This document shows, piece after piece, positions 1 through 64,000 of a stretch of DNA of 64,000 nucleotides; within the stretch, counting starts at the first letter, position 1; each line of letters opens with the position of its first letter. Origin of the DNA: Paenibacillus sp. DCT19 (GTDB lineage: Bacteria > Bacillota > Bacilli > Paenibacillales > Paenibacillaceae); contig NZ_CP029639.1 in the NCBI RefSeq assembly GCF_003268635.1, forward strand, positions 1,065,501-1,129,500. Direction: 5' to 3'. Below the pieces are notes generated by a model. It saw only the letters and a program-made list of their open reading frames with translations. It searched no databases and was not told where the DNA came from. A program made the position numbers and the translations under genes.

Positions 1-249
1 TACCTCATGCCTGAAGAGATTGAATCCCAGAGAGCCGCGGGGAAAGTGGGCTTTGGGGCGATTAATCATGAAGGTGTTCCTGAATTGCAGCAGGCGATTG
101 AAACGGCCGTGTTAGCACATGAAGATGGTTTATATAAAGTGTTTGTTAATGAAGAAGAAGTACATCAGTTGGATGAACCGTTAACGCTGCGTGAGGGTGA
201 TGAACTGGTCTTTATCCGCTTTACCATGCTAGCAGGTCGTTTGTGGTAG
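1..249 (+). CDS. C-terminal end of an unidentified protein (5' truncated by window)
   Basis: The reading frame is open from base 1 (Tyr-Leu before the first Met at 7), so this is most likely the tail of a longer gene, although a start at 7 cannot be excluded. The last ~35 residues (VFVNEEEVHQL through LREGDELVFIRFTMLAGRLW) have the 'asparagine turn, then a hydrophobic strand after a GDE turn' look of a small ubiquitin-like/ThiS-like beta-grasp domain. That is a resemblance by eye only. It lies 25 bp upstream of the DUF4132 gene on the same strand, so the two are probably co-transcribed. Function not recognised. Confidence 0.6.
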   Translation, partial: YLMPEEIESQRAAGKVGFGAINHEGVPELQQAIETAVLAHEDGLYKVFVNEEEVHQLDEPLTLREGDELVFIRFTMLAGRLW

Positions 250-274
250 GACGTATCTAAAGGAGGAGAATTGC

Positions 275-3200
275 ATGAATCAGCAAGAGCAGGAACAGGT
301 ATATCTGAATGGGTTACGGGAAAAGGCAGCATCTTTGCCAGAAGAACAGCATGAACTAGCAACTTATGTTGTAGAACTGGCTGGGTTGGGTTATTTGCGT
401 GAAGACGAAAAACTCTATTTAAATATGCGACATACATTACTACAACTGGCGGCAGACACTGGTCGTCCATTGTTCCAGCCTATTCTAGACATACTGGATC
501 ATGTGGCAAGTGAGCAACTATATGCACGGTTCCGTTATATTGCGGAGCAAGCACCGAAGTATCCATACAGCAATAACTATGAACGCAGACCGTTCCGTAC
601 AGCTGATCCTGTACTGCATATGGGTCAAGTATTACGCAAGCTAGTTGGGCTGTTCCGTATGGAGATTCGCTCATTCTCTCTGACCGAGTATGTGTCACTT
701 CGTGAATACAAGTTCGATTACCAATACGAAATCCGATGGGTGCTCCCCGATTGTATTGCTTATGAGCTGGATCATGATAACGGCGAGATGAAGCAGGCAT
801 TACATGACATCATCTATGGAGACAACCAGAACGCACTGTTAAGCGGCGAGATGATCAAAGGCATTGTACTGAGTAACCAGGCCGAAGCGTATCAGATGGT
901 GGGTGAACTACTGGTTGCTGCAAGACTGCAGGAGGGACTGCGGCAGAGTATCGTTGAGCGTATGGATGAAGGTACGATTGAGGCTTATATATACATATTA
1001 AAAATTATCATCGACAACAATCTGATCCGGTTCAGCTCGGTGGTGCGTGCACTTGCTGTCTGGACAGGTATTGGTATTGAGGCGGCGAATCAGCGCGTTG
1101 CGACCCAACTCATAACGCAGGCTTACGAGGCTCTTGTTGATTCTGAAGTACGCGCAGCATGGCAACTGGAGGATAACGCGAATAAGCTGTTTATTAGTCT
1201 CTGGGCTACCGCAGTAATTGAAGAGAATGAACTGGGAGCTAAGGTGATCCAGATCATGGATCAAGGCCAACTATATCAACAAATTGTGGCTCAATATGTG
1301 CTTGCGAACAGCCAGAACCGAGAGCTTCGATTGATTCTGGCGCGTCAGTATCTTGGCGGACATGACACGGAACTCATGCACTGGATTGTTCAAAATTACG
1401 ATGCGATGTACACCTATGATTGGGGTCGTTTTGACGATGGAGACCAACAGCGTAGGGTGCATGTCTGGCCACTTCCTGTATTTTCAGATAAAGCTGTACG
1501 GCGACGGGATTTTGACATATTCAAGCAGATGTTAGAATTCATTCCTCAGGCAGGAGCAGGAGGGCCTTCAGGCGTTCTTGATTTTGTTCATTATCGCATT
1601 GATGTGGATGATGTTGTGAAGAAAATGCTCTATCTAACAGCGTACGATATGGACTCGGAATGGATTAGTGAAGTGGTTGTGTTAAAAGACAAGCTCAGCC
1701 CCGATCTGAGAGGGGAGCTTCTAACTTTATTTTTACAAGATCCGAATCAGGAGGTTCAACGCCAGTTTATTCTCGATAGCTTATCGGATAAAAGTATGAC
1801 GAACCGTGAAAGTGCGCTAGTGAAGCTGAAGAAGCTTACCTTGACGACAGACGAAATGAAGCAACTGGAGGCTTTGCTCAAATTGAAGACTGGTTCACTA
1901 CGCCAGAAGGTTATACAGGTGCTGCTGCTTCAACCTGTAGATGAGCTTGAGAGTGCGTTGAAACGGCTTCTGACTGCCAAAGGTGAATTGCAGCGGCTAG
2001 GTGCGCTTGAATTGTTGACAGAGATTGCATCCGATCCGGAGCGAACATCACAACAAAACCAATTACAGCCATTAGCAGAGCTAATTACAGCGCCGTCAGC
2101 CAAGGAGCAGAAATTGCTGGATAAGCTGAACGAGCAGAATAGTCAGTATACCGCTGCGAATGGATTTGGTTTGTTCGACCCTTCACGGGAGCAGCCTTTG
2201 CTTGAGGAGCAGCGTGATTTTGGGAGCTTTAATGTGAAGGAGATGTTCACCCTTTCCTTGGAAAAGGCTGAACAATTCCTTGGTGCGCTTGATGCGTTGG
2301 TGCATGAGCATAGAGATGTGGAATATGAAGTGGAGTATTACGCAGGCTACAAAGAAACACTTCTGGTTGGTGCTAACCTGCGCGCGACGGTTCCTTATAC
2401 ACAACGTAATGAAATGCCTTTAATGGAGCAATTCCCGTTACATGAGGTGTGGGGGAATTTCATTCAGCATAACGGACTAGATCACCAGGAATTGCTACAA
2501 CTCGTTTTCAGCATGCGGTTCCACGATTTGAATAAAAATTTGGACGACCATTACAGCTATTACAGTCAGGCATATGAATATGATGAGCTGCGGAAGATTC
2601 CGTTGCTGGAGGGTTGGCGCAAGGAGTTTGCAGAGCAGATCTACCCTTTAGCTTATTTAAAAGAATTGAAGGAACTGTTTAAGAAATTGACGTATTCCGA
2701 GCAAGTGGAAGCGATTGTTACAGCTGCTTTTGAGGATAGCAACAAGGCGGATACGTTCGAGATAGCTGAGAAGGCGTGGGCATTCATTATAGCGAGTATG
2801 CCGGAGGAACAGCTGGAGAAGGAAACGGGTATGCTCCATATCTTAACTGGTCCATGGAATTATCTCGTACGTGGTAGAATCCATGATGACAATAGCTTCA
2901 AGCGTTATTTCCAGACAGCCTATCAATTGAAGCACCTGGTCAAAGATACACATCCGTTAAACTTGTTATCGCTGGAAGACTTCTTACGTGCTTACAAACT
3001 TGAGTTAATTGACGATCAGGAGATTTATCAACAGTTGTTGACGGGTGCAGATCGCCATGGCTTTATCCGAGATTTAACGTATAGCCGTACCGAGGGTGTT
3101 GCGGATGATCCAGCACTGGTTCATATACGGGATACCGTTGTTAACCGTATTGTAGAGATTGAATTAACGCGGGGTGAGCTATCTACAGAAGTTAGCACAC

Positions 3201-5248
3201 TAGCGATGAAGCTTGATCGAATTGAAGGCATGGAGCACTGGGTGCATCTTGTCTCCGCAATGGATCAGGACACCTTCGTTCGTGGTTATATTTATGGTTA
3301 CGGGAATAACACAACACGTAAAGAAACATTCAGCTATCTGATTCAGAAATGTCATCCAAGAGCTGGTGAGAATGAGGAACTTCTGCGTGAGCTGCTTGAA
3401 CGGTATCCAATTAAGGAGAAGAAATTACTTGAGGCAGCGATGTACGCACCGCAGTGGATGGAAATTGTGGCGAAATATCTAGGCTGGGAAGGGCTGCGTA
3501 GCGCAGCATGGTACTTCCATGCCCACATTAACGAGAGCTTTACGGCAGAAAAAGAAACGATTGTGGCGCATTATTCTCCAATCTCACCACAAGAGTTCAA
3601 TGATGGTGCGTTTGATATTGCTTGGTTTGAGGAAGCGTACGCGGCAGTGGGTGAGGAACGTTTCAACCTGTTATATGATTGTGCCAAGTATATATCAGGC
3701 GGAGCCAATCATCGCAGATCACAATTGTTCGCAGATGCTGCTCTAGGGAAATTACGCCTTGAGGATATGCGGAAGTCTGTTGAAGATAAGCGTAACAAGG
3801 ATCATTTGTTGACATACAGTCTGATTCCACTTGCTGAGGAACGGGAGCAAGACCTACGGGAACGGTATGACTTCATTCAGAAGTTTCTAATGCAGAGTAA
3901 ACAATTTGGAGCACAGCGACGGGCTAGCGAGGGGGCTGCATCCCAGATTGCGTTGGGTAATCTGGCTCGAAATGCAGGCTACGCCGATATCACACGTCTG
4001 ATCTGGGATATGGAAGCACGCAAGCTGGATGAGATGAAGTCTTATTTTGAGCCCCATGAACTGGATGAGACAACGACAGCACAATTGGTTATTGATGAGG
4101 AAGGACAGCCTGATCTCGTCTTGATCAGTAAAGGGAAGACACTCAAGTCTGTACCTGCAAGGTTTAAGAAGGATGGATATATCACTGAATTGAAGGAGTT
4201 AAAATCAGACCTGGTGCAGCAGTATCGCAGAGCTAGACAGGAGCTTGAGCGATCCATGACATCAGAGACTGCTTTTACCCGTGAAGAGATTACGAGTCTG
4301 TTCCAGAATCCAATTCTTCGACCTTTGGTGAGCAACCTTATATTCAAGAATGGTGAATATGTAGGTCGGTTCGATGCATCGACAGGTGGCCTGATTAGCG
4401 TGGATCAGGAAGGTTCTACTCACCCGCTGACAGATCAAGATGAGCTGTTGATTGCACATGCGTTACATCTGTACAACAGTGGTCAATGGAGTACGTTCCA
4501 ACGTGATCTATTCACCCGTCAGGAGCGGCAGCCATTCAAGCAGGTATTCCGAGAGTTGTATCTGCCTAATGAGGATGAACTGGCGAATGGTACTCTATCC
4601 CGGCGCTATGCTGGATATCAGATTCAAACCCAAAAGACTGTGGCTCTGCTCAAAGGACGCCAGTGGACGGTAAGCTATGAAGAAGGTCTACAGAAGGTGA
4701 GTTATGAGCATAACCTAATTGCTAATCTGTATGCGATGGCAGACTGGTTCTCCCCGGCTGATACGGAGTCACCTACGCTGGAGACGGTTCAATTCTATGA
4801 TCGCAAGACGTATAAGCCTGTAGCATTACAAGATGTGCCACCGATCTTCTTCTCTGAGATTATGCGTGATATTGATCTGGTTGTGAGTGTTGCACACGTG
4901 GGCGGAGTAGATCCAGAAGCAAGCTTGACAACAATTGAGATGCGTCATGTAATCGTCAATGAATCTCTGCGTTTGCTGAAAATAGACAATGTTCGTTTGG
5001 ACGGGAATTATGCGCGCATTGATGGTGAGCTGGGAGAGTATGCTGTTCACCTAGGTAGCGGTAATGCGTTCAAACAAGCGACAGGAGCGCTTCACATTGT
5101 ACCAGTGCATAGTCAGCACCGTGGACGTATCTTCTTGCCTTTCTTGGATGAAGATCCAAGAACTGCGGAGATTCTATCCAAGATTATGCTGCTGGCCGAA
5201 GATAAGAAAATCAAGGATCCTCAGATTCTTGCCCAATTGCAGAATTAG
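275..5248 (+). CDS. Giant DUF4132 / DUF5724-type protein (1657 aa)
   Basis: An excellent ribosome site (aaaggagg) precedes the ATG at 275. No signal peptide or membrane segment is visible, so it should be cytoplasmic. The centre (about residues 470-600) is alpha-helical with HEAT-like repeats (LLTLFLQDPNQEVQRQFIL and similar). The C-terminal part (about 1280-1560) matches the DUF4132 pattern: ARFKKDGYI, then a stretch of Arg/Glu-rich helix, TREEITSLFQNPILRPLVSN, and a later YAGYQIQTQKTVALLKGRQW block. This family includes E. coli YehI. Its molecular role is unknown; proteins of this kind often sit with MoxR/VWA genes, none of which are adjacent here. Length is typical of the Firmicute versions. 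The frame is intact over nearly 5 kb. Confidence 0.85.
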   Translation: MNQQEQEQVYLNGLREKAASLPEEQHELATYVVELAGLGYLREDEKLYLNMRHTLLQLAADTGRPLFQPILDILDHVASEQLYARFRYIAEQAPKYPYSNNYERRPFRTADPVLHMGQVLRKLVGLFRMEIRSFSLTEYVSLREYKFDYQYEIRWVLPDCIAYELDHDNGEMKQALHDIIYGDNQNALLSGEMIKGIVLSNQAEAYQMVGELLVAARLQEGLRQSIVERMDEGTIEAYIYILKIIIDNNLIRFSSVVRALAVWTGIGIEAANQRVATQLITQAYEALVDSEVRAAWQLEDNANKLFISLWATAVIEENELGAKVIQIMDQGQLYQQIVAQYVLANSQNRELRLILARQYLGGHDTELMHWIVQNYDAMYTYDWGRFDDGDQQRRVHVWPLPVFSDKAVRRRDFDIFKQMLEFIPQAGAGGPSGVLDFVHYRIDVDDVVKKMLYLTAYDMDSEWISEVVVLKDKLSPDLRGELLTLFLQDPNQEVQRQFILDSLSDKSMTNRESALVKLKKLTLTTDEMKQLEALLKLKTGSLRQKVIQVLLLQPVDELESALKRLLTAKGELQRLGALELLTEIASDPERTSQQNQLQPLAELITAPSAKEQKLLDKLNEQNSQYTAANGFGLFDPSREQPLLEEQRDFGSFNVKEMFTLSLEKAEQFLGALDALVHEHRDVEYEVEYYAGYKETLLVGANLRATVPYTQRNEMPLMEQFPLHEVWGNFIQHNGLDHQELLQLVFSMRFHDLNKNLDDHYSYYSQAYEYDELRKIPLLEGWRKEFAEQIYPLAYLKELKELFKKLTYSEQVEAIVTAAFEDSNKADTFEIAEKAWAFIIASMPEEQLEKETGMLHILTGPWNYLVRGRIHDDNSFKRYFQTAYQLKHLVKDTHPLNLLSLEDFLRAYKLELIDDQEIYQQLLTGADRHGFIRDLTYSRTEGVADDPALVHIRDTVVNRIVEIELTRGELSTEVSTLAMKLDRIEGMEHWVHLVSAMDQDTFVRGYIYGYGNNTTRKETFSYLIQKCHPRAGENEELLRELLERYPIKEKKLLEAAMYAPQWMEIVAKYLGWEGLRSAAWYFHAHINESFTAEKETIVAHYSPISPQEFNDGAFDIAWFEEAYAAVGEERFNLLYDCAKYISGGANHRRSQLFADAALGKLRLEDMRKSVEDKRNKDHLLTYSLIPLAEEREQDLRERYDFIQKFLMQSKQFGAQRRASEGAASQIALGNLARNAGYADITRLIWDMEARKLDEMKSYFEPHELDETTTAQLVIDEEGQPDLVLISKGKTLKSVPARFKKDGYITELKELKSDLVQQYRRARQELERSMTSETAFTREEITSLFQNPILRPLVSNLIFKNGEYVGRFDASTGGLISVDQEGSTHPLTDQDELLIAHALHLYNSGQWSTFQRDLFTRQERQPFKQVFRELYLPNEDELANGTLSRRYAGYQIQTQKTVALLKGRQWTVSYEEGLQKVSYEHNLIANLYAMADWFSPADTESPTLETVQFYDRKTYKPVALQDVPPIFFSEIMRDIDLVVSVAHVGGVDPEASLTTIEMRHVIVNESLRLLKIDNVRLDGNYARIDGELGEYAVHLGSGNAFKQATGALHIVPVHSQHRGRIFLPFLDEDPRTAEILSKIMLLAEDKKIKDPQILAQLQN

Positions 5249-5348
5249 AATGATATTATAGATAAAACGAAGAGTGTTACTGTGCTCTCCGTTCTCGTGT
5301 AAAATATTTAGTTGCCTCTATATAGACAGACGTAGTATAAAAATCCAT

Positions 5349-5385
5349 AGCCGGAGTACCTGTTAAAGGGGACTTCGGCTACTTC
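5349..5385 (+). terminator. Weak hairpin after the DUF4132 gene
   Basis: A nine-pair stem (AGCCGGAGT with ACTTCGGCT, one G-T pair) encloses a 14-base loop about 100 bp past the stop codon. The following tract (acttctctatgttctt) is only moderately T-rich, so this is a possible rather than convincing intrinsic terminator. Confidence 0.4.
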
Positions 5386-5638
5386 TCTATGTTCTTATTT
5401 ATGAAGTCTATGTGGTGTATCCGGTTTCAAAATGACTTTGGACCCAGGGTCACCACAACTCCTTCCTGATATTGATAATTAATTGTATAAACTAGGAGGA
5501 TGCAAGTGGGCCTATAAGACTGTTTTTAAAAGTGAATTTTTTGTACAAAAATTGTTACGGAAATGTAATTAATTCGTTTTCTTATGCTGTTAAATGCATT
5601 TGAAATCATGTGATTCATAAGAACTAGTAGTCGTTTAT

Positions 5639-5796
5639 CCAGCCGATTTCCATATTTAAGGGGATGCAATCTCGTCGTGGGTCAGCTATCGTAAGAAAGC
5701 GAAATCGCTCGCTGGCTTGTAAGCGATGGTTGCTCAACGTAAGATGCAAGGCTTACCTGAATGCTTGAAGAGCTGGGCACACCCCAGTCTGCATTC
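5639..5796 (+). ncRNA. Possible structured 5' leader of the GH3 gene
   Basis: Three self-complementary units follow one another and end 64 bp before the GH3 start. First, CCAGC-CGATTTC (5639-5650) pairs with GAAATCG-ctc-GCTGG (5701-5715). Second, GTAAG (5739-5743) pairs with CTTAC (5752-5756). Third, GAATGC (5759-5764) pairs with GCATTC (5791-5796) around an inner CTGGG/CCCAG stem (5773-5777/5783-5787). I match it to no riboswitch class I know. The remaining 5386-5638 is AT-rich; it holds a TTCTTATG/CATAAGAA inverted repeat near 5578-5616 and no gene I can support. Confidence 0.4.
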
Positions 5797-5860
5797 CCTT
5801 GTATACATGTATTCAAGCGTGTAGACAAGACAAATGATCAAGAGAGAAGGAGAGCGCAAC

Positions 5861-8566
5861 ATGAACAGAAGACTCAATCTAATTTTCCTCAAACGATGGT
5901 TTATGGTGTTAATCATCGTGGCGGTTGCGGCTATGCCGTTGCACGCCTTCGCCGCAGAATCTGGGGCAGATCGCCCATGGATGAACCCATCCTTGACTGC
6001 GGAAGAACGTACCGAACTGCTACTTCAAGCGATGACGCTGGAAGAGAAGGTTGGTTTTGTGACAGGTAAAGTGAATAACTATTATGGTTTCTATAATGAT
6101 GGTCTGGAGCGTCTGGGTATTCCTGCACTACAGATGGCTGATGGGCCAGAAGGTGTGCGGGTGGCAAACCCGGATGTTCAGGACAAAAAGTCCACGGCAT
6201 TGCCTGCGCCGATTGCTCTGGCAGCATCTTGGGATACAGATCTAGCTAAGAAATACGGTGATCTGATCGGACAAGAAGCTCATGATACTACACATAATGT
6301 AGTGCTTGGCCCTGGACTGGATATTGCACGTACACCGTGGGGATCCCGTAACTTTGAATCACTGGGTGAGGATCCGTTGCTCGCTTCTGGTATGGGAGCA
6401 GCGTATGTGAACGGAATTCAGAGCAATCCTGTGATCGCGACAGCGAAACATTACCTTCTGAACAATCAGGAGACGGAGCGCTTTACCACCAATGCAACAG
6501 CAAGCGAGCGTGCGATACAAGAGGTGTATGCACGACCGTTCAAGGCTGTGGTAGAACAAGCAGATCTAGGATCAGCCATGTGTTCATTTAACCAGGTGAA
6601 TGGTACATATGCTTGTGAGAACCAAGAGCTGCTGACGAACATACTGAAGGATCAGATTGGCTTCAAAGGCTTCGTGATGAGTGATTATGGTGCCAACTTC
6701 AGTACGGTAGAATCCGCTAATGCTGGACTTGATCTGGAAACACCAGGTGAGCCGTACGGTAAATGGGGAAGTAAGCTGCTGGAGGCCGTGAACAAAGGTG
6801 AGGTCAGCGAACAAACCATTGATGAAAAGGTTAGACGTATTCTGCTTCAAATGTTTGATAAAGGGCTGTTCGATAAGCCTGTAACGAATACAAGAATCAA
6901 TGCGAAGGCAGATGGGGCAAAAGCTCGTCAGTTTGCAGAAGAGAGTATGGTTCTACTGCAAAATAATGATAATATGCTGCCACTCTCCGATAACAAGCTT
7001 AACTCCATTGCTGTAATCGGTCCGGATGCAGATACAGCATCTGCAGCTGGAGGCGGAAGTAGTTTGGTTAACCCAACGTATACCGTGAGTCCATTGGAAG
7101 GCATTCGCAAACGTGCTGGAAAAGGCGTTGATGTGAAGTATGCAGCGGGAACAGACCCTGTTTCGGCAGGGGATGCATTTAACGGTCCATCTGCGGTACC
7201 GTCTGCCATCTTGTCTCCAGCTAATGCTCAGAAGAGTGAGCAGAACTACGGGACAGATCAAGCAGAATTCGGCCTGCATGCAGAATACTGGACGAATAAA
7301 GACATGGAAGGTGACCCTGAACTTGTTCGCACAGACAATCAGGTCAACATGAATCTTGGGTTTTACAACTATGAAGGCTTCAATGCACAGTCTTCTAAAC
7401 TTCCAGTGACACCGACCAAGTTTAACAGCAAAATGTCTGCTCGTTGGACAGGTGCAATTACAGCACCGAAGACGGGTGAATATCAGCTATCTCTAACGAG
7501 CTTAGGCTCTGCAAAATTGTATGTGGATGATCAGCTTCTTGTGGATAACCAGGGTGCTACTCTAAGCACAACGAAGAAAGGCATCACTTTGCAAGAAGGA
7601 GAGTCCCATAATATTCGCATTGAATATCGCACGGATTTCCCGGTACAGTCGAATCATGATATGGGAGCGCAGGTTCGTTTTGGCTGGGAAGCACCAGATG
7701 ATGCAGTGGATGCCAAGATGCAAAAAGCTGTTGAACTGGCTAAAAAGTCAGACGTGGCGGTTGTTGTAACACGTACGTATGACAGTGAAGGTTATGTAGA
7801 CCGTTCCGATCTAGAACTGCCTAACAACCAGGAGCAGTTGATCCGCAAGGTTGCGGCAGCCAATCCGAAGACAATTGTAGTACAGATGAGTGGGCGAGCT
7901 GTCGAGATGGATTCTTGGCAAAAAGAAGTGCCATCCATTGTACAAGCTTGGTATGCTGGTCAGGAACAAGGAAATGCTGTTGCTAGGGTATTGTTCGGGG
8001 ATGTGAATCCTTCAGGTAAGCTACCTGTAACGTTCCCAGCAGATGACCAACAAACGCCAGTATCAACTGCAGCGCAGTTCCCTGGTGTAAATGGAGTAGG
8101 AAACTATTCGGAGGGAATCTTTGTAGGGTACAAAGGATATGAAAAGCAGGGACTGACACCCGCATTTGCGTTTGGTCATGGTCTGTCATATACAAGCTTT
8201 GATTACCGCAATCTGCATGTGAAGAGCAATGGCAAGGGAGATAACGCAAAGGTAGAAGTGTCTCTCAACCTGCGCAATACAGGCAAACGTTCGGGTGCCG
8301 AAGTGGTTCAAGTATATGTAGGCAATCTGCCAACAAAAGTAGAGACACCAGACAAACAGCTTGCTGGTTGGGCTAAGGTAGATCTCAAAGCAGGTAAACA
8401 GCAGCGTGTAAACATTAAGCTGGATCGTAGTGCCTTGTCTTATTGGGATGAGAAGTCGAATGAATGGATTATGCCTAAGGGTAAAGTATCTATCTATGTC
8501 GGTAGCGCTTCGGATGATGTCCGTCTGACAGGCAGTGTGAATATCGGAAGTCCTTCCGGTAAATAA
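5861..8566 (+). CDS. Secreted GH3 beta-glucosidase with PA14 domain
   Basis: Hydrolyses beta-linked glucosides outside the cell. The ATG at 5861 is preferred over the upstream in-frame ATG at 5834 because agaagg lies about 8 bases before it. The 901-residue product has a signal peptide (KRWFMVLIIVAVAAMPLHAFA, cleavage before AES). GH3 N-terminal barrel: DGPEGVRV substrate motif, AKHYLLNNQE, and the nucleophile aspartate in GFVMSDYGANF. The (beta/alpha) sandwich is split by an inserted PA14 domain (about residues 480-610, GFYNYEGF to RIEYRTDF), which in this family sits over the active site and sets chain-length preference. A fibronectin-III-like C-terminal domain ends the protein (LNLRNTGKRSGAEVVQVYVG). 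Followed by its own terminator; the next gene is a GH30 enzyme, suggesting joint breakdown of a beta-glucan. Confidence 0.9.
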   Translation: MNRRLNLIFLKRWFMVLIIVAVAAMPLHAFAAESGADRPWMNPSLTAEERTELLLQAMTLEEKVGFVTGKVNNYYGFYNDGLERLGIPALQMADGPEGVRVANPDVQDKKSTALPAPIALAASWDTDLAKKYGDLIGQEAHDTTHNVVLGPGLDIARTPWGSRNFESLGEDPLLASGMGAAYVNGIQSNPVIATAKHYLLNNQETERFTTNATASERAIQEVYARPFKAVVEQADLGSAMCSFNQVNGTYACENQELLTNILKDQIGFKGFVMSDYGANFSTVESANAGLDLETPGEPYGKWGSKLLEAVNKGEVSEQTIDEKVRRILLQMFDKGLFDKPVTNTRINAKADGAKARQFAEESMVLLQNNDNMLPLSDNKLNSIAVIGPDADTASAAGGGSSLVNPTYTVSPLEGIRKRAGKGVDVKYAAGTDPVSAGDAFNGPSAVPSAILSPANAQKSEQNYGTDQAEFGLHAEYWTNKDMEGDPELVRTDNQVNMNLGFYNYEGFNAQSSKLPVTPTKFNSKMSARWTGAITAPKTGEYQLSLTSLGSAKLYVDDQLLVDNQGATLSTTKKGITLQEGESHNIRIEYRTDFPVQSNHDMGAQVRFGWEAPDDAVDAKMQKAVELAKKSDVAVVVTRTYDSEGYVDRSDLELPNNQEQLIRKVAAANPKTIVVQMSGRAVEMDSWQKEVPSIVQAWYAGQEQGNAVARVLFGDVNPSGKLPVTFPADDQQTPVSTAAQFPGVNGVGNYSEGIFVGYKGYEKQGLTPAFAFGHGLSYTSFDYRNLHVKSNGKGDNAKVEVSLNLRNTGKRSGAEVVQVYVGNLPTKVETPDKQLAGWAKVDLKAGKQQRVNIKLDRSALSYWDEKSNEWIMPKGKVSIYVGSASDDVRLTGSVNIGSPSGK

Positions 8567-8583
8567 CAGGTAACAGAAATATC

Positions 8584-8612
8584 AGTCGTGGCCTTAGGGC
8601 CGCGGCTTTTTC
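8584..8612 (+). terminator. Intrinsic terminator of the GH3 gene
   Basis: A ten-pair stem (AGTCGTGGCC/GGCCGCGGCT with two G-T pairs) has a ttag loop and is followed directly by ctttttct. It lies 18 bp past the stop codon. Confidence 0.75.
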
Positions 8613-8688
8613 TACAATAAGATCTTACAATCCTGACTGCAATACGATTGGAGAATTCCGAGTAGACAGGATAAGGAGTGTGAAAAAG

Positions 8689-10233
8689 ATGAGAAGAGTG
8701 CTTCCGCGGAACAGGCTGGGAGGCGGGATAAATCTTATTATCGTATTCGCCACATGCATTATATTATTGCTGGTATGGTTTGTATTACGTAACCTCAGAG
8801 AAGAACCCGTTCCACCCCCTGTAGATCAGACGCAATCCGAGGTGGAAGCGTGGTTGACTACAGGGGATCAGCAACACTTGCTCGCCCGCAGCAGTCGATT
8901 CCGTTAGTTCAAAGTGAAAGAACTAGCTCATCCCCACTAGAAGCCACAATCACGATTAATCCCGAGAAGACCTATCAAACGATGGATGGGTTTGGGGCAG
9001 CCATGACAGGATCGTCCGCACATCTCATGAACCAACTCCCACAAGAAAAGCGGGAACAGTTGCTTCATGATCTGTTTACCTCCGAGGGACTAAATATGGA
9101 TATGGTCAGACATACCATCGGAGCTTCCGATTATTCGGTGGATGCGTCTGGTGCACCTGCAAGCTATACCTATGATGATGTGGAATCAGGAACAGATTAC
9201 GCAATGGAACATTTCTCGATTGATCAGGATCAGGAGGTTGTAGGTATGCTGCAACAGGTGATCGGATTGAAGCCACATATGAAAATCATGGGCACACCAT
9301 GGACAGCACCAGCATGGATGAAATATGGCGAGAAAACCTTACACGGTTGGTATTTGAATTATGAAGATCCGCAGGTATATGAAGTTTACGCACAATATTT
9401 TGTGAGATATATTCAAGCCTACCAAGACAAAGGACTGCCCATCTATGGGGTTACGCTCCAGAATGAACCGGGATTCACTTCTCCGAATTATCCCAGTATG
9501 AGTATGGGTGCTGAAGAACAGGCAGGTTTTATACGTGATTACCTCGGCCCGGCGCTACGAAAGGCAGGGCTAGACACCAGAATCATTGCGTATGATCACA
9601 ATTGGGATGAAGGTGTAGAATATACCGATCAGGTTCTAGGGATAAACAGGCTGCCACCTATATTGATGGCTCGGCTTTTCATTGTTACGCCGGTGATCCT
9701 TCTGCCATGTCGGAGGTACATGATCGTTTTCCGGACAAGTCTATTTATTTCACGGAATGTAGTGGAGGAGCGTGGAGCCCTGATTTTGGCGAAAATCTGA
9801 GCTGGCAAATGTCCAACATTATGATTGGTGCACCGCGAAACTGGGCACAAAGTGTGTTGCTCTGGAACATCGCATTAGATCCACAAGGTGGACCAACCAA
9901 TGGCGGTTGTGAGAACTGTCGCGGGTCATAACCATTGATCCAGAGAGTAGAAAGGTAGATCGAAATGTGGAGTACTATGCATTGGCGCATATCAGTAAGT
10001 TTGTACGCCCTGGAGCGGTAAGAGTAGATTCCAATCAGGAGAAAGGCAAGCTGGAGAATGTTGCTTTTCGCAATCCGGATGGAACGATGGTACTGGTTGC
10101 AGCTACTACGGGAGAAGAAGATGCCTCGTTCAAAGTGGTGATAAATGGAAAGGAATTTCACTACAGCTTGCCTGCAAAGTCAGCCGTAACCTTCCGCTGG
10201 AAACCGATAAACGCCAGTGGAAGGTTGCCTTAA
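8689..10233 (+). pseudogene. GH30 glucosylceramidase/beta-1,6-glucanase-type enzyme with three frame breaks
   Basis: One gene spread over three frames. The ATG at 8689 follows aaggag at 8673. The N-terminus has a single membrane anchor (INLIIVFATCIILLLVWFVL) and continues to AWLTTGDQQHLLAR. The GH30 domain follows (MDGFGAAMTGSSAHLMNQL; acid/base Glu in LQNEPGFTS; nucleophile Glu in IYFTECSGGAW). The end is a beta-sandwich (ALAHISKFVRPGAVRVDS). Each break is healed by one extra base in a short run: C3 at 8885-8887, G3 at 9639-9641 and G3 at 9923-9925. No domain is missing; the repaired product is about 515 aa, normal for the family. I think these are sequencing deletions and the real gene is intact. 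A membrane-tethered or surface role is inferred from the anchor. Confidence 0.85.
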
Positions 10234-10322
10234 GATTCGTGTACTCAGGTACTGGTTGTAGGCTCGGCATGTTACAATAATAGTCAGTTCAACAGTTTCT
10301 TTCGTAATGGGGTGCATTCAAG

Positions 10323-10763
10323 ATGCTTATCGTTTCATATCGTGAACAAGATCATGAGCAGTTGGTTCGGATCTGGGAGAGCGCTGTTCGAGCAACGCAT
10401 ACGTTTTTGGAAGAGCATCACATTCAGTTCTATCGAGACATGGTAGGTGAAATACTAGAGCAACGGCAAGTTGAGGTATGGGAAGTGCTAGATAGGGAGC
10501 AACAACCTGTCGGCTTTATCGGTTTAGACAATAATTCTATTGAGATGTTATTCGTCGATCCAAGTCAGCATGGACAGGGAGTAGGGCGTCTGCTGATCAA
10601 GCATACCATCAAACTCAAAGGGCACCATCTCAAGGTGGATGTGAATGAACAGAATGCTGGAGCAGCGCAATTTTATGAAAAAATGGGATTTGTACAGATC
10701 GGTCGCTCTGAACTTGATGGATCCGGCAATCCGTTCCCGCTGCTGCATCTGGAGATTTCATAA
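10323..10763 (+). CDS. GNAT-family N-acetyltransferase (YjaB-like)
   Basis: A 146-residue single-domain acetyl-CoA-dependent transferase. The acetyl-CoA loop is in MLFVDPSQHGQGVGRLLI, and the C-terminal NAGAAQFYEKMGFVQIGRSE is the usual GNAT end. The start IRIWESAVRATHTFLEEHH-like region (WESAVRATHTFLEE) resembles E. coli YjaB. The substrate is unknown. Ribosome site ggggtg lies about 9 bases upstream of ATG. It is a single gene ended by the shared hairpin at 10870. Confidence 0.85.
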   Translation: MLIVSYREQDHEQLVRIWESAVRATHTFLEEHHIQFYRDMVGEILEQRQVEVWEVLDREQQPVGFIGLDNNSIEMLFVDPSQHGQGVGRLLIKHTIKLKGHHLKVDVNEQNAGAAQFYEKMGFVQIGRSELDGSGNPFPLLHLEIS

Positions 10764-10869
10764 ACAAGCCGGCACATTGACCGAGAAAGAGTAAGTAATC
10801 TATGAGGGTAAAGACATTCTGAAGTTGGATCGGGCGTGTAAGTGAATAATATAAAAACGCGAGAAACTA

Positions 10870-10906
10870 AAAACCATCTCAAATCGTGAGTGAGATGGTT
10901 TTTTGC
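10870..10906. terminator. Bidirectional terminator between GNAT and FNT genes
   Basis: AAAACCATCTCA pairs with TGAGATGGTTTT around a nine-base loop, with T runs on the plus strand and A runs giving U on the minus strand. The two flanking genes converge on it. Confidence 0.85.
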
Positions 10907-11003
10907 TGTTTTTTTAATTCCAGTGCTTAATAATTGTACACGTCCTTGGATGCTTGTCTGCTGACTTGAGGAAGCAATCTATTTCGCAGTTTAGGTCAGT
11001 GTG

Positions 11004-11792
11004 TTAGTGAGTTTCCTCATCTAAGAATGGTTTGTTCACGGTGTAATACATAAAGCCCATTAAGAATACACCGCCGACCAGATTGCCCAGTGTGACTGGA
11101 ACCAGATTGTGGAGTACGCCTCCAAACGAAATAGTCCCCGGATGATTCAGCACCAGAGCAATCGCAAAGGTACACATGTTAGCTATGCTATGTTCATAGC
11201 CCGAGATGAAGAAACAGAAGACAAAGAGCATCATGGCGAACATTTTGGCGCCGTTTTCTTTCATGAACATTGGAACGAAGAATGCTAGACATACCAGCCA
11301 GTTACATAGAATTCCTCGGAAAAACAGTTGCATCGTAGGAGCTTCCATTTTATGTTCAACCACACTAAGCAGGAAGCCATTAACTTGAGCTGAATCAAAC
11401 AAACCGGTGAGATAGATTAATAGGGCAAATACTGCAGCACCCATGAGGTTCCCGCTGTAGCTTGCAATCCATAGCTTCACCACTTCAAGCCAGCGCAGCT
11501 TCTTGCGTAGTGCAGCATACGTATAATAGAACGTATTGCCTGTAAACAGGTCACCGCCACCGTAGGCAATCAGGATGATGGCTGCTCCAAACGTTATTGC
11601 CGCCATGGGGTATGTAAACGGGGATTGTTCCATATAGAAGAAGTTCCCTGTCTTAAATGCAACGATTACCCCAAACCCGATGAACATACTCGCCAGCATC
11701 GAGCGTGCGATATAGCGCATTACGCTTTGTTTGAAAATCTTGTGTTTCTTCAAGGCTAAACTCTCAACATTCCGCAAACCTTCCGTTTCCAT
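11004..11792 (-). CDS. Formate/nitrite transporter (FNT) family channel
   Basis: A membrane pore for small monovalent anions (formate, nitrite or hydrosulfide; which one cannot be told). The 262-residue product has about six membrane helices and family marks: the asymmetric GGGDLFTGNTFYY motif after the second helix, NLMGAAVFALLIY, and SGYEHSIANMCTFAIAL, which fits the FNT conserved G-(Y/F)-(E/Q)-H-(S/C)-(I/V)-AN block with the central pore histidine. I chose the ATG at 11792 over the one at 11798 because ggagg directly abuts the latter and is six bases from the former. Monocistronic. No formate lyase or nitrite reductase gene lies nearby. Confidence 0.87.
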   Translation of the reverse strand: METEGLRNVESLALKKHKIFKQSVMRYIARSMLASMFIGFGVIVAFKTGNFFYMEQSPFTYPMAAITFGAAIILIAYGGGDLFTGNTFYYTYAALRKKLRWLEVVKLWIASYSGNLMGAAVFALLIYLTGLFDSAQVNGFLLSVVEHKMEAPTMQLFFRGILCNWLVCLAFFVPMFMKENGAKMFAMMLFVFCFFISGYEHSIANMCTFAIALVLNHPGTISFGGVLHNLVPVTLGNLVGGVFLMGFMYYTVNKPFLDEETH

Positions 11793-12111
11793 AATCATCC
11801 TCCAGTGACTAAGTTGTGTGAATTCATAAACTTACCAATCTCGCCAAGTTCTTTCCATTATAACGAATTTTTAGTTAGAGGCACGTTATTTCAAAAAAAG
11901 AATATTTTCTATAACTGAATCTATGTCAGACCCATTATTAATAAAAAAAGAAAATCCTGCATTCATCTTCAATGTTAAATGAAACTTCAGAGAATCCCGT
12001 TGGAGAAGCTCCTTTAAATTGGAACTACTGTTAGCATTTCTGTTCAGAATTTGTTCAGAACATCCTGATAAGCTATGTGCCGAAAACGAGTTTCTTTGGG
12101 AGGAAACGTAC
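11793..12111. other. Divergent promoter region between FNT channel and SLH operon
   Basis: About 320 bp without a gene. It is AT-rich, must hold the promoters for both divergent units, and I see no clear operator, riboswitch or repeat in it. The SLH gene's open frame runs back to 12019 but has no ribosome site there. Confidence 0.5.
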
Positions 12112-14553
12112 ATGAATCAGGATTGGAAAAAAGTGTTGCTGACTTCGGTTATAGTGGGCATGCTGTCGAGTACTCAACTCGCTAATGCAGCAGATCTAGC
12201 AGGGGGAGCACAGGGTCAGACAACATCGGTTTTTACCGATCAAACGGAGATTCGTTCCACTTCTCTGCAAGCGGTGCAGGAAGCGGTTAATCAAGGGTTA
12301 ATTTCAGGCTACCCGGATGGGTCATTTCATCCACGCCAGCATTTGACTCGCAGAGAGATGGCTGTATTGTTAGCCAAAGCATCACAGTTAACCATTCAAG
12401 AAACATTGAATACTGGGGTCAAAAATTCAGATTGGGCTACGCCTTATATTGAAGCCATCCAAAAAGCAGGATGGATGACTGGAGATAAATCCGGGAACTT
12501 CCGTGCCAATGATCCGATTCGTAGGGAAGAGCTTGCATCGATTTTGGTAAGAGTCACAGGAACACAAGGTGCCAAAGGCGGCCAAGAACAGACGCTTTCG
12601 GACGAAGCTACAGTGAGTGGTTGGGCCAAAGAACAGGTACATACAGCATTGAAGCTGGGTTTGTTGGATTCAAGTGAAGGCAAGTTCGAATCCAAAGCCT
12701 ATGTGGAACGGCAAGATATTGCCAAAGTTTTGGTAGACGTATTCCAGACGGGAGAGCGGACAGCCTCGTTAACGAAATTAGACGGCGATGTTGCCTACGT
12801 TGATGGACGTCCTTTCGTCATTAGCAAGGAATTGCAAAGCATTTTGAATGAGAAAAACCAAGCAGCACTACAGAACGCTGTTATCACGTATGACGCACGC
12901 ACACGTAATTTATCTTCTGTGTCAGAAATTCAGGTTACCCAGACAGGTACGGCTAAAGATTCCGTCACTTTGGATCTGAAAGGAACCTCCTATCATGGGA
13001 CTGTCTCCGTGTCAGCAGATCACGTTGTTTTGAAAGCCGATACATTGTCCCGGGTTATTTTGAAACCAGGTGTAGCCTCAATCACGATTGATGGCGATAT
13101 CAACTCTGTAACGGTAGATACAATGGACAAGGTGACTGTTCTCGGAACTGGCACGTGGAAAGAAATTGTGCTGAAAGATGTGAAGTCTCTTATTCAACTG
13201 CCTACGAGTGTAAAAACAGACAAAGTGACGCTTCCACAAGGCGGAGTAGCCTCACAGATCATTCGCAATACGCCTTCTGCGAGTGCACCATCCAGTAATC
13301 AGGGTACAAGCACTGCGAGTGCAGGTTCATCTGGTGGATCGTCATCGCCATCACCAGTACCACAGCCGCAACCACAACCGGAACCGCAGCCAGAACCACA
13401 ACCGGAACCACAACCAGAGCCGCCTGTTGTTGTACCTCCGACTCCGGAAAATCAAGCGCCTGTTGTCAAAGCCACTATTATGAATAGAACGGTGATTGTG
13501 GGAAGTCTTGTCCAACAAATTGATCTTACAACTGTATTTTCCGATCCGGATGAGGATGAATTGAGTTATGAGATTAAGGAGATCAATCAGGGCATCGCTA
13601 GTGCAAGTATCCAGGGCTCAACATTAGGAATTTCACCTATATCAGTGGGGACTACAGCGGTTAAGGTAGAAGCTACGGATGGCAAAGGAGGTAGTGTAAC
13701 GGCATCTTTTAATTACGTGGTTATGCCAGTTCTCTTACCACCAGTACCGCCGATCCCACCAATCACCATTCCGCCAATTATTATTCCACCGATCAATATA
13801 CCATTGCCTCCTTATGTGTTAAAAACACTGGACACAGTGAATGTTGATATGGGCACAGTGAGTAAACCGGTTCAATTGACAGGTGTGTTTGGTGATATAA
13901 ACGGAGACTCCCTCACGTATACGGCAGTTTCTTCTGACCCGTCAGTAGTAGAGACAAGTGTGCAAGCCGATACGTTGACGTTAAATTTCAAGGATAAAGC
14001 TGGTTCAGCGACGATTACAGTGAAAGCTACCGACCCTACTCTTCTAAGCACGCAGACTACATTTACGGTTAATGTGGCAGATCCGGATGCGGGTAAGGGG
14101 CTGTTTATTTCAGAGGTTGTATGGGGAGATGAGGAAACTCAAGCAATTGAACTATACAATCCGACTTCGAAAGAAATTGACCTATCCAGTTATTCTATTA
14201 AACGTAGTGATGGTGGAGATCCAATTGAATTTGCAAGTGGGACGACGATTCAACCTTATAACACATTGGTTATTGCAGATAACTCTACAGGTTTCCCGAT
14301 AGACGAAGACGATCAATACTATATCTCTTTTAACGTGGATCAGTTGAACCCTCAAGAGTTTATCTTACAACTCTATCAAAATGGTCAGGATAACCCTCTG
14401 GATACTGCCATGATGAAGCCAGCTCAATCGATTACGAGAACAACCGGCATTGTGCATGGAGATACATCCTATGATGCAACCCAATGGATTGAACAAGGTG
14501 CTAACCACTATGACGGTCTAGGCAACTATACATCCATCAATCCTACGCCATAA
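12112..14553 (+). CDS. SLH-anchored surface protein with Ig-like and lamin-tail domains
   Basis: The ATG at 12112 has gggagg upstream. Product 813 aa: signal peptide to TQLANA; three SLH modules (about residues 45-215; GLISGYPDGSFHPRQHLTRREM is the first), which bind pyruvylated secondary cell-wall polymer; a beta-solenoid-like section (SVTLDLKGTSYHGTVSVSA onward); a Ser-rich then Pro/Gln/Glu linker; two cadherin/Ig-like repeats (FSDPDEDELSYEI, VFGDINGDSLTYTA) split by a proline-isoleucine linker; and a C-terminal lamin-tail-like domain (GLFISEVVWGDE, IELYNPTSKEIDLSSYSI). A surface display or adhesion role is inferred. It lies 33 bp upstream of a paralogue and is probably its operon partner. 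Confidence 0.88.
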   Translation: MNQDWKKVLLTSVIVGMLSSTQLANAADLAGGAQGQTTSVFTDQTEIRSTSLQAVQEAVNQGLISGYPDGSFHPRQHLTRREMAVLLAKASQLTIQETLNTGVKNSDWATPYIEAIQKAGWMTGDKSGNFRANDPIRREELASILVRVTGTQGAKGGQEQTLSDEATVSGWAKEQVHTALKLGLLDSSEGKFESKAYVERQDIAKVLVDVFQTGERTASLTKLDGDVAYVDGRPFVISKELQSILNEKNQAALQNAVITYDARTRNLSSVSEIQVTQTGTAKDSVTLDLKGTSYHGTVSVSADHVVLKADTLSRVILKPGVASITIDGDINSVTVDTMDKVTVLGTGTWKEIVLKDVKSLIQLPTSVKTDKVTLPQGGVASQIIRNTPSASAPSSNQGTSTASAGSSGGSSSPSPVPQPQPQPEPQPEPQPEPQPEPPVVVPPTPENQAPVVKATIMNRTVIVGSLVQQIDLTTVFSDPDEDELSYEIKEINQGIASASIQGSTLGISPISVGTTAVKVEATDGKGGSVTASFNYVVMPVLLPPVPPIPPITIPPIIIPPINIPLPPYVLKTLDTVNVDMGTVSKPVQLTGVFGDINGDSLTYTAVSSDPSVVETSVQADTLTLNFKDKAGSATITVKATDPTLLSTQTTFTVNVADPDAGKGLFISEVVWGDEETQAIELYNPTSKEIDLSSYSIKRSDGGDPIEFASGTTIQPYNTLVIADNSTGFPIDEDDQYYISFNVDQLNPQEFILQLYQNGQDNPLDTAMMKPAQSITRTTGIVHGDTSYDATQWIEQGANHYDGLGNYTSINPTP

Positions 14554-14586
14554 TATGGAATGATTACATTTTGAAGGAGCACCTCT

Positions 14587-17500
14587 ATGTCCAAAATAAG
14601 CAGAACTGTACAGCTCACCTTAATCGCATTACTACTTTCCAATGCTGTACCCGTATCTGCACAATATGATAAGTTAGGGGCGCAGGCTATGTCTGCGTCT
14701 GGCGTATCATCGGTTGCGCAAGATTCCAACAACACGAAGTTGAACGATGCAATGAGTAGGGCAGTATCAATGGGAATCGTTAAAGGTGACCCTAACGGAG
14801 ATGTTCGGGCGAACGATCGGATTACTCGCCAAGAATTGGCGGTTATATTGGCTCAATCGCTTGGGTTAACGGTAAATAAACAAGCATCAGCTCCTTTTGC
14901 CGATGTCCCATCTAATAGCTGGTCAGCACCGTACATTCAAGCGGTTAAGCAGGCTGGACTGTTACAGGGGGATGCTCAAGGGAGTTACCGCCCTCATGCA
15001 CCGATTACAGGGCAGGAACTTGTGACGGTTTTGGTAAGAGCATCTTCCTTTGCCAAACAAGAAGCTCAGAAAGGTTCTCTTTCCTCGGATTGGAAAGGGG
15101 CAAGTTCATGGGCGACTCCGTATATTGAAACGGCGGAGAAGGCGAATCTTCTAAGCGAGTATCAAGGAGAACTTAAAGTTAAACAAGGACTTGTTCGAAG
15201 CGAAGCTGTCGGAATGTTGCTGTCGGCTATGTTTCCAGAAACACGCCTATCTGTGGTTCAGTCCATTCATGGAAATCAGATTCAGATCAATGGAGTCACC
15301 TATCAAGCCTCTGAACAAGTGGCGGGTCTTCTGTATGAAGGTAATAAGGCGATATTGAACCAAGCTGGAATAAAGTTCATAAGTCATAAGCGAACCATTA
15401 CTGAAATTAATGAACTGGAGATCAGAACGGGTGGCTTAGAAGCGGCCGAAGGTAAACCGGAATTCAGTAATAATTTGTTATTGAATGGTAACGGAGCCGT
15501 ATTGAATGGAGATTTGACGATTAAGGCAGATTTCACTTCTGTACAGGGACTTACAGTGAAAGGCAAGCTGAGAATTGCCCCTGAGATGGAGCATGATTTT
15601 TACGCCCAGAATATTAAAGTAGAACAGTCCGTGTTGGTTCATGGTGGTGATCCCAATACGGTTGTATTTGATAACTCCGTTCTGAACACTGTAGGTATCA
15701 ACAAAACCGATGTGCATGTTGCTCTTACGGGGAATACCAGCGCTCAAGAGGTGAGTGTGGAATCTAATAGTACAGTTGATATTGCAGCAACCGCAACGCT
15801 TCCACTCTTAACGATTGTTGAAGGGCCGAGCCAGGTAGAGCTGAAAGGAGCTATCGGTACTGTTATTCTGGATTCAACGAAGCCTTTGCAACTGAATGGT
15901 AACGTTGCGATCCAGCAACTTAAAGTAGAGGGAACGGGTGCAATAAGCTTGAATGCTGCAGGTACCGTCCAACAGCTTCAAGTTAACAATCCTGCTTCCC
16001 AAATTAATGTAGCTGGTAATGTAAAGGTGTCTGATGTTTCTTTGGCTGCGGGAGTAGCCTCATCCGCAATAAGTGGAAATACAGGCACGACTACAACAAG
16101 TACAACACCGACATCTTCTTCTGGAGGAGCAAGTGGAGCTGGCACTGGCAGTAGCAGCGGTGGTGGTGGCAGTGAAGCGCCACCGGTTGTGGCGAATCGT
16201 TCGCCTGAACTAATCAAGCCATTCGAAAATCGCAAATTGACGGCCAATGGACAGGCGGCATCGTTAAACCTGAACGAATATGTGACCGACCCGGATGGTG
16301 ACGTGATATCCTACACTGTTAGCTCATCCAAATCGTCCGTTGCCAAGGTAGTGCTTACAGGAACTCAATTAAATATTGTTCCATTAGAGCACGGCATGGC
16401 TACAATTACGATTGCTTCAAATGATGGTCGAGGCAAAAGATTAAGATCCACATTTGAGGTTAACGTAAACGCATCACCTTTGGCATCACCTATTCCAGAT
16501 CAAGAAATTCACGCGGGATCAGACAGCAAGAACGTGGATCTTAGCATCTATTTCATGGATGATGAGAAGTATGAATCAGAGCTGCTATATAGTGTAACCA
16601 ACACGGACTCGGACATCGTTGGTACAGAAGTGAACGGCACGATATTGAAATTAACACCCAAAAAGGTAGGGGAAACTGTACTTAAAGTTAAAGTGGATGA
16701 TCAGCAGGTTGCCGATGATGGTAGTACAGGTGTGACAGAAGTGGAGTTGAGAATTGTTGTTCTGCCACATGTTAACCGTGTACCTGTAGGTGCAATTCCT
16801 GCAAAAGTTGATGTATACCTAGGGGATGTAATTCCTGGAACAAACTTAAATGAGCATTATACTGACCCAGACGGTGATCCTTTGACGTATACCGCATCGT
16901 CCTCCAACCCAGCCGGTCTTGCCGTTGAAGAGGATGCAGGAGTACTGACTCTATCTGCTCTCCAACTCGGAACATACACCATTGCATACACAGTTAACGA
17001 TGGCAACGGCGGTATCGTGAGTGAATCATTTGAGGTAGAGGTGTTGTCCATGCCGAATCAGCCTCCAGTTCTGACAGATAGCCCGCCCAAGCAATTCGTT
17101 GTTCTTGGAAAAAGCGATCGGATCATTGAATTGTCTAACTATTTCATAGATCCAGAGGGCGAAGAGTTGAACTACGTTGCATCCTTGGACAATCCCGATG
17201 ATGTATCGATGTTGGAACCGAGCGTAGCGGACAATGAGTTGACTCTACATGCTATTCAGACAGGGACAACGAAGATTAAGGTCGTTGCAAGTGATCCTCA
17301 AGGGCAAGAGACGGTAACGTATATAGACGTAACGGTGGTCGAAGCTGGATCGATTGCTACGATTCCAGATCAAACCATAACATGGCCTTGGACTACGCTG
17401 GATATGGATCTTGCTCCATACCTATCGGGCTTTGATTCAAGTACATTGTCAGTCAATGCTATAACACTAAATGAAAATATTGCTACTGTATCTACTGACG

Positions 17501-18672
17501 GTTTACAGGTGAAAATCACCCCTGTTGCAGAAGGGAATACGAAGGTAGTGTTCATGCTGCATGATCAGAGCGGGCGAAGTGAACAAGCACTCGTAGGACT
17601 GGTCGTACAAGGGGAACACGCTAGCTCTAACACGGTACCTGAGGTTGTAAGTACCATTTACGACCAAGTTCTAACGCCGAATGTAACGAATGATCGCACA
17701 TTTGATCTGGGGCAGTTGTTCAGTGATCCAGACGGGGATTCATTACAATTCACGATTAGCAACAGTTCGAATGAAGCGGTGGATGCTAGTATTAATGGTA
17801 GTATGCTGACGCTGAAACCAGGAACAGGGAACGCGGTTGCTCCCTTGACAGTGACTGCGGATGATGGAAAAGGTGGGAAGGTGGACTACACCTTTAATGT
17901 TCGTACCGCTACTCTGGTAAACAGTGGTGTCATACAGGTTAGCACCAAGTCCGGTGTAAGAGATCCGCTGACCTTTGCAGCATCCGTTTGGTTTCCTGGT
18001 CAATCGAGTTTCCAACTTTACAGCGGCACGGCATATTCGACCTTTACAGGGCCAGATATTATTCCTTCTTCTCAAATTCCTTTAACCGTATCTCCGCTAT
18101 TGTTCTGGATTATCGGTAATGATGGCCGAGCTGTAGTGGTTCAGGTGAATTCGACAGCTCAAGGAACGCCAGAGCTATTCTTCTCGCAATATGTGGATGC
18201 AGGCGCCGAGAAAGTTGTTGTGCAAGTGCATTACACGGGAGGTGGCGATCCGTCCCTCAAAGCGTCAGGGTATCAATTGGAAGTGCATCAATGGATGAAC
18301 CAAGCCTCCACGAAGAGAATAGTGACAGAAAATTTATATGATATTCCTGCTAATATGCCTGGGATTTATATTAATTTTGCGTATTATGATTTTATGGATG
18401 ATACCCATTTTGGCTATTATAATAGCGAGCTACCTTTATATAATCCTGTTAATCCGAATGAGTACAATGTCGTTGCATTGGTTCTCAAAAAGGATGGACG
18501 AGTTGTAGATGTATTAGGTGACCCTAATTCACATGAGAGATTTATGCCTGCTGGCGGAACCATTGTTCGTAAAGGTGGTATCTATACAGGTTCACAACAG
18601 TTCTCGTTAACGGGTGAATGGAACGAGTTTCCGAAAGGGACGATCCAGTACATCGGTTACCACAATCCGTAG
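14587..18672 (+). CDS. Large SLH-anchored surface protein with Ig/cadherin-like array
   Basis: 1361 aa; ATG follows gaaggagc. Signal peptide (LTLIALLLSNAVPVSA); three SLH modules (about 45-200; GIVKGDPNGDVRANDRITRQEL is the first); a right-handed-repeat region with short beta turns (about 280-470); a Gly/Ser linker; then at least five repeats of the pattern 'Tyr/Phe-x-x-DPDGD-x-(L/I)-x-(Y/F)' (for example NEHYTDPDGDPLTYTASSS, GQLFSDPDGDSLQFTIS). The unique C-terminus ends like lamin-tail/nuclease-associated domains (VVDVLGDP, GTIVRKGGIYTGS, GEWNEFPKGTIQYIGYH). It resembles the preceding gene in plan and probably arose by duplication. The transcript ends at 18749. The ligand is unknown. Confidence 0.88.
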   Translation: MSKISRTVQLTLIALLLSNAVPVSAQYDKLGAQAMSASGVSSVAQDSNNTKLNDAMSRAVSMGIVKGDPNGDVRANDRITRQELAVILAQSLGLTVNKQASAPFADVPSNSWSAPYIQAVKQAGLLQGDAQGSYRPHAPITGQELVTVLVRASSFAKQEAQKGSLSSDWKGASSWATPYIETAEKANLLSEYQGELKVKQGLVRSEAVGMLLSAMFPETRLSVVQSIHGNQIQINGVTYQASEQVAGLLYEGNKAILNQAGIKFISHKRTITEINELEIRTGGLEAAEGKPEFSNNLLLNGNGAVLNGDLTIKADFTSVQGLTVKGKLRIAPEMEHDFYAQNIKVEQSVLVHGGDPNTVVFDNSVLNTVGINKTDVHVALTGNTSAQEVSVESNSTVDIAATATLPLLTIVEGPSQVELKGAIGTVILDSTKPLQLNGNVAIQQLKVEGTGAISLNAAGTVQQLQVNNPASQINVAGNVKVSDVSLAAGVASSAISGNTGTTTTSTTPTSSSGGASGAGTGSSSGGGGSEAPPVVANRSPELIKPFENRKLTANGQAASLNLNEYVTDPDGDVISYTVSSSKSSVAKVVLTGTQLNIVPLEHGMATITIASNDGRGKRLRSTFEVNVNASPLASPIPDQEIHAGSDSKNVDLSIYFMDDEKYESELLYSVTNTDSDIVGTEVNGTILKLTPKKVGETVLKVKVDDQQVADDGSTGVTEVELRIVVLPHVNRVPVGAIPAKVDVYLGDVIPGTNLNEHYTDPDGDPLTYTASSSNPAGLAVEEDAGVLTLSALQLGTYTIAYTVNDGNGGIVSESFEVEVLSMPNQPPVLTDSPPKQFVVLGKSDRIIELSNYFIDPEGEELNYVASLDNPDDVSMLEPSVADNELTLHAIQTGTTKIKVVASDPQGQETVTYIDVTVVEAGSIATIPDQTITWPWTTLDMDLAPYLSGFDSSTLSVNAITLNENIATVSTDGLQVKITPVAEGNTKVVFMLHDQSGRSEQALVGLVVQGEHASSNTVPEVVSTIYDQVLTPNVTNDRTFDLGQLFSDPDGDSLQFTISNSSNEAVDASINGSMLTLKPGTGNAVAPLTVTADDGKGGKVDYTFNVRTATLVNSGVIQVSTKSGVRDPLTFAASVWFPGQSSFQLYSGTAYSTFTGPDIIPSSQIPLTVSPLLFWIIGNDGRAVVVQVNSTAQGTPELFFSQYVDAGAEKVVVQVHYTGGGDPSLKASGYQLEVHQWMNQASTKRIVTENLYDIPANMPGIYINFAYYDFMDDTHFGYYNSELPLYNPVNPNEYNVVALVLKKDGRVVDVLGDPNSHERFMPAGGTIVRKGGIYTGSQQFSLTGEWNEFPKGTIQYIGYHNP

Positions 18673-18748
18673 GATTGTAATCAACCACAAGAACCCGTGA
18701 CCAGTCGTTCGAACGAATTGAATCAAACGTCTTCTTAACCTAAACATG

Positions 18749-18790
18749 AAGAAATCTCTATACTCAACCTACGAGTATAGAGATTTCTTT
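18749..18790. terminator. Strong bidirectional terminator
   Basis: A perfect 17-pair stem (starting AAGAAATCTCTATACTC) has a seven-base loop, with T/A-rich flanks. It serves the SLH operon and the convergent small gene, whose stop codon at 18789 lies inside it. Confidence 0.9.
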
Positions 18791-19178
18791 ATTTCACCGG
18801 ATATGGAAACATACATGAGCGAAGAATTTCAGCTTGTTGTGCTGTGGATCGCTCCCGCGGCGCTAATTCTTCTGCATAGGAGCGTTCTAACTTGTCACGC
18901 ATGAATGTCTCCGCATATGCATTAGGACGTGAGTGGAAGTCCTTCGCAAACTCTCCGAATTGACTTGCATCACGCGCCTTTTCCAATACGCTGTTCAGTA
19001 AGGGGCTACCTGCGTAAAGGAGCGAATCCGTCTCGTTGCATTCAAACTTGAGATACATAATCGCTTTCTCCAGCGCGTTGATCTCCCCTTGGGTAAGGTG
19101 AATTGGGCGGGTTGAATGCTCGCCAAGTTCATTATGGTTGTCTCGTTCATGGTTACTGTTATTGGATACATCCGTCAT
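18789..19178 (-). CDS. Hypothetical protein, 129 aa
   Basis: A very polar N-terminus (VSNNSNHERDNHNELGEHS) is followed by a helical domain (GEINALEKAIMYLKFECNETDSLLYAGSPLL, in pieces). No signal peptide or membrane helix. Aaggagga stands before the ATG, so it is well translated. It lies 22 bp downstream of the colicin-immunity-like gene on the same strand and is probably in its operon. Family not recognised. Confidence 0.7.
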   Translation of the reverse strand: MTDVSNNSNHERDNHNELGEHSTRPIHLTQGEINALEKAIMYLKFECNETDSLLYAGSPLLNSVLEKARDASQFGEFAKDFHSRPNAYAETFMRDKLERSYAEELAPRERSTAQQAEILRSCMFPYPVK

Positions 19179-19200
19179 TGTAGGCGTCTCCTCCTTATCC

Positions 19201-19431
19201 TTATGATTGGGACGGGGGCGGAAGCTGGATAGGACGGGCAGCGAGTGCTTCTTCTACGATCTGCTCAGGAGACAGGGCTCGATCATCCCAGTAAATAAGA
19301 TTGCTGATCTCTGTATAAGGCAACTGTTGCTGTAGCTCATTTAACATATCATCTAACTCTGCCTCTGTTCCTTCCGCGTTCATCAGCTTACGAACCCATT
19401 CGATCAGCTCTATACGAGTAACTTCAGTCAT
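19201..19431 (-). CDS. Colicin/pyocin immunity (Im7/Im9-like) family protein
   Basis: 76 aa from the ATG at 19431, which follows gggggt; an upstream in-frame ATG at 19473 has no site. The sequence fits the four-helix DNase-immunity fold of the E9/Im9 family: TRIELIEWVRKLMNAEGTE (helix I, with the NAEGTE turn), then a helix ending LPYTEIS-NLIYW (the Im9 counterpart is the specificity-bearing S-D-L-I-Y-Y stretch), then SPEQIVEEAL. In the characterised members this protein blocks an HNH nuclease bacteriocin. No such toxin is visible within 20 kb, so it is an orphan, either protective against neighbours or recruited to another task. Confidence 0.75.
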   Translation of the reverse strand: MTEVTRIELIEWVRKLMNAEGTEAELDDMLNELQQQLPYTEISNLIYWDDRALSPEQIVEEALAARPIQLPPPSQS

Positions 19432-19498
19432 ATGTACACCCCCATAAGATTTATTCTTGTCATGGTCATTCATTAATGAAGCTCCACCAACTCAGACT

Positions 19499-20488
19499 TC
19501 AATCCACAAGGATGGCGAGATTGCCGAACTGCTCTCCATTAGCCATACGTTCAAACGCCTCAGCGGTGTCCTGTAACGAATAGATCCGATCGATCACCGG
19601 ATGAATGTCATGTTTCTCCAGCCATTGCAGCATCTGCGCAAATTCTTCACGGCTACCCATAGAGGTTCCGATCAGGCTCACTTGTGGGAAAAAGATCGAA
19701 CGGATTGGCACCGTCAGATCATCTCCTGAGCTTGCTCCGTACATGACGATGCGTCCACCTGGTCTAATTATATCAAAATATTTTGGGAACAACGTTTGTC
19801 CGATACTATCCAAAATCATGTCAACCGGTTCAAGATCGCTATAGAGATGCCAATCGTCATGACTATCGAGTGCTTGGGAAGCACCCAAGTGAAGAGCCTG
19901 TTTTCTCTTAGCCTCGCTTCTTGAAGTAACCGTTACTTTGGCACCTGCGGCAATAGCCATGAGCAGGGCATAGGTTGCTACACCTCCGCCGATCCCCGGA
20001 ATAAGAATATGTTCGCCTGGCTGAAGCGCACCACGAGTAAATAAGGCGCGGTACGCGGTCAAGGCTGAAAGGGATAACACACCTGCTTCCTCCCATGATA
20101 GATGAGAAGGTTTGGGCAAGGCATTTCTAGCAGGTAGCGTAATATATTGTGCGAGAGTTCCATGGGTAGGGCCACCTACAATATCCGGGACAGTGGGCAC
20201 ATCAACAGCGTGCTCCCAATGAAGGGTTGGATGGATTACAACTTCGTCGCCTACAGATATATCGTGCACACCTGTTCCGATCTCGACAATGATTCCTGCC
20301 CCATCTGATCCAAGAATGAGCGGCTCATCCTGACCGGTACGTGCTGCCATAATAAACAGATCACGGTGGTTAATTCCAGCGGATCTCAATTGGATCTGTA
20401 CCTCGCCATCCCCTGGTGCTCGTGCTGTTGTTGATGTGAATTGAAGACCTTGACGTCCGGTATGCTCAGCATGCATCATAGCTTTCAT
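19499..20488 (-). CDS. Zinc-type/quinone-like MDR alcohol dehydrogenase
   Basis: 329 aa from the ATG at 20488 (aaggagg 8 bases upstream); the longer frame from 20560 has no support. GroES-like domain first (RSAGINHRDLFIMAARTGQD), then an NAD(P)-binding Rossmann fold (ILIPGIGGGVATYALLMA; VTSRSEAKRKQALHLGA). The catalytic zinc site typical of alcohol dehydrogenases is incomplete: the first ligand position is HRDL without the usual Cys, though GSDGAG and HPTLHW are present. Similar to B. subtilis YogA. The substrate is unknown. It is divergent from the LysR gene at 20627 and is a likely target of it. Confidence 0.83.
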   Translation of the reverse strand: MKAMMHAEHTGRQGLQFTSTTARAPGDGEVQIQLRSAGINHRDLFIMAARTGQDEPLILGSDGAGIIVEIGTGVHDISVGDEVVIHPTLHWEHAVDVPTVPDIVGGPTHGTLAQYITLPARNALPKPSHLSWEEAGVLSLSALTAYRALFTRGALQPGEHILIPGIGGGVATYALLMAIAAGAKVTVTSRSEAKRKQALHLGASQALDSHDDWHLYSDLEPVDMILDSIGQTLFPKYFDIIRPGGRIVMYGASSGDDLTVPIRSIFFPQVSLIGTSMGSREEFAQMLQWLEKHDIHPVIDRIYSLQDTAEAFERMANGEQFGNLAILVD

Positions 20489-20626
20489 CTCTCTTTTTCC
20501 TCCTTGTGTGTGGTATAACGTTGCGTATTGAGCCTCATTGTACAGATGGGAGAGATTCACGTAAAATGAACAAAAATGAAGGTGAATATCAAAAACGATG
20601 ATAGATAATAAGCAGGTGATTAGGGC

Positions 20627-21540
20627 ATGGATGCAGGAGATTTGAAAATATTTCAGGCGGTTGCCCGCGAAGGCAGTATCAGCAAAGCTGCAATAGCACT
20701 GAATTATGTGCAGTCCAATGTGACAACACGGATCAGACAGCTCGAAGAACAGCTGCAGGCCCCTCTATTTCGACGGTCTAATCGGGGATGTCGCTCACAC
20801 CTGCGGGTGAGAATCTGCTTTTGTACGCAGACAAAATTGTCAGTCTGATCTATGAAGCGGAGCAATCGGTGTTAATAGGGGATAAACCTGTAGGTTCACT
20901 TCGTCTGGGATCGATTGAGACGGCAGCATCGAAGTTGTTAACTCCGCTATTGGCAGCGTATCGTTCACGCTATCCGGATGTGCAACTCGCACTGGCGACG
21001 GGTGGAACCCATGAATTGATGCAAAAGGTCATTCGGCATGAGGTGCACGGCGCATTCATCTATGGTCCACAGAATATTCCCGATCTGAACTATATGAAGG
21101 TGCTTGAAGAAGAATTGGTACTGATCGCAGAGCCTAGAGCACAGGAATCATATGGACTCCAAGAATGGTTGAGCCAACCGATGCTGTTCTTCGAAGTAGG
21201 CTGTACACATCGAGAGCAGGCAGAGGCATTACTCAGGGATCAAGGTGTGCAAACCATACAAGTTACCGAGTATGGGACGTTAGACAATATCATACATGGC
21301 GTCTCTGCTGGGCTAGGTGTATCGCTTCTGCCACGCTCCACTGTGGTTCAAGCGCAATCCAGAGGCGAAGTGCATATCTACTCATTGCCTGAGCCTTACT
21401 GCAGACTGGAAGTGGGGTTTGTCTATTCCCATAGTGAGCATTTGTCGGGAGCTATGCGTGCGTGGTTATCATTGTTGAAGACAGACGAGAAGGACACCTA
21501 TTCAATAGAAGGAGTGAATAATGGATGGAATCATCCCTAA
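20627..21540 (+). pseudogene. LysR-family regulator with one frame break
   Basis: The N-terminal winged helix-turn-helix ([31 protein letters not shown], in pieces) is read from 20627; the effector domain ([19 protein letters not shown] onward; GSLRLGSIETAAS) runs in the next frame to 21540. Adding one G to the G4 run at 20784-20787 joins them exactly as [17 protein letters not shown], the normal LysR wording. About 304 aa after repair. Probably intact in the cell and broken by a sequencing deletion. It lies between a divergent MDR dehydrogenase and a co-directional PLP aldolase whose start overlaps its end by 16 bp; either may be its target. Confidence 0.85.
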
Positions 21541-22622
21541 CGTTAGCTGATGCATTTCAGAATGCGAAGTATATTATTGGCGGTCACGGAAGCCGGAAGA
21601 TTAGAGTTCTTCAAGAAGCGTTCATGCATGTGGATGGAGAGCTGACGAGTGACCACTATGGCAACGGTGCCGTCATCGATAATTTTCAACAGCAGATGGC
21701 TGATGTGCTAGGTAAGGAAGCGGCTGTATTTTTCCCAAGTGGAACGATGGCACAGCAGATTGCATTGCGGATCTGGTGTGATCGCCAAGGGCTGAAACGA
21801 GTTGCTTATCACCCGCTGGCTCATCTGGAGATTCATGAGGAAGATGGGCTGAAGGAGCTGCATCAGATTGAAACTATTTTACTGGCAGATCAGGATCGGC
21901 TCATTCGATTAGAAGATGTACAAGGATTGGAGCAGGAGATTGCTTGTCTCTTACTTGAGCTGCCGCAGCGGGAGATTGGTGGGCAATTGCCAAGTTACGA
22001 AGAACTGGAGTCCATCTCAGCGTATTGTCGTGAACGTGGAATCAAGCTGCATCTGGATGGCGCGCGCCTGTTCGAGATTACACCTTATTATCAGAAGACA
22101 CCTGCTGAGATATGCAGTCTATTTGATAGTGTATACGTATCCTTTTATAAAGGCATTGGTGGGATTGCAGGGGCAATCCTTGCTGGAGACGCGGATGTGA
22201 TGGAGGAGTCTAAGGTATGGAAACGGCGTCACGGTGGCGATCTAATTGGCCTATATCCATATATTCTAAGTTCGCAATACTACTACAATGAACGAATTGG
22301 CAAAATGCAGCTATATTACGAGCAGGCTAAAGAACTGGCTGCCTTATTGAACGCATGTCATGGCATACGTACTTTACCTGAAGTTCCGGTATCGAATATG
22401 TTCCATGTTCACATTGCACTTGCAGCTTCGGAGGTAGAACCTCTGCTTGTGCAGATGACGCAGCATTACGGGATAGGCATTACGTCATATTTGAACAAAA
22501 CAAGCGGGAACAGTTGTGCCTTCGAACTCTCTATGGGTGATCGTTATGAGCACATACCACAGGATAAGCTGCGAGCAGCGCTGACATGGTTGGATATAGA
22601 GCTGAGCAAACAGACCAGATAA
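21525..22622 (+). CDS. PLP-dependent threonine aldolase-type lyase
   Basis: 365 aa, fold type I PLP enzyme of the low-specificity L-threonine aldolase/beta-eliminating lyase group. Marks: HGSRKIRVLQEAF at the start, DHYGNGAVIDNFQQQMADVLG, FFPSGTMAQQIALRIWC (phosphate binding), LHLDGARLFE (cofactor Asp-Gly-Ala-Arg), and the Schiff-base lysine in VSFYKGIGGIAGA. The last is less canonical than the S-K-G-L-G-A of LtaE, so its amino-acid substrate is uncertain. gaaggag precedes ATG 21525, and the start overlaps the LysR end, suggesting co-expression. A weak terminator follows at 22690. Confidence 0.85.
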   Translation: MESSLTLADAFQNAKYIIGGHGSRKIRVLQEAFMHVDGELTSDHYGNGAVIDNFQQQMADVLGKEAAVFFPSGTMAQQIALRIWCDRQGLKRVAYHPLAHLEIHEEDGLKELHQIETILLADQDRLIRLEDVQGLEQEIACLLLELPQREIGGQLPSYEELESISAYCRERGIKLHLDGARLFEITPYYQKTPAEICSLFDSVYVSFYKGIGGIAGAILAGDADVMEESKVWKRRHGGDLIGLYPYILSSQYYYNERIGKMQLYYEQAKELAALLNACHGIRTLPEVPVSNMFHVHIALAASEVEPLLVQMTQHYGIGITSYLNKTSGNSCAFELSMGDRYEHIPQDKLRAALTWLDIELSKQTR

Positions 22623-22689
22623 AAAGTGTGAGAGAAAATTGAAAGAACGAAACGATATAGTATGAAATCAATAAAATGATGTTGAGCCG

Positions 22690-22718
22690 CCTTGTCCACA
22701 TGCTGGACAGGGTGTTTT
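22690..22718 (+). terminator. Terminator-like hairpin
   Basis: CCTTGTCCA pairs with TGGACAGGG (one wobble) around catgc, then tgttttgtg. Weak T tract. The remaining 22719-22960 is AT-rich and shows nothing else besides the promoter region expected for the next gene. Confidence 0.55.
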
Positions 22719-22960
22719 GTGTGCTTATACACATCTTCCGACTGTCTATGAAAACTACTTTCATAAACGAGCATCTGCAATTAGTCCAAAGACCGATCTG
22801 ATCACAGGATTAATTTAAACGAATGCATGAATCAGTAACAAAAACAGGTATACAGATGTATTCCAATATTTTCTTTATAATGTAAAATATTAAAGACAAT
22901 ATATTCCATAAGGAAGCTGGAGTGAAGCGAAAGTAGAACACAAAAATGAAGGGAGAAAGG

Positions 22961-24345
22961 ATGAAGATGATGTTTTCACGCCAAAAATGCACGTTAGCGG
23001 TAATGTCGTTTGCCTTAACTGCAACACTGCTGGGAGGAAGCACGGCATGGTCTGGAGAGGTGTCTGCTGCTGGAGCTAATTCTGATGTATCCATCAGTGC
23101 TGTACTATCAGATATGCCTTCCGAATTAAGATCGTCCATTGAGTGGGTGTACACCAATCGTATGATTAAGGAGGGTTCGTTGAATCGGAGGAATCTAATC
23201 TATGATCAGATTTTTGCAGGTCAAGGAACGATTAACTATGTGGTGCGCTGGCAGTCTACCAAGAATGTGACGCTGCAGCAGCGTAAGGATATCGAGAAGA
23301 TGCTGGGACGGCAAATGAACAACTGGACGAGGCATCTGAAGGGTTATGATGGTTGGCCCTATGGGGATATCGAGGTAAAAGTCGTCGGTTGGGCCGTAGT
23401 GAATCCTGCACAGGTTCTGGACAAGCAATCGAATGAAAATGTGTACACCACCACAACTGTGGATGAACTAAGTAAGTCTGATCCTAGGATCCCAGCAGCT
23501 CTGCCATATGCGCCAGATGCATTGTCACGATTTGAACATTTTATGAATCCGAACTATGTATATCCGGGTGGCTTGGACAAACGCTTTGACATGTACTTGT
23601 GGGGAACGTCCAATTTTGGCGGTGGCGCCGGGGAGACTGGGGGCAGCGGGTTTCCGATGATTACATACTAAGAACCGTAAATGATACTGAAATCCAAATT
23701 ACAGAGCATGAGATTGGACATGGCTTCGGCATGCCAGATTTCTATGAAGTACCGGATCGTCCGCCGGGTGGGTTTCCGATGCCAACCATTATGTGGGCAG
23801 GGAATTCGTCTACGATAACGAATTGGGATGCCTGGTTATTGCGATATACGTGGAGCCAGTTGAAAAAGGACACGGCACGTTTCCCGCTTGTGCCGTCAAC
23901 TAATCAGCCTATGAATGTAGCCCCTCGCGCCAAAGTAACCACGTCCTATGTTTCTCCATGGGAAACGGTTGTTGCCCTAAATGACGGGCTAGATCCGGCA
24001 CATTCCAATGATCGCACGCAAAAAGTATATGGGAACTGGCCAGAGATGGGTACACATTGGGTGCAGTATGACTTTGATCTCGCCTATACTTTGTCACAGA
24101 CAGATGTGTACTGGTTCAAAGATGGCGGTGGCATTGATGTACCTCGTTCATATAAAATTGAGTATTGGGATGGCAATGCATGGCGTGAGGTGAAGAATGC
24201 CAACGGTCGGGGAACTCGAGCGGATATGTATAATACAACCACCTTTGATCCAGTGAGCACGACCAAAATCCGTCTGCAAATCTTGTCCAGCAGCACAGCT
24301 TCTACAGGCATTCTAGAATGGAAGGTAACTGGTATTGCGTTATAA
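22961..24345 (+). pseudogene. Secreted zinc metallopeptidase with C-terminal discoidin-like domain, one frame break
   Basis: ATG 22961 follows gggagaaagg. A signal peptide (SFALTATLLGGSTAWSGEVSA) is followed by a long catalytic region that contains HEIGHGFGMPDFYE (HExxH plus a downstream Gly-x-Asp, metzincin-like), then a F5/8-type-C-like beta-sandwich (NVAPRAKVTTSYVSPWETV to ILEWKVTGIAL). The frame changes near 23648-23653; adding one T to TTT (or G to GGG) joins GGSGF to SDDYILRTVND with no lost residues. About 461 aa after repair. Probably extracellular protein or glycoprotein processing. The family cannot be named with certainty. Terminated at 24382. Confidence 0.75.
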
Positions 24346-24381
24346 ACGATACGTAAGCAGTACGCGTTGATCTAAACACAT

Positions 24382-24424
24382 AGCGGCTAATCAGTGGCGA
24401 AAGTTCTGATTTAGCCGCTTTTTG
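24382..24424 (+). terminator. Intrinsic terminator of the metallopeptidase gene
   Basis: AGCGGCTAATCAG pairs with CTGATTTAGCCGCT (one bulged T), followed by a T5 run. Confidence 0.85.
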
Positions 24425-24493
24425 CAGGAAAAGATGGACAAATAACGAAAGTTAGACGAATGTGCCTCATCAATTATTAAAAGGGGAGTTCAT

Positions 24494-24967
24494 GTGACGT
24501 TGATAGAATGGGAACCGATTCGTAATCTTTTAAAGAAGGCTTATCAGACCACCATGGGTAAGGAATGCAAGCCTAACACAGAGCAGGATGTAGAGGCTTT
24601 TGAGCAAAAGTATAACGTGCATATTCCCGCAGCTTATCGCGCGCTTTTACTCGAATTCGGTGCATGCAACTTCGGTGATCCTGCCTTGTATTCGGTAAAA
24701 GAGTTAGACTGGGCGTATCCCGAGTTCTTGGATGTGTACCGCGAGTACAAGCTTGAATACGATCTTCCAGCTGAACTTGAGCCGTTTCCAATTGGCGGGT
24801 TTGGTGAGGGGAGTATCGCTATACTGGATCGGACCTCTGGCAAAGTGTTGATGCTGGTTCATGATGCGTACGAGCTTCCCCTTGAGAACATTGCTGTTGA
24901 TTTTAATGAATTAATGACGATGCTGGCGGAATCAGCAATATGGGTTGAGGAACAGATGAAATCATAG
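24494..24967 (+). CDS. SMI1/KNR4 (SUKH) family protein
   Basis: 157 aa from GTG 24494 (aggggag 5-6 bases upstream). The SUKH signature is clear: EQDVEAFEQKYNVHIPAAYR, ALLLEFGACNFGDP, then FPIGGFGEGSIAILDRTSG and VDFNELMTML at the end. SUKH proteins frequently act as immunity proteins to polymorphic or contact-dependent nuclease toxins, but some have other roles. No toxin gene is adjacent. Monocistronic. Confidence 0.82.
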   Translation: MTLIEWEPIRNLLKKAYQTTMGKECKPNTEQDVEAFEQKYNVHIPAAYRALLLEFGACNFGDPALYSVKELDWAYPEFLDVYREYKLEYDLPAELEPFPIGGFGEGSIAILDRTSGKVLMLVHDAYELPLENIAVDFNELMTMLAESAIWVEEQMKS

Positions 24968-25068
24968 ATGAGCGGGAGAGAAGTGATGGATTCCGGCGAA
25001 GTGCGGACTAATGTAGAGGTGATGGAGCATCACCTCTTTCCTGTTTGGAATTCATTCGGATCTGGGGC

Positions 25069-26100
25069 TTATTGCTTCTGAATGTATTTACGATAAAGGG
25101 CAGGGGTAATTTCCTCGAACTTCTTGAAGATTTTGATAAAATAACCTGATTCGTTGAAACCCAGTTCGTCACTAATCTGAGAGACAGGCATGTCGGTCAC
25201 CTCAAGTAATTGCTTGGCCCATTTAATCTTGAGTTTAGCCAGATAAGTTGTGAAGTTTTCACCCGTTTCCTTGGCGAATAAGCGACTGAAATAACTTGGG
25301 CTCAGGTGACAGAGATCAGCCATATGTTTTAACGAGACCTGCTCGCTTTTGTGACTATGAATGTATTCAAAGGCAGGCTGTAGCACTGGATTGGCAGATT
25401 CGGCTTCATTAGGACTCGTTTTCAGATAAGCATCCGCAATTGCATTGGTCATTTCTTTTTTGATGGATTCGATATTACGGATGGAATACCCTGGCAGGAT
25501 GGTCGCGAGGTTCAGTGATTGCTGATTGCCAGAAGCCTTCTCGAACATTTCCACGAGCAGATTTTTGTTCAACGCTTCCTCTACAATATAGTTGCAGAGC
25601 AGAGACAGCATATTTGAAATTTTTACAACCTCTTCATACGTCATGACCGGCAACTGGTCGTACTCTTCCTGTAACTCATTCAGCTTCTCGGCGTGCAACG
25701 GTACATTCTTGGAGGTCACGATCTGTTCCAGATCGGTGCCTTTCTCCGGGTCAGCCAGCTTAACTTGTCCAGCCATGACAGCCCCAATATATTTTCCGTC
25801 TATCGTGATGGGAATCGCAATATCTACAATGTTGAAATGACATAGATACACATAGGGTTCATTCAGTCGAACAGCTTCCAGACCGCCGCGCGAGTCACAT
25901 TTTTGGCAATAGGGAAGAAGCTCGGGATCTTTGCGTACACTCTGGCAGAACGCCTGACAACTACTGTGACTGGTTACAGGAATCCCTTTATAATCCACGG
26001 TTAAGATGGCTAGTTTCGTCACGGTGGCAAGTGAGTCCTGTAGCCGCTTCCATTTGGTGAGGTCAAGGATTTTATTAATATGCAAGTATTCCTTAATCAT
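25069..26100 (-). CDS. PocR-type sensor / AraC-family regulator of glycerol metabolism
   Basis: 343 aa. An N-terminal PocR ligand-binding domain (about 10-170) carries its Cys-rich motif (SSCQAFCQSVRKDPELLPYC, then QKCD) and DIAIPITIDGKYIGAVMAGQ. A C-terminal AraC double helix-turn-helix (about 245-340; VSLKHMADLCHLSPSYFSRL, ISDELGFNESGYFIKIFKKF) binds DNA. PocR domains sense small diols or triols. Divergent from gldA-dhaKL, which it very likely activates in response to glycerol or dihydroxyacetone. Ggaggt precedes the ATG. The gene is intact. Confidence 0.87.
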   Translation of the reverse strand: MIKEYLHINKILDLTKWKRLQDSLATVTKLAILTVDYKGIPVTSHSSCQAFCQSVRKDPELLPYCQKCDSRGGLEAVRLNEPYVYLCHFNIVDIAIPITIDGKYIGAVMAGQVKLADPEKGTDLEQIVTSKNVPLHAEKLNELQEEYDQLPVMTYEEVVKISNMLSLLCNYIVEEALNKNLLVEMFEKASGNQQSLNLATILPGYSIRNIESIKKEMTNAIADAYLKTSPNEAESANPVLQPAFEYIHSHKSEQVSLKHMADLCHLSPSYFSRLFAKETGENFTTYLAKLKIKWAKQLLEVTDMPVSQISDELGFNESGYFIKIFKKFEEITPALYRKYIQKQ

Positions 26101-26180
26101 GGTGAAACCTCCATAGCAGGCTGGATCAAGACGGTATGTCGTCCTACGTTATGTTCTTGTTTGAATTGGTTATATAAGTT

Positions 26181-26380
26181 AACTAAACTTTTTACACGAG
26201 AACGGAGAGGACAGAAATAACGTGAAGAAGCGAAGCGTTCGCCTAAAAGCTTTCTGAAAGAAAGCTACCTCGAAAGCATAGACTATCACCGGATTTTTCC
26301 TTTGAAGAAGGGAATGCAAAAAAATCTGGGGATAACAGCGATCGGAAGGTTATTCTGTCATCGGAGTGGTAGGTGTAAAC
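26181..26380 (+). repeat. Dispersed structured repeat R1, copy A (upstream of gldA)
   Basis: About 200 bp, matching 49756-49951 at roughly 85 percent by eye with a few short gaps. Shared parts in order: TACACGAGAACGGAGAGGAC; GACAGAAATAAC, which pairs with GTTATTCTGTC near the other end (one bulged base); a GCGAA-gcg-TTCGC hairpin; an AGCTTTCT/AGAAAGCT hairpin with a variable loop; a long CC(GG)ATTTTT...AAAAATCTGG stem; and GTGTAA matching the opening TTACAC. In this copy a tiny frame starts GTG at 26222 after GGAGAGG and stops at codon 12. Lies between the PocR regulator and gldA. Confidence 0.8.
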
Positions 26381-26401
26381 ATTGAACTTATATTCATGCT
26401 G

Positions 26402-26433
26402 TGAATCAAAAACGGACTTATTGAACAACCTCT
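26402..26433 (+). repeat. Fragment of dispersed repeat R2
   Basis: AATCAAAAACGGACTTATTG followed by AACAACCTCT matches the right-hand end of the R2 element at 57507-57535 (two or three differences). Only this end is present, immediately after R1 copy A, so the two repeats were joined or nested here. Confidence 0.65.
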
Positions 26434-26542
26434 AAAAGTTAGGAATTTGTACATATTAAAATGTAATGCCTATGGGTAATGTATAAAAAGCCCATGACAA
26501 TAAGATACCATGATTGTAGTAAAAAGCAAAAAATTACGATTG

Positions 26543-26559
26543 CAAATTATAATAATTTG
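26543..26559. promoter_or_regulatory. Perfect palindrome upstream of gldA
   Basis: CAAATTAT-a-ATAATTTG is a 17-bp perfect dyad about 120 bp upstream of the gldA start, in an AT-rich stretch (26434-26681) that holds no gene. It could be an operator for the gld/dha operon or its divergent regulator. AraC proteins usually prefer direct repeats, so the binder is uncertain. Confidence 0.4.
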
Positions 26560-26681
26560 TTATCAAAATCCACTGTAAACCTCACATTACTGATATATAT
26601 TTATATTAATTGTGAGTCATTTAAAATTTAATATGTTGAATGGATTTATTCATTAACTATTCTATAGGAGGTTTTTTAGAT

Positions 26682-27821
26682 ATGAGAAAAGCATTTATTA
26701 GCCCAACGAAATATGTACAAGGTGAAGATGAACTGCTCAACCTAGGGTATTTTGTAAAATCGTTCGGAGACTCCGCGCTCTTGATCGCTCACCCAGATGA
26801 TGTACAACGTGTAAAAGCAAAGCTGGATGCAACAGCAGAAAAATTCAATATTACCTTTGTTGAAAGCGGTTTTAAAGGCGAATGTTCCCGTGAGGAAGTT
26901 GCTCGTCTGCAAGAGATCGCAAAGGAAAAAGGATGCGACTCTACGATCGGTCTTGGTGGTGGTAAAGCGATCGATGCGGCCAAATGTGTAGCAGAAGGCG
27001 AAGCCTTGATCATCTGCCCAACGATTGCGGCGACGGACGCGCCAACAAGTCACTCTGCTGTATTGTACACACCAGAGGGCGCATTCGATGATTATGCATA
27101 CTTCAAACAAAGCCCAAGTGTTGTGCTTGTAGATACAACGGTTATTGCCAATGCACCAACCCGTTTCCTCGTATCCGGTATGGGAGATGCACTTTCGACG
27201 TATTTTGAAGCAAGAGCAACAGCTAAATCCTACTCCCGTGTGAACGCAAGTCTGCCAATGGGATCACGTGAAGGATATACACCTTCTGCTGTAGGTACCA
27301 ATGCAGCACTTGCTCTAGCGAGGCTATGTTATGAGATGCTTCTTACGGACGGTGCAAAAGCTAAAGTAGCTAGTGACAGCAATGTGGTAACTCAAGCGCT
27401 AGAGAACATCGTAGAGACGAACATTCTGTTGTCTGGTCTTGGATTCGAGAGCGGTGGTCTGGCTGCAGCACATGCGATCCACAACGGTCTGACTGTGCTT
27501 GAAGGTACGCACCACTACTTCCATGGGGAAAAAGTATCCTTCGGTACAATTGCTCAGCTCGTGCTTGAGAATGCACCAACCGAAGAGCTGCATGAAGTGA
27601 TGGACTTCTGCCTTGCCGTTGGACTGCCTGTAAGCCTGGCGGACATCGGTGTAGAAACGATTACGCAAGAAGAACTGATCCAAGTAGCAGAGATTGCTTG
27701 TATTCCGGAAGAATCCATTCATGCAATGCCATTCCCAATCACAGTTCCTGAAGTGGCAGCTGCCATCGCAGCAGCTGACCGAATCGGACGGGAGTACAAA
27801 GCTCGCCAGGAGGCAAAATAA
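26682..27821 (+). CDS. gldA: Glycerol dehydrogenase
   Basis: Oxidises glycerol to dihydroxyacetone with NAD+. 379 aa from ATG 26682 (taggagg 10 bases before); an open frame back to 26640 has no site. Group III iron/zinc alcohol dehydrogenase family: NAD-binding IGLGGGKAIDAAKC; Asp of the metal site in FLVSGMGDALSTYFEARA; His ligands in AHAIHNGL and HHYFHGEKVSFGT. Full length, normal for GldA. The stop codon overlaps the start of dhaKL (taATG), so the two are translationally coupled. Probably induced through the divergent PocR-AraC protein. Confidence 0.93.
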   Translation: MRKAFISPTKYVQGEDELLNLGYFVKSFGDSALLIAHPDDVQRVKAKLDATAEKFNITFVESGFKGECSREEVARLQEIAKEKGCDSTIGLGGGKAIDAAKCVAEGEALIICPTIAATDAPTSHSAVLYTPEGAFDDYAYFKQSPSVVLVDTTVIANAPTRFLVSGMGDALSTYFEARATAKSYSRVNASLPMGSREGYTPSAVGTNAALALARLCYEMLLTDGAKAKVASDSNVVTQALENIVETNILLSGLGFESGGLAAAHAIHNGLTVLEGTHHYFHGEKVSFGTIAQLVLENAPTEELHEVMDFCLAVGLPVSLADIGVETITQEELIQVAEIACIPEESIHAMPFPITVPEVAAAIAAADRIGREYKARQEAK

Positions 27822-29590
27822 TGAAAAAAATTATTAACCAGGCTGAGAATGTTGTAATGGAAATGTGCAACGGGATTGCGCTTGCGCACCCGGAGCTTGA
27901 ATTCCTGAAGAAATACAAAGTCATCAAACGCAGAGAGATCAATGCGGATAAAGTTAGCCTGATTAGTGGCGGGGGAAGCGGACATGAACCGGCTCACGCA
28001 GGGTATGTTGGTAAAGGTGTGCTGGATGCCGCTGTGTGCGGAGATGTATTCGCATCTCCTTCACAGATTCAGGTATACCAGGCGATCAAAGCTACCGCTA
28101 GCAACAAAGGTACGCTGTTAATTATCAAAAACTACAGTGGCGATATGATGAACTTCAAGAATGCGGCTCATCTGGCAGAGGAAGATGGCATCAACGTACA
28201 ATATGTGCGCGTCGAGGATGATATCGCAGTACAGGATAGCTTGTACACGGTAGGACGCCGTGGTGTTGCTGGTACTGTACTGGTTCACAAGATTGCTGGA
28301 GCTGCGGCAGAAGAAGGCCGCAGTCTGGATGAAGTGAAACAGGTTGCTGAGAAAGCAGCACAAAACGTACGTAGTATCGGGTTTGGCTTCACATCCTGTA
28401 CTGTACCAGCGAAAGGCACTCCGACGTTCGAAATCGCGGAAGATGAAATGGAGTTCGGCGTGGGAATTCACGGTGAGCCAGGAATTCGCCGGGAGAAAAT
28501 TGTGTCTGCGGATGAACTTGCAGGGCGTATGGTTGAAGCATTGCTGGTAGATATGAAGCTGGACAATGACGCTTCTGCGGAGATTGCTGTGCTTGTGAAC
28601 GGATTCGGCGCAACACCGCTACAAGAATTGTACCTGCTGAACAACTCCGTTCAACGTGAACTCGCAGGACAAACAGGTCTGAAGGTTGCTACAACATTTG
28701 TAGGCAACTACATGACAAGTATCGATATGGCAGGTGCTTCAGTAACCATCCTGAAGCTGGATGATGAACTGAAAACATTGTTGTTCCAAGAAAGCGATAC
28801 GCCTGCATTCAAGGTCTCCGGTGCGCCGGTTGCCCAAGTAGCCTATTCTGAAGCACTTGAAGCAGTTGTTAGTGAGGATGCTCCGGTATCCTTCGAGGTA
28901 GAGACGCCTGCAACGTCTGCGGTCATTAACGATAATCAGTTCTCGCTCGATAATGTCGTCTACCTGATCGATAAAATGGGTGAGATCATCATCAAGAATG
29001 AAGTACCGTTCTGTGAGCTGGATTCTCATGCGGGCGATGGCGATTTCGGGATGAGCGTGGCCAAAGGCTTCCGTCAATTGAAACGTGAATGGAACCACAT
29101 CATTAACGAAGAGAAAAAAGATATCGGTTCATTCCTAGATGCATGTTCACTGGTTATTATGGAATATTGCGGCGGGGCATCCGGCCCGATCTGGGGTTCA
29201 GCATTCCGTGCAGCTGGCAAAGCTGTAGGCGAGAAGCAGCAATTGAGTATTGCTGAATTTGCTGAGATGATGCAAGCTGCGGTTCAAGGCATTCAGTCCA
29301 CTGGTGAGCGTTCCTTCGGACGTGGTGCAGTTGTCGGTGACAAAACCTTGATTGATGCACTTGTACCTTGTGCTGATTCTTGGACACAAAGTGCTGAGTC
29401 AGGAGACGACTTCAAAACGGCATTTGCCAAAGGTGCAGCAGCAGCGGTGGAAGGTGCGAAGAAAACGGAAGACATCGTGGCTCGCATGGGTCGTGCAGGT
29501 ACGGTTGGTGATCGTAGTCTAGGATATCCTGATGCTGGTGCGTATGCATTAGGTGTTATTTTCACCGAATTGTCGAATTCAATGAAATAA
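27821..29590 (+). CDS. dhaKL: Single-chain ATP-dependent dihydroxyacetone kinase (DhaK-DhaL fusion)
   Basis: 589 aa; phosphorylates dihydroxyacetone to DHAP, which enters glycolysis. The DhaK part (about 1-330) shows GGGSGHEPAHAGYVGKGV (substrate pocket) and the covalent substrate histidine in VGIHGEPGIRR. The DhaL part (about 385-589) has the ATP/Mg aspartates in LDSHAGDGDFGMSVAKGF and CGGASGPIWGSAFR, plus GDRSLGYPDAG. This is the fused Citrobacter/eukaryote-type enzyme that uses ATP directly, consistent with no phosphotransfer subunit gene (dhaM) being nearby. Coupled to gldA by a 1-bp overlap. Confidence 0.92.
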   Translation: MKKIINQAENVVMEMCNGIALAHPELEFLKKYKVIKRREINADKVSLISGGGSGHEPAHAGYVGKGVLDAAVCGDVFASPSQIQVYQAIKATASNKGTLLIIKNYSGDMMNFKNAAHLAEEDGINVQYVRVEDDIAVQDSLYTVGRRGVAGTVLVHKIAGAAAEEGRSLDEVKQVAEKAAQNVRSIGFGFTSCTVPAKGTPTFEIAEDEMEFGVGIHGEPGIRREKIVSADELAGRMVEALLVDMKLDNDASAEIAVLVNGFGATPLQELYLLNNSVQRELAGQTGLKVATTFVGNYMTSIDMAGASVTILKLDDELKTLLFQESDTPAFKVSGAPVAQVAYSEALEAVVSEDAPVSFEVETPATSAVINDNQFSLDNVVYLIDKMGEIIIKNEVPFCELDSHAGDGDFGMSVAKGFRQLKREWNHIINEEKKDIGSFLDACSLVIMEYCGGASGPIWGSAFRAAGKAVGEKQQLSIAEFAEMMQAAVQGIQSTGERSFGRGAVVGDKTLIDALVPCADSWTQSAESGDDFKTAFAKGAAAAVEGAKKTEDIVARMGRAGTVGDRSLGYPDAGAYALGVIFTELSNSMK

Positions 29591-29650
29591 AAATGTTCAA
29601 AAAGTAAGATGAATAAAAAAATAAATAATATGAGTTTCTGAAGCGTTTAA

Positions 29651-29688
29651 CCACAAGGGAGTATCACAATCGTGATACTCCCTTGTGG
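29651..29688 (+). terminator. Perfect 17-pair hairpin after dhaKL
   Basis: CCACAAGGGAGTATCAC, aatc loop and exact complement. No T run follows (tattgaag), so it may stabilise the mRNA end or terminate weakly. It lies 60 bp past the stop. Confidence 0.6.
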
Positions 29689-29798
29689 TATTGAAGTACC
29701 GTTCTTTTAAGAAACTAACGGGTACACATCATAAAAATTAAAAAGAAGATTATAAATTTGTATTCATAATTTCGCCATAAAATACAGGTGTTGTGCTG

Positions 29799-29856
29799 TT
29801 GAAAATGCTCGCTAAGTTGGTATAATGGGTTCTATTGATATTGATAATCACTATCA
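29799..29856 (+). promoter_or_regulatory. Promoter and Fur box of the siderophore operon
   Basis: TTGAAA (29799-29804), 16-base spacer, TATAAT (29821-29826). Just downstream, TGATAATCACTATCA (29842-29856) matches the 7-1-7 Fur box with one or two differences, and a second partial match (tgataatgattt) lies near 29874. Position over the start of transcription fits iron-dependent repression of the following four genes. Confidence 0.82.
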
Positions 29857-29937
29857 TTTGTTGATTTTAACATGATAATGATTTCATCGAAAAGACTCTG
29901 CTTATGGGTCATACATATCTAACCTAGGGGGATACAA

Positions 29938-30978
29938 ATGAGAAAATCTATTTCTAGAAAATTCATGTTTATGATGGTGACGGCTTTGGCGTTGGTGCTC
30001 GCGGCATGTTCCAGTAATGAAGCTGCGAATTCAAATGCAACAAGCACAAGTGCAACAGACACGAGTACTTCTACGAGTGCAGCTACTCCTTCGACAGTTG
30101 AAATTACAGATGCACATGGAACGGTAACGGTTCCTGTAAACCCTACGAATGTAGTTGCTCTAGATAACAGAACGTTTGAGACATTGGCGAACTGGGACGT
30201 TAAATTAGCGGCTGTTCCGAAGGATGTTATGCCTGCGAATTCACCATATGTAGCTGATGAAGCTGTACAGAATATCGGTAATCATCGCGAACCAAATCTG
30301 GAGTTGTTGGCATCGATCCAGCCTGACCTTGTTATTGTTGGTCAGAGATTTTCGGGATTCTATGAAGATATCAAAAAATTAGTGCCTAATGCGGCAGTAG
30401 TTGATCTTACATTTGATGTTTCTGAAGAAGCCGGAACACCTGGGGAAAACTTGGTTAACGGATTTAAAGATACAACAACGAGCTTAGGTAAAATTTTCGA
30501 TAAAGAAGAAGAAGCTAGTCAACTGAATGCTGAATTCGATAAATCGATTGAAGCAGCAAAAGCGGCTTATAACGGCAAAGATACAGTGATGAGTGTAATT
30601 GTTTCTGCTGGCGATATCGGTTTCTCAGCTCCTCACTCCGGTCGTGTATGGGGACCATTATATGAAATTTTCAACTGGGTACCAGCACTAGAAGTGGACA
30701 AGTCTTCTGCGGATCATCAAGGTGATGATATTTCCGTTGAGGCTATTGCTCAAAGCAACCCGGATTGGATTTTCGTATTGGATCGTGATGCAGCTATCTC
30801 TTCCGATGAAGCTTCTGTTCCCGCCCAGGATGTTATTGATAATGCACCTGCTCTCAAAAACACAACGGCGATCACTAAAGGACAGATTATGTACGCTCCG
30901 AACGACACATATACCAATGAATCCATCGAGACTTTCATTAAAATTTTCAATAACCTATCAGAAACTTTAGCGAAGTAG
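29938..30978 (+). CDS. Siderophore ABC transporter substrate-binding lipoprotein
   Basis: 346 aa with a lipoprotein signal (TALALVLAAC, lipidated Cys) and a Ser/Thr-rich linker. Class III (FhuD/CeuE-type) binding protein: VEITDAHGTVTVPVNPTNVV opening, DLVIVGQRFSGFYEDIKKL, and a long backbone helix between lobes. The wording is closest to the YclQ/CeuE/FatB group, whose characterised members bind catecholate or petrobactin-type ferric siderophores; the exact ligand is not determined here. First gene of a Fur-controlled operon, 18 bp before the first permease. Confidence 0.88.
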   Translation: MRKSISRKFMFMMVTALALVLAACSSNEAANSNATSTSATDTSTSTSAATPSTVEITDAHGTVTVPVNPTNVVALDNRTFETLANWDVKLAAVPKDVMPANSPYVADEAVQNIGNHREPNLELLASIQPDLVIVGQRFSGFYEDIKKLVPNAAVVDLTFDVSEEAGTPGENLVNGFKDTTTSLGKIFDKEEEASQLNAEFDKSIEAAKAAYNGKDTVMSVIVSAGDIGFSAPHSGRVWGPLYEIFNWVPALEVDKSSADHQGDDISVEAIAQSNPDWIFVLDRDAAISSDEASVPAQDVIDNAPALKNTTAITKGQIMYAPNDTYTNESIETFIKIFNNLSETLAK

Positions 30979-30996
30979 TCAAAGGAGTATGACGCA

Positions 30997-32022
30997 GTGC
31001 TGAAAAATTTTATACCAAAACTAGCTGGGGTTGAGAATTCTCAACCCCAGCGTCATAACCGTAAGAAGCTCTGGACGATTCCTTTTATCATCGCCATTAC
31101 AGTGACGGCTCTTCTAGCGATCCTATCGCTGTTTACTGGCGTATATGACATCAGAGGACAAGCGGATGGCATGGAGATGTTCTTCATCACTCGTGTCCCT
31201 AGAACCATTGCTTTGATGCTTACGGGAGCGGCAATGGCCATGGCAGGATTGGTGATGCAGCTTATTACACAGAATCGTTTAGTAGAACCTACCACCACAG
31301 GAACGATGGAATGGTCAGGTCTCGGACTTTTATTTGTTTATCTAGTCTTTCCTGCTCCAACGTTAGTACTTAGAATGACAGGTGCAATCATTTTTTCTTT
31401 TGTGGGAACGATGATTTTTTTTGTTTTTCTGAGAAAAGTTAAACTCCGTTCGTCTTTAGTTGTGCCTATTATCGGGATGATGCTTGGAGCAGTCATTTCG
31501 GCATTTTCAACGTTTATCGGACTTGTCTTTCAAGTGACGCAAAATATCGAGAGCTGGTTTGTAGGCTCTTTTTCGCCTGTTCAGATTGGTCGGTATGAGT
31601 ATCTATGGATTATTATTTTGGTCACTATACTTATCTTTATATTTGCTGACCGGTTGACTCTGGCTGGACTTGGGGAAGATGTTGCTACCAGTCTCGGCGT
31701 AAACTACAACAGAATTATTCTTATTGGCACAGGACTCATTTCTCTAGCTGTTGGTGTTGTTGCGGCTGTTATTGGAAACTTACCTTTCCTAGGGCTAATT
31801 GTTCCCAATATCGTTTCCATGTTTAGAGGGGATGACCTTAGGAGTAATCTGCCATGGGTGTGCGTGTTAGGGATGGCTACCATCATTGTATGTGATATCC
31901 TGTCACGCATCATTATTATGCCGTTTGAAATCCCTGTTTCTATGATCCTTGGAACGGTGGGAGCCGTTGTATTTATTGCTATTTTGCTAAGACAAAGGAG
32001 GTCAAAAAGGAGGCTAAGATGA
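30997..32022 (+). CDS. Siderophore ABC transporter permease 1 (FecCD family)
   Basis: 341 aa from GTG 30997 (aaaggag upstream). About nine to ten membrane helices; family marks are RVPRTIALMLTGAAMAMAGLVMQ and the EAA-like loop LGEDVATSLGVNYNRI, then IGNLPFLGLIVPNI and a final DILSRIIIMPFEIPVSMILG. Resembles YclN-type permeases. Stop overlaps the next start by four bases (ATGA), indicating coupling. Confidence 0.9.
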   Translation: MLKNFIPKLAGVENSQPQRHNRKKLWTIPFIIAITVTALLAILSLFTGVYDIRGQADGMEMFFITRVPRTIALMLTGAAMAMAGLVMQLITQNRLVEPTTTGTMEWSGLGLLFVYLVFPAPTLVLRMTGAIIFSFVGTMIFFVFLRKVKLRSSLVVPIIGMMLGAVISAFSTFIGLVFQVTQNIESWFVGSFSPVQIGRYEYLWIIILVTILIFIFADRLTLAGLGEDVATSLGVNYNRIILIGTGLISLAVGVVAAVIGNLPFLGLIVPNIVSMFRGDDLRSNLPWVCVLGMATIIVCDILSRIIIMPFEIPVSMILGTVGAVVFIAILLRQRRSKRRLR

Positions 32023-33083
32023 GCGAATTAACAAGTAGTAATCCACTAAATGTCGACATCGACTCTAGCCGACCTCCCCGAAAAAGATCAGCTAGAGCCT
32101 TTCGTACCAAGAAGGAAGAAAAGCGTTATTGGATTTTGCTGATAACATTGATTGTTGTGGGCCTTTTATCATCGTTCGGACTACTGGTGTATAACAATCC
32201 GGTTCCGGTAACTTCCCCATCATTCATACCTGTTGTTACAAGAAGAGTGGTAGCCCTTGTTGCCATGCTTATGGCTGTCATTTGTCAAAGCTTAGCAACG
32301 GTTGCTTTTCAGTCGATTACGAATAATCGAATTATCACTCCGTCACTCTTAGGTTTTGAAGCCATTTACTCCACCATTCATACAAGCACGATCTTTTTCC
32401 TTGGTGCTGCGGCATTTGTGAATTTTAGTGGTGTAGATTCCTTCTTATATCAGATTGCTGCTATGGTCTTGATGTGTTTAATCCTCTATGGATGGTTGCT
32501 CTCTGGCAAGTACGGCAACTTACAATTGTTACTTTTGGTCGGTATTATTATTGGAACGGGACTAAGGTCTGTATCATCTTTTATGAGAAGACTTCTGTCG
32601 CCGTCTGAATTTGATATTTTGCAAGCAAGAATGTTTGCTTCCGTCAATAATGCAGATGCTGCCTATTTCCCGATAGCCATACCCATTGTTATCGTTGTAG
32701 CCATTCTTTTGCTTACGAATGCCAAGCGGCTTAATGTATTGTCACTGGGTAAAGATGTCTCAACGGTTCTGGGCTCCAAACATCAAGTGAGTGTCATTTA
32801 TACGCTTGTTCTCATTTCGATTTTGATGGCCGTTTCAACCGCTCTGGTTGGCCCACTTACATTCTATGGATTTTTGGTTGCTACGTTGAGTTATCAAGCA
32901 GCGCAGACCTATGATCACAGGTACGTGTTCCCGATGGCTCTTGCTATAGGATTTGTAATCTTAACGAGTGCGTACTTTATTATGAATCATATTTTCCATG
33001 CGCAAGGTGTTGTCTCCATTCTTATTGAATTGATTGGTGGACTAACATTCTTAATTGTTATTTTAAGGAAGGGTTCGTTATGA
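32019..33083 (+). CDS. Siderophore ABC transporter permease 2 (FecCD family)
   Basis: 354 aa. A polar Arg/Lys-rich N-terminal tail of about 45 residues precedes the membrane part. Marks: TRRVVALVAMLMAVICQSLA, LGKDVSTVLGSKHQ (coupling loop) and VGPLTFYGFLVATLSYQ. YclO-type partner of the preceding gene; the two form the heterodimeric pore. Overlaps both neighbours by four bases. Confidence 0.9.
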   Translation: MSELTSSNPLNVDIDSSRPPRKRSARAFRTKKEEKRYWILLITLIVVGLLSSFGLLVYNNPVPVTSPSFIPVVTRRVVALVAMLMAVICQSLATVAFQSITNNRIITPSLLGFEAIYSTIHTSTIFFLGAAAFVNFSGVDSFLYQIAAMVLMCLILYGWLLSGKYGNLQLLLLVGIIIGTGLRSVSSFMRRLLSPSEFDILQARMFASVNNADAAYFPIAIPIVIVVAILLLTNAKRLNVLSLGKDVSTVLGSKHQVSVIYTLVLISILMAVSTALVGPLTFYGFLVATLSYQAAQTYDHRYVFPMALAIGFVILTSAYFIMNHIFHAQGVVSILIELIGGLTFLIVILRKGSL

Positions 33084-33832
33084 TACAGATCGATAATGTC
33101 AAAAAGTCCTATGCAGCCGAGGTAGAAATTGGTCCTTTGAATATTAGTATCCCCAAAGCCGGTCTTACTTCATTAATTGGGCCTAACGGAGCAGGGAAGT
33201 CTACAACGCTTCTGATGATTGGTAGGCTTCTGAATTTGGACGAAGGCCAGATTAAGATTGCCAATATGGATGTTTCCAAATCCAAGTCCAAAGACTTAGC
33301 CAAAATTGTAACAGTGCTACGGCAAGAAAATCATTTTGTCACAAGACTCACGGTTAGACAGCTTGCTGGATTTGGACGTTTTCCTCATTCCAAGGGAAGA
33401 TTAACGGATGAAGATGAAGCGATTATCTCTAAATATATTGATTTTCTAGACTTAACTGATCTGGAAAATAGATATTTAGACGAGCTTTCCGGTGGTCAAC
33501 GGCAGAGAGCGTATGTTGCGATGGTTTTGTGTCAGGAGACAGAATACGTGCTCTTGGACGAGCCGTTGAACAATCTGGATGTGGCCCGCTCTGTTCGAAT
33601 GATGGAGCATCTGAGATATGCAGCTAATGAATTTGGACGAACCATTCTAACGGTTATGCATGATATTAATTTTGCCGCCAAATATTCGGATCGGATCTGT
33701 GCGATGAAGCATGGTCAGATTGCTGCGTTTGGAACAGTGGATGAGGTAATGGAACCCGAGATTTTAACCGATATTTTTGAGACAAAAATCGAAATTATCG
33801 AGGGCCCATATGGACCGATAGCGATTTATTAA
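33080..33832 (+). CDS. Siderophore ABC transporter ATP-binding protein
   Basis: 250 aa. Walker A GPNGAGKST, Q-loop VLRQENHF, signature LSGGQRQRAYVAM, Walker B YVLLDEPLNNLD and H-loop TVMHDINFAAKYSD are all intact. FepC/YclP-type ATPase for the two permeases. Last gene of the operon; terminator follows at 33876. Confidence 0.93.
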   Translation: MIQIDNVKKSYAAEVEIGPLNISIPKAGLTSLIGPNGAGKSTTLLMIGRLLNLDEGQIKIANMDVSKSKSKDLAKIVTVLRQENHFVTRLTVRQLAGFGRFPHSKGRLTDEDEAIISKYIDFLDLTDLENRYLDELSGGQRQRAYVAMVLCQETEYVLLDEPLNNLDVARSVRMMEHLRYAANEFGRTILTVMHDINFAAKYSDRICAMKHGQIAAFGTVDEVMEPEILTDIFETKIEIIEGPYGPIAIY

Positions 33833-33875
33833 GTACAGGATGTATTTAAGAGTTATAGGATAAAAAAGGTTCTTA

Positions 33876-33910
33876 GAAAGTAGAGTGATCACTTCACTCT
33901 ACTTTTTTTG
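33876..33910 (+). terminator. Intrinsic terminator of the siderophore operon
   Basis: AAAGTAGAGTGA pairs with TCACTCTACTTT, loop tcact, followed by a T7 tract. Confidence 0.9.
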
Positions 33911-34004
33911 TATAAAGAGGGCGAAACTTGGCTTGCTTATGCCAAATAGTGTAATCTGGAGAACAGATAACCCACTTTGAACGAGAAGGGAACGGAACTA
34001 TACA

Positions 34005-35183
34005 ATGACAGATAAACTTTATTACAACTCAGCATATACACATGAATGGCATACACAGATTACAAATAGAGCAGACAAGGAGGACGGCATCTACGTTACA
34101 TTAGCAGAGACTGCTTTTTATCCGCATGGTGGCGGACAGCCGTGTGATCTGGGGCAGATTGGCGGTATTGCCGTTCTTGATGTCAATCTTGAAGATGGAG
34201 AGGTGTGGCATAAGCTGGAGCACTCACCTGAACAAGTGGACGTAGAATGTAAACTGGACTGGCAGCGTCGATTCGATCATATGCAGCATCACACCGGACA
34301 GCATTTACTGTCAGCAATCACGCTAAAGCTCGCGGATGCGATGACGCTCAGCTTCCATCTGGGAACGGACTATGCCACGATTGATGTGGCGGCAGAGTCA
34401 GTAAGTGCAGAGCAGCTTGCAGCCATCGAGTACGAGGTGAATCAGCAGATTTATCGTAACGCTCCAATCCATACATCATGGGTAACTGCAGAAGAGGCAG
34501 CACGTCTACCCTTGGTGAAGCAGCCGAGCGTAACTGAAGATATTCGGATCGTTGAGATTGAGGGTGTGGAATATAACGCTTGTGGTGGCACACATGTGTC
34601 GGCAACGGGGGAGATTGGATTAATTAAGCTGCTGAAAACCGAGAAGGTGAAAGGTGGTACCCGGATTTATTTTAAATGTGGATCTAGAGCATTGGACGAA
34701 TTCACCGCAACACAGCAAGTACTGAACGGCTTAACGACGAAATTGAAGACAAGCAGGGACGAGCTGTTAGAGCGCATTGAGAAGATGGAACAGGAGCAGA
34801 AGCTGCTGCAAAGCGAGCTGAATGTGGTAAAAGCAACGAATGATGATTATTATGCACAGGAACTGCTCGCAGCGCGAGAAGGGCTGGTCATCGCTCAGGT
34901 ATTTGAGGACAAACCGCTTAAGGATATGCAGAGTCTTGCGACCAAGCTTACAGCAGAACATGAAGGCTTGGTGCTCTTCGCCAGTATCTCGGAAGCCAAA
35001 GTCGTTCTAGCGCAGAATGGACAACCGCCGGAATGGGCATGTGGACCATTCTTCAAAGGCAATCTTGGTGCATATCGAGGCAAAGGTGGCGGCAGTGATA
35101 AAATGGCTCAGGCGGGCTTTGCGAACAGCGAAGATGCGCTTGCTTTTTACGAATTCACGAAGGAGCAACTGGGTCACCACTAA
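34005..35183 (+). CDS. Alanyl-tRNA editing protein (AlaX-L type)
   Basis: 392 aa. Free-standing relative of the AlaRS editing domain; hydrolyses mischarged Ser/Gly-tRNA(Ala). Second-additional/editing domain: ETAFYPHGGGQP, zinc motif HHTGQHLL and its partner CGGTHVSATGEIG. A coiled coil (about 245-285) is followed by a DHHA1 domain (KGNLGAYRGKGGGSDKMAQ). The long form with DHHA1 is common in Firmicutes. Ribosome site (gaaggga) is rather distant. Followed 25 bp later by the zinc-ribbon gene, so possibly co-transcribed. Confidence 0.9.
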   Translation: MTDKLYYNSAYTHEWHTQITNRADKEDGIYVTLAETAFYPHGGGQPCDLGQIGGIAVLDVNLEDGEVWHKLEHSPEQVDVECKLDWQRRFDHMQHHTGQHLLSAITLKLADAMTLSFHLGTDYATIDVAAESVSAEQLAAIEYEVNQQIYRNAPIHTSWVTAEEAARLPLVKQPSVTEDIRIVEIEGVEYNACGGTHVSATGEIGLIKLLKTEKVKGGTRIYFKCGSRALDEFTATQQVLNGLTTKLKTSRDELLERIEKMEQEQKLLQSELNVVKATNDDYYAQELLAAREGLVIAQVFEDKPLKDMQSLATKLTAEHEGLVLFASISEAKVVLAQNGQPPEWACGPFFKGNLGAYRGKGGGSDKMAQAGFANSEDALAFYEFTKEQLGHH

Positions 35184-35208
35184 GTGAAGGAATGGGGAGA
35201 GAGGTCTA

Positions 35209-36513
35209 ATGACAGAACGGATTCCTTGTCGTCGAGAGGGGTGCAGTAACACCATTTTGCCCGCAACAGCAGCCAAAACAGGTGGCATCTGTATGCCATG
35301 TAAACAAGAGATTGCGCGGGAGGAGCATCGCAAATATATCGAGGCGAATCGGCGTGATGTGAACTTGTATGAAGATATGACTGATCCTGTTGAGATCCTG
35401 AAAATCATGCATACACATCATGTCCGCGACGAATTAATCCGTTATATTCCATACGGGCAGTCCAAAGAGCAAGTGTTTCTGTCTTTGTCAGCAGAGCAGC
35501 AGGCTGTGATGGTAGAGTACGCAATGGATCTCATTCGCACAGAAGATGTGGATACAGGCAAAGATATTCTGGTAGCGCTTGTCTGTTATCATGGGATTTC
35601 GTTATCCGAACAGATTCCAGAGCTGTTGGCTCATGAGATCTATTACCCTGCAATTCTGTATAAGAGTGCGAGCCCGGAAGTGCGAGATCAATTGCTACAG
35701 CAGGTGAATATAGATGATGAGAATCGTAATCTTCTGTTGCTGATGCTTGCGTATATTGGGGATGATATCGTTGTACAGCAATTTCAGCAATGGAAGCAAT
35801 CTCCCCCTCCGTGGGCGGATCAACTGTATGTAGCTGCTGAGCAGTATGCGACAGAGGCCGGTTGGGAACTGACAACAGAAGGTAAGCGAAGAATGTTGTT
35901 CACAACACCGAGTTATTCCTTATTTGTGGTGGATGAAAAAGAGTCTGCTGCCACTGCTTCAGGCGGAGAACCGATCTCCATGTTAGTTAACAGCTCAGAT
36001 TGTTGTCCTTGGTGCAGTCGAGAATTAACCATACTGGTAAGTTTAGATGCTCATCATCCGGCACTAGGTGAGGTGTCATGGAAGGCAGAGAAACTTCAAG
36101 TCCAGACCTGTATGAGTTGCAGCTGTTATGGGGTAGTTTACATGGAGCTGAACGCTGAAGGTGAACCTGTCTGGAGCACGTATAACGTCATGCCGATGGG
36201 CGTGGATGAGTTAGATCAAGAAGACTGCGATGTGTTTACGCCAGATACAACTCCTCATTACCACATTGCGACCAAACCGCGAAACCCTTATCACGGCAGT
36301 GAGTGGGCCAACGAACCTTCACTGTCGCAAATAGGCGGACATCCGGGATGGGTACAGGATGCGGAGTATGCAACTTGTCCGTCCTGTTCTACCCGCATGA
36401 AGGCGGTTGGACAGGTGAATGGTGAGGAACTGGCGGAGTATGGGGAAGGCATGTATTATATGCTGCTATGTGAGCCGTGTCAGATGACGGCGGTAACGTA
36501 TCAGCAGAGCTAG
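35209..36513 (+). CDS. Uncharacterised zinc-ribbon protein, DUF1963-like C-terminus
   Basis: 434 aa, cytoplasmic. Cys pairs at the start (IPCRREGCSN ... GICMPCKQEI), a helical middle (about 50-220) that may be HEAT-like, a second Cys pair set (DCCPWCSREL ... CMSCSCYG) and a third near the end (ATCPSCSTRM ... CEPCQM). The segment SQIGGHPGWVQDAEYATCPS resembles the DUF1963/YwqG family ending. Three likely zinc sites suggest nucleic-acid or protein binding; function unknown. Ggggagagagg precedes ATG. Terminator at 36636. Confidence 0.75.
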   Translation: MTERIPCRREGCSNTILPATAAKTGGICMPCKQEIAREEHRKYIEANRRDVNLYEDMTDPVEILKIMHTHHVRDELIRYIPYGQSKEQVFLSLSAEQQAVMVEYAMDLIRTEDVDTGKDILVALVCYHGISLSEQIPELLAHEIYYPAILYKSASPEVRDQLLQQVNIDDENRNLLLLMLAYIGDDIVVQQFQQWKQSPPPWADQLYVAAEQYATEAGWELTTEGKRRMLFTTPSYSLFVVDEKESAATASGGEPISMLVNSSDCCPWCSRELTILVSLDAHHPALGEVSWKAEKLQVQTCMSCSCYGVVYMELNAEGEPVWSTYNVMPMGVDELDQEDCDVFTPDTTPHYHIATKPRNPYHGSEWANEPSLSQIGGHPGWVQDAEYATCPSCSTRMKAVGQVNGEELAEYGEGMYYMLLCEPCQMTAVTYQQS

Positions 36514-36635
36514 AGTGCCCGTCTGCATCGGTATAAATCCATCATCGTCATATCTTGAGTTGAAGATTATCGATTATAGATAAAGGGGTACGGAACCTGT
36601 AGATAAAGGTTGTATGAGCAACAGAATTAAATCGT

Positions 36636-36672
36636 AAAAAAACGTTCAGGCATTGAGCCCTGAACGTTTTTT
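36636..36672. terminator. Bidirectional terminator
   Basis: AAAAAACGTTCAGG and its complement CCTGAACGTTTTTT flank an eight-base loop, between two convergent genes. Confidence 0.9.
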
Positions 36673-36704
36673 GGTAGGTGTTGTGTATTGATATGGATCA
36701 GTAA

Positions 36705-37268
36705 TTAAGGTGTAAGCTCTGCTGAGACGGCTTCCCACTCGGATCTCAGAATGCCCATCATTAGACGATCATATCGCTTGCCATCCCGATATACTGCTGA
36801 GCGGATGCGACCCTCCAGTTGAAAGCCTACCTTTTCATAAGCGCGAATGCCTCGGGCGTTGTAGGAGATGACATCAAGACCTACGCGATCCAAATTTAAT
36901 TCATGGAATGCATACCGGAGAATCAGCTTCAATGCTTCTGTACCATAGCCTTTGTTGCGATGTTCAGCAAGTCCAATGCCAATCGCAAGCTGACCACAGC
37001 GGTTATTCCATTCAATACTATGAATAACGACAAAGCCGATTAACTGTTCATCCTCTTGGGTGCGTAGCCGGAAATATACTTCCTTATCCTTCGTTTCGCC
37101 CTCGTCTTCTAGCTGTTTCTCCGAATAGGGAATCGCAATATCCGTATCCACGTTACGCAGATATTCAGGATCTTCGTTCCACAATAACATCGTCTGCACG
37201 TCTTCTGTGCGAGGAGGGGTCATTTTTAAACGCTGGCTGTAAAATAGATTTTCTGTTGATAGTGTCAT
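36705..37268 (-). CDS. GNAT acetyltransferase (RimJ/RimL type)
   Basis: 187 aa from ATG 37268 (gaaggag 8 bases before; the longer frame to 37289 lacks a site). RLKMTPPRTEDVQTMLLW opening, GFVVIHSIEW, acetyl-CoA loop GLAEHRNKGYGTEALKLIL, then YNARGIRAYEKVGFQLEGRI and the family's usual DGKRYDRLMMG. Acetylates an N-terminus or small molecule; the substrate is unknown. Confidence 0.87.
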   Translation of the reverse strand: MTLSTENLFYSQRLKMTPPRTEDVQTMLLWNEDPEYLRNVDTDIAIPYSEKQLEDEGETKDKEVYFRLRTQEDEQLIGFVVIHSIEWNNRCGQLAIGIGLAEHRNKGYGTEALKLILRYAFHELNLDRVGLDVISYNARGIRAYEKVGFQLEGRIRSAVYRDGKRYDRLMMGILRSEWEAVSAELTP

Positions 37269-37524
37269 GTTAATCTCCTTCAGATCCAAATTTAAGTTCG
37301 CTTCACCTCAGAACAACCGTTAGCCATATGTATTGTACACAATATGCCTCGCCCCTTTAGAGATCAGATAGGCTCATCATAATGGAAAATTACAGGGTGA
37401 TACAACACTCGATCTAGAGAACCTTCATAATAGTCTTGTCAGGAAACCTGCCATAGGAGTAATATGAAATACAGAAGATTAACGAGTATACATCATACTT
37501 AACATTAGCGTAGGAGTGGTTGCA

Positions 37525-37980
37525 GTGGAGATTCGTGTAGATGATTTGAGCGGGGCACAAGTGATTGGATTAATTGCAGAACATTTGCAAGGAATGGCAG
37601 AGGATTCTCCACCAGAAAGCATTCATGCCCTTAATCTAGACGGCTTGAAGAAGCCGGAGATTACATTTTGGTGCGCATGGGAAGATCAAGAGCTTCTCGG
37701 CTGTGGGGCAATCAAGGAACTGGACAAAGAGCATGCAGAACTCAAATCGATGCGGACAGCTAAGAATCATTTACGCAAAGGTGTAGCTCGAAATATTCTT
37801 GCTCATATTATTGAAGTTGCCATAAGTCGTGGATATAAACGGATCAGTCTAGAGACTGGCTCTATGGATTCATTCATCCCAGCTCGCAAGCTGTATGAGG
37901 ATTTCGGCTTCACGTATTGTGAGCCTTTTGCAGATTATATTCTGGATCCGAATAGTACATTTATGACGAAGGAACTGTAG
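37525..37980 (+). CDS. GNAT acetyltransferase
   Basis: 151 aa from GTG 37525 (taggag 8 bases before; GTG 37516 overlaps that site). LLGCGAIKELDKEHAELKSM, then the acetyl-CoA loop HLRKGVARNILAHII, ISLETGSMDSFIPARKLYED and FGFTYCEPF. The wording is close to the YsnE/PsaA-type family with the conserved Glu-Thr-Gly. Substrate not identified. Terminator at 38001. Confidence 0.85.
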   Translation: MEIRVDDLSGAQVIGLIAEHLQGMAEDSPPESIHALNLDGLKKPEITFWCAWEDQELLGCGAIKELDKEHAELKSMRTAKNHLRKGVARNILAHIIEVAISRGYKRISLETGSMDSFIPARKLYEDFGFTYCEPFADYILDPNSTFMTKEL

Positions 37981-38000
37981 TATAACTATAAAAACACTTG

Positions 38001-38040
38001 AAGAACAGCATTCTGTAGTTGCAGAGGATGCTGTTCTTTG
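38001..38040 (+). terminator. Hairpin terminator
   Basis: AAGAACAGCAT pairs perfectly with ATGCTGTTCTT around a 16-base loop; followed by tggcg, so the T run lies within the stem end. Confidence 0.7.
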
Positions 38041-38198
38041 GCGTGTATAAGGCACCGTCGCTACAGTGAAAGGAAGCGAAAGTGCGGCAAGTGCTAGTCA
38101 TGGTGAGAATGTATCAAAAGACACATAGTTGGATTGCAAACTAGATTAAGATGACAGTATACACACGTAACTAATGTTCCCCAGAGAGGAGAGCCAAC

Positions 38199-38471
38199 GT
38201 GATCTATTGGGTATTTGGTGATATGAATCCGTTATTTGCAGTTTTTATAATGAGTCCGATCATTGCACTAATGCTTGGTGTCGTTTGCTTTTATAGAAGG
38301 CGGTTTAAAATTATGATGGGGATGGGTGTTTCATTTGTACTGCCTTTGTTGTTCATCGCGAGTGATTGGGATACGCTCTGGGGTAACGCAGGCATAGGGA
38401 TCGTGTACGGTGTTGGATATAGCTTAATCACGTTATTGATGTATAAAGGATTACACGGTATAAAGAATTGA
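38199..38471 (+). CDS. Small integral membrane protein (DUF2651-like)
   Basis: 90 aa from GTG 38199 with gagaggag upstream. Three membrane helices (FAVFIMSPIIALMLGVVCF; MGMGVSFVLPLLFIASDW; IGIVYGVGYSLITLLMY) with a Arg/Lys loop FYRRRFK between the first two. Shape and spacing fit the small DUF2651 proteins of Bacillus, but this is by eye. Function unknown. Confidence 0.65.
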   Translation: MIYWVFGDMNPLFAVFIMSPIIALMLGVVCFYRRRFKIMMGMGVSFVLPLLFIASDWDTLWGNAGIGIVYGVGYSLITLLMYKGLHGIKN

Positions 38472-38593
38472 ATGAAATTCCCATGCAGATGTTCTGTTCT
38501 GAGGTACGAACTATAGGGTATACTGAAAATTATGTATTTAGATAGACTTGAACCAAATAATCACAGACGTGTTTTACATCAGGAGGACTGGAA

Positions 38594-39949
38594 TTGGCTC
38601 AGACAGAAGGAACATTACAGAAGAAACTCAAACCAAGACACATTAGCCTGATGGCGATGGGTGGTGTCATTGGAACCGGAATTTTCAAAGGTAGCACCGA
38701 AACGATTGGACTAGCAGGGCCTGGGGTCATCGTGACCTACATTTTCGCCGGATTGTTACTGCTCGTTGTCATGGCAGCTATGGCAGAGATGGCCACTGTC
38801 TATAAAAATCGGAATATGAAAGACTTTGTACAAGAAGCGTTTGGCAGCAGAGTGTCATTTGTCATGGGATGGATGTATTGCTTCCTATGGTTATCTGTAT
38901 GTGTAATTGAAGTGATCGCAGCGGGTAGTTTCCTGCAATATTGGTTCCCAGACGTGCCATTGTGGCTCATGAGTCTGGCATGCGCTGCGTTTATTATATC
39001 CGTCAATTTTCTGAGTGTAGGCGTGTTCGGAGAATTTGAATTCTGGTTAGCAGGGATCAAAATTGCGATGATTATCGCTTTTATTTTCCTAGGTACTGCG
39101 CTAATCTTCGGGATTATTCCGAGTGATAACACACCTTATTTGCAAAACTATACACAATCGGGTGGATTCTTCCCTAATGGTTGGGGCTCGATCTTCTCCG
39201 CTCTGCTTGTTGTTATGTTCTCCTATGGAGGCTCTGAGCTGATTGGATTAACGTTGACGGAAACGGAAAATGCAGATCGTGTACTGCCCAAGGTGGTGGG
39301 CAATTTCATGTTAAGAATTATTCTGTTCTTCACCTTGCCTATTCTCATCATCTGTGGGTTAATTCCTTGGAATGAGCTTGGACCAGAGAGTAGTCCATTT
39401 GTACAGGTGCTCGCTTCAACTGGGCTACCAGGCGCAGCTCATATTATGAACTTCATTCTGGTTACCGCTGTCTTATCAGCTGCGAACTCAGGGATCTATG
39501 GTGCATCCCGGATGATGTATTCGATGGCGGTCGGCGGTGAGGCTCCCAAAGCTTTAGCGAAGACCAATGCGAACGGCAGCCCGATTAACACCTTGCTTGT
39601 GTGCAGCGTTATTTTGTTAGCTGGATCATTGCTTGGGCTGTTTGCACAAGATCAGCTATTCAGTGTACTGCTAGCAGTTCCTGGATTTGTGGTGATTCTG
39701 GTGTGGATCTGCATTTCTTCATCACAGTTGAAGTTGCGTAAGCAGTATCCCGTGCAACCTTCCTTCAAGGTATGGGGATTCCCATACATCACAGGTGCGA
39801 CAACCCTTTGTCTGACCGTAATTGCAGTGATGTTCATTTTCGATGCAGGCAATCGTTTCAGTATTAGTGTCTGTCTCTCCGTGCTGGCGTTTCTTATCAT
39901 CTGGTCTTTGGTTCGATTCCGTAAGGCAGATGGGAAACAGGCGAAATAA
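38594..39949 (+). CDS. Amino-acid permease (APC family, AAT group)
   Basis: 451 aa from TTG 38594 (aggagg 7 bases before). About 12 membrane helices. Family marks: KPRHISLMAMGGVIGTGIFKGS at helix 1 (substrate backbone binding GGVIGTG), AMAEMATVYKN, FSYGGSELIGLTLTETENADRVLP, and GIYGASRMMYSMAVGGEAPK. Proton-coupled uptake of an amino acid; which one is not determinable. Monocistronic, terminator at 40040. Confidence 0.9.
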   Translation: MAQTEGTLQKKLKPRHISLMAMGGVIGTGIFKGSTETIGLAGPGVIVTYIFAGLLLLVVMAAMAEMATVYKNRNMKDFVQEAFGSRVSFVMGWMYCFLWLSVCVIEVIAAGSFLQYWFPDVPLWLMSLACAAFIISVNFLSVGVFGEFEFWLAGIKIAMIIAFIFLGTALIFGIIPSDNTPYLQNYTQSGGFFPNGWGSIFSALLVVMFSYGGSELIGLTLTETENADRVLPKVVGNFMLRIILFFTLPILIICGLIPWNELGPESSPFVQVLASTGLPGAAHIMNFILVTAVLSAANSGIYGASRMMYSMAVGGEAPKALAKTNANGSPINTLLVCSVILLAGSLLGLFAQDQLFSVLLAVPGFVVILVWICISSSQLKLRKQYPVQPSFKVWGFPYITGATTLCLTVIAVMFIFDAGNRFSISVCLSVLAFLIIWSLVRFRKADGKQAK

Positions 39950-40039
39950 CGGACTGCATCTGTAGGTCGCATGTAGATCGGATAGAGAAAAGGGTTTGAG
40001 AATTAGCAGAATGAAATATTGTTTAATTAAGAAGAAGAA

Positions 40040-40074
40040 GACATCTCAGTGCTTATGCTGGGGTGTTTTTTGGT
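40040..40074 (+). terminator. Intrinsic terminator of the permease gene
   Basis: ACATCTCAG pairs with CTGGGGTGT (two wobble pairs), followed by a T6 run. Confidence 0.75.
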
Positions 40075-40134
40075 ACTTGGAGGTATACTTGCATATATAG
40101 GTTCAGATGAGAAAAAAGAAGGGAGGATTACGCA

Positions 40135-40524
40135 ATGAAGAATTGGGCTGTCGTTATAAGGTTAGATCCCCACATAGAAGAAGAGGTAACTCTTGAAATG
40201 AACGGAGTTGAATTTACAGGGTTTGCTAATATCTGTCCATATCCTATTGAAGTGGGAAGTGCTTACCCCGTATCCATTGGGATTACAATATTAGATGATG
40301 TCATTGTTCAGGAGCTGCACGAGCCTAAGAAAGAGTTAGAACGGATTGATTCAGGATTTGCCTATAACATTCGAGGTGTGATACAAGCAGATTCTTTGGA
40401 TGCAGGGATCGTCTTAACCGATGAAGAGTTGTTCAGAGACTATGCTTATTTAATAGGTACATACGTTGAGATGAAAGTAGATCGCATTAGCGTTGAATTT
40501 CTAACGGAGCGGGAAGGAGGGTAG
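40135..40524 (+). CDS. Hypothetical protein, 129 aa
   Basis: ATG 40135 preceded by gaagggagga. Beta-rich, acidic, no signal or membrane helix (KNWAVVIRLDPHIEEEVTL; FANICPYPIEVGSAYPVSIG; GTYVEMKVDRISVEFLTE). Size, composition and place at the edge of the AT-rich patch resemble bacterial immunity-type proteins, but I recognise no family. Confidence 0.7.
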   Translation: MKNWAVVIRLDPHIEEEVTLEMNGVEFTGFANICPYPIEVGSAYPVSIGITILDDVIVQELHEPKKELERIDSGFAYNIRGVIQADSLDAGIVLTDEELFRDYAYLIGTYVEMKVDRISVEFLTEREGG

Positions 40525-40703
40525 GTTCCAGGTGCTGTTATATTTTGGTTTTAATTAGGTTAATGTGGACTATAAAAATACTTCGGTAGTCGCTACCTAT
40601 TCTTGGGGTGCCTCATTATAATGAAAGTTCATTATACAAGGTTTAACGTACTCTTATGCTAATGAAATTGCGATGAGATGTTCGTATAACAACGAAAACC
40701 TAT

Positions 40704-41045
40704 TTGATATTGAAGTATGCTCGAGTATATATAAGTGACATGCCATTCAGAGAAAATTATTCAAGAACTCTTTGCTTTAGCGTTTATGATGAACCTTATG
40801 AATACCAAGTTGTTAGTTTTGAATGGGACGAAGTAGGTAACGAATATTTTAAAGCAATAGTGTCTGATGACTTTTATGATAATGAAGATCTATTATTACA
40901 ATTATCCCGTGCTATGTTGAAAATATATCAAAATTCCAAAATATGGATTTAAGAAGAATGGTTTTATACTTCAGATAATATAGAGAATATTAGTGATATG
41001 TCTCGCAATGACTGGTGCTACAAAAATCCAGAAATGGAGAATTGA
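40704..41045 (+). pseudogene. Small unknown gene with an in-frame stop
   Basis: Read from TTG 40704 to a TAA at 40950-40952 (82 aa: YSRTLCFSVYDEPYEYQVVS, FEWDEVGNEYFKAIVSDDFY). The same frame continues past the stop for 30 codons of protein-like sequence (EEWFYTSDNIENISDMSRND, then WCYKNPEMEN) to TGA at 41043. There is no clear ribosome site. I read it as a decayed immunity-like gene; an 82-aa intact protein is the alternative. Its downstream terminator at 41102 has a near copy at 43017. Confidence 0.5.
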
Positions 41046-41101
41046 AATTAAATTTAAGATTATTAAATATTTTAATGTTAGTACTAAGGCTTTTTTAATC
41101 T

Positions 41102-41146
41102 AACAGGTCGATTATGGTCAGATTACACCGTGATTACCTGTTTTAT
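41102..41146 (+). terminator. Terminator, copy 1 of a duplicated unit
   Basis: AACAGGT...ACCTGTT stem with T tract. The interior (cgattatggtcaga...ccgtgatt) matches 43017-43062 over nearly its whole length, so this terminator was duplicated or acquired together with its gene. Confidence 0.75.
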
Positions 41147-41259
41147 TATTTTGTCTTCTTCATTTTGGTGTGTTTCCTTAATTTCACTTGATTCGAGAAA
41201 GAGAACAACTAAGATATGCCCCTATGATTGAAAGAAAAATAACAAAGGGGAGATTTACT

Positions 41260-41616
41260 ATGGCTTCAATAGCTGAATTAGCAGAAGAGATTAAAACTGA
41301 TAAGATAAAAAACGAAGATTTAATAGTATGTTTAGAAGCAAGAAATTTAAGGGTTGTTGCTATGGCAATGTTCAAGTTAATTGAAAGAAATTACTGTAAT
41401 ATTAGCATTGTAGATAGACTATCTGAACTTGGAGAACTTTTAACAGATAATAAATTTATTGGACCATGGCAATTCGGACATGTTGCTATAGCTACGCTAT
41501 CTCTTCTAGAAAATGAGGATGCAAAAATTAAGTTTAACGAACTTTTTGAGAGACTGAGTGATAATGATAAATATTTAGTAGATAATTTTATCAAATCAGA
41601 ATCTTATAAAATATAG
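41260..41616 (+). CDS. Small helical protein, tandem paralogue 1
   Basis: 118 aa from ATG 41260 (aaggggag 7 bases before; the open frame back to 41188 is unsupported). Helical repeat-like: SIAELAEEIKTDKIKNEDL, VVAMAMFKLIERNYCN, then FGHVAIATLSLLENEDAK. It is homologous to the product of 42547-42921, sharing the pattern '(V/I)GH(V/F)A(I/M)ATLS(L/I)L' and the preceding helix order. AT-rich codon use, unlike the flanking genes. Probably immunity-like; unproven. Confidence 0.7.
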   Translation: MASIAELAEEIKTDKIKNEDLIVCLEARNLRVVAMAMFKLIERNYCNISIVDRLSELGELLTDNKFIGPWQFGHVAIATLSLLENEDAKIKFNELFERLSDNDKYLVDNFIKSESYKI

Positions 41617-41654
41617 AGCTAGGGCTTACCAGTAAATAAAAAAAATGAAGGAAC

Positions 41655-41935
41655 ACTACTTATATAAAATGCACCCCATAAAGTAGACATTGGCTAAACC
41701 TAGGGTTTTTCCAATGAAATTTTAGGAGGCATTTTGTTTTTTTTATTGCGATTAAAGGACAAAAGTTTAGGAACAATTTGGGAAATTAAAAAGAGGCTAT
41801 GTGTCTGCCTATCCACAGACCCCATTGTTTCTTTGACAAGATCAAGGGTTTCGAATGAACCATAGAAAGGTGCTCCGCCCGATTCAAATACTCTGTACCC
41901 ATTCTCGAATTTGTCCTAAAGGATCTGTTTAATAA
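41655..41935. mobile_element. Degraded insertion sequence / coding debris
   Basis: No intact gene in 41617-41965. At 41671 TGCACCCCATAAAGTAGACA looks like an IS3-type terminal repeat, followed by the kind of short leader (ttttaggaggcatttt) that precedes a transposase, but the transposase is gone. On the minus strand, 41930 to about 41760 reads as a protein-like stretch (ENGYRVFESGGAPFYGSFE, TLDLVKETMGSV) without a start codon. Both point to remnants of rearrangement. Confidence 0.35.
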
Positions 41936-41965
41936 CAAAATAGCTTCCAGGTTGAGGTGAAGGTA

Positions 41966-42454
41966 ATGTACTTGAGAGAAGCGGTATCTCGAAGCAATAA
42001 TATTGATTGGAGTTTAGTAGGGACGGTAGTCTCACCAGAGAATGAGAGATTGGCATATGAGTTTTTTAGGAGAATGGCTTCATTTTTTCAAAAAGAAAAT
42101 CTAGTACCTGTTTCACCTAAATTTGCTGATATTGCTCGTTTATTAGGTGGTGAAAAAGAGCTAGTAGATATTACAACGATTTATAGTCAAGAAACCATAG
42201 AATACATTAATAAGTTTTCTGGTATAGAATTGTTTTGTAATTTTTATCTGAAATTAGCAAGCTATATAGATGATCATCCGGAATACTCTGAGTATATTCA
42301 TGTATATGAACCGTTGTTAAGAATACTAGAACGGAAAGGGGCATTTGTATTTAGAGTGAATGAACTAGAGATAGTTGGTGTTTGTCACTTCCCTCTAGGA
42401 GGATGGTATGAAAGATTTTTGAATAAGCCATCGTACGATATAGAAAACTTATAA
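41966..42454 (+). CDS. Hypothetical protein, 162 aa
   Basis: Starts at ATG 41966 with gagg 8 bases upstream (GTG 41957 is the alternative). Soluble, mixed helix/strand: AYEFFRRMASFFQKENLVPV, FCNFYLKLASYIDDHPEYSE, VCHFPLGGWYERFLNKPSY. AT-rich. No family recognised; the setting among small orphan genes suggests an immunity-type role. Confidence 0.65.
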   Translation: MYLREAVSRSNNIDWSLVGTVVSPENERLAYEFFRRMASFFQKENLVPVSPKFADIARLLGGEKELVDITTIYSQETIEYINKFSGIELFCNFYLKLASYIDDHPEYSEYIHVYEPLLRILERKGAFVFRVNELEIVGVCHFPLGGWYERFLNKPSYDIENL

Positions 42455-42546
42455 ATTTAAAAATAGTTTTCGCTGAATGGTGCGTGACTTACATAAACTC
42501 GAACGTATTTACGTGATTAAAAAGTATGGTTCATGGAGTGATTTAT

Positions 42547-42921
42547 ATGAATAATGAAAATGAACTCGATGATAAAGTTCGCCATATTAGGGAAAATGAA
42601 TTATCCATACGAGAATTAATTGAATTTCTGGATTCAAAACAAATATATATCATCAGTAATACGATGATTAGAGTCGTAGAACTAAAAATAAAAAATATAT
42701 TAGTGATTGAAAAGCTTCAATATTTAACTCAATATATGGGCGCACGCTATACATTTGCAGAGGGGATTGGAGTTGGACATTTTGCAATGGCAACATTATC
42801 AATCTTGAATACCTCTGATTCTTTTAAAGCATATCATGTAACCCTAGAGAATCTAAAAGAAGTAGATATACAAAGGATAGAAAAGGCAATTGTAATATTA
42901 AATGACTTGATAAGAGGTTAA
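42547..42921 (+). CDS. Small helical protein, tandem paralogue 2
   Basis: 124 aa from ATG 42547 (ggag 8 bases before). Paralogue of the 41260 gene: SIRELIEFLDSKQIYIISNT, VVELKIKNILVIEKLQYLTQ, GVGHFAMATLSILNTSDSF. Divergence is high (roughly a third identical), so this is either an old duplication or two separate acquisitions of the same family. Followed by terminator copy 2. Confidence 0.7.
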   Translation: MNNENELDDKVRHIRENELSIRELIEFLDSKQIYIISNTMIRVVELKIKNILVIEKLQYLTQYMGARYTFAEGIGVGHFAMATLSILNTSDSFKAYHVTLENLKEVDIQRIEKAIVILNDLIRG

Positions 42922-43016
42922 AAATTTTAAAAGGAAAATGACCCATCCACATCCGTATGAGGAATTCATTATTTAATCGTACTGTAACTAACTAATAAAG
43001 CTGAACTAATACTTTG

Positions 43017-43062
43017 AACAGGTCGATTATTGTCAGAAAGAGCCGTAATTACCTGTTTTTTT
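43017..43062 (+). terminator. Terminator, copy 2 of a duplicated unit
   Basis: GAACAGGT...ACCTGTT stem with T7; sequence inside the stem nearly equals that at 41102. The rest of 42922-43271 is AT-rich without a gene and carries the promoter region of the next gene. Confidence 0.8.
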
Positions 43063-43187
43063 ATTGTTCTCAAATTCAATCGAAATTAGCAGACTTCTCA
43101 GAGAAAATATAAGAATGGTCTAGCGTGATGTGCTGGTTCTGAAATGAAGTAGCTTTTGATCTCAGTAAAAGAAAAAAACGAAAAACG

Positions 43188-43211
43188 CTACTGACATACT
43201 GTTGGCAATAG
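43188..43211. promoter_or_regulatory. Imperfect dyad upstream of the VOC gene
   Basis: CTACTGACA and TGGCAATAG are complementary at seven of nine positions, spaced by six bases, about 60 bp before the VOC start and just before a TATAAT. A repressor site is plausible. Confidence 0.35.
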
Positions 43212-43271
43212 GGGGCTTATATAATCATGCATATAACACAACCACCCATATACTAAGGAGGACATAACATT

Positions 43272-43640
43272 ATGTCAGTAATCGGACCCGACTTCATTTC
43301 ACTTCAAGTAAGCAATCTGGAAAGCTCTGCAGAATTCTATCAAAACTATTTAGGATTGGTTCGCTCACAGGCAGGTCCACCTCATGCTGTGGTCTTTGAT
43401 ACGAAGCCTATTGCATTTGCTCTTCGTGACTTACTCCCGGGAGTAGAGCTCAGCTCGGCTAGTCAGCCTGGACTTGGTGTTGCTCTGTGGCTTCAAGCCC
43501 CTGATGCGCAAGAAATCCACGACAAACTTGTTGCTGCAGGCGTAACGATCACATCTTCACCAATCGATGGACCATTTGGGCGAACCTTTACATTTGCTGA
43601 TCCAGACGGTTACTTAGTTACCCTTCACAGTAAAGCTTAA
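43272..43640 (+). CDS. VOC (glyoxalase/dioxygenase fold) family protein
   Basis: 122 aa; aaggagg before ATG. Two beta-alpha-beta-beta-beta modules: GPDFISLQVSNLESSAEFYQ, then VALWLQAPDAQEIHDKLVAA and the closing FTFADPDGYLVTLH. Likely metal residues are the N-terminal Ser/Gln region and the Asp/Tyr end; the substrate cannot be told. Could be a small-molecule resistance or detoxification enzyme. Base composition returns to the genome norm here. Confidence 0.85.
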   Translation: MSVIGPDFISLQVSNLESSAEFYQNYLGLVRSQAGPPHAVVFDTKPIAFALRDLLPGVELSSASQPGLGVALWLQAPDAQEIHDKLVAAGVTITSSPIDGPFGRTFTFADPDGYLVTLHSKA

Positions 43641-43850
43641 ACCGTAATTAGATTCAGTTTAATGAAGGTTGTTTAATTCACTCTTTCTGAGCAGATTATG
43701 TGGTTGGACTACCAGAGCAATTGAAAACACTGGTATACTCCCCTATACTACACAGGTGAAATTATAAAGATCCTGTTACTATGAGGGGAGTTTTTAATAC
43801 CAACATCAATCTGTGGTGATATTCTAGTTGATTTAAGGAGGCAACTATCG

Positions 43851-44381
43851 ATGAAATTAGAACAGATGAAACAGATTTCCCTTAGAGGTAGAGTTGCATA
43901 TGGGATCTGTTGTTTTGAGAATGTGCTGATTACCTTAGAATGTGATCTGAATGATTGGAGAAACGTTCTGAACTACTTATGGCAATTTACAAGTACTCAA
44001 TATTTAGATGATTGGAATGAAATTATCGTTGAACTGATACCGGAAAATCTAATGGAGTTCGATACATATGAAGAGCAGGAGTTTGAAAGACTGAGCCGTG
44101 ACGAATTTGTTTCTCTATCTCAACTATATCAATCAACGGAGGAATCTATTGGTATCTTACTTCGAGAAATTTATGAATTGGGCATCAGTCATGCGTATTC
44201 TGTCATTGAAGGATATGGAGAAAGTAGCTTAATACTGGTGCAAAGAATAGCTGATTACATGCTGGAACATAGCTTTCCACTGCCGAATGTGGATCCCTTC
44301 TTGAAATATGCAATAGAAGAAAATAGAGGTTGGGGCAACAGGTTTGATGGTACAGCCTTATCTAAAGTTATACATAAATAG
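43851..44381 (+). CDS. Hypothetical protein, 176 aa
   Basis: ATG 43851 follows aaggagg. Soluble, acidic, helical (EQMKQISLRGRVAYGICCFE; DWRNVLNYLWQFTSTQYLDD; DPFLKYAIEENRGWGNRFDG). I recognise no family. Its size and acidity are typical of immunity-type proteins. Terminator at 44454. Confidence 0.7.
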   Translation: MKLEQMKQISLRGRVAYGICCFENVLITLECDLNDWRNVLNYLWQFTSTQYLDDWNEIIVELIPENLMEFDTYEEQEFERLSRDEFVSLSQLYQSTEESIGILLREIYELGISHAYSVIEGYGESSLILVQRIADYMLEHSFPLPNVDPFLKYAIEENRGWGNRFDGTALSKVIHK

Positions 44382-44453
44382 CATTCAAGTTTACCTACAA
44401 TAATACATAGTATTTCTAAAACTACGTTGTGAGCGGGCTGTTCGCTTCCCAAT

Positions 44454-44487
44454 GAAAGGCTTATTCCCACTGATAAGCCTTTTTTTC
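44454..44487 (+). terminator. Intrinsic terminator
   Basis: AAAGGCTTAT pairs with ATAAGCCTTT, followed by a T-rich run. Confidence 0.88.
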
Positions 44488-44654
44488 TGTGTAATTATTG
44501 AAGAAAATAGCCATATTTATGTCAATCCAATATTTTCTTGCGAAAATCGACATATTCGTATACTATTTTCACATTACATAGTGCTTCAAGCATGTTGAAA
44601 TTGGGTATGGGCTAGTCGAAAAGGCTTACACGGATGTGGGAGGAAGAGGAGCGA

Positions 44655-46409
44655 ATGATCGGAGTGTTCAGAAAACGTTTAGTTGTCCGCATAGTTGCCA
44701 TCGTTACATTTGTCATGCTGGTACTGTCTGCAGGAAGTATGTTGCTTCAGCTAGCTAATACAAAATTGGCTGCTCAGAAGGCAATCTCAAGTTATAACAT
44801 TCAGATAGCTCAAAGTTATGTAAGTCAGTTAGATAAGGAGCCCTATGTAGAATTTGTGCAAGATCCACAAGAAAATAGTACATTTCTGAAGATACGAGAT
44901 GAACTAGATGATTTTCGTGTAAGGATCGGCGCAATGTATGTGTACTATGCAAAAATAGATGACAAGGATACACCACTCATGATGGTGGACGGGATCAAGG
45001 ACCCAGACAAAGCATCCGCAATCAATGAAGTAACGGACATTCCTCCAGATGCTGTGGCCGAATTGCGGCAGGGGAACACAGCGAGTTCATCGATTATTAA
45101 CAACGAAGAATATGGCGAATACATATCCTCCTATGCTCCAATCATGGATAACAACGGTGGTCTAGTAGGTGTAATCGGCATTGATACGGCTGTATCGGTC
45201 ATCGGAACGATCGAGTCGGATATTATGACATCAAGTATTCCGTTCTATGCAGTGCTGCTGTTCATTACACTCGCAGGAATTGCCATTGTACTATGGTTTA
45301 TCGTAAGAGGTCTGAGACCGTTGCAACCACTAAAAGCAAGTGTAGAACGAATGGCGCAAGGTGAGCTGGCAGAAGCAAACCGGATTTTGACAGCATACCC
45401 ACTTCGCAGCCAAGATGAGATTGGTAGTACGTTTACAGCAATGACCCAGATGTCTGGGAATCTGAATAAAATCGTGAGTGACATGGTCGCGGGTGTGTCT
45501 GTGACTACAGAACTTCTTGCCGAATCGACTGAGGAATTCAATCGGAACGCAGAAGAGATGCTGGTGATGAATAAAACAGTGGATCATGCAGTTCAGCAGA
45601 TTAGACAGGGCGCGCACACGCAGAAGCAAGGCGCAAGTGATAGTGCTCACGCAATGGAAGAGATCGCGAAAGGCATCACGGACATATCCGAGTCTTCTAC
45701 AGCGGTGTCGGACGCTTCGACTACGACGCTTGCTACAGCACAATTGGGTAAGCAGAGCATGACAGACATGAAGAAGCAGATGGAGAATATATCCGCCGTT
45801 GCGGGAGAAGTGGTAGCGCTCGTTCAAGTGCTGAGCAACTACTCACAGGAGATTGGTGGCGCTCTGCATACGCTGCGGGATTTTGCCTCCCAGACGAAGC
45901 TACTCGCACTCAATGCTTCAATTGAAGCTGCTCATGCTGGAGAGCATGGGAGAGGCTTTTCAGTCGTAGCAGATGAGGTGAGAAAGCTGGCAGAAGCTTC
46001 GAGTTCATCTGTACAGACCATATCGGATTTGCTAACGGGCATTCAGCAAGAGTCTGAACAGATTGGGACACAGATGAATGTAACGGCACAGGAGATAGGT
46101 CAGGGGGTAACTCTGACTGCAGATGCGGAGGTTGCCTTTACACAGGTGGTCGACGCATTGCGACTCGTTACTCAGCGAATCCAGGAAGTCTCTGCTGCAG
46201 CAGAAGAAATATCCGCAGGATCTGAGGAAGCCGCCGCATCTGTGAACACCATCTCCGAGATTTCATCCGGTGTTTCGGATCATTCGGACGATATCTATCG
46301 TTTGACCCGTGAACAATCTGCGATGTTCCAAAAGGTGCTCGAGGCATCCAATGTACTGCAGCAACAGACGCATGAAATGAGTGAAGCCGTGAAGAAAGTC
46401 AAAGTATAG
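44655..46409 (+). CDS. Methyl-accepting chemotaxis protein
   Basis: 584 aa from ATG 44655 (gaggaagaggag before it). Membrane helix ([20 protein letters not shown]), extracellular single-Cache-like sensor (about 35-195, ending [14 protein letters not shown]), second helix ([18 protein letters not shown]), HAMP ([20 protein letters not shown]) and a long signalling coiled coil with the conserved hairpin tip [24 protein letters not shown] ([20 protein letters not shown]) and [20 protein letters not shown]. Transmits attractant or repellent binding to CheA. Ligand unknown; no che genes here. Monocistronic. Confidence 0.93.
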
Positions 46410-46442
46410 AATGAAATAAACGCAATATATGTAATGTTATTG

Positions 46443-46507
46443 AAACACCCTACTCTTTAGTCGAGCTGTGCCCACAGACATCGACTGAAAAGTAGGGTGT
46501 TTTTTAG
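46443..46507. terminator. Long bidirectional terminator
   Basis: AAACACCCTACT pairs with AGTAGGGTGTTT outside and AGTCGA pairs with TCGACT inside. Shared by the MCP and LysR genes, which converge. Confidence 0.88.
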
Positions 46508-46513
46508 TTTTTA

Positions 46514-47419
46514 TTATAAATGTCCCAGCTCAATAGCCTGTCTGAACTTTAACGTAAATCGCTCTGCTGCCAGAGCAATTTCCTTCGACTCTGCCTGCAC
46601 GAATCCAATCTGCATCTTGGGTTGATCAATGCCTGTAATTTCAATAAGTTTGAGTACACCCTCTTTCCACAAGGGATGTTGGTAGAAGGAGAAGTCATGC
46701 CCGATAGTAGCTGCCATATTGCTCCCAAGAACCGTTGTAATAGCTTCGGAATTATTCGTGCGGAACAAAATGGAGAGTGAGCCGTGATCATAGGAGAAAT
46801 CTTGGATGAAATCATCGATAAATCCATCGCGGTACAATGCCAGCTTATGAAGCTTGAGTTGTTCAGGCGTGACCCGGTTCAGCTTGGCCAGCTCAGAGTG
46901 GTGATGGGTGCAGACGACAAGCTTGCCTGAGTACATGGGGATGAAGTGTAGTCCGTCGAACTCACGAAGCTGTTTCGTATAGATTGCGATGAATCCCAGA
47001 TGAGTCTTGTTGCTGCGAATATCCTTGATAATCTCCATGGAACCTTTCTCTTCAATCGAGATATCCAATTGGGGATGTTCAATTTTCATCTCGGCTGTAG
47101 CCTGAACCAAGTAGGGCATGACACTGGGAAAAGTAGCTACATGAAGCTCACCTGTCAAGGCGGAAGCTTCGATATTCATCGTTTTCAGATCATCCACACG
47201 TTGAAGAATATCCATTGCTTTGGCGATAAAACGTTTACCTTCTACCGTAGGGAATGTGCCGCTGCGTGAGCGTTCGAAAAGCGTCAGATCCAGCTCATTT
47301 TCAAGTCGATGAATCGATTGGCTAATCGCGGACTGGGTGATGTGCAGATTCGCAGAAGCAGCAGAGAATGATTTCGTTTTGGCAATTTCAACAACGTATT
47401 CAAGCTGTTCAAGGTTCAT
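46514..47419 (-). CDS. LysR-family transcriptional regulator
   Basis: 301 aa. N-terminal helix-turn-helix (NLEQLEYVVEIAKTKSFSAA, ITQSAISQSIHRLENELDLT) and a two-lobed effector domain (GELHVATFPSVMPYLVQA). Divergent from the butanediol-dehydrogenase-like gene with a dyad between them, so it most likely regulates that gene. The inducer is unknown. Full length and intact. Confidence 0.9.
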   Translation of the reverse strand: MNLEQLEYVVEIAKTKSFSAASANLHITQSAISQSIHRLENELDLTLFERSRSGTFPTVEGKRFIAKAMDILQRVDDLKTMNIEASALTGELHVATFPSVMPYLVQATAEMKIEHPQLDISIEEKGSMEIIKDIRSNKTHLGFIAIYTKQLREFDGLHFIPMYSGKLVVCTHHHSELAKLNRVTPEQLKLHKLALYRDGFIDDFIQDFSYDHGSLSILFRTNNSEAITTVLGSNMAATIGHDFSFYQHPLWKEGVLKLIEITGIDQPKMQIGFVQAESKEIALAAERFTLKFRQAIELGHL

Positions 47420-47448
47420 ATATTCATCTCCGTATTTGTATTACTATA

Positions 47449-47466
47449 ACTAATATTAACATTAGT
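47449..47466. promoter_or_regulatory. LysR-type operator dyad
   Basis: ACTAAT-ATTAAC-ATTAGT is a near-perfect dyad with the T-N11-A pattern of LysR sites, about 30 bp upstream of the LysR start and 90 bp upstream of the dehydrogenase start. Confidence 0.6.
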
Positions 47467-47555
47467 ATCTATAAATATGAATAATGTTTGAACAGGGCTA
47501 TACTAAGAGTAGAAGTTTTACTCATCTCATAAACGATAAAAAGGGGATGCATTCA

Positions 47556-48598
47556 ATGAAAGCAGCAGTATGGTATGGAAAAAAAGATGTCCGCGTAGAA
47601 GAGCGTGAGGTAAAGGCAGCGCAAGCGGGACAAGTGAAAATTAAAGTACAGTATGCAGGAATCTGTGGCAGTGACTTGCACGCGTATCATCATGGTGTTG
47701 GTATACAAGAAGGGGATAAACATCCGCTATCCGGTCAGAATGCGCCGCTCACACTTGGTCACGAGTTTGCCGGAGTGGTTAGTGAACTGGGGATAATGTA
47801 AGCGGAATCAATATTGGAGACCGTGTCGTTGTAGAGCCGTTGTATCATTGCGGAAAATGCGAGTATTGTATTCAAGGACGTTACAATCAATGTACACAAT
47901 TCGGCTTTGTTGGCTTGAATGGAGACGGCGGTTTTGCAGAATATGTTGTTGTCGAATCCTACATGGTACATGCTCTGCCAGATAACGTATCCTTTGAAGA
48001 AGGAGCGCTTGTTGAGCCTACAGCCGTTGCCCTTCATGCTATTCGTCATAGCAAACTGAAAGTGGGACAGAAGGTTGCCGTTTACGGTGCTGGTCCAATT
48101 GGACTGTTGACGATCTTGTCAGCAAAAGCGGCTGGAGCATCCGAAATCTATGCGGTGGATGTATTTGATGAGCGTCTGAACCTGGCAGAGAAGCTGGGCG
48201 CTATTACGGTAAATAGTGCTCAAGTGAACGCAACGGAGACTATTCTACAGCAGTCTGGCGGGATTGACGTTGCTTATGAAGCTGCAGGTGTGCAGCCAAC
48301 GATGGACAGCGCCATTGCCGTGATTAAGAAAGGCGGAGAGGTTGTCGTCATTGCGGCTATTCCAACGCCACTTCAAGTGAACTTCTTCGAGCTGTTGGTG
48401 AAGGAAGCGAACCTGACTTCTACGCTGGCGTATCGTCACATTTTCCCAGAAGTGGTTTCTTTGATCGCAGAAGGAGCATTGGATGTGAAGCAGGTTATTA
48501 CGAAGAAAATCAAACTCGACAATATCGTGGAAGAAGGGCTTGAGCTGCTCATGTCTGATAAGAGCCACGCCAAAATCCTCATCGAAATTAACGGGTAA
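47556..48598 (+). pseudogene. Butanediol dehydrogenase-like zinc MDR enzyme with one frame break
   Basis: ATG 47556 follows aagggg. First part: MKAAVWYGKKDVRVEEREV, catalytic zinc Cys in YAGICGSDLHAYHHG, GHEFAGVVSELG. The frame is lost at a G4 run (47789-47792); adding one G gives ELGDNVSGINIGDRVVVEPL and continues into the structural zinc cluster (CGKCEYCIQGRYNQC) and Rossmann fold (VAVYGAGPIGLLTILSAKAA). About 347 aa after repair, the usual length of (R,R)-butanediol dehydrogenases, which interconvert acetoin and 2,3-butanediol with NAD. Likely an intact gene with a sequencing deletion. Confidence 0.85.
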
Positions 48599-48690
48599 TG
48601 AGTAGGTAAATGTAAGTAACAGACAAGTCCAGTTATCTTGAACACATTTCACAAAAGCTGACCTCTCAATATCATATGTCACACCAGAAG

Positions 48691-48769
48691 CCACCACCTA
48701 TGAACGGTTCTCCCAAATGTTAGACTGCATTCTAGCCAGGGGGACAGCGAAATAGGAGGTGGTTTTTTG
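48691..48769 (+). terminator. Long-loop terminator
   Basis: CCACCACCTAT pairs with ATAGGAGGTGG (one mismatch) over a 50-base loop and is followed by T6. Confidence 0.55.
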
Positions 48770-48804
48770 TCATGCGTACAAAGACCATATTCTCCATACT
48801 TGCC

Positions 48805-49572
48805 CTACTTGCGATTCAATTGCGTGAGGTAGAGATGGTTGCGATATTCCGAAGGGGTAAGCCCCTCATATTGCTTAAACATTCGTAGAAATAGTTTGTA
48901 GTCTGAGAATCCGCACGCGCCAGCGATTTCCTTCACACTTGCATTGGTATTTAGCAGCATCTGTTTGGCTCGATTGATGCGTTGAGTCAGAATATACGTC
49001 TTGAGACCTACACCTTTTTCGCGCTTTACCATTTTGGAGATATAGTCCTTGTTGAAGTTAAACGTCTCAGCTACCTTCGCTACCGTAACATCCGTATGGA
49101 TATGAAGATCTATCCATTTGCAGATGTGATCCACAATGGCATTGTGTGCACGATAGTCGGAATTCGTATTACGCGCTAGCTCTTTCAATAACAGCAATAA
49201 CGCCGCGTCGGATTCCTCCGATGAGAACGAAGAGACATGCAGTAACTGCTTGAATAACTGATTCGCCGTTGACGGTACCTGGATTGTAGAATAGGTGGGA
49301 TACGTCAGAAACTCCTGCTGCTGCGTATCATAATGAACCCAGTAAAAGCTTACCGGTGCATCACTGGTCTGATACCCATAGTGGGTGAGCCCGGATCGAA
49401 GAAACAGCATATCGTTAGGGCGCATCACAAACTTCTGATCTTCCTGCGCAATATACATCTCTCCCTCTAACATCAAAATGATCTCTTGAAAGGGCATGCT
49501 ACGCTTCATGTGTGTCCAGTTACCCTCCGAAATAAATTTCCCGCAGAGGTAATGTTCTAATAGCTTTGGCAT
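48805..49572 (-). CDS. AraC-family transcriptional regulator
   Basis: 255 aa. N-terminal cupin-like sensing domain (FQEIILMLEGEMYIAQEDQK, MRPNDMLFLRSGLTHYGY), C-terminal double helix-turn-helix (DVTVAKVAETFNFNKDYISK; VKEIAGACGFSDYKLFLRMF). This plan is typical of sugar-responsive activators. Divergent from the GH127/146 gene with repeat R1 copy B between; the glycosidase is the probable target. Confidence 0.87.
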   Translation of the reverse strand: MPKLLEHYLCGKFISEGNWTHMKRSMPFQEIILMLEGEMYIAQEDQKFVMRPNDMLFLRSGLTHYGYQTSDAPVSFYWVHYDTQQQEFLTYPTYSTIQVPSTANQLFKQLLHVSSFSSEESDAALLLLLKELARNTNSDYRAHNAIVDHICKWIDLHIHTDVTVAKVAETFNFNKDYISKMVKREKGVGLKTYILTQRINRAKQMLLNTNASVKEIAGACGFSDYKLFLRMFKQYEGLTPSEYRNHLYLTQLNRK

Positions 49573-49755
49573 AGGACGGATTTATCCACCTTTTCTTGGA
49601 TTCTGAGTCTGATTCATTTGTATTTTATTTGATAACATGAGGAAGTACAAGGTTTACCAGAGATAACTGGCTAATCGATACGAGAGATAGAACGACGGAT
49701 TTTATCCTTTTTACTCAGATTGAAAATATATAATCACAGTTCGCTATATAAATTG

Positions 49756-49951
49756 AACTAAACATATACACGAGAACGGAGAGGACAGAAATAACATGGA
49801 GAAGCGGAGCGTTCGCCTGAAAGCTTTCTACAAGAAAGCTACATCGGAAGCATAAGCTATCCCCGGATTTTACCTTTGGAAAAGGAAATAAAAAAATCTG
49901 GGGATAACAGCGATCGGAAGGTTATTCTGTCATCGAAGTGGCAAGTGTAAC
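49756..49951 (+). repeat. Dispersed structured repeat R1, copy B (upstream of GH127/146)
   Basis: Partner of 26181-26380. The opening GACAGAAATAAC pairs with GTTATTCTGTC near the end; TACAC pairs with GTGTA outside it. Inside are GCGGA-gcg-TTCGC (A-T in copy A changed to G-T here, so pairing is kept), AGCTTTCT/AGAAAGCT with loop ACA (GAA in copy A), and CCCCGGATTTT/AAAAATCTGGGG. It ends 47 bp before the glycosidase start, so it should be part of that mRNA's leader if transcription begins upstream. The rest of 49573-49998 shows no gene. Confidence 0.8.
49796..49855 (+). CDS. Possible 19-aa leader peptide inside repeat R1
   Basis: ATG 49796, with GGAGAGG about 11 bases upstream, encodes MEKRSVRLKAFYKKATSEA. 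In copy A the same frame starts GTG and is cut by TGA at codon 12. Between the copies there is no indel over 60 bases; four of the eight changed codons are silent (CGA/CGG, CTA/CTG, ACC/ACA, TAG/TAA) and the start changes GTG/ATG. This mildly favours a translated, basic peptide, but the stop in copy A argues against its being essential. Confidence 0.3.
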   Translation: MEKRSVRLKAFYKKATSEA

Positions 49952-49998
49952 TATTCTTTATTTCAATTTATATGGATAGTTCATGAGGAGGAAATCAA

Positions 49999-52322
49999 TT
50001 GATTACACAAACGAACAGAGGATTTTTGAGTCCTGCACAGGTTGATCTATCGGATGGTGTGTTCCATACGTCACAGCAGGTGGGAGAACAGTATCTCTTA
50101 TCACTGGAAATGGATCGATTCCTTGCCCCATGTTATGAGGCGCATGGATTAAATGCACGCAAGGAACGTTACGCTGGTTGGGAGGCTCGTTCCATTAGTG
50201 GGCATTCCTTAGGACATTACATGTCAGCGCTTGCTGTGACCTATCAGGCGACGGGCAACGAGGAGTTGAAGCGTAGATTAGACTATGCAGTCAGTGAATT
50301 GGCTGGTATTCAGCAGGCGACAGGTAGTGGTTTTATTGGCGGCTTGCCTGAGGAAGCATTTATCATCGGATTCCAAGCTGAACACATTGGCGGTTTTAAC
50401 ATCGGGGAGTATTGGGTTCCTTGGTACAGTGTGCATAAAATCTATCGTGGACTTATCGATGCGTATAGGCTGACAGCGAATGAAGAGGCACTTCAGGTAG
50501 TCACTCGTTTTGCAGATTGGGCAGTGGCAGGACTAGAGGGCATGACGGATGAGCAGGTACAGAAGATGCTTCAGTGCGAGCATGGGGCATGAATGAGGTA
50601 TTTGCACAGTTGTATGGCATGACGGGCAAAGCGGTCTATCTGGAGACAGCGAAACGCTTTACTCATGAGACCATTTTGGCACCTCTAGAGCAGCAGAAGG
50701 ATGAGCTTCAGGGGATGCACGCCAATACTCAAATTCCGAAAGTGATTGGAGCAGCAGAGATTTATAATCAAGATCACTCCCACGAGAGCTACCGCACAGC
50801 GGCTGAATTTTTCTGGGATACGACCATACATCACCGTTCTTATGTCTTTGGTGCAACGAGCATTTCGGAGCATTACGAGGCCAAGGGCATGGAGAGCCTA
50901 GGGATTAAGACAGGAGAGAGCTGCTGTACCCACAACATGATGCAGTTAACGAAACAACTCTTCACTTGGAACCCAGATCATGCATACATTGATTATTATG
51001 AGAACGCTATCTACAATCACATTTTAGGCACACAAGATCCGGATACAGGGAACAAAACGTACTTTGCTTCCACGCTCCAAGGACATTACAAAATCTACGG
51101 AACTCATGATACCGCATGGTGGTGCTGCACAGGATCAGGCATGGAGAATCCGGGCAAGTATGCCGAAGCAATCTATTTCGAGGAAGACGATAACTTGTAT
51201 GTGAACCTGTACATTGCCTCTACGCTAGACTGGACTTCACAAGGATTGTCATTGAAGCTGCACACCGATTTCCCTTATTCGGAAAAAGGAACCCTGACGA
51301 TTACCGGAGGCAACGCCTCGGCGAATCTGAAGCTGCGCGTACCATCCTGGCTCCAAGAGCCGATGACGGTCATGGTGAATGGGGACACGCAGCAGATCGT
51401 GTCCCAGAGCGAGCCGGGATATATCACACTTTCCCGTCACTGGAACGAGGGCGATGTGGTTACCTTTACCCTTCCAATGGCGCTCAGTCGGTATACATCC
51501 CGAGATGATGAACACAAGGTAGCATTCCTGTACGGGCCTATTGTACTTGCCGGTGCACTTGGTAGCGAAGGGCTTCCTGTGGATACGATCGTAGACGAGA
51601 CTGCGTTGAATCCTAAGACTGCACCTGTACCTGTTATCTGGACAGAGGAAGAGGATGTACGGAAATGGATTCAAGTTCTCGATCAGAGTAGGTTAACATT
51701 CGAGCTGAGCGGAGAGGTAACTTCCACGGGAGAGGCTGTGAAGCTCATTCCGTTCTATGATGTGCATCATCAGTTCTATACGGTGTATTGGCCGCTCAAC
51801 GATGAAGGAGATGCGCTGGAGAAAGTATTGAACGATATCACCATTGATAGAGTTCAGCCGGACGGTCAGCAGGATGAGATCGGACACCAGCTGGACGGCA
51901 ACTGCCGTGAGGCGCAGTATAACGGCTCTTCTACGGACGGCCGCAACAAGCTGCACATGTGGCGAGAAGCGTACGGTACTCGTGATGCTCACTTCAGTTA
52001 TCGACTAGCTATAGAGCCGTCTGCTACTAATTATCTGTGCGTAGCCTATTGGGGCGGAGATCATTCTCCTTTTGAACGTGAGGGCATTCGGTATGATCGG
52101 CACTTCAATATTATCGTCGATGGAGCCGTTATTGGAGAGCAGCGGATTCATATGAACAAGATTGGCGAGACGTTCTATGTTGCCTATGATATTCCGCAGG
52201 AAATCACGTCAGGTAAAGACAGTGTTAAGGTGACGTTCCAGGCGCTGGGTGACAATGGCTGTGCCGGTAAAGTCACAGAGGTTCGCACCACACGAAGCAA
52301 ACCGGAATTTCTGATTATTTGA
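49999..52322 (+). pseudogene. GH127/GH146 beta-L-arabinofuranosidase (DUF1680) with one frame break
   Basis: TTG 49999 with gaggagg 7 bases before. All-alpha (alpha/alpha)6 barrel followed by beta-sandwiches. The frame changes at G4 50584-50587; adding one G gives QCEHGGMNEVFAQLYGMTGK with nothing missing. Catalytic and zinc-binding cysteines are present: GESCCTHNMMQLTKQLF and WWCCTGSGMENPGKYAEAI (the second Cys pair holds the nucleophile in characterised members). No signal peptide, so it acts in the cytoplasm on imported arabino-oligosaccharides. About 775 aa after repair. Probably intact in the cell. Confidence 0.87.
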
Positions 52323-52408
52323 GCATGGAAGCGGTGATGATTTTCATAGAGGCAATGTTATAATACAAGCATAGTACGGATGATAAAAGAGTAGGAACCA
52401 TTCCTGTA

Positions 52409-52630
52409 ATGAAACAGAAACAACGTATTACAACAATTACGGAAAGACGCTGGTCGTTGGGGCAGACATTTCCAAGAAATTCATGTGGCAAGAGCTGCCG
52501 ATTTCCATGGGAGGAGCCAACAGGGCACCACTGGTTCCCTCTGGTAGCTTTTCTAAAAGCGAATGATATCCAAGTCGTCATCGTCAATCCACATCACGTC
52601 AACAAAAGCAAAGAGAGTAATGAAAGGAAG
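52409..52630 (+). mobile_element. Remnant of an IS110-family transposase
   Basis: Pieces of the transposase appear in order but in different frames: MKQKQRITTITE, then TLVVGADISKKF (next frame, the DEDD-type N-terminal Asp motif), then HVARAADFHGR (a further shift), then back in the first frame EPTGHHWFPLVAFLKANDIQ and VVIVNPHHVNKSKE. About 40 residues are missing between the last two, and everything after HHVNKSKE (some 300 residues) is gone. Clearly a decayed fragment, with no ends visible. Confidence 0.75.
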
Positions 52631-52638
52631 TGAACGTT

Positions 52639-53058
52639 GTGAGAGTCGGGAAATCATCGGATACTTCAACATTAACGTGGGTGGGAGCACTATCTGATGA
52701 ACTTCTTCCTGTGTTTGAAAAAATGGAGCAGCAGTATGCTGTTTGTGAAATAGAATTGTTCTTTGTGTTTCGTTGTCTTCCGGATACATATGAACGGAAC
52801 TCAAGAGTTCGGTACGCTAAAGCAGAGAATGTGCTCTATTTCGATATCGTAACAAGTGAAGATGAATATAAAACGTTGACTAAAAATCGTCAGCGGTATG
52901 AATTAAGTCATGCTTTCTATGCTTTCTTTAGGGAAAAACTGAAAAAATACAAAGTCCAGGGGCTTGATTATAATCAGTTCATGAGTGATATAAAACATTG
53001 GTTGCAGGAGATTGGTTGGTTGCAAACAGAGCTTGAGTCATACATGACCGATACATAA
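52639..53058 (+). CDS. Hypothetical protein, 139 aa
   Basis: GTG 52639 with aggaag 8 bases before. Soluble; acidic N-terminal half (FEKMEQQYAVCEIELFFVFR) and a basic C-terminal helix (KLKKYKVQGLDYNQFMSDIK, WLQEIGWLQTELES). No family recognised. Single gene with its own terminator at 53111. Confidence 0.65.
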   Translation: MRVGKSSDTSTLTWVGALSDELLPVFEKMEQQYAVCEIELFFVFRCLPDTYERNSRVRYAKAENVLYFDIVTSEDEYKTLTKNRQRYELSHAFYAFFREKLKKYKVQGLDYNQFMSDIKHWLQEIGWLQTELESYMTDT

Positions 53059-53110
53059 AGCAAGTAGACGGAATTGAAGATGAAGTGTGGAATATTTTCA
53101 TTATTAACTA

Positions 53111-53150
53111 AAACGTCTCTACAAAGATAGAAATCGTAGAGGCGTTTTTG
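53111..53150 (+). terminator. Intrinsic terminator
   Basis: AAACGTCTCTAC pairs with GTAGAGGCGTTT around a 12-base loop, then T-rich. From 53151 to 53561 I see no gene. Confidence 0.82.
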
Positions 53151-53561
53151 TAGTGGTGCAAATTCGCTATTATCGCCAGCTTTAGTAAACAAGGTTCCTT
53201 CACATGCGGAGATCGTTGGAATGACTCGGATCAAAGCCGCTACCAAACGGTGTAGAGCAAGTTACAAAGAGCTAGTTGAATACGCATTTATATAAAAAAT
53301 GACACGCGTACCAATTTTCCGCGTATTACCGATTAACATCTAATCATCCACAATCTGCTATTTGCAGGCAACATACCGCTACAGTTAGACCACAAGTTAC
53401 CCAATTCGTTTCAATGTTGTCCCTTAAAGATGAAATGGGATAAGCCCAAGCCACGTATAGTTATAGTATCGGAATATCCAATCATATCCACCTGAGAGCG
53501 TTAACATCATGTACAATGATAATGAGATAAACAGGAAAAAAACGACATCAAGACCTGGGTC

Positions 53562-53713
53562 GTGTCTGAAAACTCGCTGAAGTGCATCTTTTACCGCCTT
53601 TTCGCCCCCTACTGCGTCACTTTCCCTTGACGTGCCCCGGCACGCCTGCGGAAAACTTCCTGGCTTGAAACAAAAATTCGGCAAAATCTGCGTCCTTCGG
53701 AGTTTTCAGGCAC
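53562..53713. mobile_element. MITE-like element R3 (152 bp)
   Basis: Bounded by inverted ends: GTGTCTGAAAACTCGCTGAAG at the left and CTTCGGAGTTTTCAGGCAC at the right (14 of the outer 15 match). The inside is GC-richer than its surroundings and codes for nothing convincing. Lies immediately upstream of the VWA/TelA operon (its ribosome site begins 20 bp later). Non-autonomous transposon or palindromic repeat; a second copy is not in this window. Confidence 0.5.
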
Positions 53714-53747
53714 TCCCTAATATCTAACATGAAAGGAGGTCGAATGA

Positions 53748-54485
53748 TTGAACATGACCAAATACATAAAGTTTCTCGGACTGATCCTCGGCATTGTGGC
53801 GGTGAATGTTCTCGCATTCTCACCGGGCTTTATTGGACTGGAATTTGGGGAGAGTGCATTCACGACAGCACTTTCGGTGACGCTGCTGTTTGGTAGCGCA
53901 CTCGCTCTGTTCTATGGCAGCTATACCTTGTTGTTCAAGCAACCGGTTGTTCTGCCTGTGAGGCATATCGAAACACATGAGGATTATGTGGAGGCTTTAT
54001 CTTTTTATAGACGCATCAAAGTGCTCGAAGAAGATATTACGCTGGGCTTATCCCAACTTAGTCGGATGAAAAAAAAGAAAGAGACGCTCCTGAACGTATT
54101 GCATCAACGATTTGATCCCGGAGAACTGAGCTTCAAGAAATTTGCTTCTGTCACGCTAGAAGTAGAGAAGCTGTTGTACCTGAACATTCGCAGCGTGTTA
54201 AATCGATTGAATGTATTTGATGAAGCGGATTATGCCAATATGATGAAATCCAAATCCGCGAGCCTGCCGCAGAAGCTTTTTCAGGAAAAAACGAAAGTGT
54301 ACAACGACTATCTAACCTACGTAAAAGATTCACTCCACACCAATGAGGAAATTCTGCTCAAGCTGGATCAGTTACTACTAGAAATTTCACGCCTAGACAG
54401 TTACGAAGCCGGAGATATTGAACAGATGCCTTGTATGCAGGAGATTGATCAATTAATTAAGCACACCAAATTATATAGACAGTGA
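53748..54485 (+). CDS. Membrane-anchored coiled-coil protein of the VWA/TelA operon
   Basis: 245 aa from TTG 53748 (aaaggagg 8 bases before). Two membrane helices (KFLGLILGIVAVNVLAF; TTALSVTLLFGSALALFYGS) then a cytoplasmic helical part (FYRRIKVLEEDITLGLSQLS, LDQLLLEISRLDSYEAG). By size, topology and position before a TelA gene it may be the counterpart of Bacillus XpaC, which precedes the TelA relative YaaN; sequence similarity is not strong enough to claim it. 12 bp before the next gene. Confidence 0.7.
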   Translation: MNMTKYIKFLGLILGIVAVNVLAFSPGFIGLEFGESAFTTALSVTLLFGSALALFYGSYTLLFKQPVVLPVRHIETHEDYVEALSFYRRIKVLEEDITLGLSQLSRMKKKKETLLNVLHQRFDPGELSFKKFASVTLEVEKLLYLNIRSVLNRLNVFDEADYANMMKSKSASLPQKLFQEKTKVYNDYLTYVKDSLHTNEEILLKLDQLLLEISRLDSYEAGDIEQMPCMQEIDQLIKHTKLYRQ

Positions 54486-54497
54486 GGGGTTGCTCGT

Positions 54498-56186
54498 ATG
54501 GCGAAGAAGGGGAAGTTTTTTTTCATATCTATTGTAATGCTGGTGCTTGTGTTCGGCCTAGTCTATGCAGGAATTACGCTAACGTCAAACTTTGGTAAGT
54601 CATCTTCACAGGTCAGCACGGAGAACGCAGGTAAGGAACTAGGTAAGTTGTATGCAGACATTGCGCCTGCAACAGCAGAACCGGTCAAGGGTCAGATTGA
54701 TCTGGATCCGGTTGATGTCGCAGAATCACTGCCGGACATTTCCAAATTCCCGATTGCGGTAGAGAATACAACGAATGATTATGTTGAAATCTTCTCTTCT
54801 ACAGAGAAGTCGGGCAGTGGGGTAGACGGCTGGTTAACGGAAGTAGCGCAAGAATTCAACCAAGCGAATATCAGCGTTGGTGGTAAACAAGTGTCGGTGA
54901 AGATTCGTAACATTGCTTCTGGAACAGCTACCGACTATATCAAGTCAGGCAAGTATGTACCCGATGCCTTCACACCCTCTAATGAACTGTGGGGCGAAAT
55001 GGTAGAAGCAAGCGGAGTGAAGACAGAGAAAGTATCCGAACGACTCGTCGGTAACGTGCCTGGGATCGTCATCTCCAAAGCGAAATATGATGCACTGGTT
55101 GATACGTATGGTTCTGTCAATGTGAAGACAGTCACTGAAGCGATTGCGAAAAACGAACTTGCGATGGGGTATACCGATCCATTTGCTAGCTCCACAGGAC
55201 TGAACTTTCTCGTGACAGCACTGAACACGTATGACAGCTCGAATCCGCTTGGCGAGAAGGCGATCCAAGGCTTTGAGAAATTCCAGGCGAACGTACCGTT
55301 TACCGCGTCCACGACAATACAGATGCGGGAAGCTGCCAAGTCAGGCCGTTTGGATGCATTTGTACTTGAATACCAGACATTTGTGAATACCGCCGATCTG
55401 AAGAGTGGATATGTGTTCACACCATTTGGAGTAAGGCATGACAGCCCGCTATACGCTCTCGGTCAATTGCCGCAGAACAAGCAGGAGATCATCCAGAAGT
55501 TTGCGGAATTCGTCACGCAAGATAAATACCAGAAATCAGCCGAGGAGTTCGGTTTTAACGGCCTCCCGGATTATAAATCAGAGGTAGCAGCGGTAGATGG
55601 CGGTACGCTGTTGTCCGCGCAGAAAGTATGGAAAGAGAAGAAAAATGGCAGCAAACCTATTGCCGCTGTGTTCGTTACCGATGTATCTGGAAGCATGGAT
55701 GGCGAACCGCTTAACCGGCTTAAAGAGTCCCTGCACAAAGGTCAGAAGTATCTGGGTACGGACAACAGTATCGGATTGGTATCCTACTCCAGCGGAGTTA
55801 CCGTGAACTTACCTATTGCCAAGTATGATACGAACCAGCAATCGATGTTTGTAGGCACGGTGGATAGCTTGCAAGCAGGTGGAGGAACAGCGACCTTTGA
55901 CGGGATCGTTGTGGCAATGAAGATGCTGGAAGATTACAGGGCTGCTAATCCCAACGTGAAGCCGCTGATTTTTGTCCTAAGTGATGGTGAGACCAATGAG
56001 GGGCATACGTTGCAGGATATCCGTGAGTTGGTAGAGACGTATCAGGTGCCGATTTATACCATTGGTTATAACGCAGACATCAAAGCACTAGAGAGCATCT
56101 CCAGCATTAACGAAGCCGCAAGTATTAATGCCGATACCGACGATGTCGTGTACAAGATTGGGAACCTGTTCAACGTACAGATGTAA
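54498..56186 (+). CDS. Membrane-anchored protein: periplasmic-binding-like domain fused to VWA domain
   Basis: 562 aa; ggggttg then ATG. N-terminal membrane anchor (FFFISIVMLVLVFGLVYAGI). Residues about 90-360 look like a type 2 solute-binding fold (VEIFSSTEKSGSGVDGWLTE; ELAMGYTDPFASSTGLNFLV). Residues about 385-555 form a von Willebrand A domain with an intact MIDAS: DVSGSMDGEP, the threonine in GGGTATFDG and the aspartate in VLSDGETNEG. Outside-facing adhesion or sensing is likely. The fusion is unusual. Operon with the membrane gene before and TelA after. Confidence 0.83.
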   Translation: MAKKGKFFFISIVMLVLVFGLVYAGITLTSNFGKSSSQVSTENAGKELGKLYADIAPATAEPVKGQIDLDPVDVAESLPDISKFPIAVENTTNDYVEIFSSTEKSGSGVDGWLTEVAQEFNQANISVGGKQVSVKIRNIASGTATDYIKSGKYVPDAFTPSNELWGEMVEASGVKTEKVSERLVGNVPGIVISKAKYDALVDTYGSVNVKTVTEAIAKNELAMGYTDPFASSTGLNFLVTALNTYDSSNPLGEKAIQGFEKFQANVPFTASTTIQMREAAKSGRLDAFVLEYQTFVNTADLKSGYVFTPFGVRHDSPLYALGQLPQNKQEIIQKFAEFVTQDKYQKSAEEFGFNGLPDYKSEVAAVDGGTLLSAQKVWKEKKNGSKPIAAVFVTDVSGSMDGEPLNRLKESLHKGQKYLGTDNSIGLVSYSSGVTVNLPIAKYDTNQQSMFVGTVDSLQAGGGTATFDGIVVAMKMLEDYRAANPNVKPLIFVLSDGETNEGHTLQDIRELVETYQVPIYTIGYNADIKALESISSINEAASINADTDDVVYKIGNLFNVQM

Positions 56187-56206
56187 TATTTTAAGGGGGA
56201 ACGTCA

Positions 56207-57346
56207 ATGTCATTTTCCATGGAGATACCTAGTCAGAAGGAAATTCAGAAGGTGATTGAGGAAGAAGTGAAACCAGTGCCTGCGGAGGTCGCCGAACTGC
56301 AACAAGTCGCGAGTGCCAACGTAGAGATGATCATGACACTGGACCTTGAATCGTTGGAGAAGCGTAAGGAGATTCTGCAATCCATTGAGGGCTTTGGTAT
56401 GAACACGATGAGATCCTCTTCTGAGAAAAACGCGTTGCTTCAAGTCTCCGTTGGACATCTGTCCAAGACGGGAGACGAGGGCGGTCAGGTAGCCAAAGGC
56501 TTAACTGAGCTGCATATGCAACTGAAGGATCTCGACCCGAGCGTGGTCGACTTTGCCAAGACCGGCTTTCTGGGCAAGTTATTCAATCCGCTGCGCGCGT
56601 ATTTCTTGAAATACCAGAAAGCAGATGCGGTTATTGCAGACATCGTGACCTCTCTGGACAAAGGGCGAGCGACTTTACGCAATGACAATACCACCTTAGA
56701 GATTGAACAGCAGAATTTGCGCGATTTAACGAAGCGATTACAGAAAGAGATCCAGTTAGGTGTGCTGATGGACGAATCCATTGATGGACAGATTGAGGCG
56801 GCAAAAGTACGTAATGAAGATCCGGAGAAGGTTCGCTTTATTACAGAGGAAGTGTTGTTCCCGCTTCGCCAACGGGTGATGGATCTGCAGCAGATGCTGG
56901 TGGTTAACCAGCAAGGGATCATGGCGATTGAAGTGGTCATCCGTAACAATAAGGAACTAATTCGCGGGGTAGATCGGGCGAAGAATGTAACCATATCGGC
57001 ACTGAAAATTGCCGTAACCGTAGCAAGTGCGCTCTATAATCAGAAGATTGTTTTGCAGAAAATTGAACTACTGAACCAGACGACGAATGACCTCATCGCA
57101 GGCACATCCAAAATGCTCAAGGATCAGGGCATCGCCATTCAAAAGCAGGCGTATGATGCAAGCATTTCGGTCGATACGATGAAGCAAGCGTTCACGGATG
57201 TCCTGTCTGCACTGGATTCAATCAGTGTGTATAAACAGGAAGCGTTACCGCGGATGCGGGAGACGATTTCACAGTTCCGTGAACTCGCGGATACGGGAGA
57301 GCAGCAGATTCAGCGATTAGAGAAAGGGCAGAAGCTGGGTCTGTAA
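56207..57346 (+). CDS. Toxic anion resistance (TelA/YceH) family protein
   Basis: 379 aa; aaggggg before ATG. Soluble, almost all helical with coiled coils. Family wording: SFSMEIPSQKEIQKVIEEEV, LAKTGFLGKLFNPLRAYFLKY-like (FAKTGFLGKLFNPLRAYF), VFPLRQRVMDLQQMLVVNQQ-like (FPLRQRVMDLQQMLVVNQQG), and TISALKIAVTVASALYNQ. TelA proteins accompany tellurite or envelope-stress gene clusters, and their biochemical role is unknown. No TerD gene is nearby. Last gene of the three-gene operon. Confidence 0.88.
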   Translation: MSFSMEIPSQKEIQKVIEEEVKPVPAEVAELQQVASANVEMIMTLDLESLEKRKEILQSIEGFGMNTMRSSSEKNALLQVSVGHLSKTGDEGGQVAKGLTELHMQLKDLDPSVVDFAKTGFLGKLFNPLRAYFLKYQKADAVIADIVTSLDKGRATLRNDNTTLEIEQQNLRDLTKRLQKEIQLGVLMDESIDGQIEAAKVRNEDPEKVRFITEEVLFPLRQRVMDLQQMLVVNQQGIMAIEVVIRNNKELIRGVDRAKNVTISALKIAVTVASALYNQKIVLQKIELLNQTTNDLIAGTSKMLKDQGIAIQKQAYDASISVDTMKQAFTDVLSALDSISVYKQEALPRMRETISQFRELADTGEQQIQRLEKGQKLGL

Positions 57347-57360
57347 TTTCTATAAGTGCG

Positions 57361-57533
57361 TGTTCAAAAAGGGCGGTTTTCAGTACCAAGAAGATGGGAT
57401 GAAGATAGAAATGGAGTAGCGGAGCGTAGATTAAGCTACGTGAGCAACGGACATTTCGGCTGAATCCCATATTCGAAGCTGAGATGCCGCTCGCGCATCC
57501 TTCGTAATCAAAAGCGGACTTTTTGAACAACCT
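57361..57533 (+). repeat. Dispersed repeat R2, copy C
   Basis: 173 bp, starting TGTTCAAAAAGGGCGGTTTT and ending AAAGCGGACTTTTTGAACAA; the ends are inverted repeats of each other (TTGTTCAAAAAG core). Very similar to 60269-60440 on the opposite strand. Begins 14 bp past the TelA stop, so it may also act as its transcript end. An open frame runs through it on the minus strand without a proper start; I do not call it a gene. Confidence 0.8.
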
Positions 57534-57601
57534 CTATAACGTGTGCTTCTTAGCTGCATAGAACGGTACAGAATATGATGGCATGAACGGTTGACCAGGA
57601 G

Positions 57602-58333
57602 TTATCCCGGATCGACCGTTCTTTGTCGTTGCATGTAGATCGCATATGGAATCAGCAGCACAAGGGCTGACAGAGCCACGATTAAGGAGATGAGCAGGCT
57701 GGCTTGAGTGAACAGGAGCGCTCCCAGGGCGGCACCGATGACAAACGTAATCCAGGATAGCGCCAGAACAGCCCATTCGGATGCTGGAGCTTTGCCACGT
57801 ACTGCCTTAGCGATGGCTTGTCCAATCCCGAACAAGGTTCCTGACACGAAGCCTTTCCCCACATCAGCGTGGGCAACCATCTGGTGCATCGTATTCTGCA
57901 TGCCCATCGCCACTGCGAGTGGAAAGAGAATACTATTGGTGTGGAGCAATAAGACCCAGGTGATCGCGATAACGAATAAGATAGATTCCGCACTTAAAAT
58001 TAACGTCAAATGATATTGCCTGAATAGATCCGTTATCAACGTACCGATAAATGCCCCCACAATGAATAACAGCACGACGACCCCTGTCGTTGCCCACACG
58101 GAATAGTCCCCTTTAAAGAGTGCAATGCCTAGCTTGGTGCTATTACCGCTCATAAAAGACAAATAAACCTTGCCTAATCCTAGATAGCCAATGGCATCAA
58201 TGAATCCGGCAATCAACACTAGCGCTAATGACAATAAAAGCCGGGATAATCCCGGCTCTAAGCGTTCTACAGTATGTCCAATACGTTGAGTTGTATCTTG
58301 ATGGTTATTGGTCGAATCAGGCGTTAAGGACAT
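57602..58333 (-). CDS. DUF1275 (YoaK-type) membrane protein
   Basis: 243 aa, six or seven membrane helices. Family marks: LVLIAGFIDAIGYLGLGKVY, LSFMSGNSTKLGIALFKGDY, and MGMQNTMHQMVAHADVGKGF with VSGTLFGIGQAIAKAV. Probably a transporter, substrate unknown. The 70-bp space before it (57534-57601) is empty. Same strand as the bicupin and TetR genes. Confidence 0.85.
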   Translation of the reverse strand: MSLTPDSTNNHQDTTQRIGHTVERLEPGLSRLLLSLALVLIAGFIDAIGYLGLGKVYLSFMSGNSTKLGIALFKGDYSVWATTGVVVLLFIVGAFIGTLITDLFRQYHLTLILSAESILFVIAITWVLLLHTNSILFPLAVAMGMQNTMHQMVAHADVGKGFVSGTLFGIGQAIAKAVRGKAPASEWAVLALSWITFVIGAALGALLFTQASLLISLIVALSALVLLIPYAIYMQRQRTVDPG

Positions 58334-58424
58334 AGACGCAACCTCTCTTCTGGTTCGTGAAAGCAGTGATGGCAGATTAGTCTAGCCGGTGCGATAGTTA
58401 GTTCAACTACATATGTTACATGAT

Positions 58425-59474
58425 TCAGGAGTGATTCTGATCTTTATGCTGGTCTGGTGCAAGAAAGAGCGTATCATTTGGAAGCTGAGCCGCTTCTTCT
58501 TTGGACATACCCAAATTCGTAGATAACAGGTCGTCCGGGTTACCGGCAATCCATTCACTCAGATCAATGGCTTCGTAGTGTCCGCTGTTGAAGCCGATTA
58601 ACACACGACAGACGTCGTCTCCGGTATTTTTGATATAATGACCAGCCCCCATAGGTGCATAGCCGACATCGCCTGCTTCGAAATGCTCTGTTACAGCATG
58701 ACCTTCTGCCAGGAATACCGTCATTTCAGCCTGCCCGCTGATGTAGTACTGCCATTCGTCCGCGTTAGGATGCCAATGCATCTCCCGTAGCGCACCCGGC
58801 TGTAATTCAATGAGTGACCCAGCCATTGTGGTGGAGATGGGGAAGTCTTCGACGGTCACTGTACGTTGCGTACCGCCTCCTGGTGCTCGTCGAGGCTGTT
58901 TGGCAAGGAGTGGATACCGATGAATCGTTGTTAGCTCTGAGTTGCGGCGATATGTACCAGAAGAGGAGCTATCGTTGGGCACAGGCCCTTTGGCAAAGTA
59001 AGCTTCGCCCTGATTCAGCTTGGCTGCCTGCTCTTCGGTGATACCAAGATTCTGAGCGACAATGTTGTTCGGTGTCTGTGTAAGGAAATCTGTGATGCTA
59101 AAAGTATGATCCTCCGAGAAATCACCATTATCAAAAATCAAAATAAAATGACATTCGTCTGGGCCAAGTCCCTGAATGGAATGTCCATATCCGCGCGGGA
59201 AATACCAGACATCACCGGGCTCGAACGTATCCGTGTAGGCATGTCCATCCGGATGAATGACTGTTGTACGACAGGAACCGCTGATGACGTAAGCCCATTC
59301 TGCTGCGTTTGCATGCCAATGCAGTTCACGCATGCCTCCCGGCTCGAGTCGCATGGATACGCCAGCAATGCCGATTGAAGCAGGGAAATCTTTAACCGAA
59401 GCGCCGCGGGTAATTCCGCCAGAGCCTGTCCGAGGTTCCTTTTGTTCAAGACGATATTTAAAAGATGTCATCAT
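58425..59474 (-). CDS. Oxalate decarboxylase-type bicupin
   Basis: 349 aa (348 if the second ATG is used; ggagg is nearer ideal for that one). Two cupin barrels, each with the manganese ligands: RELHWHANAAEWAYVISG with GHSI, and REMHWHPNADEWQYYISG with GHYI. The lid loop of the first barrel reads FSEDHTFSITDF, so the catalytic Glu of the Ser-Glu-x-x-Thr lid (SENST in B. subtilis OxdC) is kept. This favours decarboxylation of oxalate to formate and CO2 rather than oxidation. No signal peptide. Confidence 0.88.
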   Translation of the reverse strand: MMTSFKYRLEQKEPRTGSGGITRGASVKDFPASIGIAGVSMRLEPGGMRELHWHANAAEWAYVISGSCRTTVIHPDGHAYTDTFEPGDVWYFPRGYGHSIQGLGPDECHFILIFDNGDFSEDHTFSITDFLTQTPNNIVAQNLGITEEQAAKLNQGEAYFAKGPVPNDSSSSGTYRRNSELTTIHRYPLLAKQPRRAPGGGTQRTVTVEDFPISTTMAGSLIELQPGALREMHWHPNADEWQYYISGQAEMTVFLAEGHAVTEHFEAGDVGYAPMGAGHYIKNTGDDVCRVLIGFNSGHYEAIDLSEWIAGNPDDLLSTNLGMSKEEAAQLPNDTLFLAPDQHKDQNHS

Positions 59475-59599
59475 GATTCCTCCTCACATCAAATTAGGTT
59501 TACATGTAAATAGTTGAATATACCGTCTATGTTCTTTTAACCATATCCTACGAATCTATTCAGTTATACCTTAGTTAATATGAGGCAAATGGGAATTAT

Positions 59600-60247
59600 T
59601 CATTCGAGGGTCATTCCATTTTTTTGTACATATTGTGCCGCAGGTTCTCGTTGAGTCGAATGATAGACCACAGTAGCAGGTTTATAATTAATAATTTTGA
59701 ACAATTCCTCGGCCATATAGCCTGTGCTGTGCCTGAATTCCTGATGAATCCACTCGATAATCATGCCAAAGATGGCATGCGCCTGATAACTCGCAAACAG
59801 CTCGCGGTTGATATGCGTCGGGAATATTTCGTTCAGATCCTGTAAGGCGAGGTCGCGAAGAACATTACAGATCATCTGCTGGAAACTGGACGATGCCTCG
59901 GATGTGACGGCAAGCGTATAGAATGCAGCATGCTGATAGACGTGCTCGAAGATGCGGATGGCTGATGATGGCATATGACTCACTTCAAATATTTCTTTGC
60001 CTTGATACGGTTCACGGTAAGAGGTGACCAGGTCTTGAATGACATCGTCGATGATCTCATTAAACAGGTCTTCTTTGTACTGATAGTGCTTATAGAAGGT
60101 TCCCCGATTCAGATCCGCCAACTTCACAATATCGGTAATGGATATTTCTCTAAAAGGTTGCTTTTGCATAAGCTTAATGAGTGCATGTTTCAGCGCAGCT
60201 TTGGATTTCTTAATTCTTCGATCCGTGGATTCAGTAGGGGCTGACAT
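59600..60247 (-). CDS. TetR-family transcriptional regulator
   Basis: 215 aa from ATG 60247 (gggagg upstream; longer frame to 60277 unsupported). N-terminal helix-turn-helix (AALKHALIKLMQKQPFREIS, ITDIVKLADLNRGTFYKHYQ, KEDLFNEII); helical ligand-binding remainder with the TetR_C-33/AcrR-like look. Repeat R2 copy D stands 22 bp upstream of its start. It probably represses the divergent dehydrogenase through the dyad at 60575. Confidence 0.87.
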   Translation of the reverse strand: MSAPTESTDRRIKKSKAALKHALIKLMQKQPFREISITDIVKLADLNRGTFYKHYQYKEDLFNEIIDDVIQDLVTSYREPYQGKEIFEVSHMPSSAIRIFEHVYQHAAFYTLAVTSEASSSFQQMICNVLRDLALQDLNEIFPTHINRELFASYQAHAIFGMIIEWIHQEFRHSTGYMAEELFKIINYKPATVVYHSTQREPAAQYVQKNGMTLE

Positions 60248-60268
60248 CGAATTTCCTCCCTTATATAG

Positions 60269-60440
60269 GTTGTTCAAAAAGTACGCTTTTGATTACGAAG
60301 GATGCCTGATGGCATCATCAGCGTCGAATCTGGGATTCAGCCGAAATGTCCGTTTCTCACGTAGTTTTGCCTACGCTCCGCTACTCCATTTCTATCTTCA
60401 ACCCATCTTCTCGGTACTGAAAAGCGAACTTTTTGAACTC
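60269..60440 (-). repeat. Dispersed repeat R2, copy D (inverted)
   Basis: Reverse complement of copy C with about 85 percent identity by eye. Read on the plus strand it begins TTGTTCAAAAAGTACGCTTT and ends AAAAGCGAACTTTTTGAACT. The two copies face each other and enclose the DUF1275, bicupin and TetR genes (2.7 kb). Confidence 0.8.
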
Positions 60441-60451
60441 GTATTTTAGCA

Positions 60452-60473
60452 GTTGTTCAAAAAGTACGGTTTA
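60452..60473 (-). repeat. Solitary R2 end
   Basis: AGTTGTTCAAAAAGTACGGT is another copy of the R2 terminal repeat, 12 bp past copy D and without a body. Confidence 0.5.
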
Positions 60474-60535
60474 ATAAACGTACAATAAGCGTTTGAAGTG
60501 TTGGTTAACGTACAATAGGACATGCTTTTACTGAT

Positions 60536-60598
60536 TGATCCCAAAAGCTATGACTTATTATACTAAGGATAAGAGTTAATGAACATTTGTTTGTTAAC
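60536..60598 (+). promoter_or_regulatory. Promoter and TetR-type operator of the dehydrogenase gene
   Basis: TTGATC (60536-60541), 17-base spacer, TATACT (60559-60564). Just past the expected transcription start is a dyad GTTAATGAAC-attt-GTTTGTTAAC (60575-60598; 8 of 10 pairs). The position suits repression by the divergent TetR protein. A direct repeat (aacgtacaata at 60478 and 60508) lies upstream. Confidence 0.65.
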
Positions 60599-60634
60599 TT
60601 ATTGTAAACGAATACAAAAAGGAGGAACTAAGAT

Positions 60635-61393
60635 ATGAAACTTCAAGATAAAGTTGCTGTTGTGACAGGTGCAGGTTCAGGCATGGGGAAAGCGATTGCC
60701 ACACTATATGCTAGTGAAGGTGCCAAAGTTGTTGTGTCAGACATTAACGAGCAATCCGCTCAGACGGTTGCTAGTGAGATTAAGGAAGCAGGCGGAGAAG
60801 CGATCGTGGTTTTGGCTAATGTGGCCAAAGAGGACGATGTGCAAAATCTGATTGATGTGACGGTAAGCACATACGGTACTGTGGACATTCTGGTGAACAA
60901 TGCAGGTATTATGGATGGCATGGAGCCAGCAGCAGATATCACGGATGAGAAATGGGAGAGATTGTTCGCCGTAAATACAACCAGCGTAATGCGGACTACG
61001 CGTAAAGTATTGCCAATCTTCCAAGAGAAGCAAAAAGGAGTCATCGTGAACATAGCTTCGGCAGGCGGATTGCATGGCGGACGTGCGGGAGCCGCTTATA
61101 CAGCTTCCAAACACGCGGTAATTGGTTTCACCAAAAATACGGGGTACATGTATGCCGAGCAAGGCATTCGTTGTAATGCCATCGCCCCGGGCGCTGTGGC
61201 TACCAATATTGGTTCCACGATGGCTGGGATAAGTCAATTCGGGGCTGGACGTCAACAACTGGGTATGGCAATCAACCCACGTGTAGGTACGAGCGAAGAG
61301 ATTGCGAAAGTGGCGCTGTTCCTTGGTTCGGATGAATCCAGTTTCGTTAACGGAACCGTCATTACGGCGGATGCCGGCTGGAGCTCCTACTAA
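60635..61393 (+). CDS. Short-chain dehydrogenase/reductase
   Basis: 252 aa; aggagga before ATG. Classical SDR: cofactor loop VTGAGSGMGKAIATLYASEG (NAD preference suggested by the Asp in VVVSDIN), NNAG (LVNNAGIMDGMEP), catalytic Ser in NIASAGG, Tyr and Lys in YTASKHAVIGFTKN, and the SDR end VNGTVITADAGWSSY. The substrate is unknown; 3-oxoacyl-ACP or sugar dehydrogenase names would be guesses. Single gene, terminator at 61531. Confidence 0.9.
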   Translation: MKLQDKVAVVTGAGSGMGKAIATLYASEGAKVVVSDINEQSAQTVASEIKEAGGEAIVVLANVAKEDDVQNLIDVTVSTYGTVDILVNNAGIMDGMEPAADITDEKWERLFAVNTTSVMRTTRKVLPIFQEKQKGVIVNIASAGGLHGGRAGAAYTASKHAVIGFTKNTGYMYAEQGIRCNAIAPGAVATNIGSTMAGISQFGAGRQQLGMAINPRVGTSEEIAKVALFLGSDESSFVNGTVITADAGWSSY

Positions 61394-61530
61394 TTTGAGT
61401 GTGTAATGGTAGAATCGCTAATGAAAGAATGATCGGACGGAGCATGTAAAAATCAATGCAATTACAGCCCTTTAAGTGGTAGAAGAGAACATACACAACC
61501 GTGCGTATAATTCTGTAAAATCAATCGAGG

Positions 61531-61559
61531 AGCCGCATCTCATGATGCGGCTTCTTTAT
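61531..61559 (+). terminator. Intrinsic terminator of the dehydrogenase gene
   Basis: AGCCGCATC pairs with GATGCGGCT, loop tcat, followed by tcttta. Confidence 0.8.
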
Positions 61560-61618
61560 GGTGACTCTACTAACGAGTCAATCTCGTATATTGTGATCGA
61601 ATCCCACTAGGTTTTAGG

Positions 61619-61632
61619 ACAAACGTTTGCAC
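61619..61632. promoter_or_regulatory. LacI-type operator downstream of the lacI-family gene
   Basis: ACAAACGTTTGCAC is a 10-bp perfect dyad (CAAACGTTTG) with the same core as the two operators upstream of the sugar transporter. It lies 34 bp past the regulator's stop codon, 1.3 kb from the other two. Confidence 0.55.
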
Positions 61633-61665
61633 TGACACACAAGAACCTTCATACGTCAGCTAATG

Positions 61666-62700
61666 TCAGCTCAATGATGACTTGCTTTTGGAGTAGAGTG
61701 AGGATTCTCGCACAATTAATCGATGTGGAATAATGACGGGATTATGCGTTTGCGGCTCCCCGCTTATAATTTTAAGTAACACCTGAACTGCCGTATAGCC
61801 AAGCTGATAGGTTCCGATATCGATGGAACTGAGTGGCGGTGAAGCCAGTTCGGATAAGGCTATATTGTTAAAGCTGACCACGCTAATATCCTCAGGTACC
61901 TGATATCCCAGCTCGGCAAGAGCTCTCAATACTCCAAAAGCCACATTATCATCAATAACAACAATGGCCGTGGGTCTATCAGGCAAAGACATGAATAGAG
62001 ACATCGCTCGGAATCCGCTCTCTTGTAGGAATTCACCCTCCACAATCCAGTCCCGATTGGCATGTAGCTCTGCTTCGGCAAGAGCTTTCTGGTATCCACG
62101 CATACGATCATGGGATAACGTAATTTCTGGCGGGCCACTCACGAATCCAATCCGCGTATGCCCTTGTGCAATGAGATGCTGCGTTGCATCATAAGCAGTT
62201 TGCACATTGTCATTATCCACCATGGGTGCGTTTGGGTGAGCTTCACTACGACCGATCAGGACAAAAGGAAACTCTTCCTCTTCAAGAAATGAAATGATCG
62301 GATCATCTCGCTTCGAACCTAGCAGCAGAATGCCATCTACTCTTCGGCCGTGCACAAGCCGGGATATGGCATGAAGTTCGTCATCGGATGATGTTTCAGT
62401 TGTTAGCAGCAATTCATAATTGTTGCGTGTGGCGAGTGAAATAATACCTCGTAGCAATTCCCCAAAAAAGTAGTTCTGGAACAACTCCTCTGCAGGGCGC
62501 GGAAGCATAATCCCAAGGGTTTGCGTCGTTTTGGACACAAGGCTTTTCGCCATAATGTTGGGATGATAGTTGAGTTCTTTCATAATTTGCTTTACTTTGA
62601 GAGACGTCTCGGCGCTAATTCTGGGATGGTTGGAAATCACCCGTGACACTGTAGAAGGGGAGACACCCGCCAATTTGGCTATATCCTTGATCGTAATCAT
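61666..62700 (-). CDS. LacI-family sugar regulator (MalR-like)
   Basis: 344 aa. N-terminal helix-turn-helix and hinge (ITIKDIAKLAGVSPSTVSRV; ELNYHPNIMAKSLVSKTT) and a periplasmic-binding-type sugar domain (LGIMLPRPAEELFQNYFFGE; VDNDNVQTAYDATQHLIAQG; VVSFNNIALSELASPPLSSI). The wording is closest to the MalR maltose repressors. Divergent from a maltodextrin-type ABC lipoprotein gene with two matching operators in between; represses it when the sugar is absent. Confidence 0.9.
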   Translation of the reverse strand: MITIKDIAKLAGVSPSTVSRVISNHPRISAETSLKVKQIMKELNYHPNIMAKSLVSKTTQTLGIMLPRPAEELFQNYFFGELLRGIISLATRNNYELLLTTETSSDDELHAISRLVHGRRVDGILLLGSKRDDPIISFLEEEEFPFVLIGRSEAHPNAPMVDNDNVQTAYDATQHLIAQGHTRIGFVSGPPEITLSHDRMRGYQKALAEAELHANRDWIVEGEFLQESGFRAMSLFMSLPDRPTAIVVIDDNVAFGVLRALAELGYQVPEDISVVSFNNIALSELASPPLSSIDIGTYQLGYTAVQVLLKIISGEPQTHNPVIIPHRLIVRESSLYSKSKSSLS

Positions 62701-62892
62701 GTAATAAATCCCCTCTGAACAATCATTTCAACTTTCCCCTATGGTAATGCAAAGGATACGAGAAATCAATTATTACCTACCTGATACAGAATACGAAGGA
62801 AGTAAAATAAAGGAAGAATGAGTTAGAAGAAGGGAATAGAGAATTACTTCCGCAAAATGAGAGAAAATGGTTAAAATTGAAGCGATATGGCT

Positions 62893-62910
62893 TGTGCAAA
62901 CGTTTGTACA
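62893..62910. promoter_or_regulatory. LacI-type operator 1 (sugar transporter promoter)
   Basis: TGTGCAAACGTTTGTACA, dyad core GCAAACGTTTGT, about 250 bp upstream of the lipoprotein gene. Could also serve as a catabolite-response element, since the two motifs overlap. Confidence 0.75.
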
Positions 62911-63031
62911 AAGAAAGTATCGTATTGTATGATGTGAGTGTTATTGTAGCGCTTACATCTCTGGTTTTACATACTTCCGAGCACATTTATCCCTACTTAT
63001 CGAACCAAAATGTGATTCTGTCTTTTATTTG

Positions 63032-63046
63032 AGCAAACGTTTGTAC
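63032..63046. promoter_or_regulatory. LacI-type operator 2 (sugar transporter promoter)
   Basis: AGCAAACGTTTGTAC, the same core, 139 bp after operator 1 (a little over 13 helical turns) and about 100 bp before the lipoprotein start. Confidence 0.75.
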
Positions 63047-63144
63047 AAAAAAGAACAAGGATCACAGTACCTGACATCTTACGTTGATCAAAGGGTGAAG
63101 AGCGCAATTTCGTTGAACCAAACAGAGGGAAGGGGACATTTTAC

Positions 63145-64000
63145 ATGAGAAAATGGCAAGGGGCAACAATGTCTGTCGTAATGGCTTTCACACTGGCCGC
63201 ATGCTCGGCAGGAGGGGGAACTACATCTCCAACAATAGCAGGCGAGAATCCGGAAGAAGCTGTACAACTGACAGCCGAGAATCTTCAACCAGAGGAAGGA
63301 GCAACCTTGGTCATCTGGGAGGACAAAAATCAAAGCAGCTTCATTGAGCAGAGAGTGCAAAAGTTCGAAGAGAAGTACGGTGTAACCGTCAAAATGGAGG
63401 AATTGCCTCCAACGGATCAGGTGACGAAATTAACGACAGATGGACCGGCAGGGCTGGCAGCAGACGTGGTCGTGTTTCCACATGACAAAATTGGTAGCGC
63501 TTCAGAAGCGGGACTGATCTTGCCAAATGACATTTTTGAAGCAGAAACCGTAGCGAATACAAGTGAGAATGCCCTCAAGGCGGTGACGTTCAAGGATATC
63601 TTGTACGGATATCCGTACAGCGTTGAGACATATGCCCTCTTTTATAACAAAGCATTATACCCGGAAGCTCCACAAAACTTCGATGAGATTATCAGCTTCG
63701 CCCAAACCTTCAATGATACCAAGTCCAATCAATACGCATTGATGTGGGAACTGCAGCAGTTCTATTACAATTATGCGTTTCTGGCATCGCAGGGCGGATA
63801 TATCTTCGGTGATAACGGGATGGATAGCGGAGATCTTGGTTTGAATAATGAAGGCGCTCAGAAGGGTGGGCAGTTCCTGCAGACACTGAAGTCTGAAGTG
63901 TTGCCACTCAAGATGGGTGATGTGAACTACGATATCAAAAAAGGATTGTTCTCCAGCGGCAAGCTGGCGATGGATATTAACGGGCCGTGGACCATTGCGG
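63145..64000 (+). CDS. Sugar (maltodextrin-type) ABC transporter substrate-binding lipoprotein, 3' truncated by window
   Basis: The reading frame is open to the last base (285 codons so far). ATG 63145 with aagggga before it. Lipoprotein signal (MSVVMAFTLAAC with lipidated Cys). Class 1 solute-binding fold of the MalE/MdxE type: LVIWEDKNQSSFIEQRVQKF, GLAADVVVFPHDKIGSASEA, GYPYSVETYALFYNKALYPE, and GKLAMDINGPWTIA. Permease and further sugar genes would be expected just past the window. Controlled by the divergent LacI-family protein through the operators at 62893 and 63032. Confidence 0.9.
   Translation, partial: MRKWQGATMSVVMAFTLAACSAGGGTTSPTIAGENPEEAVQLTAENLQPEEGATLVIWEDKNQSSFIEQRVQKFEEKYGVTVKMEELPPTDQVTKLTTDGPAGLAADVVVFPHDKIGSASEAGLILPNDIFEAETVANTSENALKAVTFKDILYGYPYSVETYALFYNKALYPEAPQNFDEIISFAQTFNDTKSNQYALMWELQQFYYNYAFLASQGGYIFGDNGMDSGDLGLNNEGAQKGGQFLQTLKSEVLPLKMGDVNYDIKKGLFSSGKLAMDINGPWTIA

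Follow-up and report, generated by a model that had tools for sequence, protein, structure and literature searches.

A short repeat of Paenibacillus genomes with the ends of a mobile element and a core apparently selected as RNA

Two similar stretches of about 200 bp, each placed in front of a catabolic operon, raise the question of whether they are regulatory leaders or mobile DNA. The first-pass annotation offered both answers: a family of leader RNAs reused at sugar/polyol loci, or a mobile repeat with a fold that supplies leaders by chance. The second is supported by inverted-repeat ends, an empty site, an in-place inversion and about 100 copies in the genome. We propose, with a probability of roughly 0.55, that the repeat is a MITE-like, non-autonomous mobile element in which DNA ends enclose a one-strand RNA core, and that the fold of this core acts in cis. 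The better-supported half of this proposal, from sequence comparison, is the folding of the core as one-strand RNA; its action is what we infer from placement.

Both copies in the window (the whole 64-kb stretch of DNA analysed) proved to be real: copy A and copy B share 89% identity over the core, and a 20-mer from the 3' part of the element matches twice in the window and never in 100 shuffles of it. As had been annotated, each lies on the same strand between a minus-strand regulator and a plus-strand operon; our gene reading gives a PocR-like AraC-type regulator (25069-26100, minus strand) beside copy A and an AraC-type regulator (48805-49572, minus strand) beside copy B. The positions given at first, 26181-26380 and 49756-49951, located the copies correctly but fell short of their extent, which with the inverted repeats is about 26171-26393 and 49745-49974 (Table 1), the widened end points being read by eye from these repeats. 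The elements thus measure 223 bp (copy A) and 230 bp (copy B) with cores of about 155-195 bp, and elements and cores are too short for a transposase gene. In the regulator at 25069-26100, which stands beside gldA and a dihydroxyacetone kinase gene, a PocR-like part (NF047788, below cut-off) precedes the AraC-type domain. The predicted arabinofuranosidase gene (49999-52322) is made up of two ORFs, 49999-50592 and 50574-52322, which overlap and are read in different frames, possibly owing to a frameshift or a sequencing error; NCBIfam gave a match for the second ORF only, a weak one to aceric acid hydrolase.

Table 1. Extent and parts of the two elements, in positions of the window
Feature	Position	Strand	Basis or remark
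Copy A, complete element (long form, module present)	26171..26393	+	aligned to copy B, to other genomic copies and to the orthologues in P. tundrae and Root52
Copy A, left terminal inverted repeat TATATAAGTTAACTAAAC	26171..26188	+	copy and orthologue alignment
Copy A, P1/P1b 5' arm	26210..26221	+	CGGAG of the symmetric GGA/GGA internal loop just before
Copy A, P2 mini-hairpin GC-GAA-GC	26230..26236	+	covariation test
Copy A, PX 5' arm GTTCGC	26237..26242	+	covariation test
Copy A, optional module: hairpin AGCTTTCT-GAA-AGAAAGCT and tail	26245..26283	+	missing at the P. tundrae orthologous site
Copy A, P3 5' arm	26284..26297	+	pair counts, covariation
Copy A, P3 3' arm	26320..26334	+	pair counts, covariation
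Copy A, PX 3' arm GCGATC	26338..26343	+	covariation test
Copy A, P1/P1b 3' arm	26349..26359	+	second CGGAG comes next; pair counts, covariation
Copy A, right terminal inverted repeat TTGAACTTATAT	26382..26393	+	shortened: bases of orthologues missing
Copy B, whole element, long form	49745..49974	+	alignment with copy A and orthologues
Copy B, left terminal inverted repeat TATATAAATTGAACTAAAC	49745..49763	+	end-pattern matches
Copy B, P1/P1b 5' arm	49784..49795	+	pair counts, covariation
Copy B, P2 mini-hairpin GC-GGA-GC	49804..49810	+	covariation test
Copy B, PX 5' arm	49811..49816	+	covariation test
Copy B, optional module	49819..49857	+	missing in P. tundrae (L083)
Copy B, P3 5' arm	49858..49871	+	pair counts, covariation
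Copy B, P3 3' arm	49893..49906	+	pair counts, covariation
Copy B, PX 3' arm	49910..49915	+	covariation test
Copy B, P1/P1b 3' arm	49921..49931	+	pair counts, covariation
Copy B, right terminal inverted repeat TTTATTTCAATTTATAT	49957..49973	+	orthologue alignment

The search of this genome and of other Paenibacillus that had been suggested as a check revealed a high-copy family. The 24-mer TCTGGGGATAACAGCGATCGGAAG with up to three mismatches has 103 matches in the own 6.67 Mb genome and none in the reversed control; BLAST gave at least 43 matches there (40 of 152 candidates scored). An exact 24-mer from the 5' part occurs in 74 stretches of other Paenibacillus genomes, the species including P. 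pabuli, P. tundrae, P. xylanexedens, P. taichungensis, P. amylolyticus and P. polymyxa. All model searches used the covariance model R1, built with a GCGAA/TTCGC hairpin that was later rejected. It matched in 202 of 245 genomes of the family, covering 13 of 19 genera (at most 12 candidates scored per genome), and a deeper search of 12 genomes, all picked from those with matches, gave 3-72 copies per genome. In a sample of the order 16 of 40 genomes matched, with 7 of 31 from other families; these seven matched again on repeat search, and in the copies of other families the P2/PX strand and the 3' strand are recognisable and P3 is rewritten. A class sample yielded 27 of 299 genomes, all inside the family (10 candidates scored each), and 13 genomes from outside the order gave no match to the model with 150 candidates scored in each. 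As far as Rfam 15 (4227 families) is concerned, the earlier statement that there is no fitting named class is correct: the window gave no match at the gathering threshold, copy A none up to E 10 and seven loci of other genera none up to E 1.

The common fold was examined in an alignment, A2, of 71 short-form copies, obtained from 128 distinct cores by a similarity filter (79 left) and removal of 8 with the module inside P2. It was found that 90.7% of the cells are paired, and the covariation which the first-pass annotation had proposed to look for is present in 38 of 47 pairs as two-sided changes, compared with 18.8 in shuffled alignments, none of 500 reaching this value; shifting the structure by one column lowers the pairing to 33-48%. 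The end-closing helix GACAGAAATAAC/GTTATTCTGTC was confirmed, and so was the long ATTTT/AAAAT stem, as helix P3. P1 contains a symmetric internal loop with C-GGA-G on both sides, which is deduced from the covariation of the neighbouring pairs 12-148 and 16-144. The GCGAA/TTCGC hairpin, for which an A-T to G-T change had been cited, performed no better than shuffles (94 of 500 equal its percentage paired), and the same bases fit PX (GNTCGC with GCGATC) together with the mini-hairpin GC-GNA-GC, which are 99.2% paired with two-sided changes in 5 of 7 pairs, reached by none of 500 shuffles. P4 is the weakest helix (73.7% paired in A2). Column pair 62-112, weak throughout the family (18 of 70 cells unpaired), is probably the one that had been described as lost from copy A. 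The bases around the junction are near-invariant. Energies of single copies do not choose a strand, because in the window copies each strand folds better than shuffles do, but the consensus of the alignments does, with -19.0 sense versus -7.7 antisense for short copies and -29.4 versus -15.6 for long ones.

Long copies carry an additional module of 38 nt that has been gained or lost at orthologous sites, those of both window copies included: at the site of copy A it is present in the own genome and in Root52 and missing in P. tundrae, and the copy B site is long in the own genome and short in P. tundrae. Its AGCTTTCT/AGAAAGCT hairpin, already recognised in the first-pass annotation, was confirmed by Watson-Crick pairing in 389 of 392 cells of 49 long copies. 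Copies with two modules exist (L018, L101), and in some copies the module lies inside P2. Some copies of other genera contain it too, at the same insertion point in 2 of 3, and in these same-point modules the base pairs of the hairpin differ on both sides.

The outer parts of the repeat are those of a mobile element. Thirty aligned genome copies extend past the earlier limits into inverted repeats; the terminal repeats TATATAAGTTCAACTAAA / TTTAGTTGAACTTATATA are present on many own copies, and the 14-mer end pattern TAAGTTSAACTAAA with at most one mismatch has 56 matches (reversed control 20). Left and right repeats covary (one pair, for example, is GC 36 times and CG 25 times), although they are imperfect in many copies, 323 of 1708 cells being mismatched other than as G-U or A-C. 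The ends are specific to lineages: TATATAAGTTCAACTAAA in the own genome, GGTGAAA..TTTCACC in G088 and AGAGCGTGTTCAAAAAGG in G574. The cleanest insertion is the own copy at 875401-875549, whose upstream flank is present in 48 of 75 genus genomes; among 30 loci fetched, only the own one contains the anchor. Alignment of the own locus with three relatives gave CCCTTGTA-[element]-TAGAAGAATC as opposed to the empty CCCTTATATACAAGAATC, and in a by-eye comparison the own flanks plus one TA come within two letters of a relative's empty site. The target duplication, TA, is ambiguous between 2 and 4 bp and could be resolved at this one locus; further empty sites in relatives (e.g. L084, L044, L062/L086) have less clean boundaries with no duplication resolved. 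Compared with the own genome and P. tundrae, Root52 has one element inverted in place (L104, 4636-5035), and inversion between the end repeats could serve as a switch. Altogether 106 orthologous-site comparisons gave 80 same, 22 without anchor and 4 inverted (all one event), several of the 22 being partial deletions rather than empty sites; site alignments covered 7 + 4 loci, with the pairs L016-L032 and L057/L078-L157 left unaligned. Inverted-repeat ends, presence and absence at orthologous sites with target duplication, and a non-coding size are the marks by which the element is recognised as a MITE. Three own-genome loci (L120, L121, L125) consist of joined terminal repeats, i.e. palindromes, with no core, and a fourth (L133) has a short remnant; these are candidate excision products or end-only derivatives.

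At the one site where it can be read, the outer layer consists of inverted-repeat DNA ends inserted in a TATA-like target with TA duplicated (2 or 4 bp), and the mover may be a transposase of the Tc1/mariner (IS630) type that acts in trans. The own genome holds no widely spaced pair of matching ends (at most one mismatch) for a partner transposase and no match to PF13358; this family has matches in 7 of 20 genomes searched.

The placement of the copies relative to genes was surveyed in 104 own copies (100 listed of the 103 anchor matches and 4 found by BLAST only), with neighbours taken from a longest-ORF script, so single neighbour calls may be wrong; terminator and ORF tests were likewise simple in-house scripts. 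Seventy-two copies are sense and 7 antisense between co-directional genes, 14 lie in divergent and 9 in convergent regions, and 2 have a neighbour missing. The first-pass annotation had held that copies in both orientations at random would contradict a regulatory role: a sense bias (72 versus 7) was found in the own genome, but orientation is even in other genera (18 same/same versus 17 opposite/opposite among 61 copies, kept from 74 model matches after 12 weak and 1 duplicate were dropped, about half from one genome). Gene direction and replication both seem to matter, since sense to antisense between co-directional genes is 62:3 on the leading and 10:4 on the lagging strand, and all 14 divergent-region copies point with replication; here the terminus is assumed near 3.4 Mb and the origin is placed at 0 from dnaA-dnaN-recF, named by ORF reading. 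From the approximate right edge to the next start the median distance is 55 nt. Of the 72 stretches on each side of the element, our scan found a terminator in 9 of those before it and in 4 of those after it, leaving 63 and 68 with none detected (stretches of 25 nt or less being scored as none), and neither window copy contains a terminator-like site. Since most copies are placed in sense and usually have no detected terminator on either side, they would be co-transcribed with their neighbours. The idea of leaders reused at sugar/polyol loci was not upheld: 87 downstream proteins fall into 157 Pfam families, and no common theme was seen among the 25 families listed, the largest of which, BPD_transp_1, has 4 members. 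A few downstream genes are sugar-related; others encode enolase, SHMT and AICARFT.

Some copies appear to be kept, and the best case is the own copy between the genes of phosphoglycerate mutase (iPGM, PF06415) and enolase. The eno gene is present in all 75 genus genomes, of which 30 + 20 were inspected at this site: the element stands in sense before the eno start in all 30 best-matching loci, own included (in L323 part of the 3' core is missing), and in none of 20 more distant members. The same site in 40 genomes of other genera holds none in sense, L409 having a weak antisense match. For the structure 29 of the 30 copies were used, L329 being left out as it carries the module; the 26 distinct sequences have a mean identity of 0.83. 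Their P1, P2, PX and P3 contain 8 G-U versus 1 A-C pairs and P1b 4:4, and 50 of 364 P3 cells are unpaired. Covariation is modest, more than one Watson-Crick type being seen in 1 of 10 pairs of P1, 1 of 2 of P2, none of 5 of PX and 3 of 14 of P3. Since two outer arm types and the module occur at this one locus, the place seems to have been kept while the sequence was exchanged. Retention could come from shared descent alone and by itself is no proof of function.

Whether the core is selected as RNA or as DNA can be judged from wobble pairs. Every G-U in a DNA hairpin corresponds to an A-C on the opposite strand, and the two are expected to be equally tolerated; the contrast between the main core helices and the outer arms within the same set of copies offers a way to tell RNA-level from DNA-level selection. 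Subfamily alignments were made from 191 distinct copies, 36 of which lie outside the subfamily patterns; of the remaining 155, 96 short and 49 long ones aligned within length limits. In the short copies P1a, P1b and P3 contain 8 + 38 + 104 = 150 G-U versus 4 A-C, compared with 129 versus 97 in TIR and P0, pointing to selection of the core as one-strand RNA. A conserved P3 G-U pair (90 of 96 copies) accounts for much of the count, which is 60:4 without it; P2 as drawn in the earlier note gives 46:22, and P4 runs in the contrary direction (31:65). In the long copies the ratios are 79:8 for P1a, P1b and P3, 36:54 for TIR, 9:4 for P0 (45:58 for the last two together) and 16:40 for P4. The mixed alignment A2 gives P1 17:4, P3 72:0 and PX 13:1, with P1b 24:26, P4 29:65 and P0 10:11; over all helices the ratio is 167:108, 23 positions favouring G-U and 12 A-C. 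We tentatively read the counter-trend of P1b and P4 as register and length misalignment, and P1, P3 and PX are trusted more because P1b register and P4 length differ between subfamilies. P1 and P3 were singled out after the data were seen, and Fisher values for these counts are not probabilities, because the copies are related.

On this basis the inner layer would be a 120-190 nt RNA, apparently selected as one strand, with P1 and its GGA/GGA internal loop, the small GNA hairpin P2, then PX, P3 and P4, a near-invariant 3' strand and, as an option, the hairpin module. With own-genome copies mostly sense, between co-directional genes and shortly before the next one, its likely function would be that of an intercistronic or leader module in cis, tuning processing, stability or translation of the flanking mRNA; at a minimum the fold might let a transcript tolerate an insertion. 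The cis role, which explains the sense placement and the eno copy, is ranked first.

A purely cis role nevertheless does not predict all data, because in other genera the G-U excess is independent of gene orientation and there is no sense bias. Sixty-one rows (the first 61 matches of at least 140 bases, two being the same copy and 31 coming from G088) gave P1 24:2 and P3 22:4, together 46:6, with P1b 21:30, P4 10:43 and P0 17:21. By orientation of the two neighbours P1 and P3 contain 7:2 (opposite/opposite), 8:1 (opposite/same), 13:1 (same/opposite) and 13:1 (same/same), and for antisense copies the host mRNA is the wrong strand. The RNA might instead serve the element itself or act in trans, as a small RNA for mobility (transposase binding, RNA intermediate) or by binding a host protein, and we regard this as possible but clearly less probable than the cis reading: the joining of the same core to different terminal repeats by lineage and the tandem arrays in one genome agree with it, but promoter consensus sites show no excess over shuffles at either window copy (4 versus 3.2 and 2 versus 1.2 expected), an element of this length has no room for its own protein gene, and the own-genome sense bias and the eno copy suggest cis effects. 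Equally tentative is a wider picture, of an order-wide mobile element with a functional RNA payload, its core joined to different ends, which would seed operon regulators of which some, as at iPGM-eno, become fixed; selection on antisense copies would then suggest a role in its own mobility or a dedicated binding protein.

It is unlikely that the element is a plain DNA-hairpin MITE in which the palindrome matters as DNA (cruciform, slippage) and covariation reflects template-switch correction between the arms. Arms do change together (AAGTTCAAC/GTTGAACTT versus AAATTGAAC/GTTCAATTT), one element has been turned round in place, folds of the single window copies beat shuffles on either strand, and arms, P4 and P1b of the mixed sets have no G-U excess; nevertheless the one-strand excess in P1/P3 (with P1b in the 150:4 count), absent from the arms of the same copies and recurring in other genera, and the near-invariant junction bases speak against it. 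Very improbable is a classical cis-regulatory leader of catabolic operons (riboswitch-like or protein-binding) spread by duplication, since insertion at an empty site, mixed neighbours, window copies with no terminator-like site and even orientation in other genera outweigh the conserved junction, the own-genome position before the next gene and the kept eno copy.

Folded mobile repeats are known in other bacteria, and they have often been proposed as regulators; the Paenibacillus element is without a match among catalogued RNA families. BOX of Streptococcus pneumoniae is a modular repeat with an internal unit in varying number, and by description it resembles our element in its modular internal unit. 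According to the available text of a review (PMC2229807), RUP of S. pneumoniae is a 107-bp MITE of 108 copies with TA targets and ends like IS630-Spn1. The likeness extends to a short intergenic repeat with inverted-repeat ends, TA-containing target and high copy number, but that text gives RUP no structure or function signature, whereas in the Paenibacillus element the core covaries, a module may be present or absent and the range spans several families, and a RUP-like partner transposase was not found in the own genome by matching ends or PF13358. Correia/NEMIS, in the same text, has forms of 107 and 155 bp set apart by a 50-bp internal piece, thus also two size classes by internal module, and its transcript hairpins were proposed to affect neighbour mRNA; the Paenibacillus module in contrast is a hairpin that covaries between genera, may be doubled or placed within P2, and varies in presence between orthologous sites. 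ERIC of enterobacteria (127 bp) is there described as co-transcribed with its neighbours, orientation mattering for mRNA stability; both repeats would lie in the transcript of neighbours, but the ERIC effect is experimental and ours rests on placement and comparison. In the accessible part of PMC3446304, bcr1-bcr18 of the Bacillus cereus group include the MITE-like bcr1-3, often in UTRs or inside operons, and bcr10 and bcr18 with conserved secondary structures transcribed in 5' UTRs; as described there, they are set apart from the Paenibacillus element, a single superfamily with one-strand wobble evidence and several end types. A transcriptome study of P. riograndensis, in the text available, compared the genome and 209 long 5' UTRs with Rfam (PMC5670726). 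In the literature searched, most subscription papers lying outside it, neither a Paenibacillus MITE nor this repeat was met, which is no proof that it is unpublished.

If the cis role is true, new leader and intercistronic regulators would arise from this element in Paenibacillus, and it would form a class of structured RNA that Rfam 15 lacks. Natural alleles at the same site (with or without module, inverted, absent) are a ready experiment, and with a single covariance model hundreds of genomes can be searched for kept copies.

In G088 tandem arrays of four (L241, 2265-2939) and three (L242, 2191-2712) near-identical elements were observed, with spacings of 171 and 180-185 bp. No copies were found in plasmid or phage records by blastn. 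In IMG/VR 13 stretches (L337-L349) on 12 viral contigs carry an exact 21-mer of the element, and these contigs are perhaps Paenibacillus proviruses.
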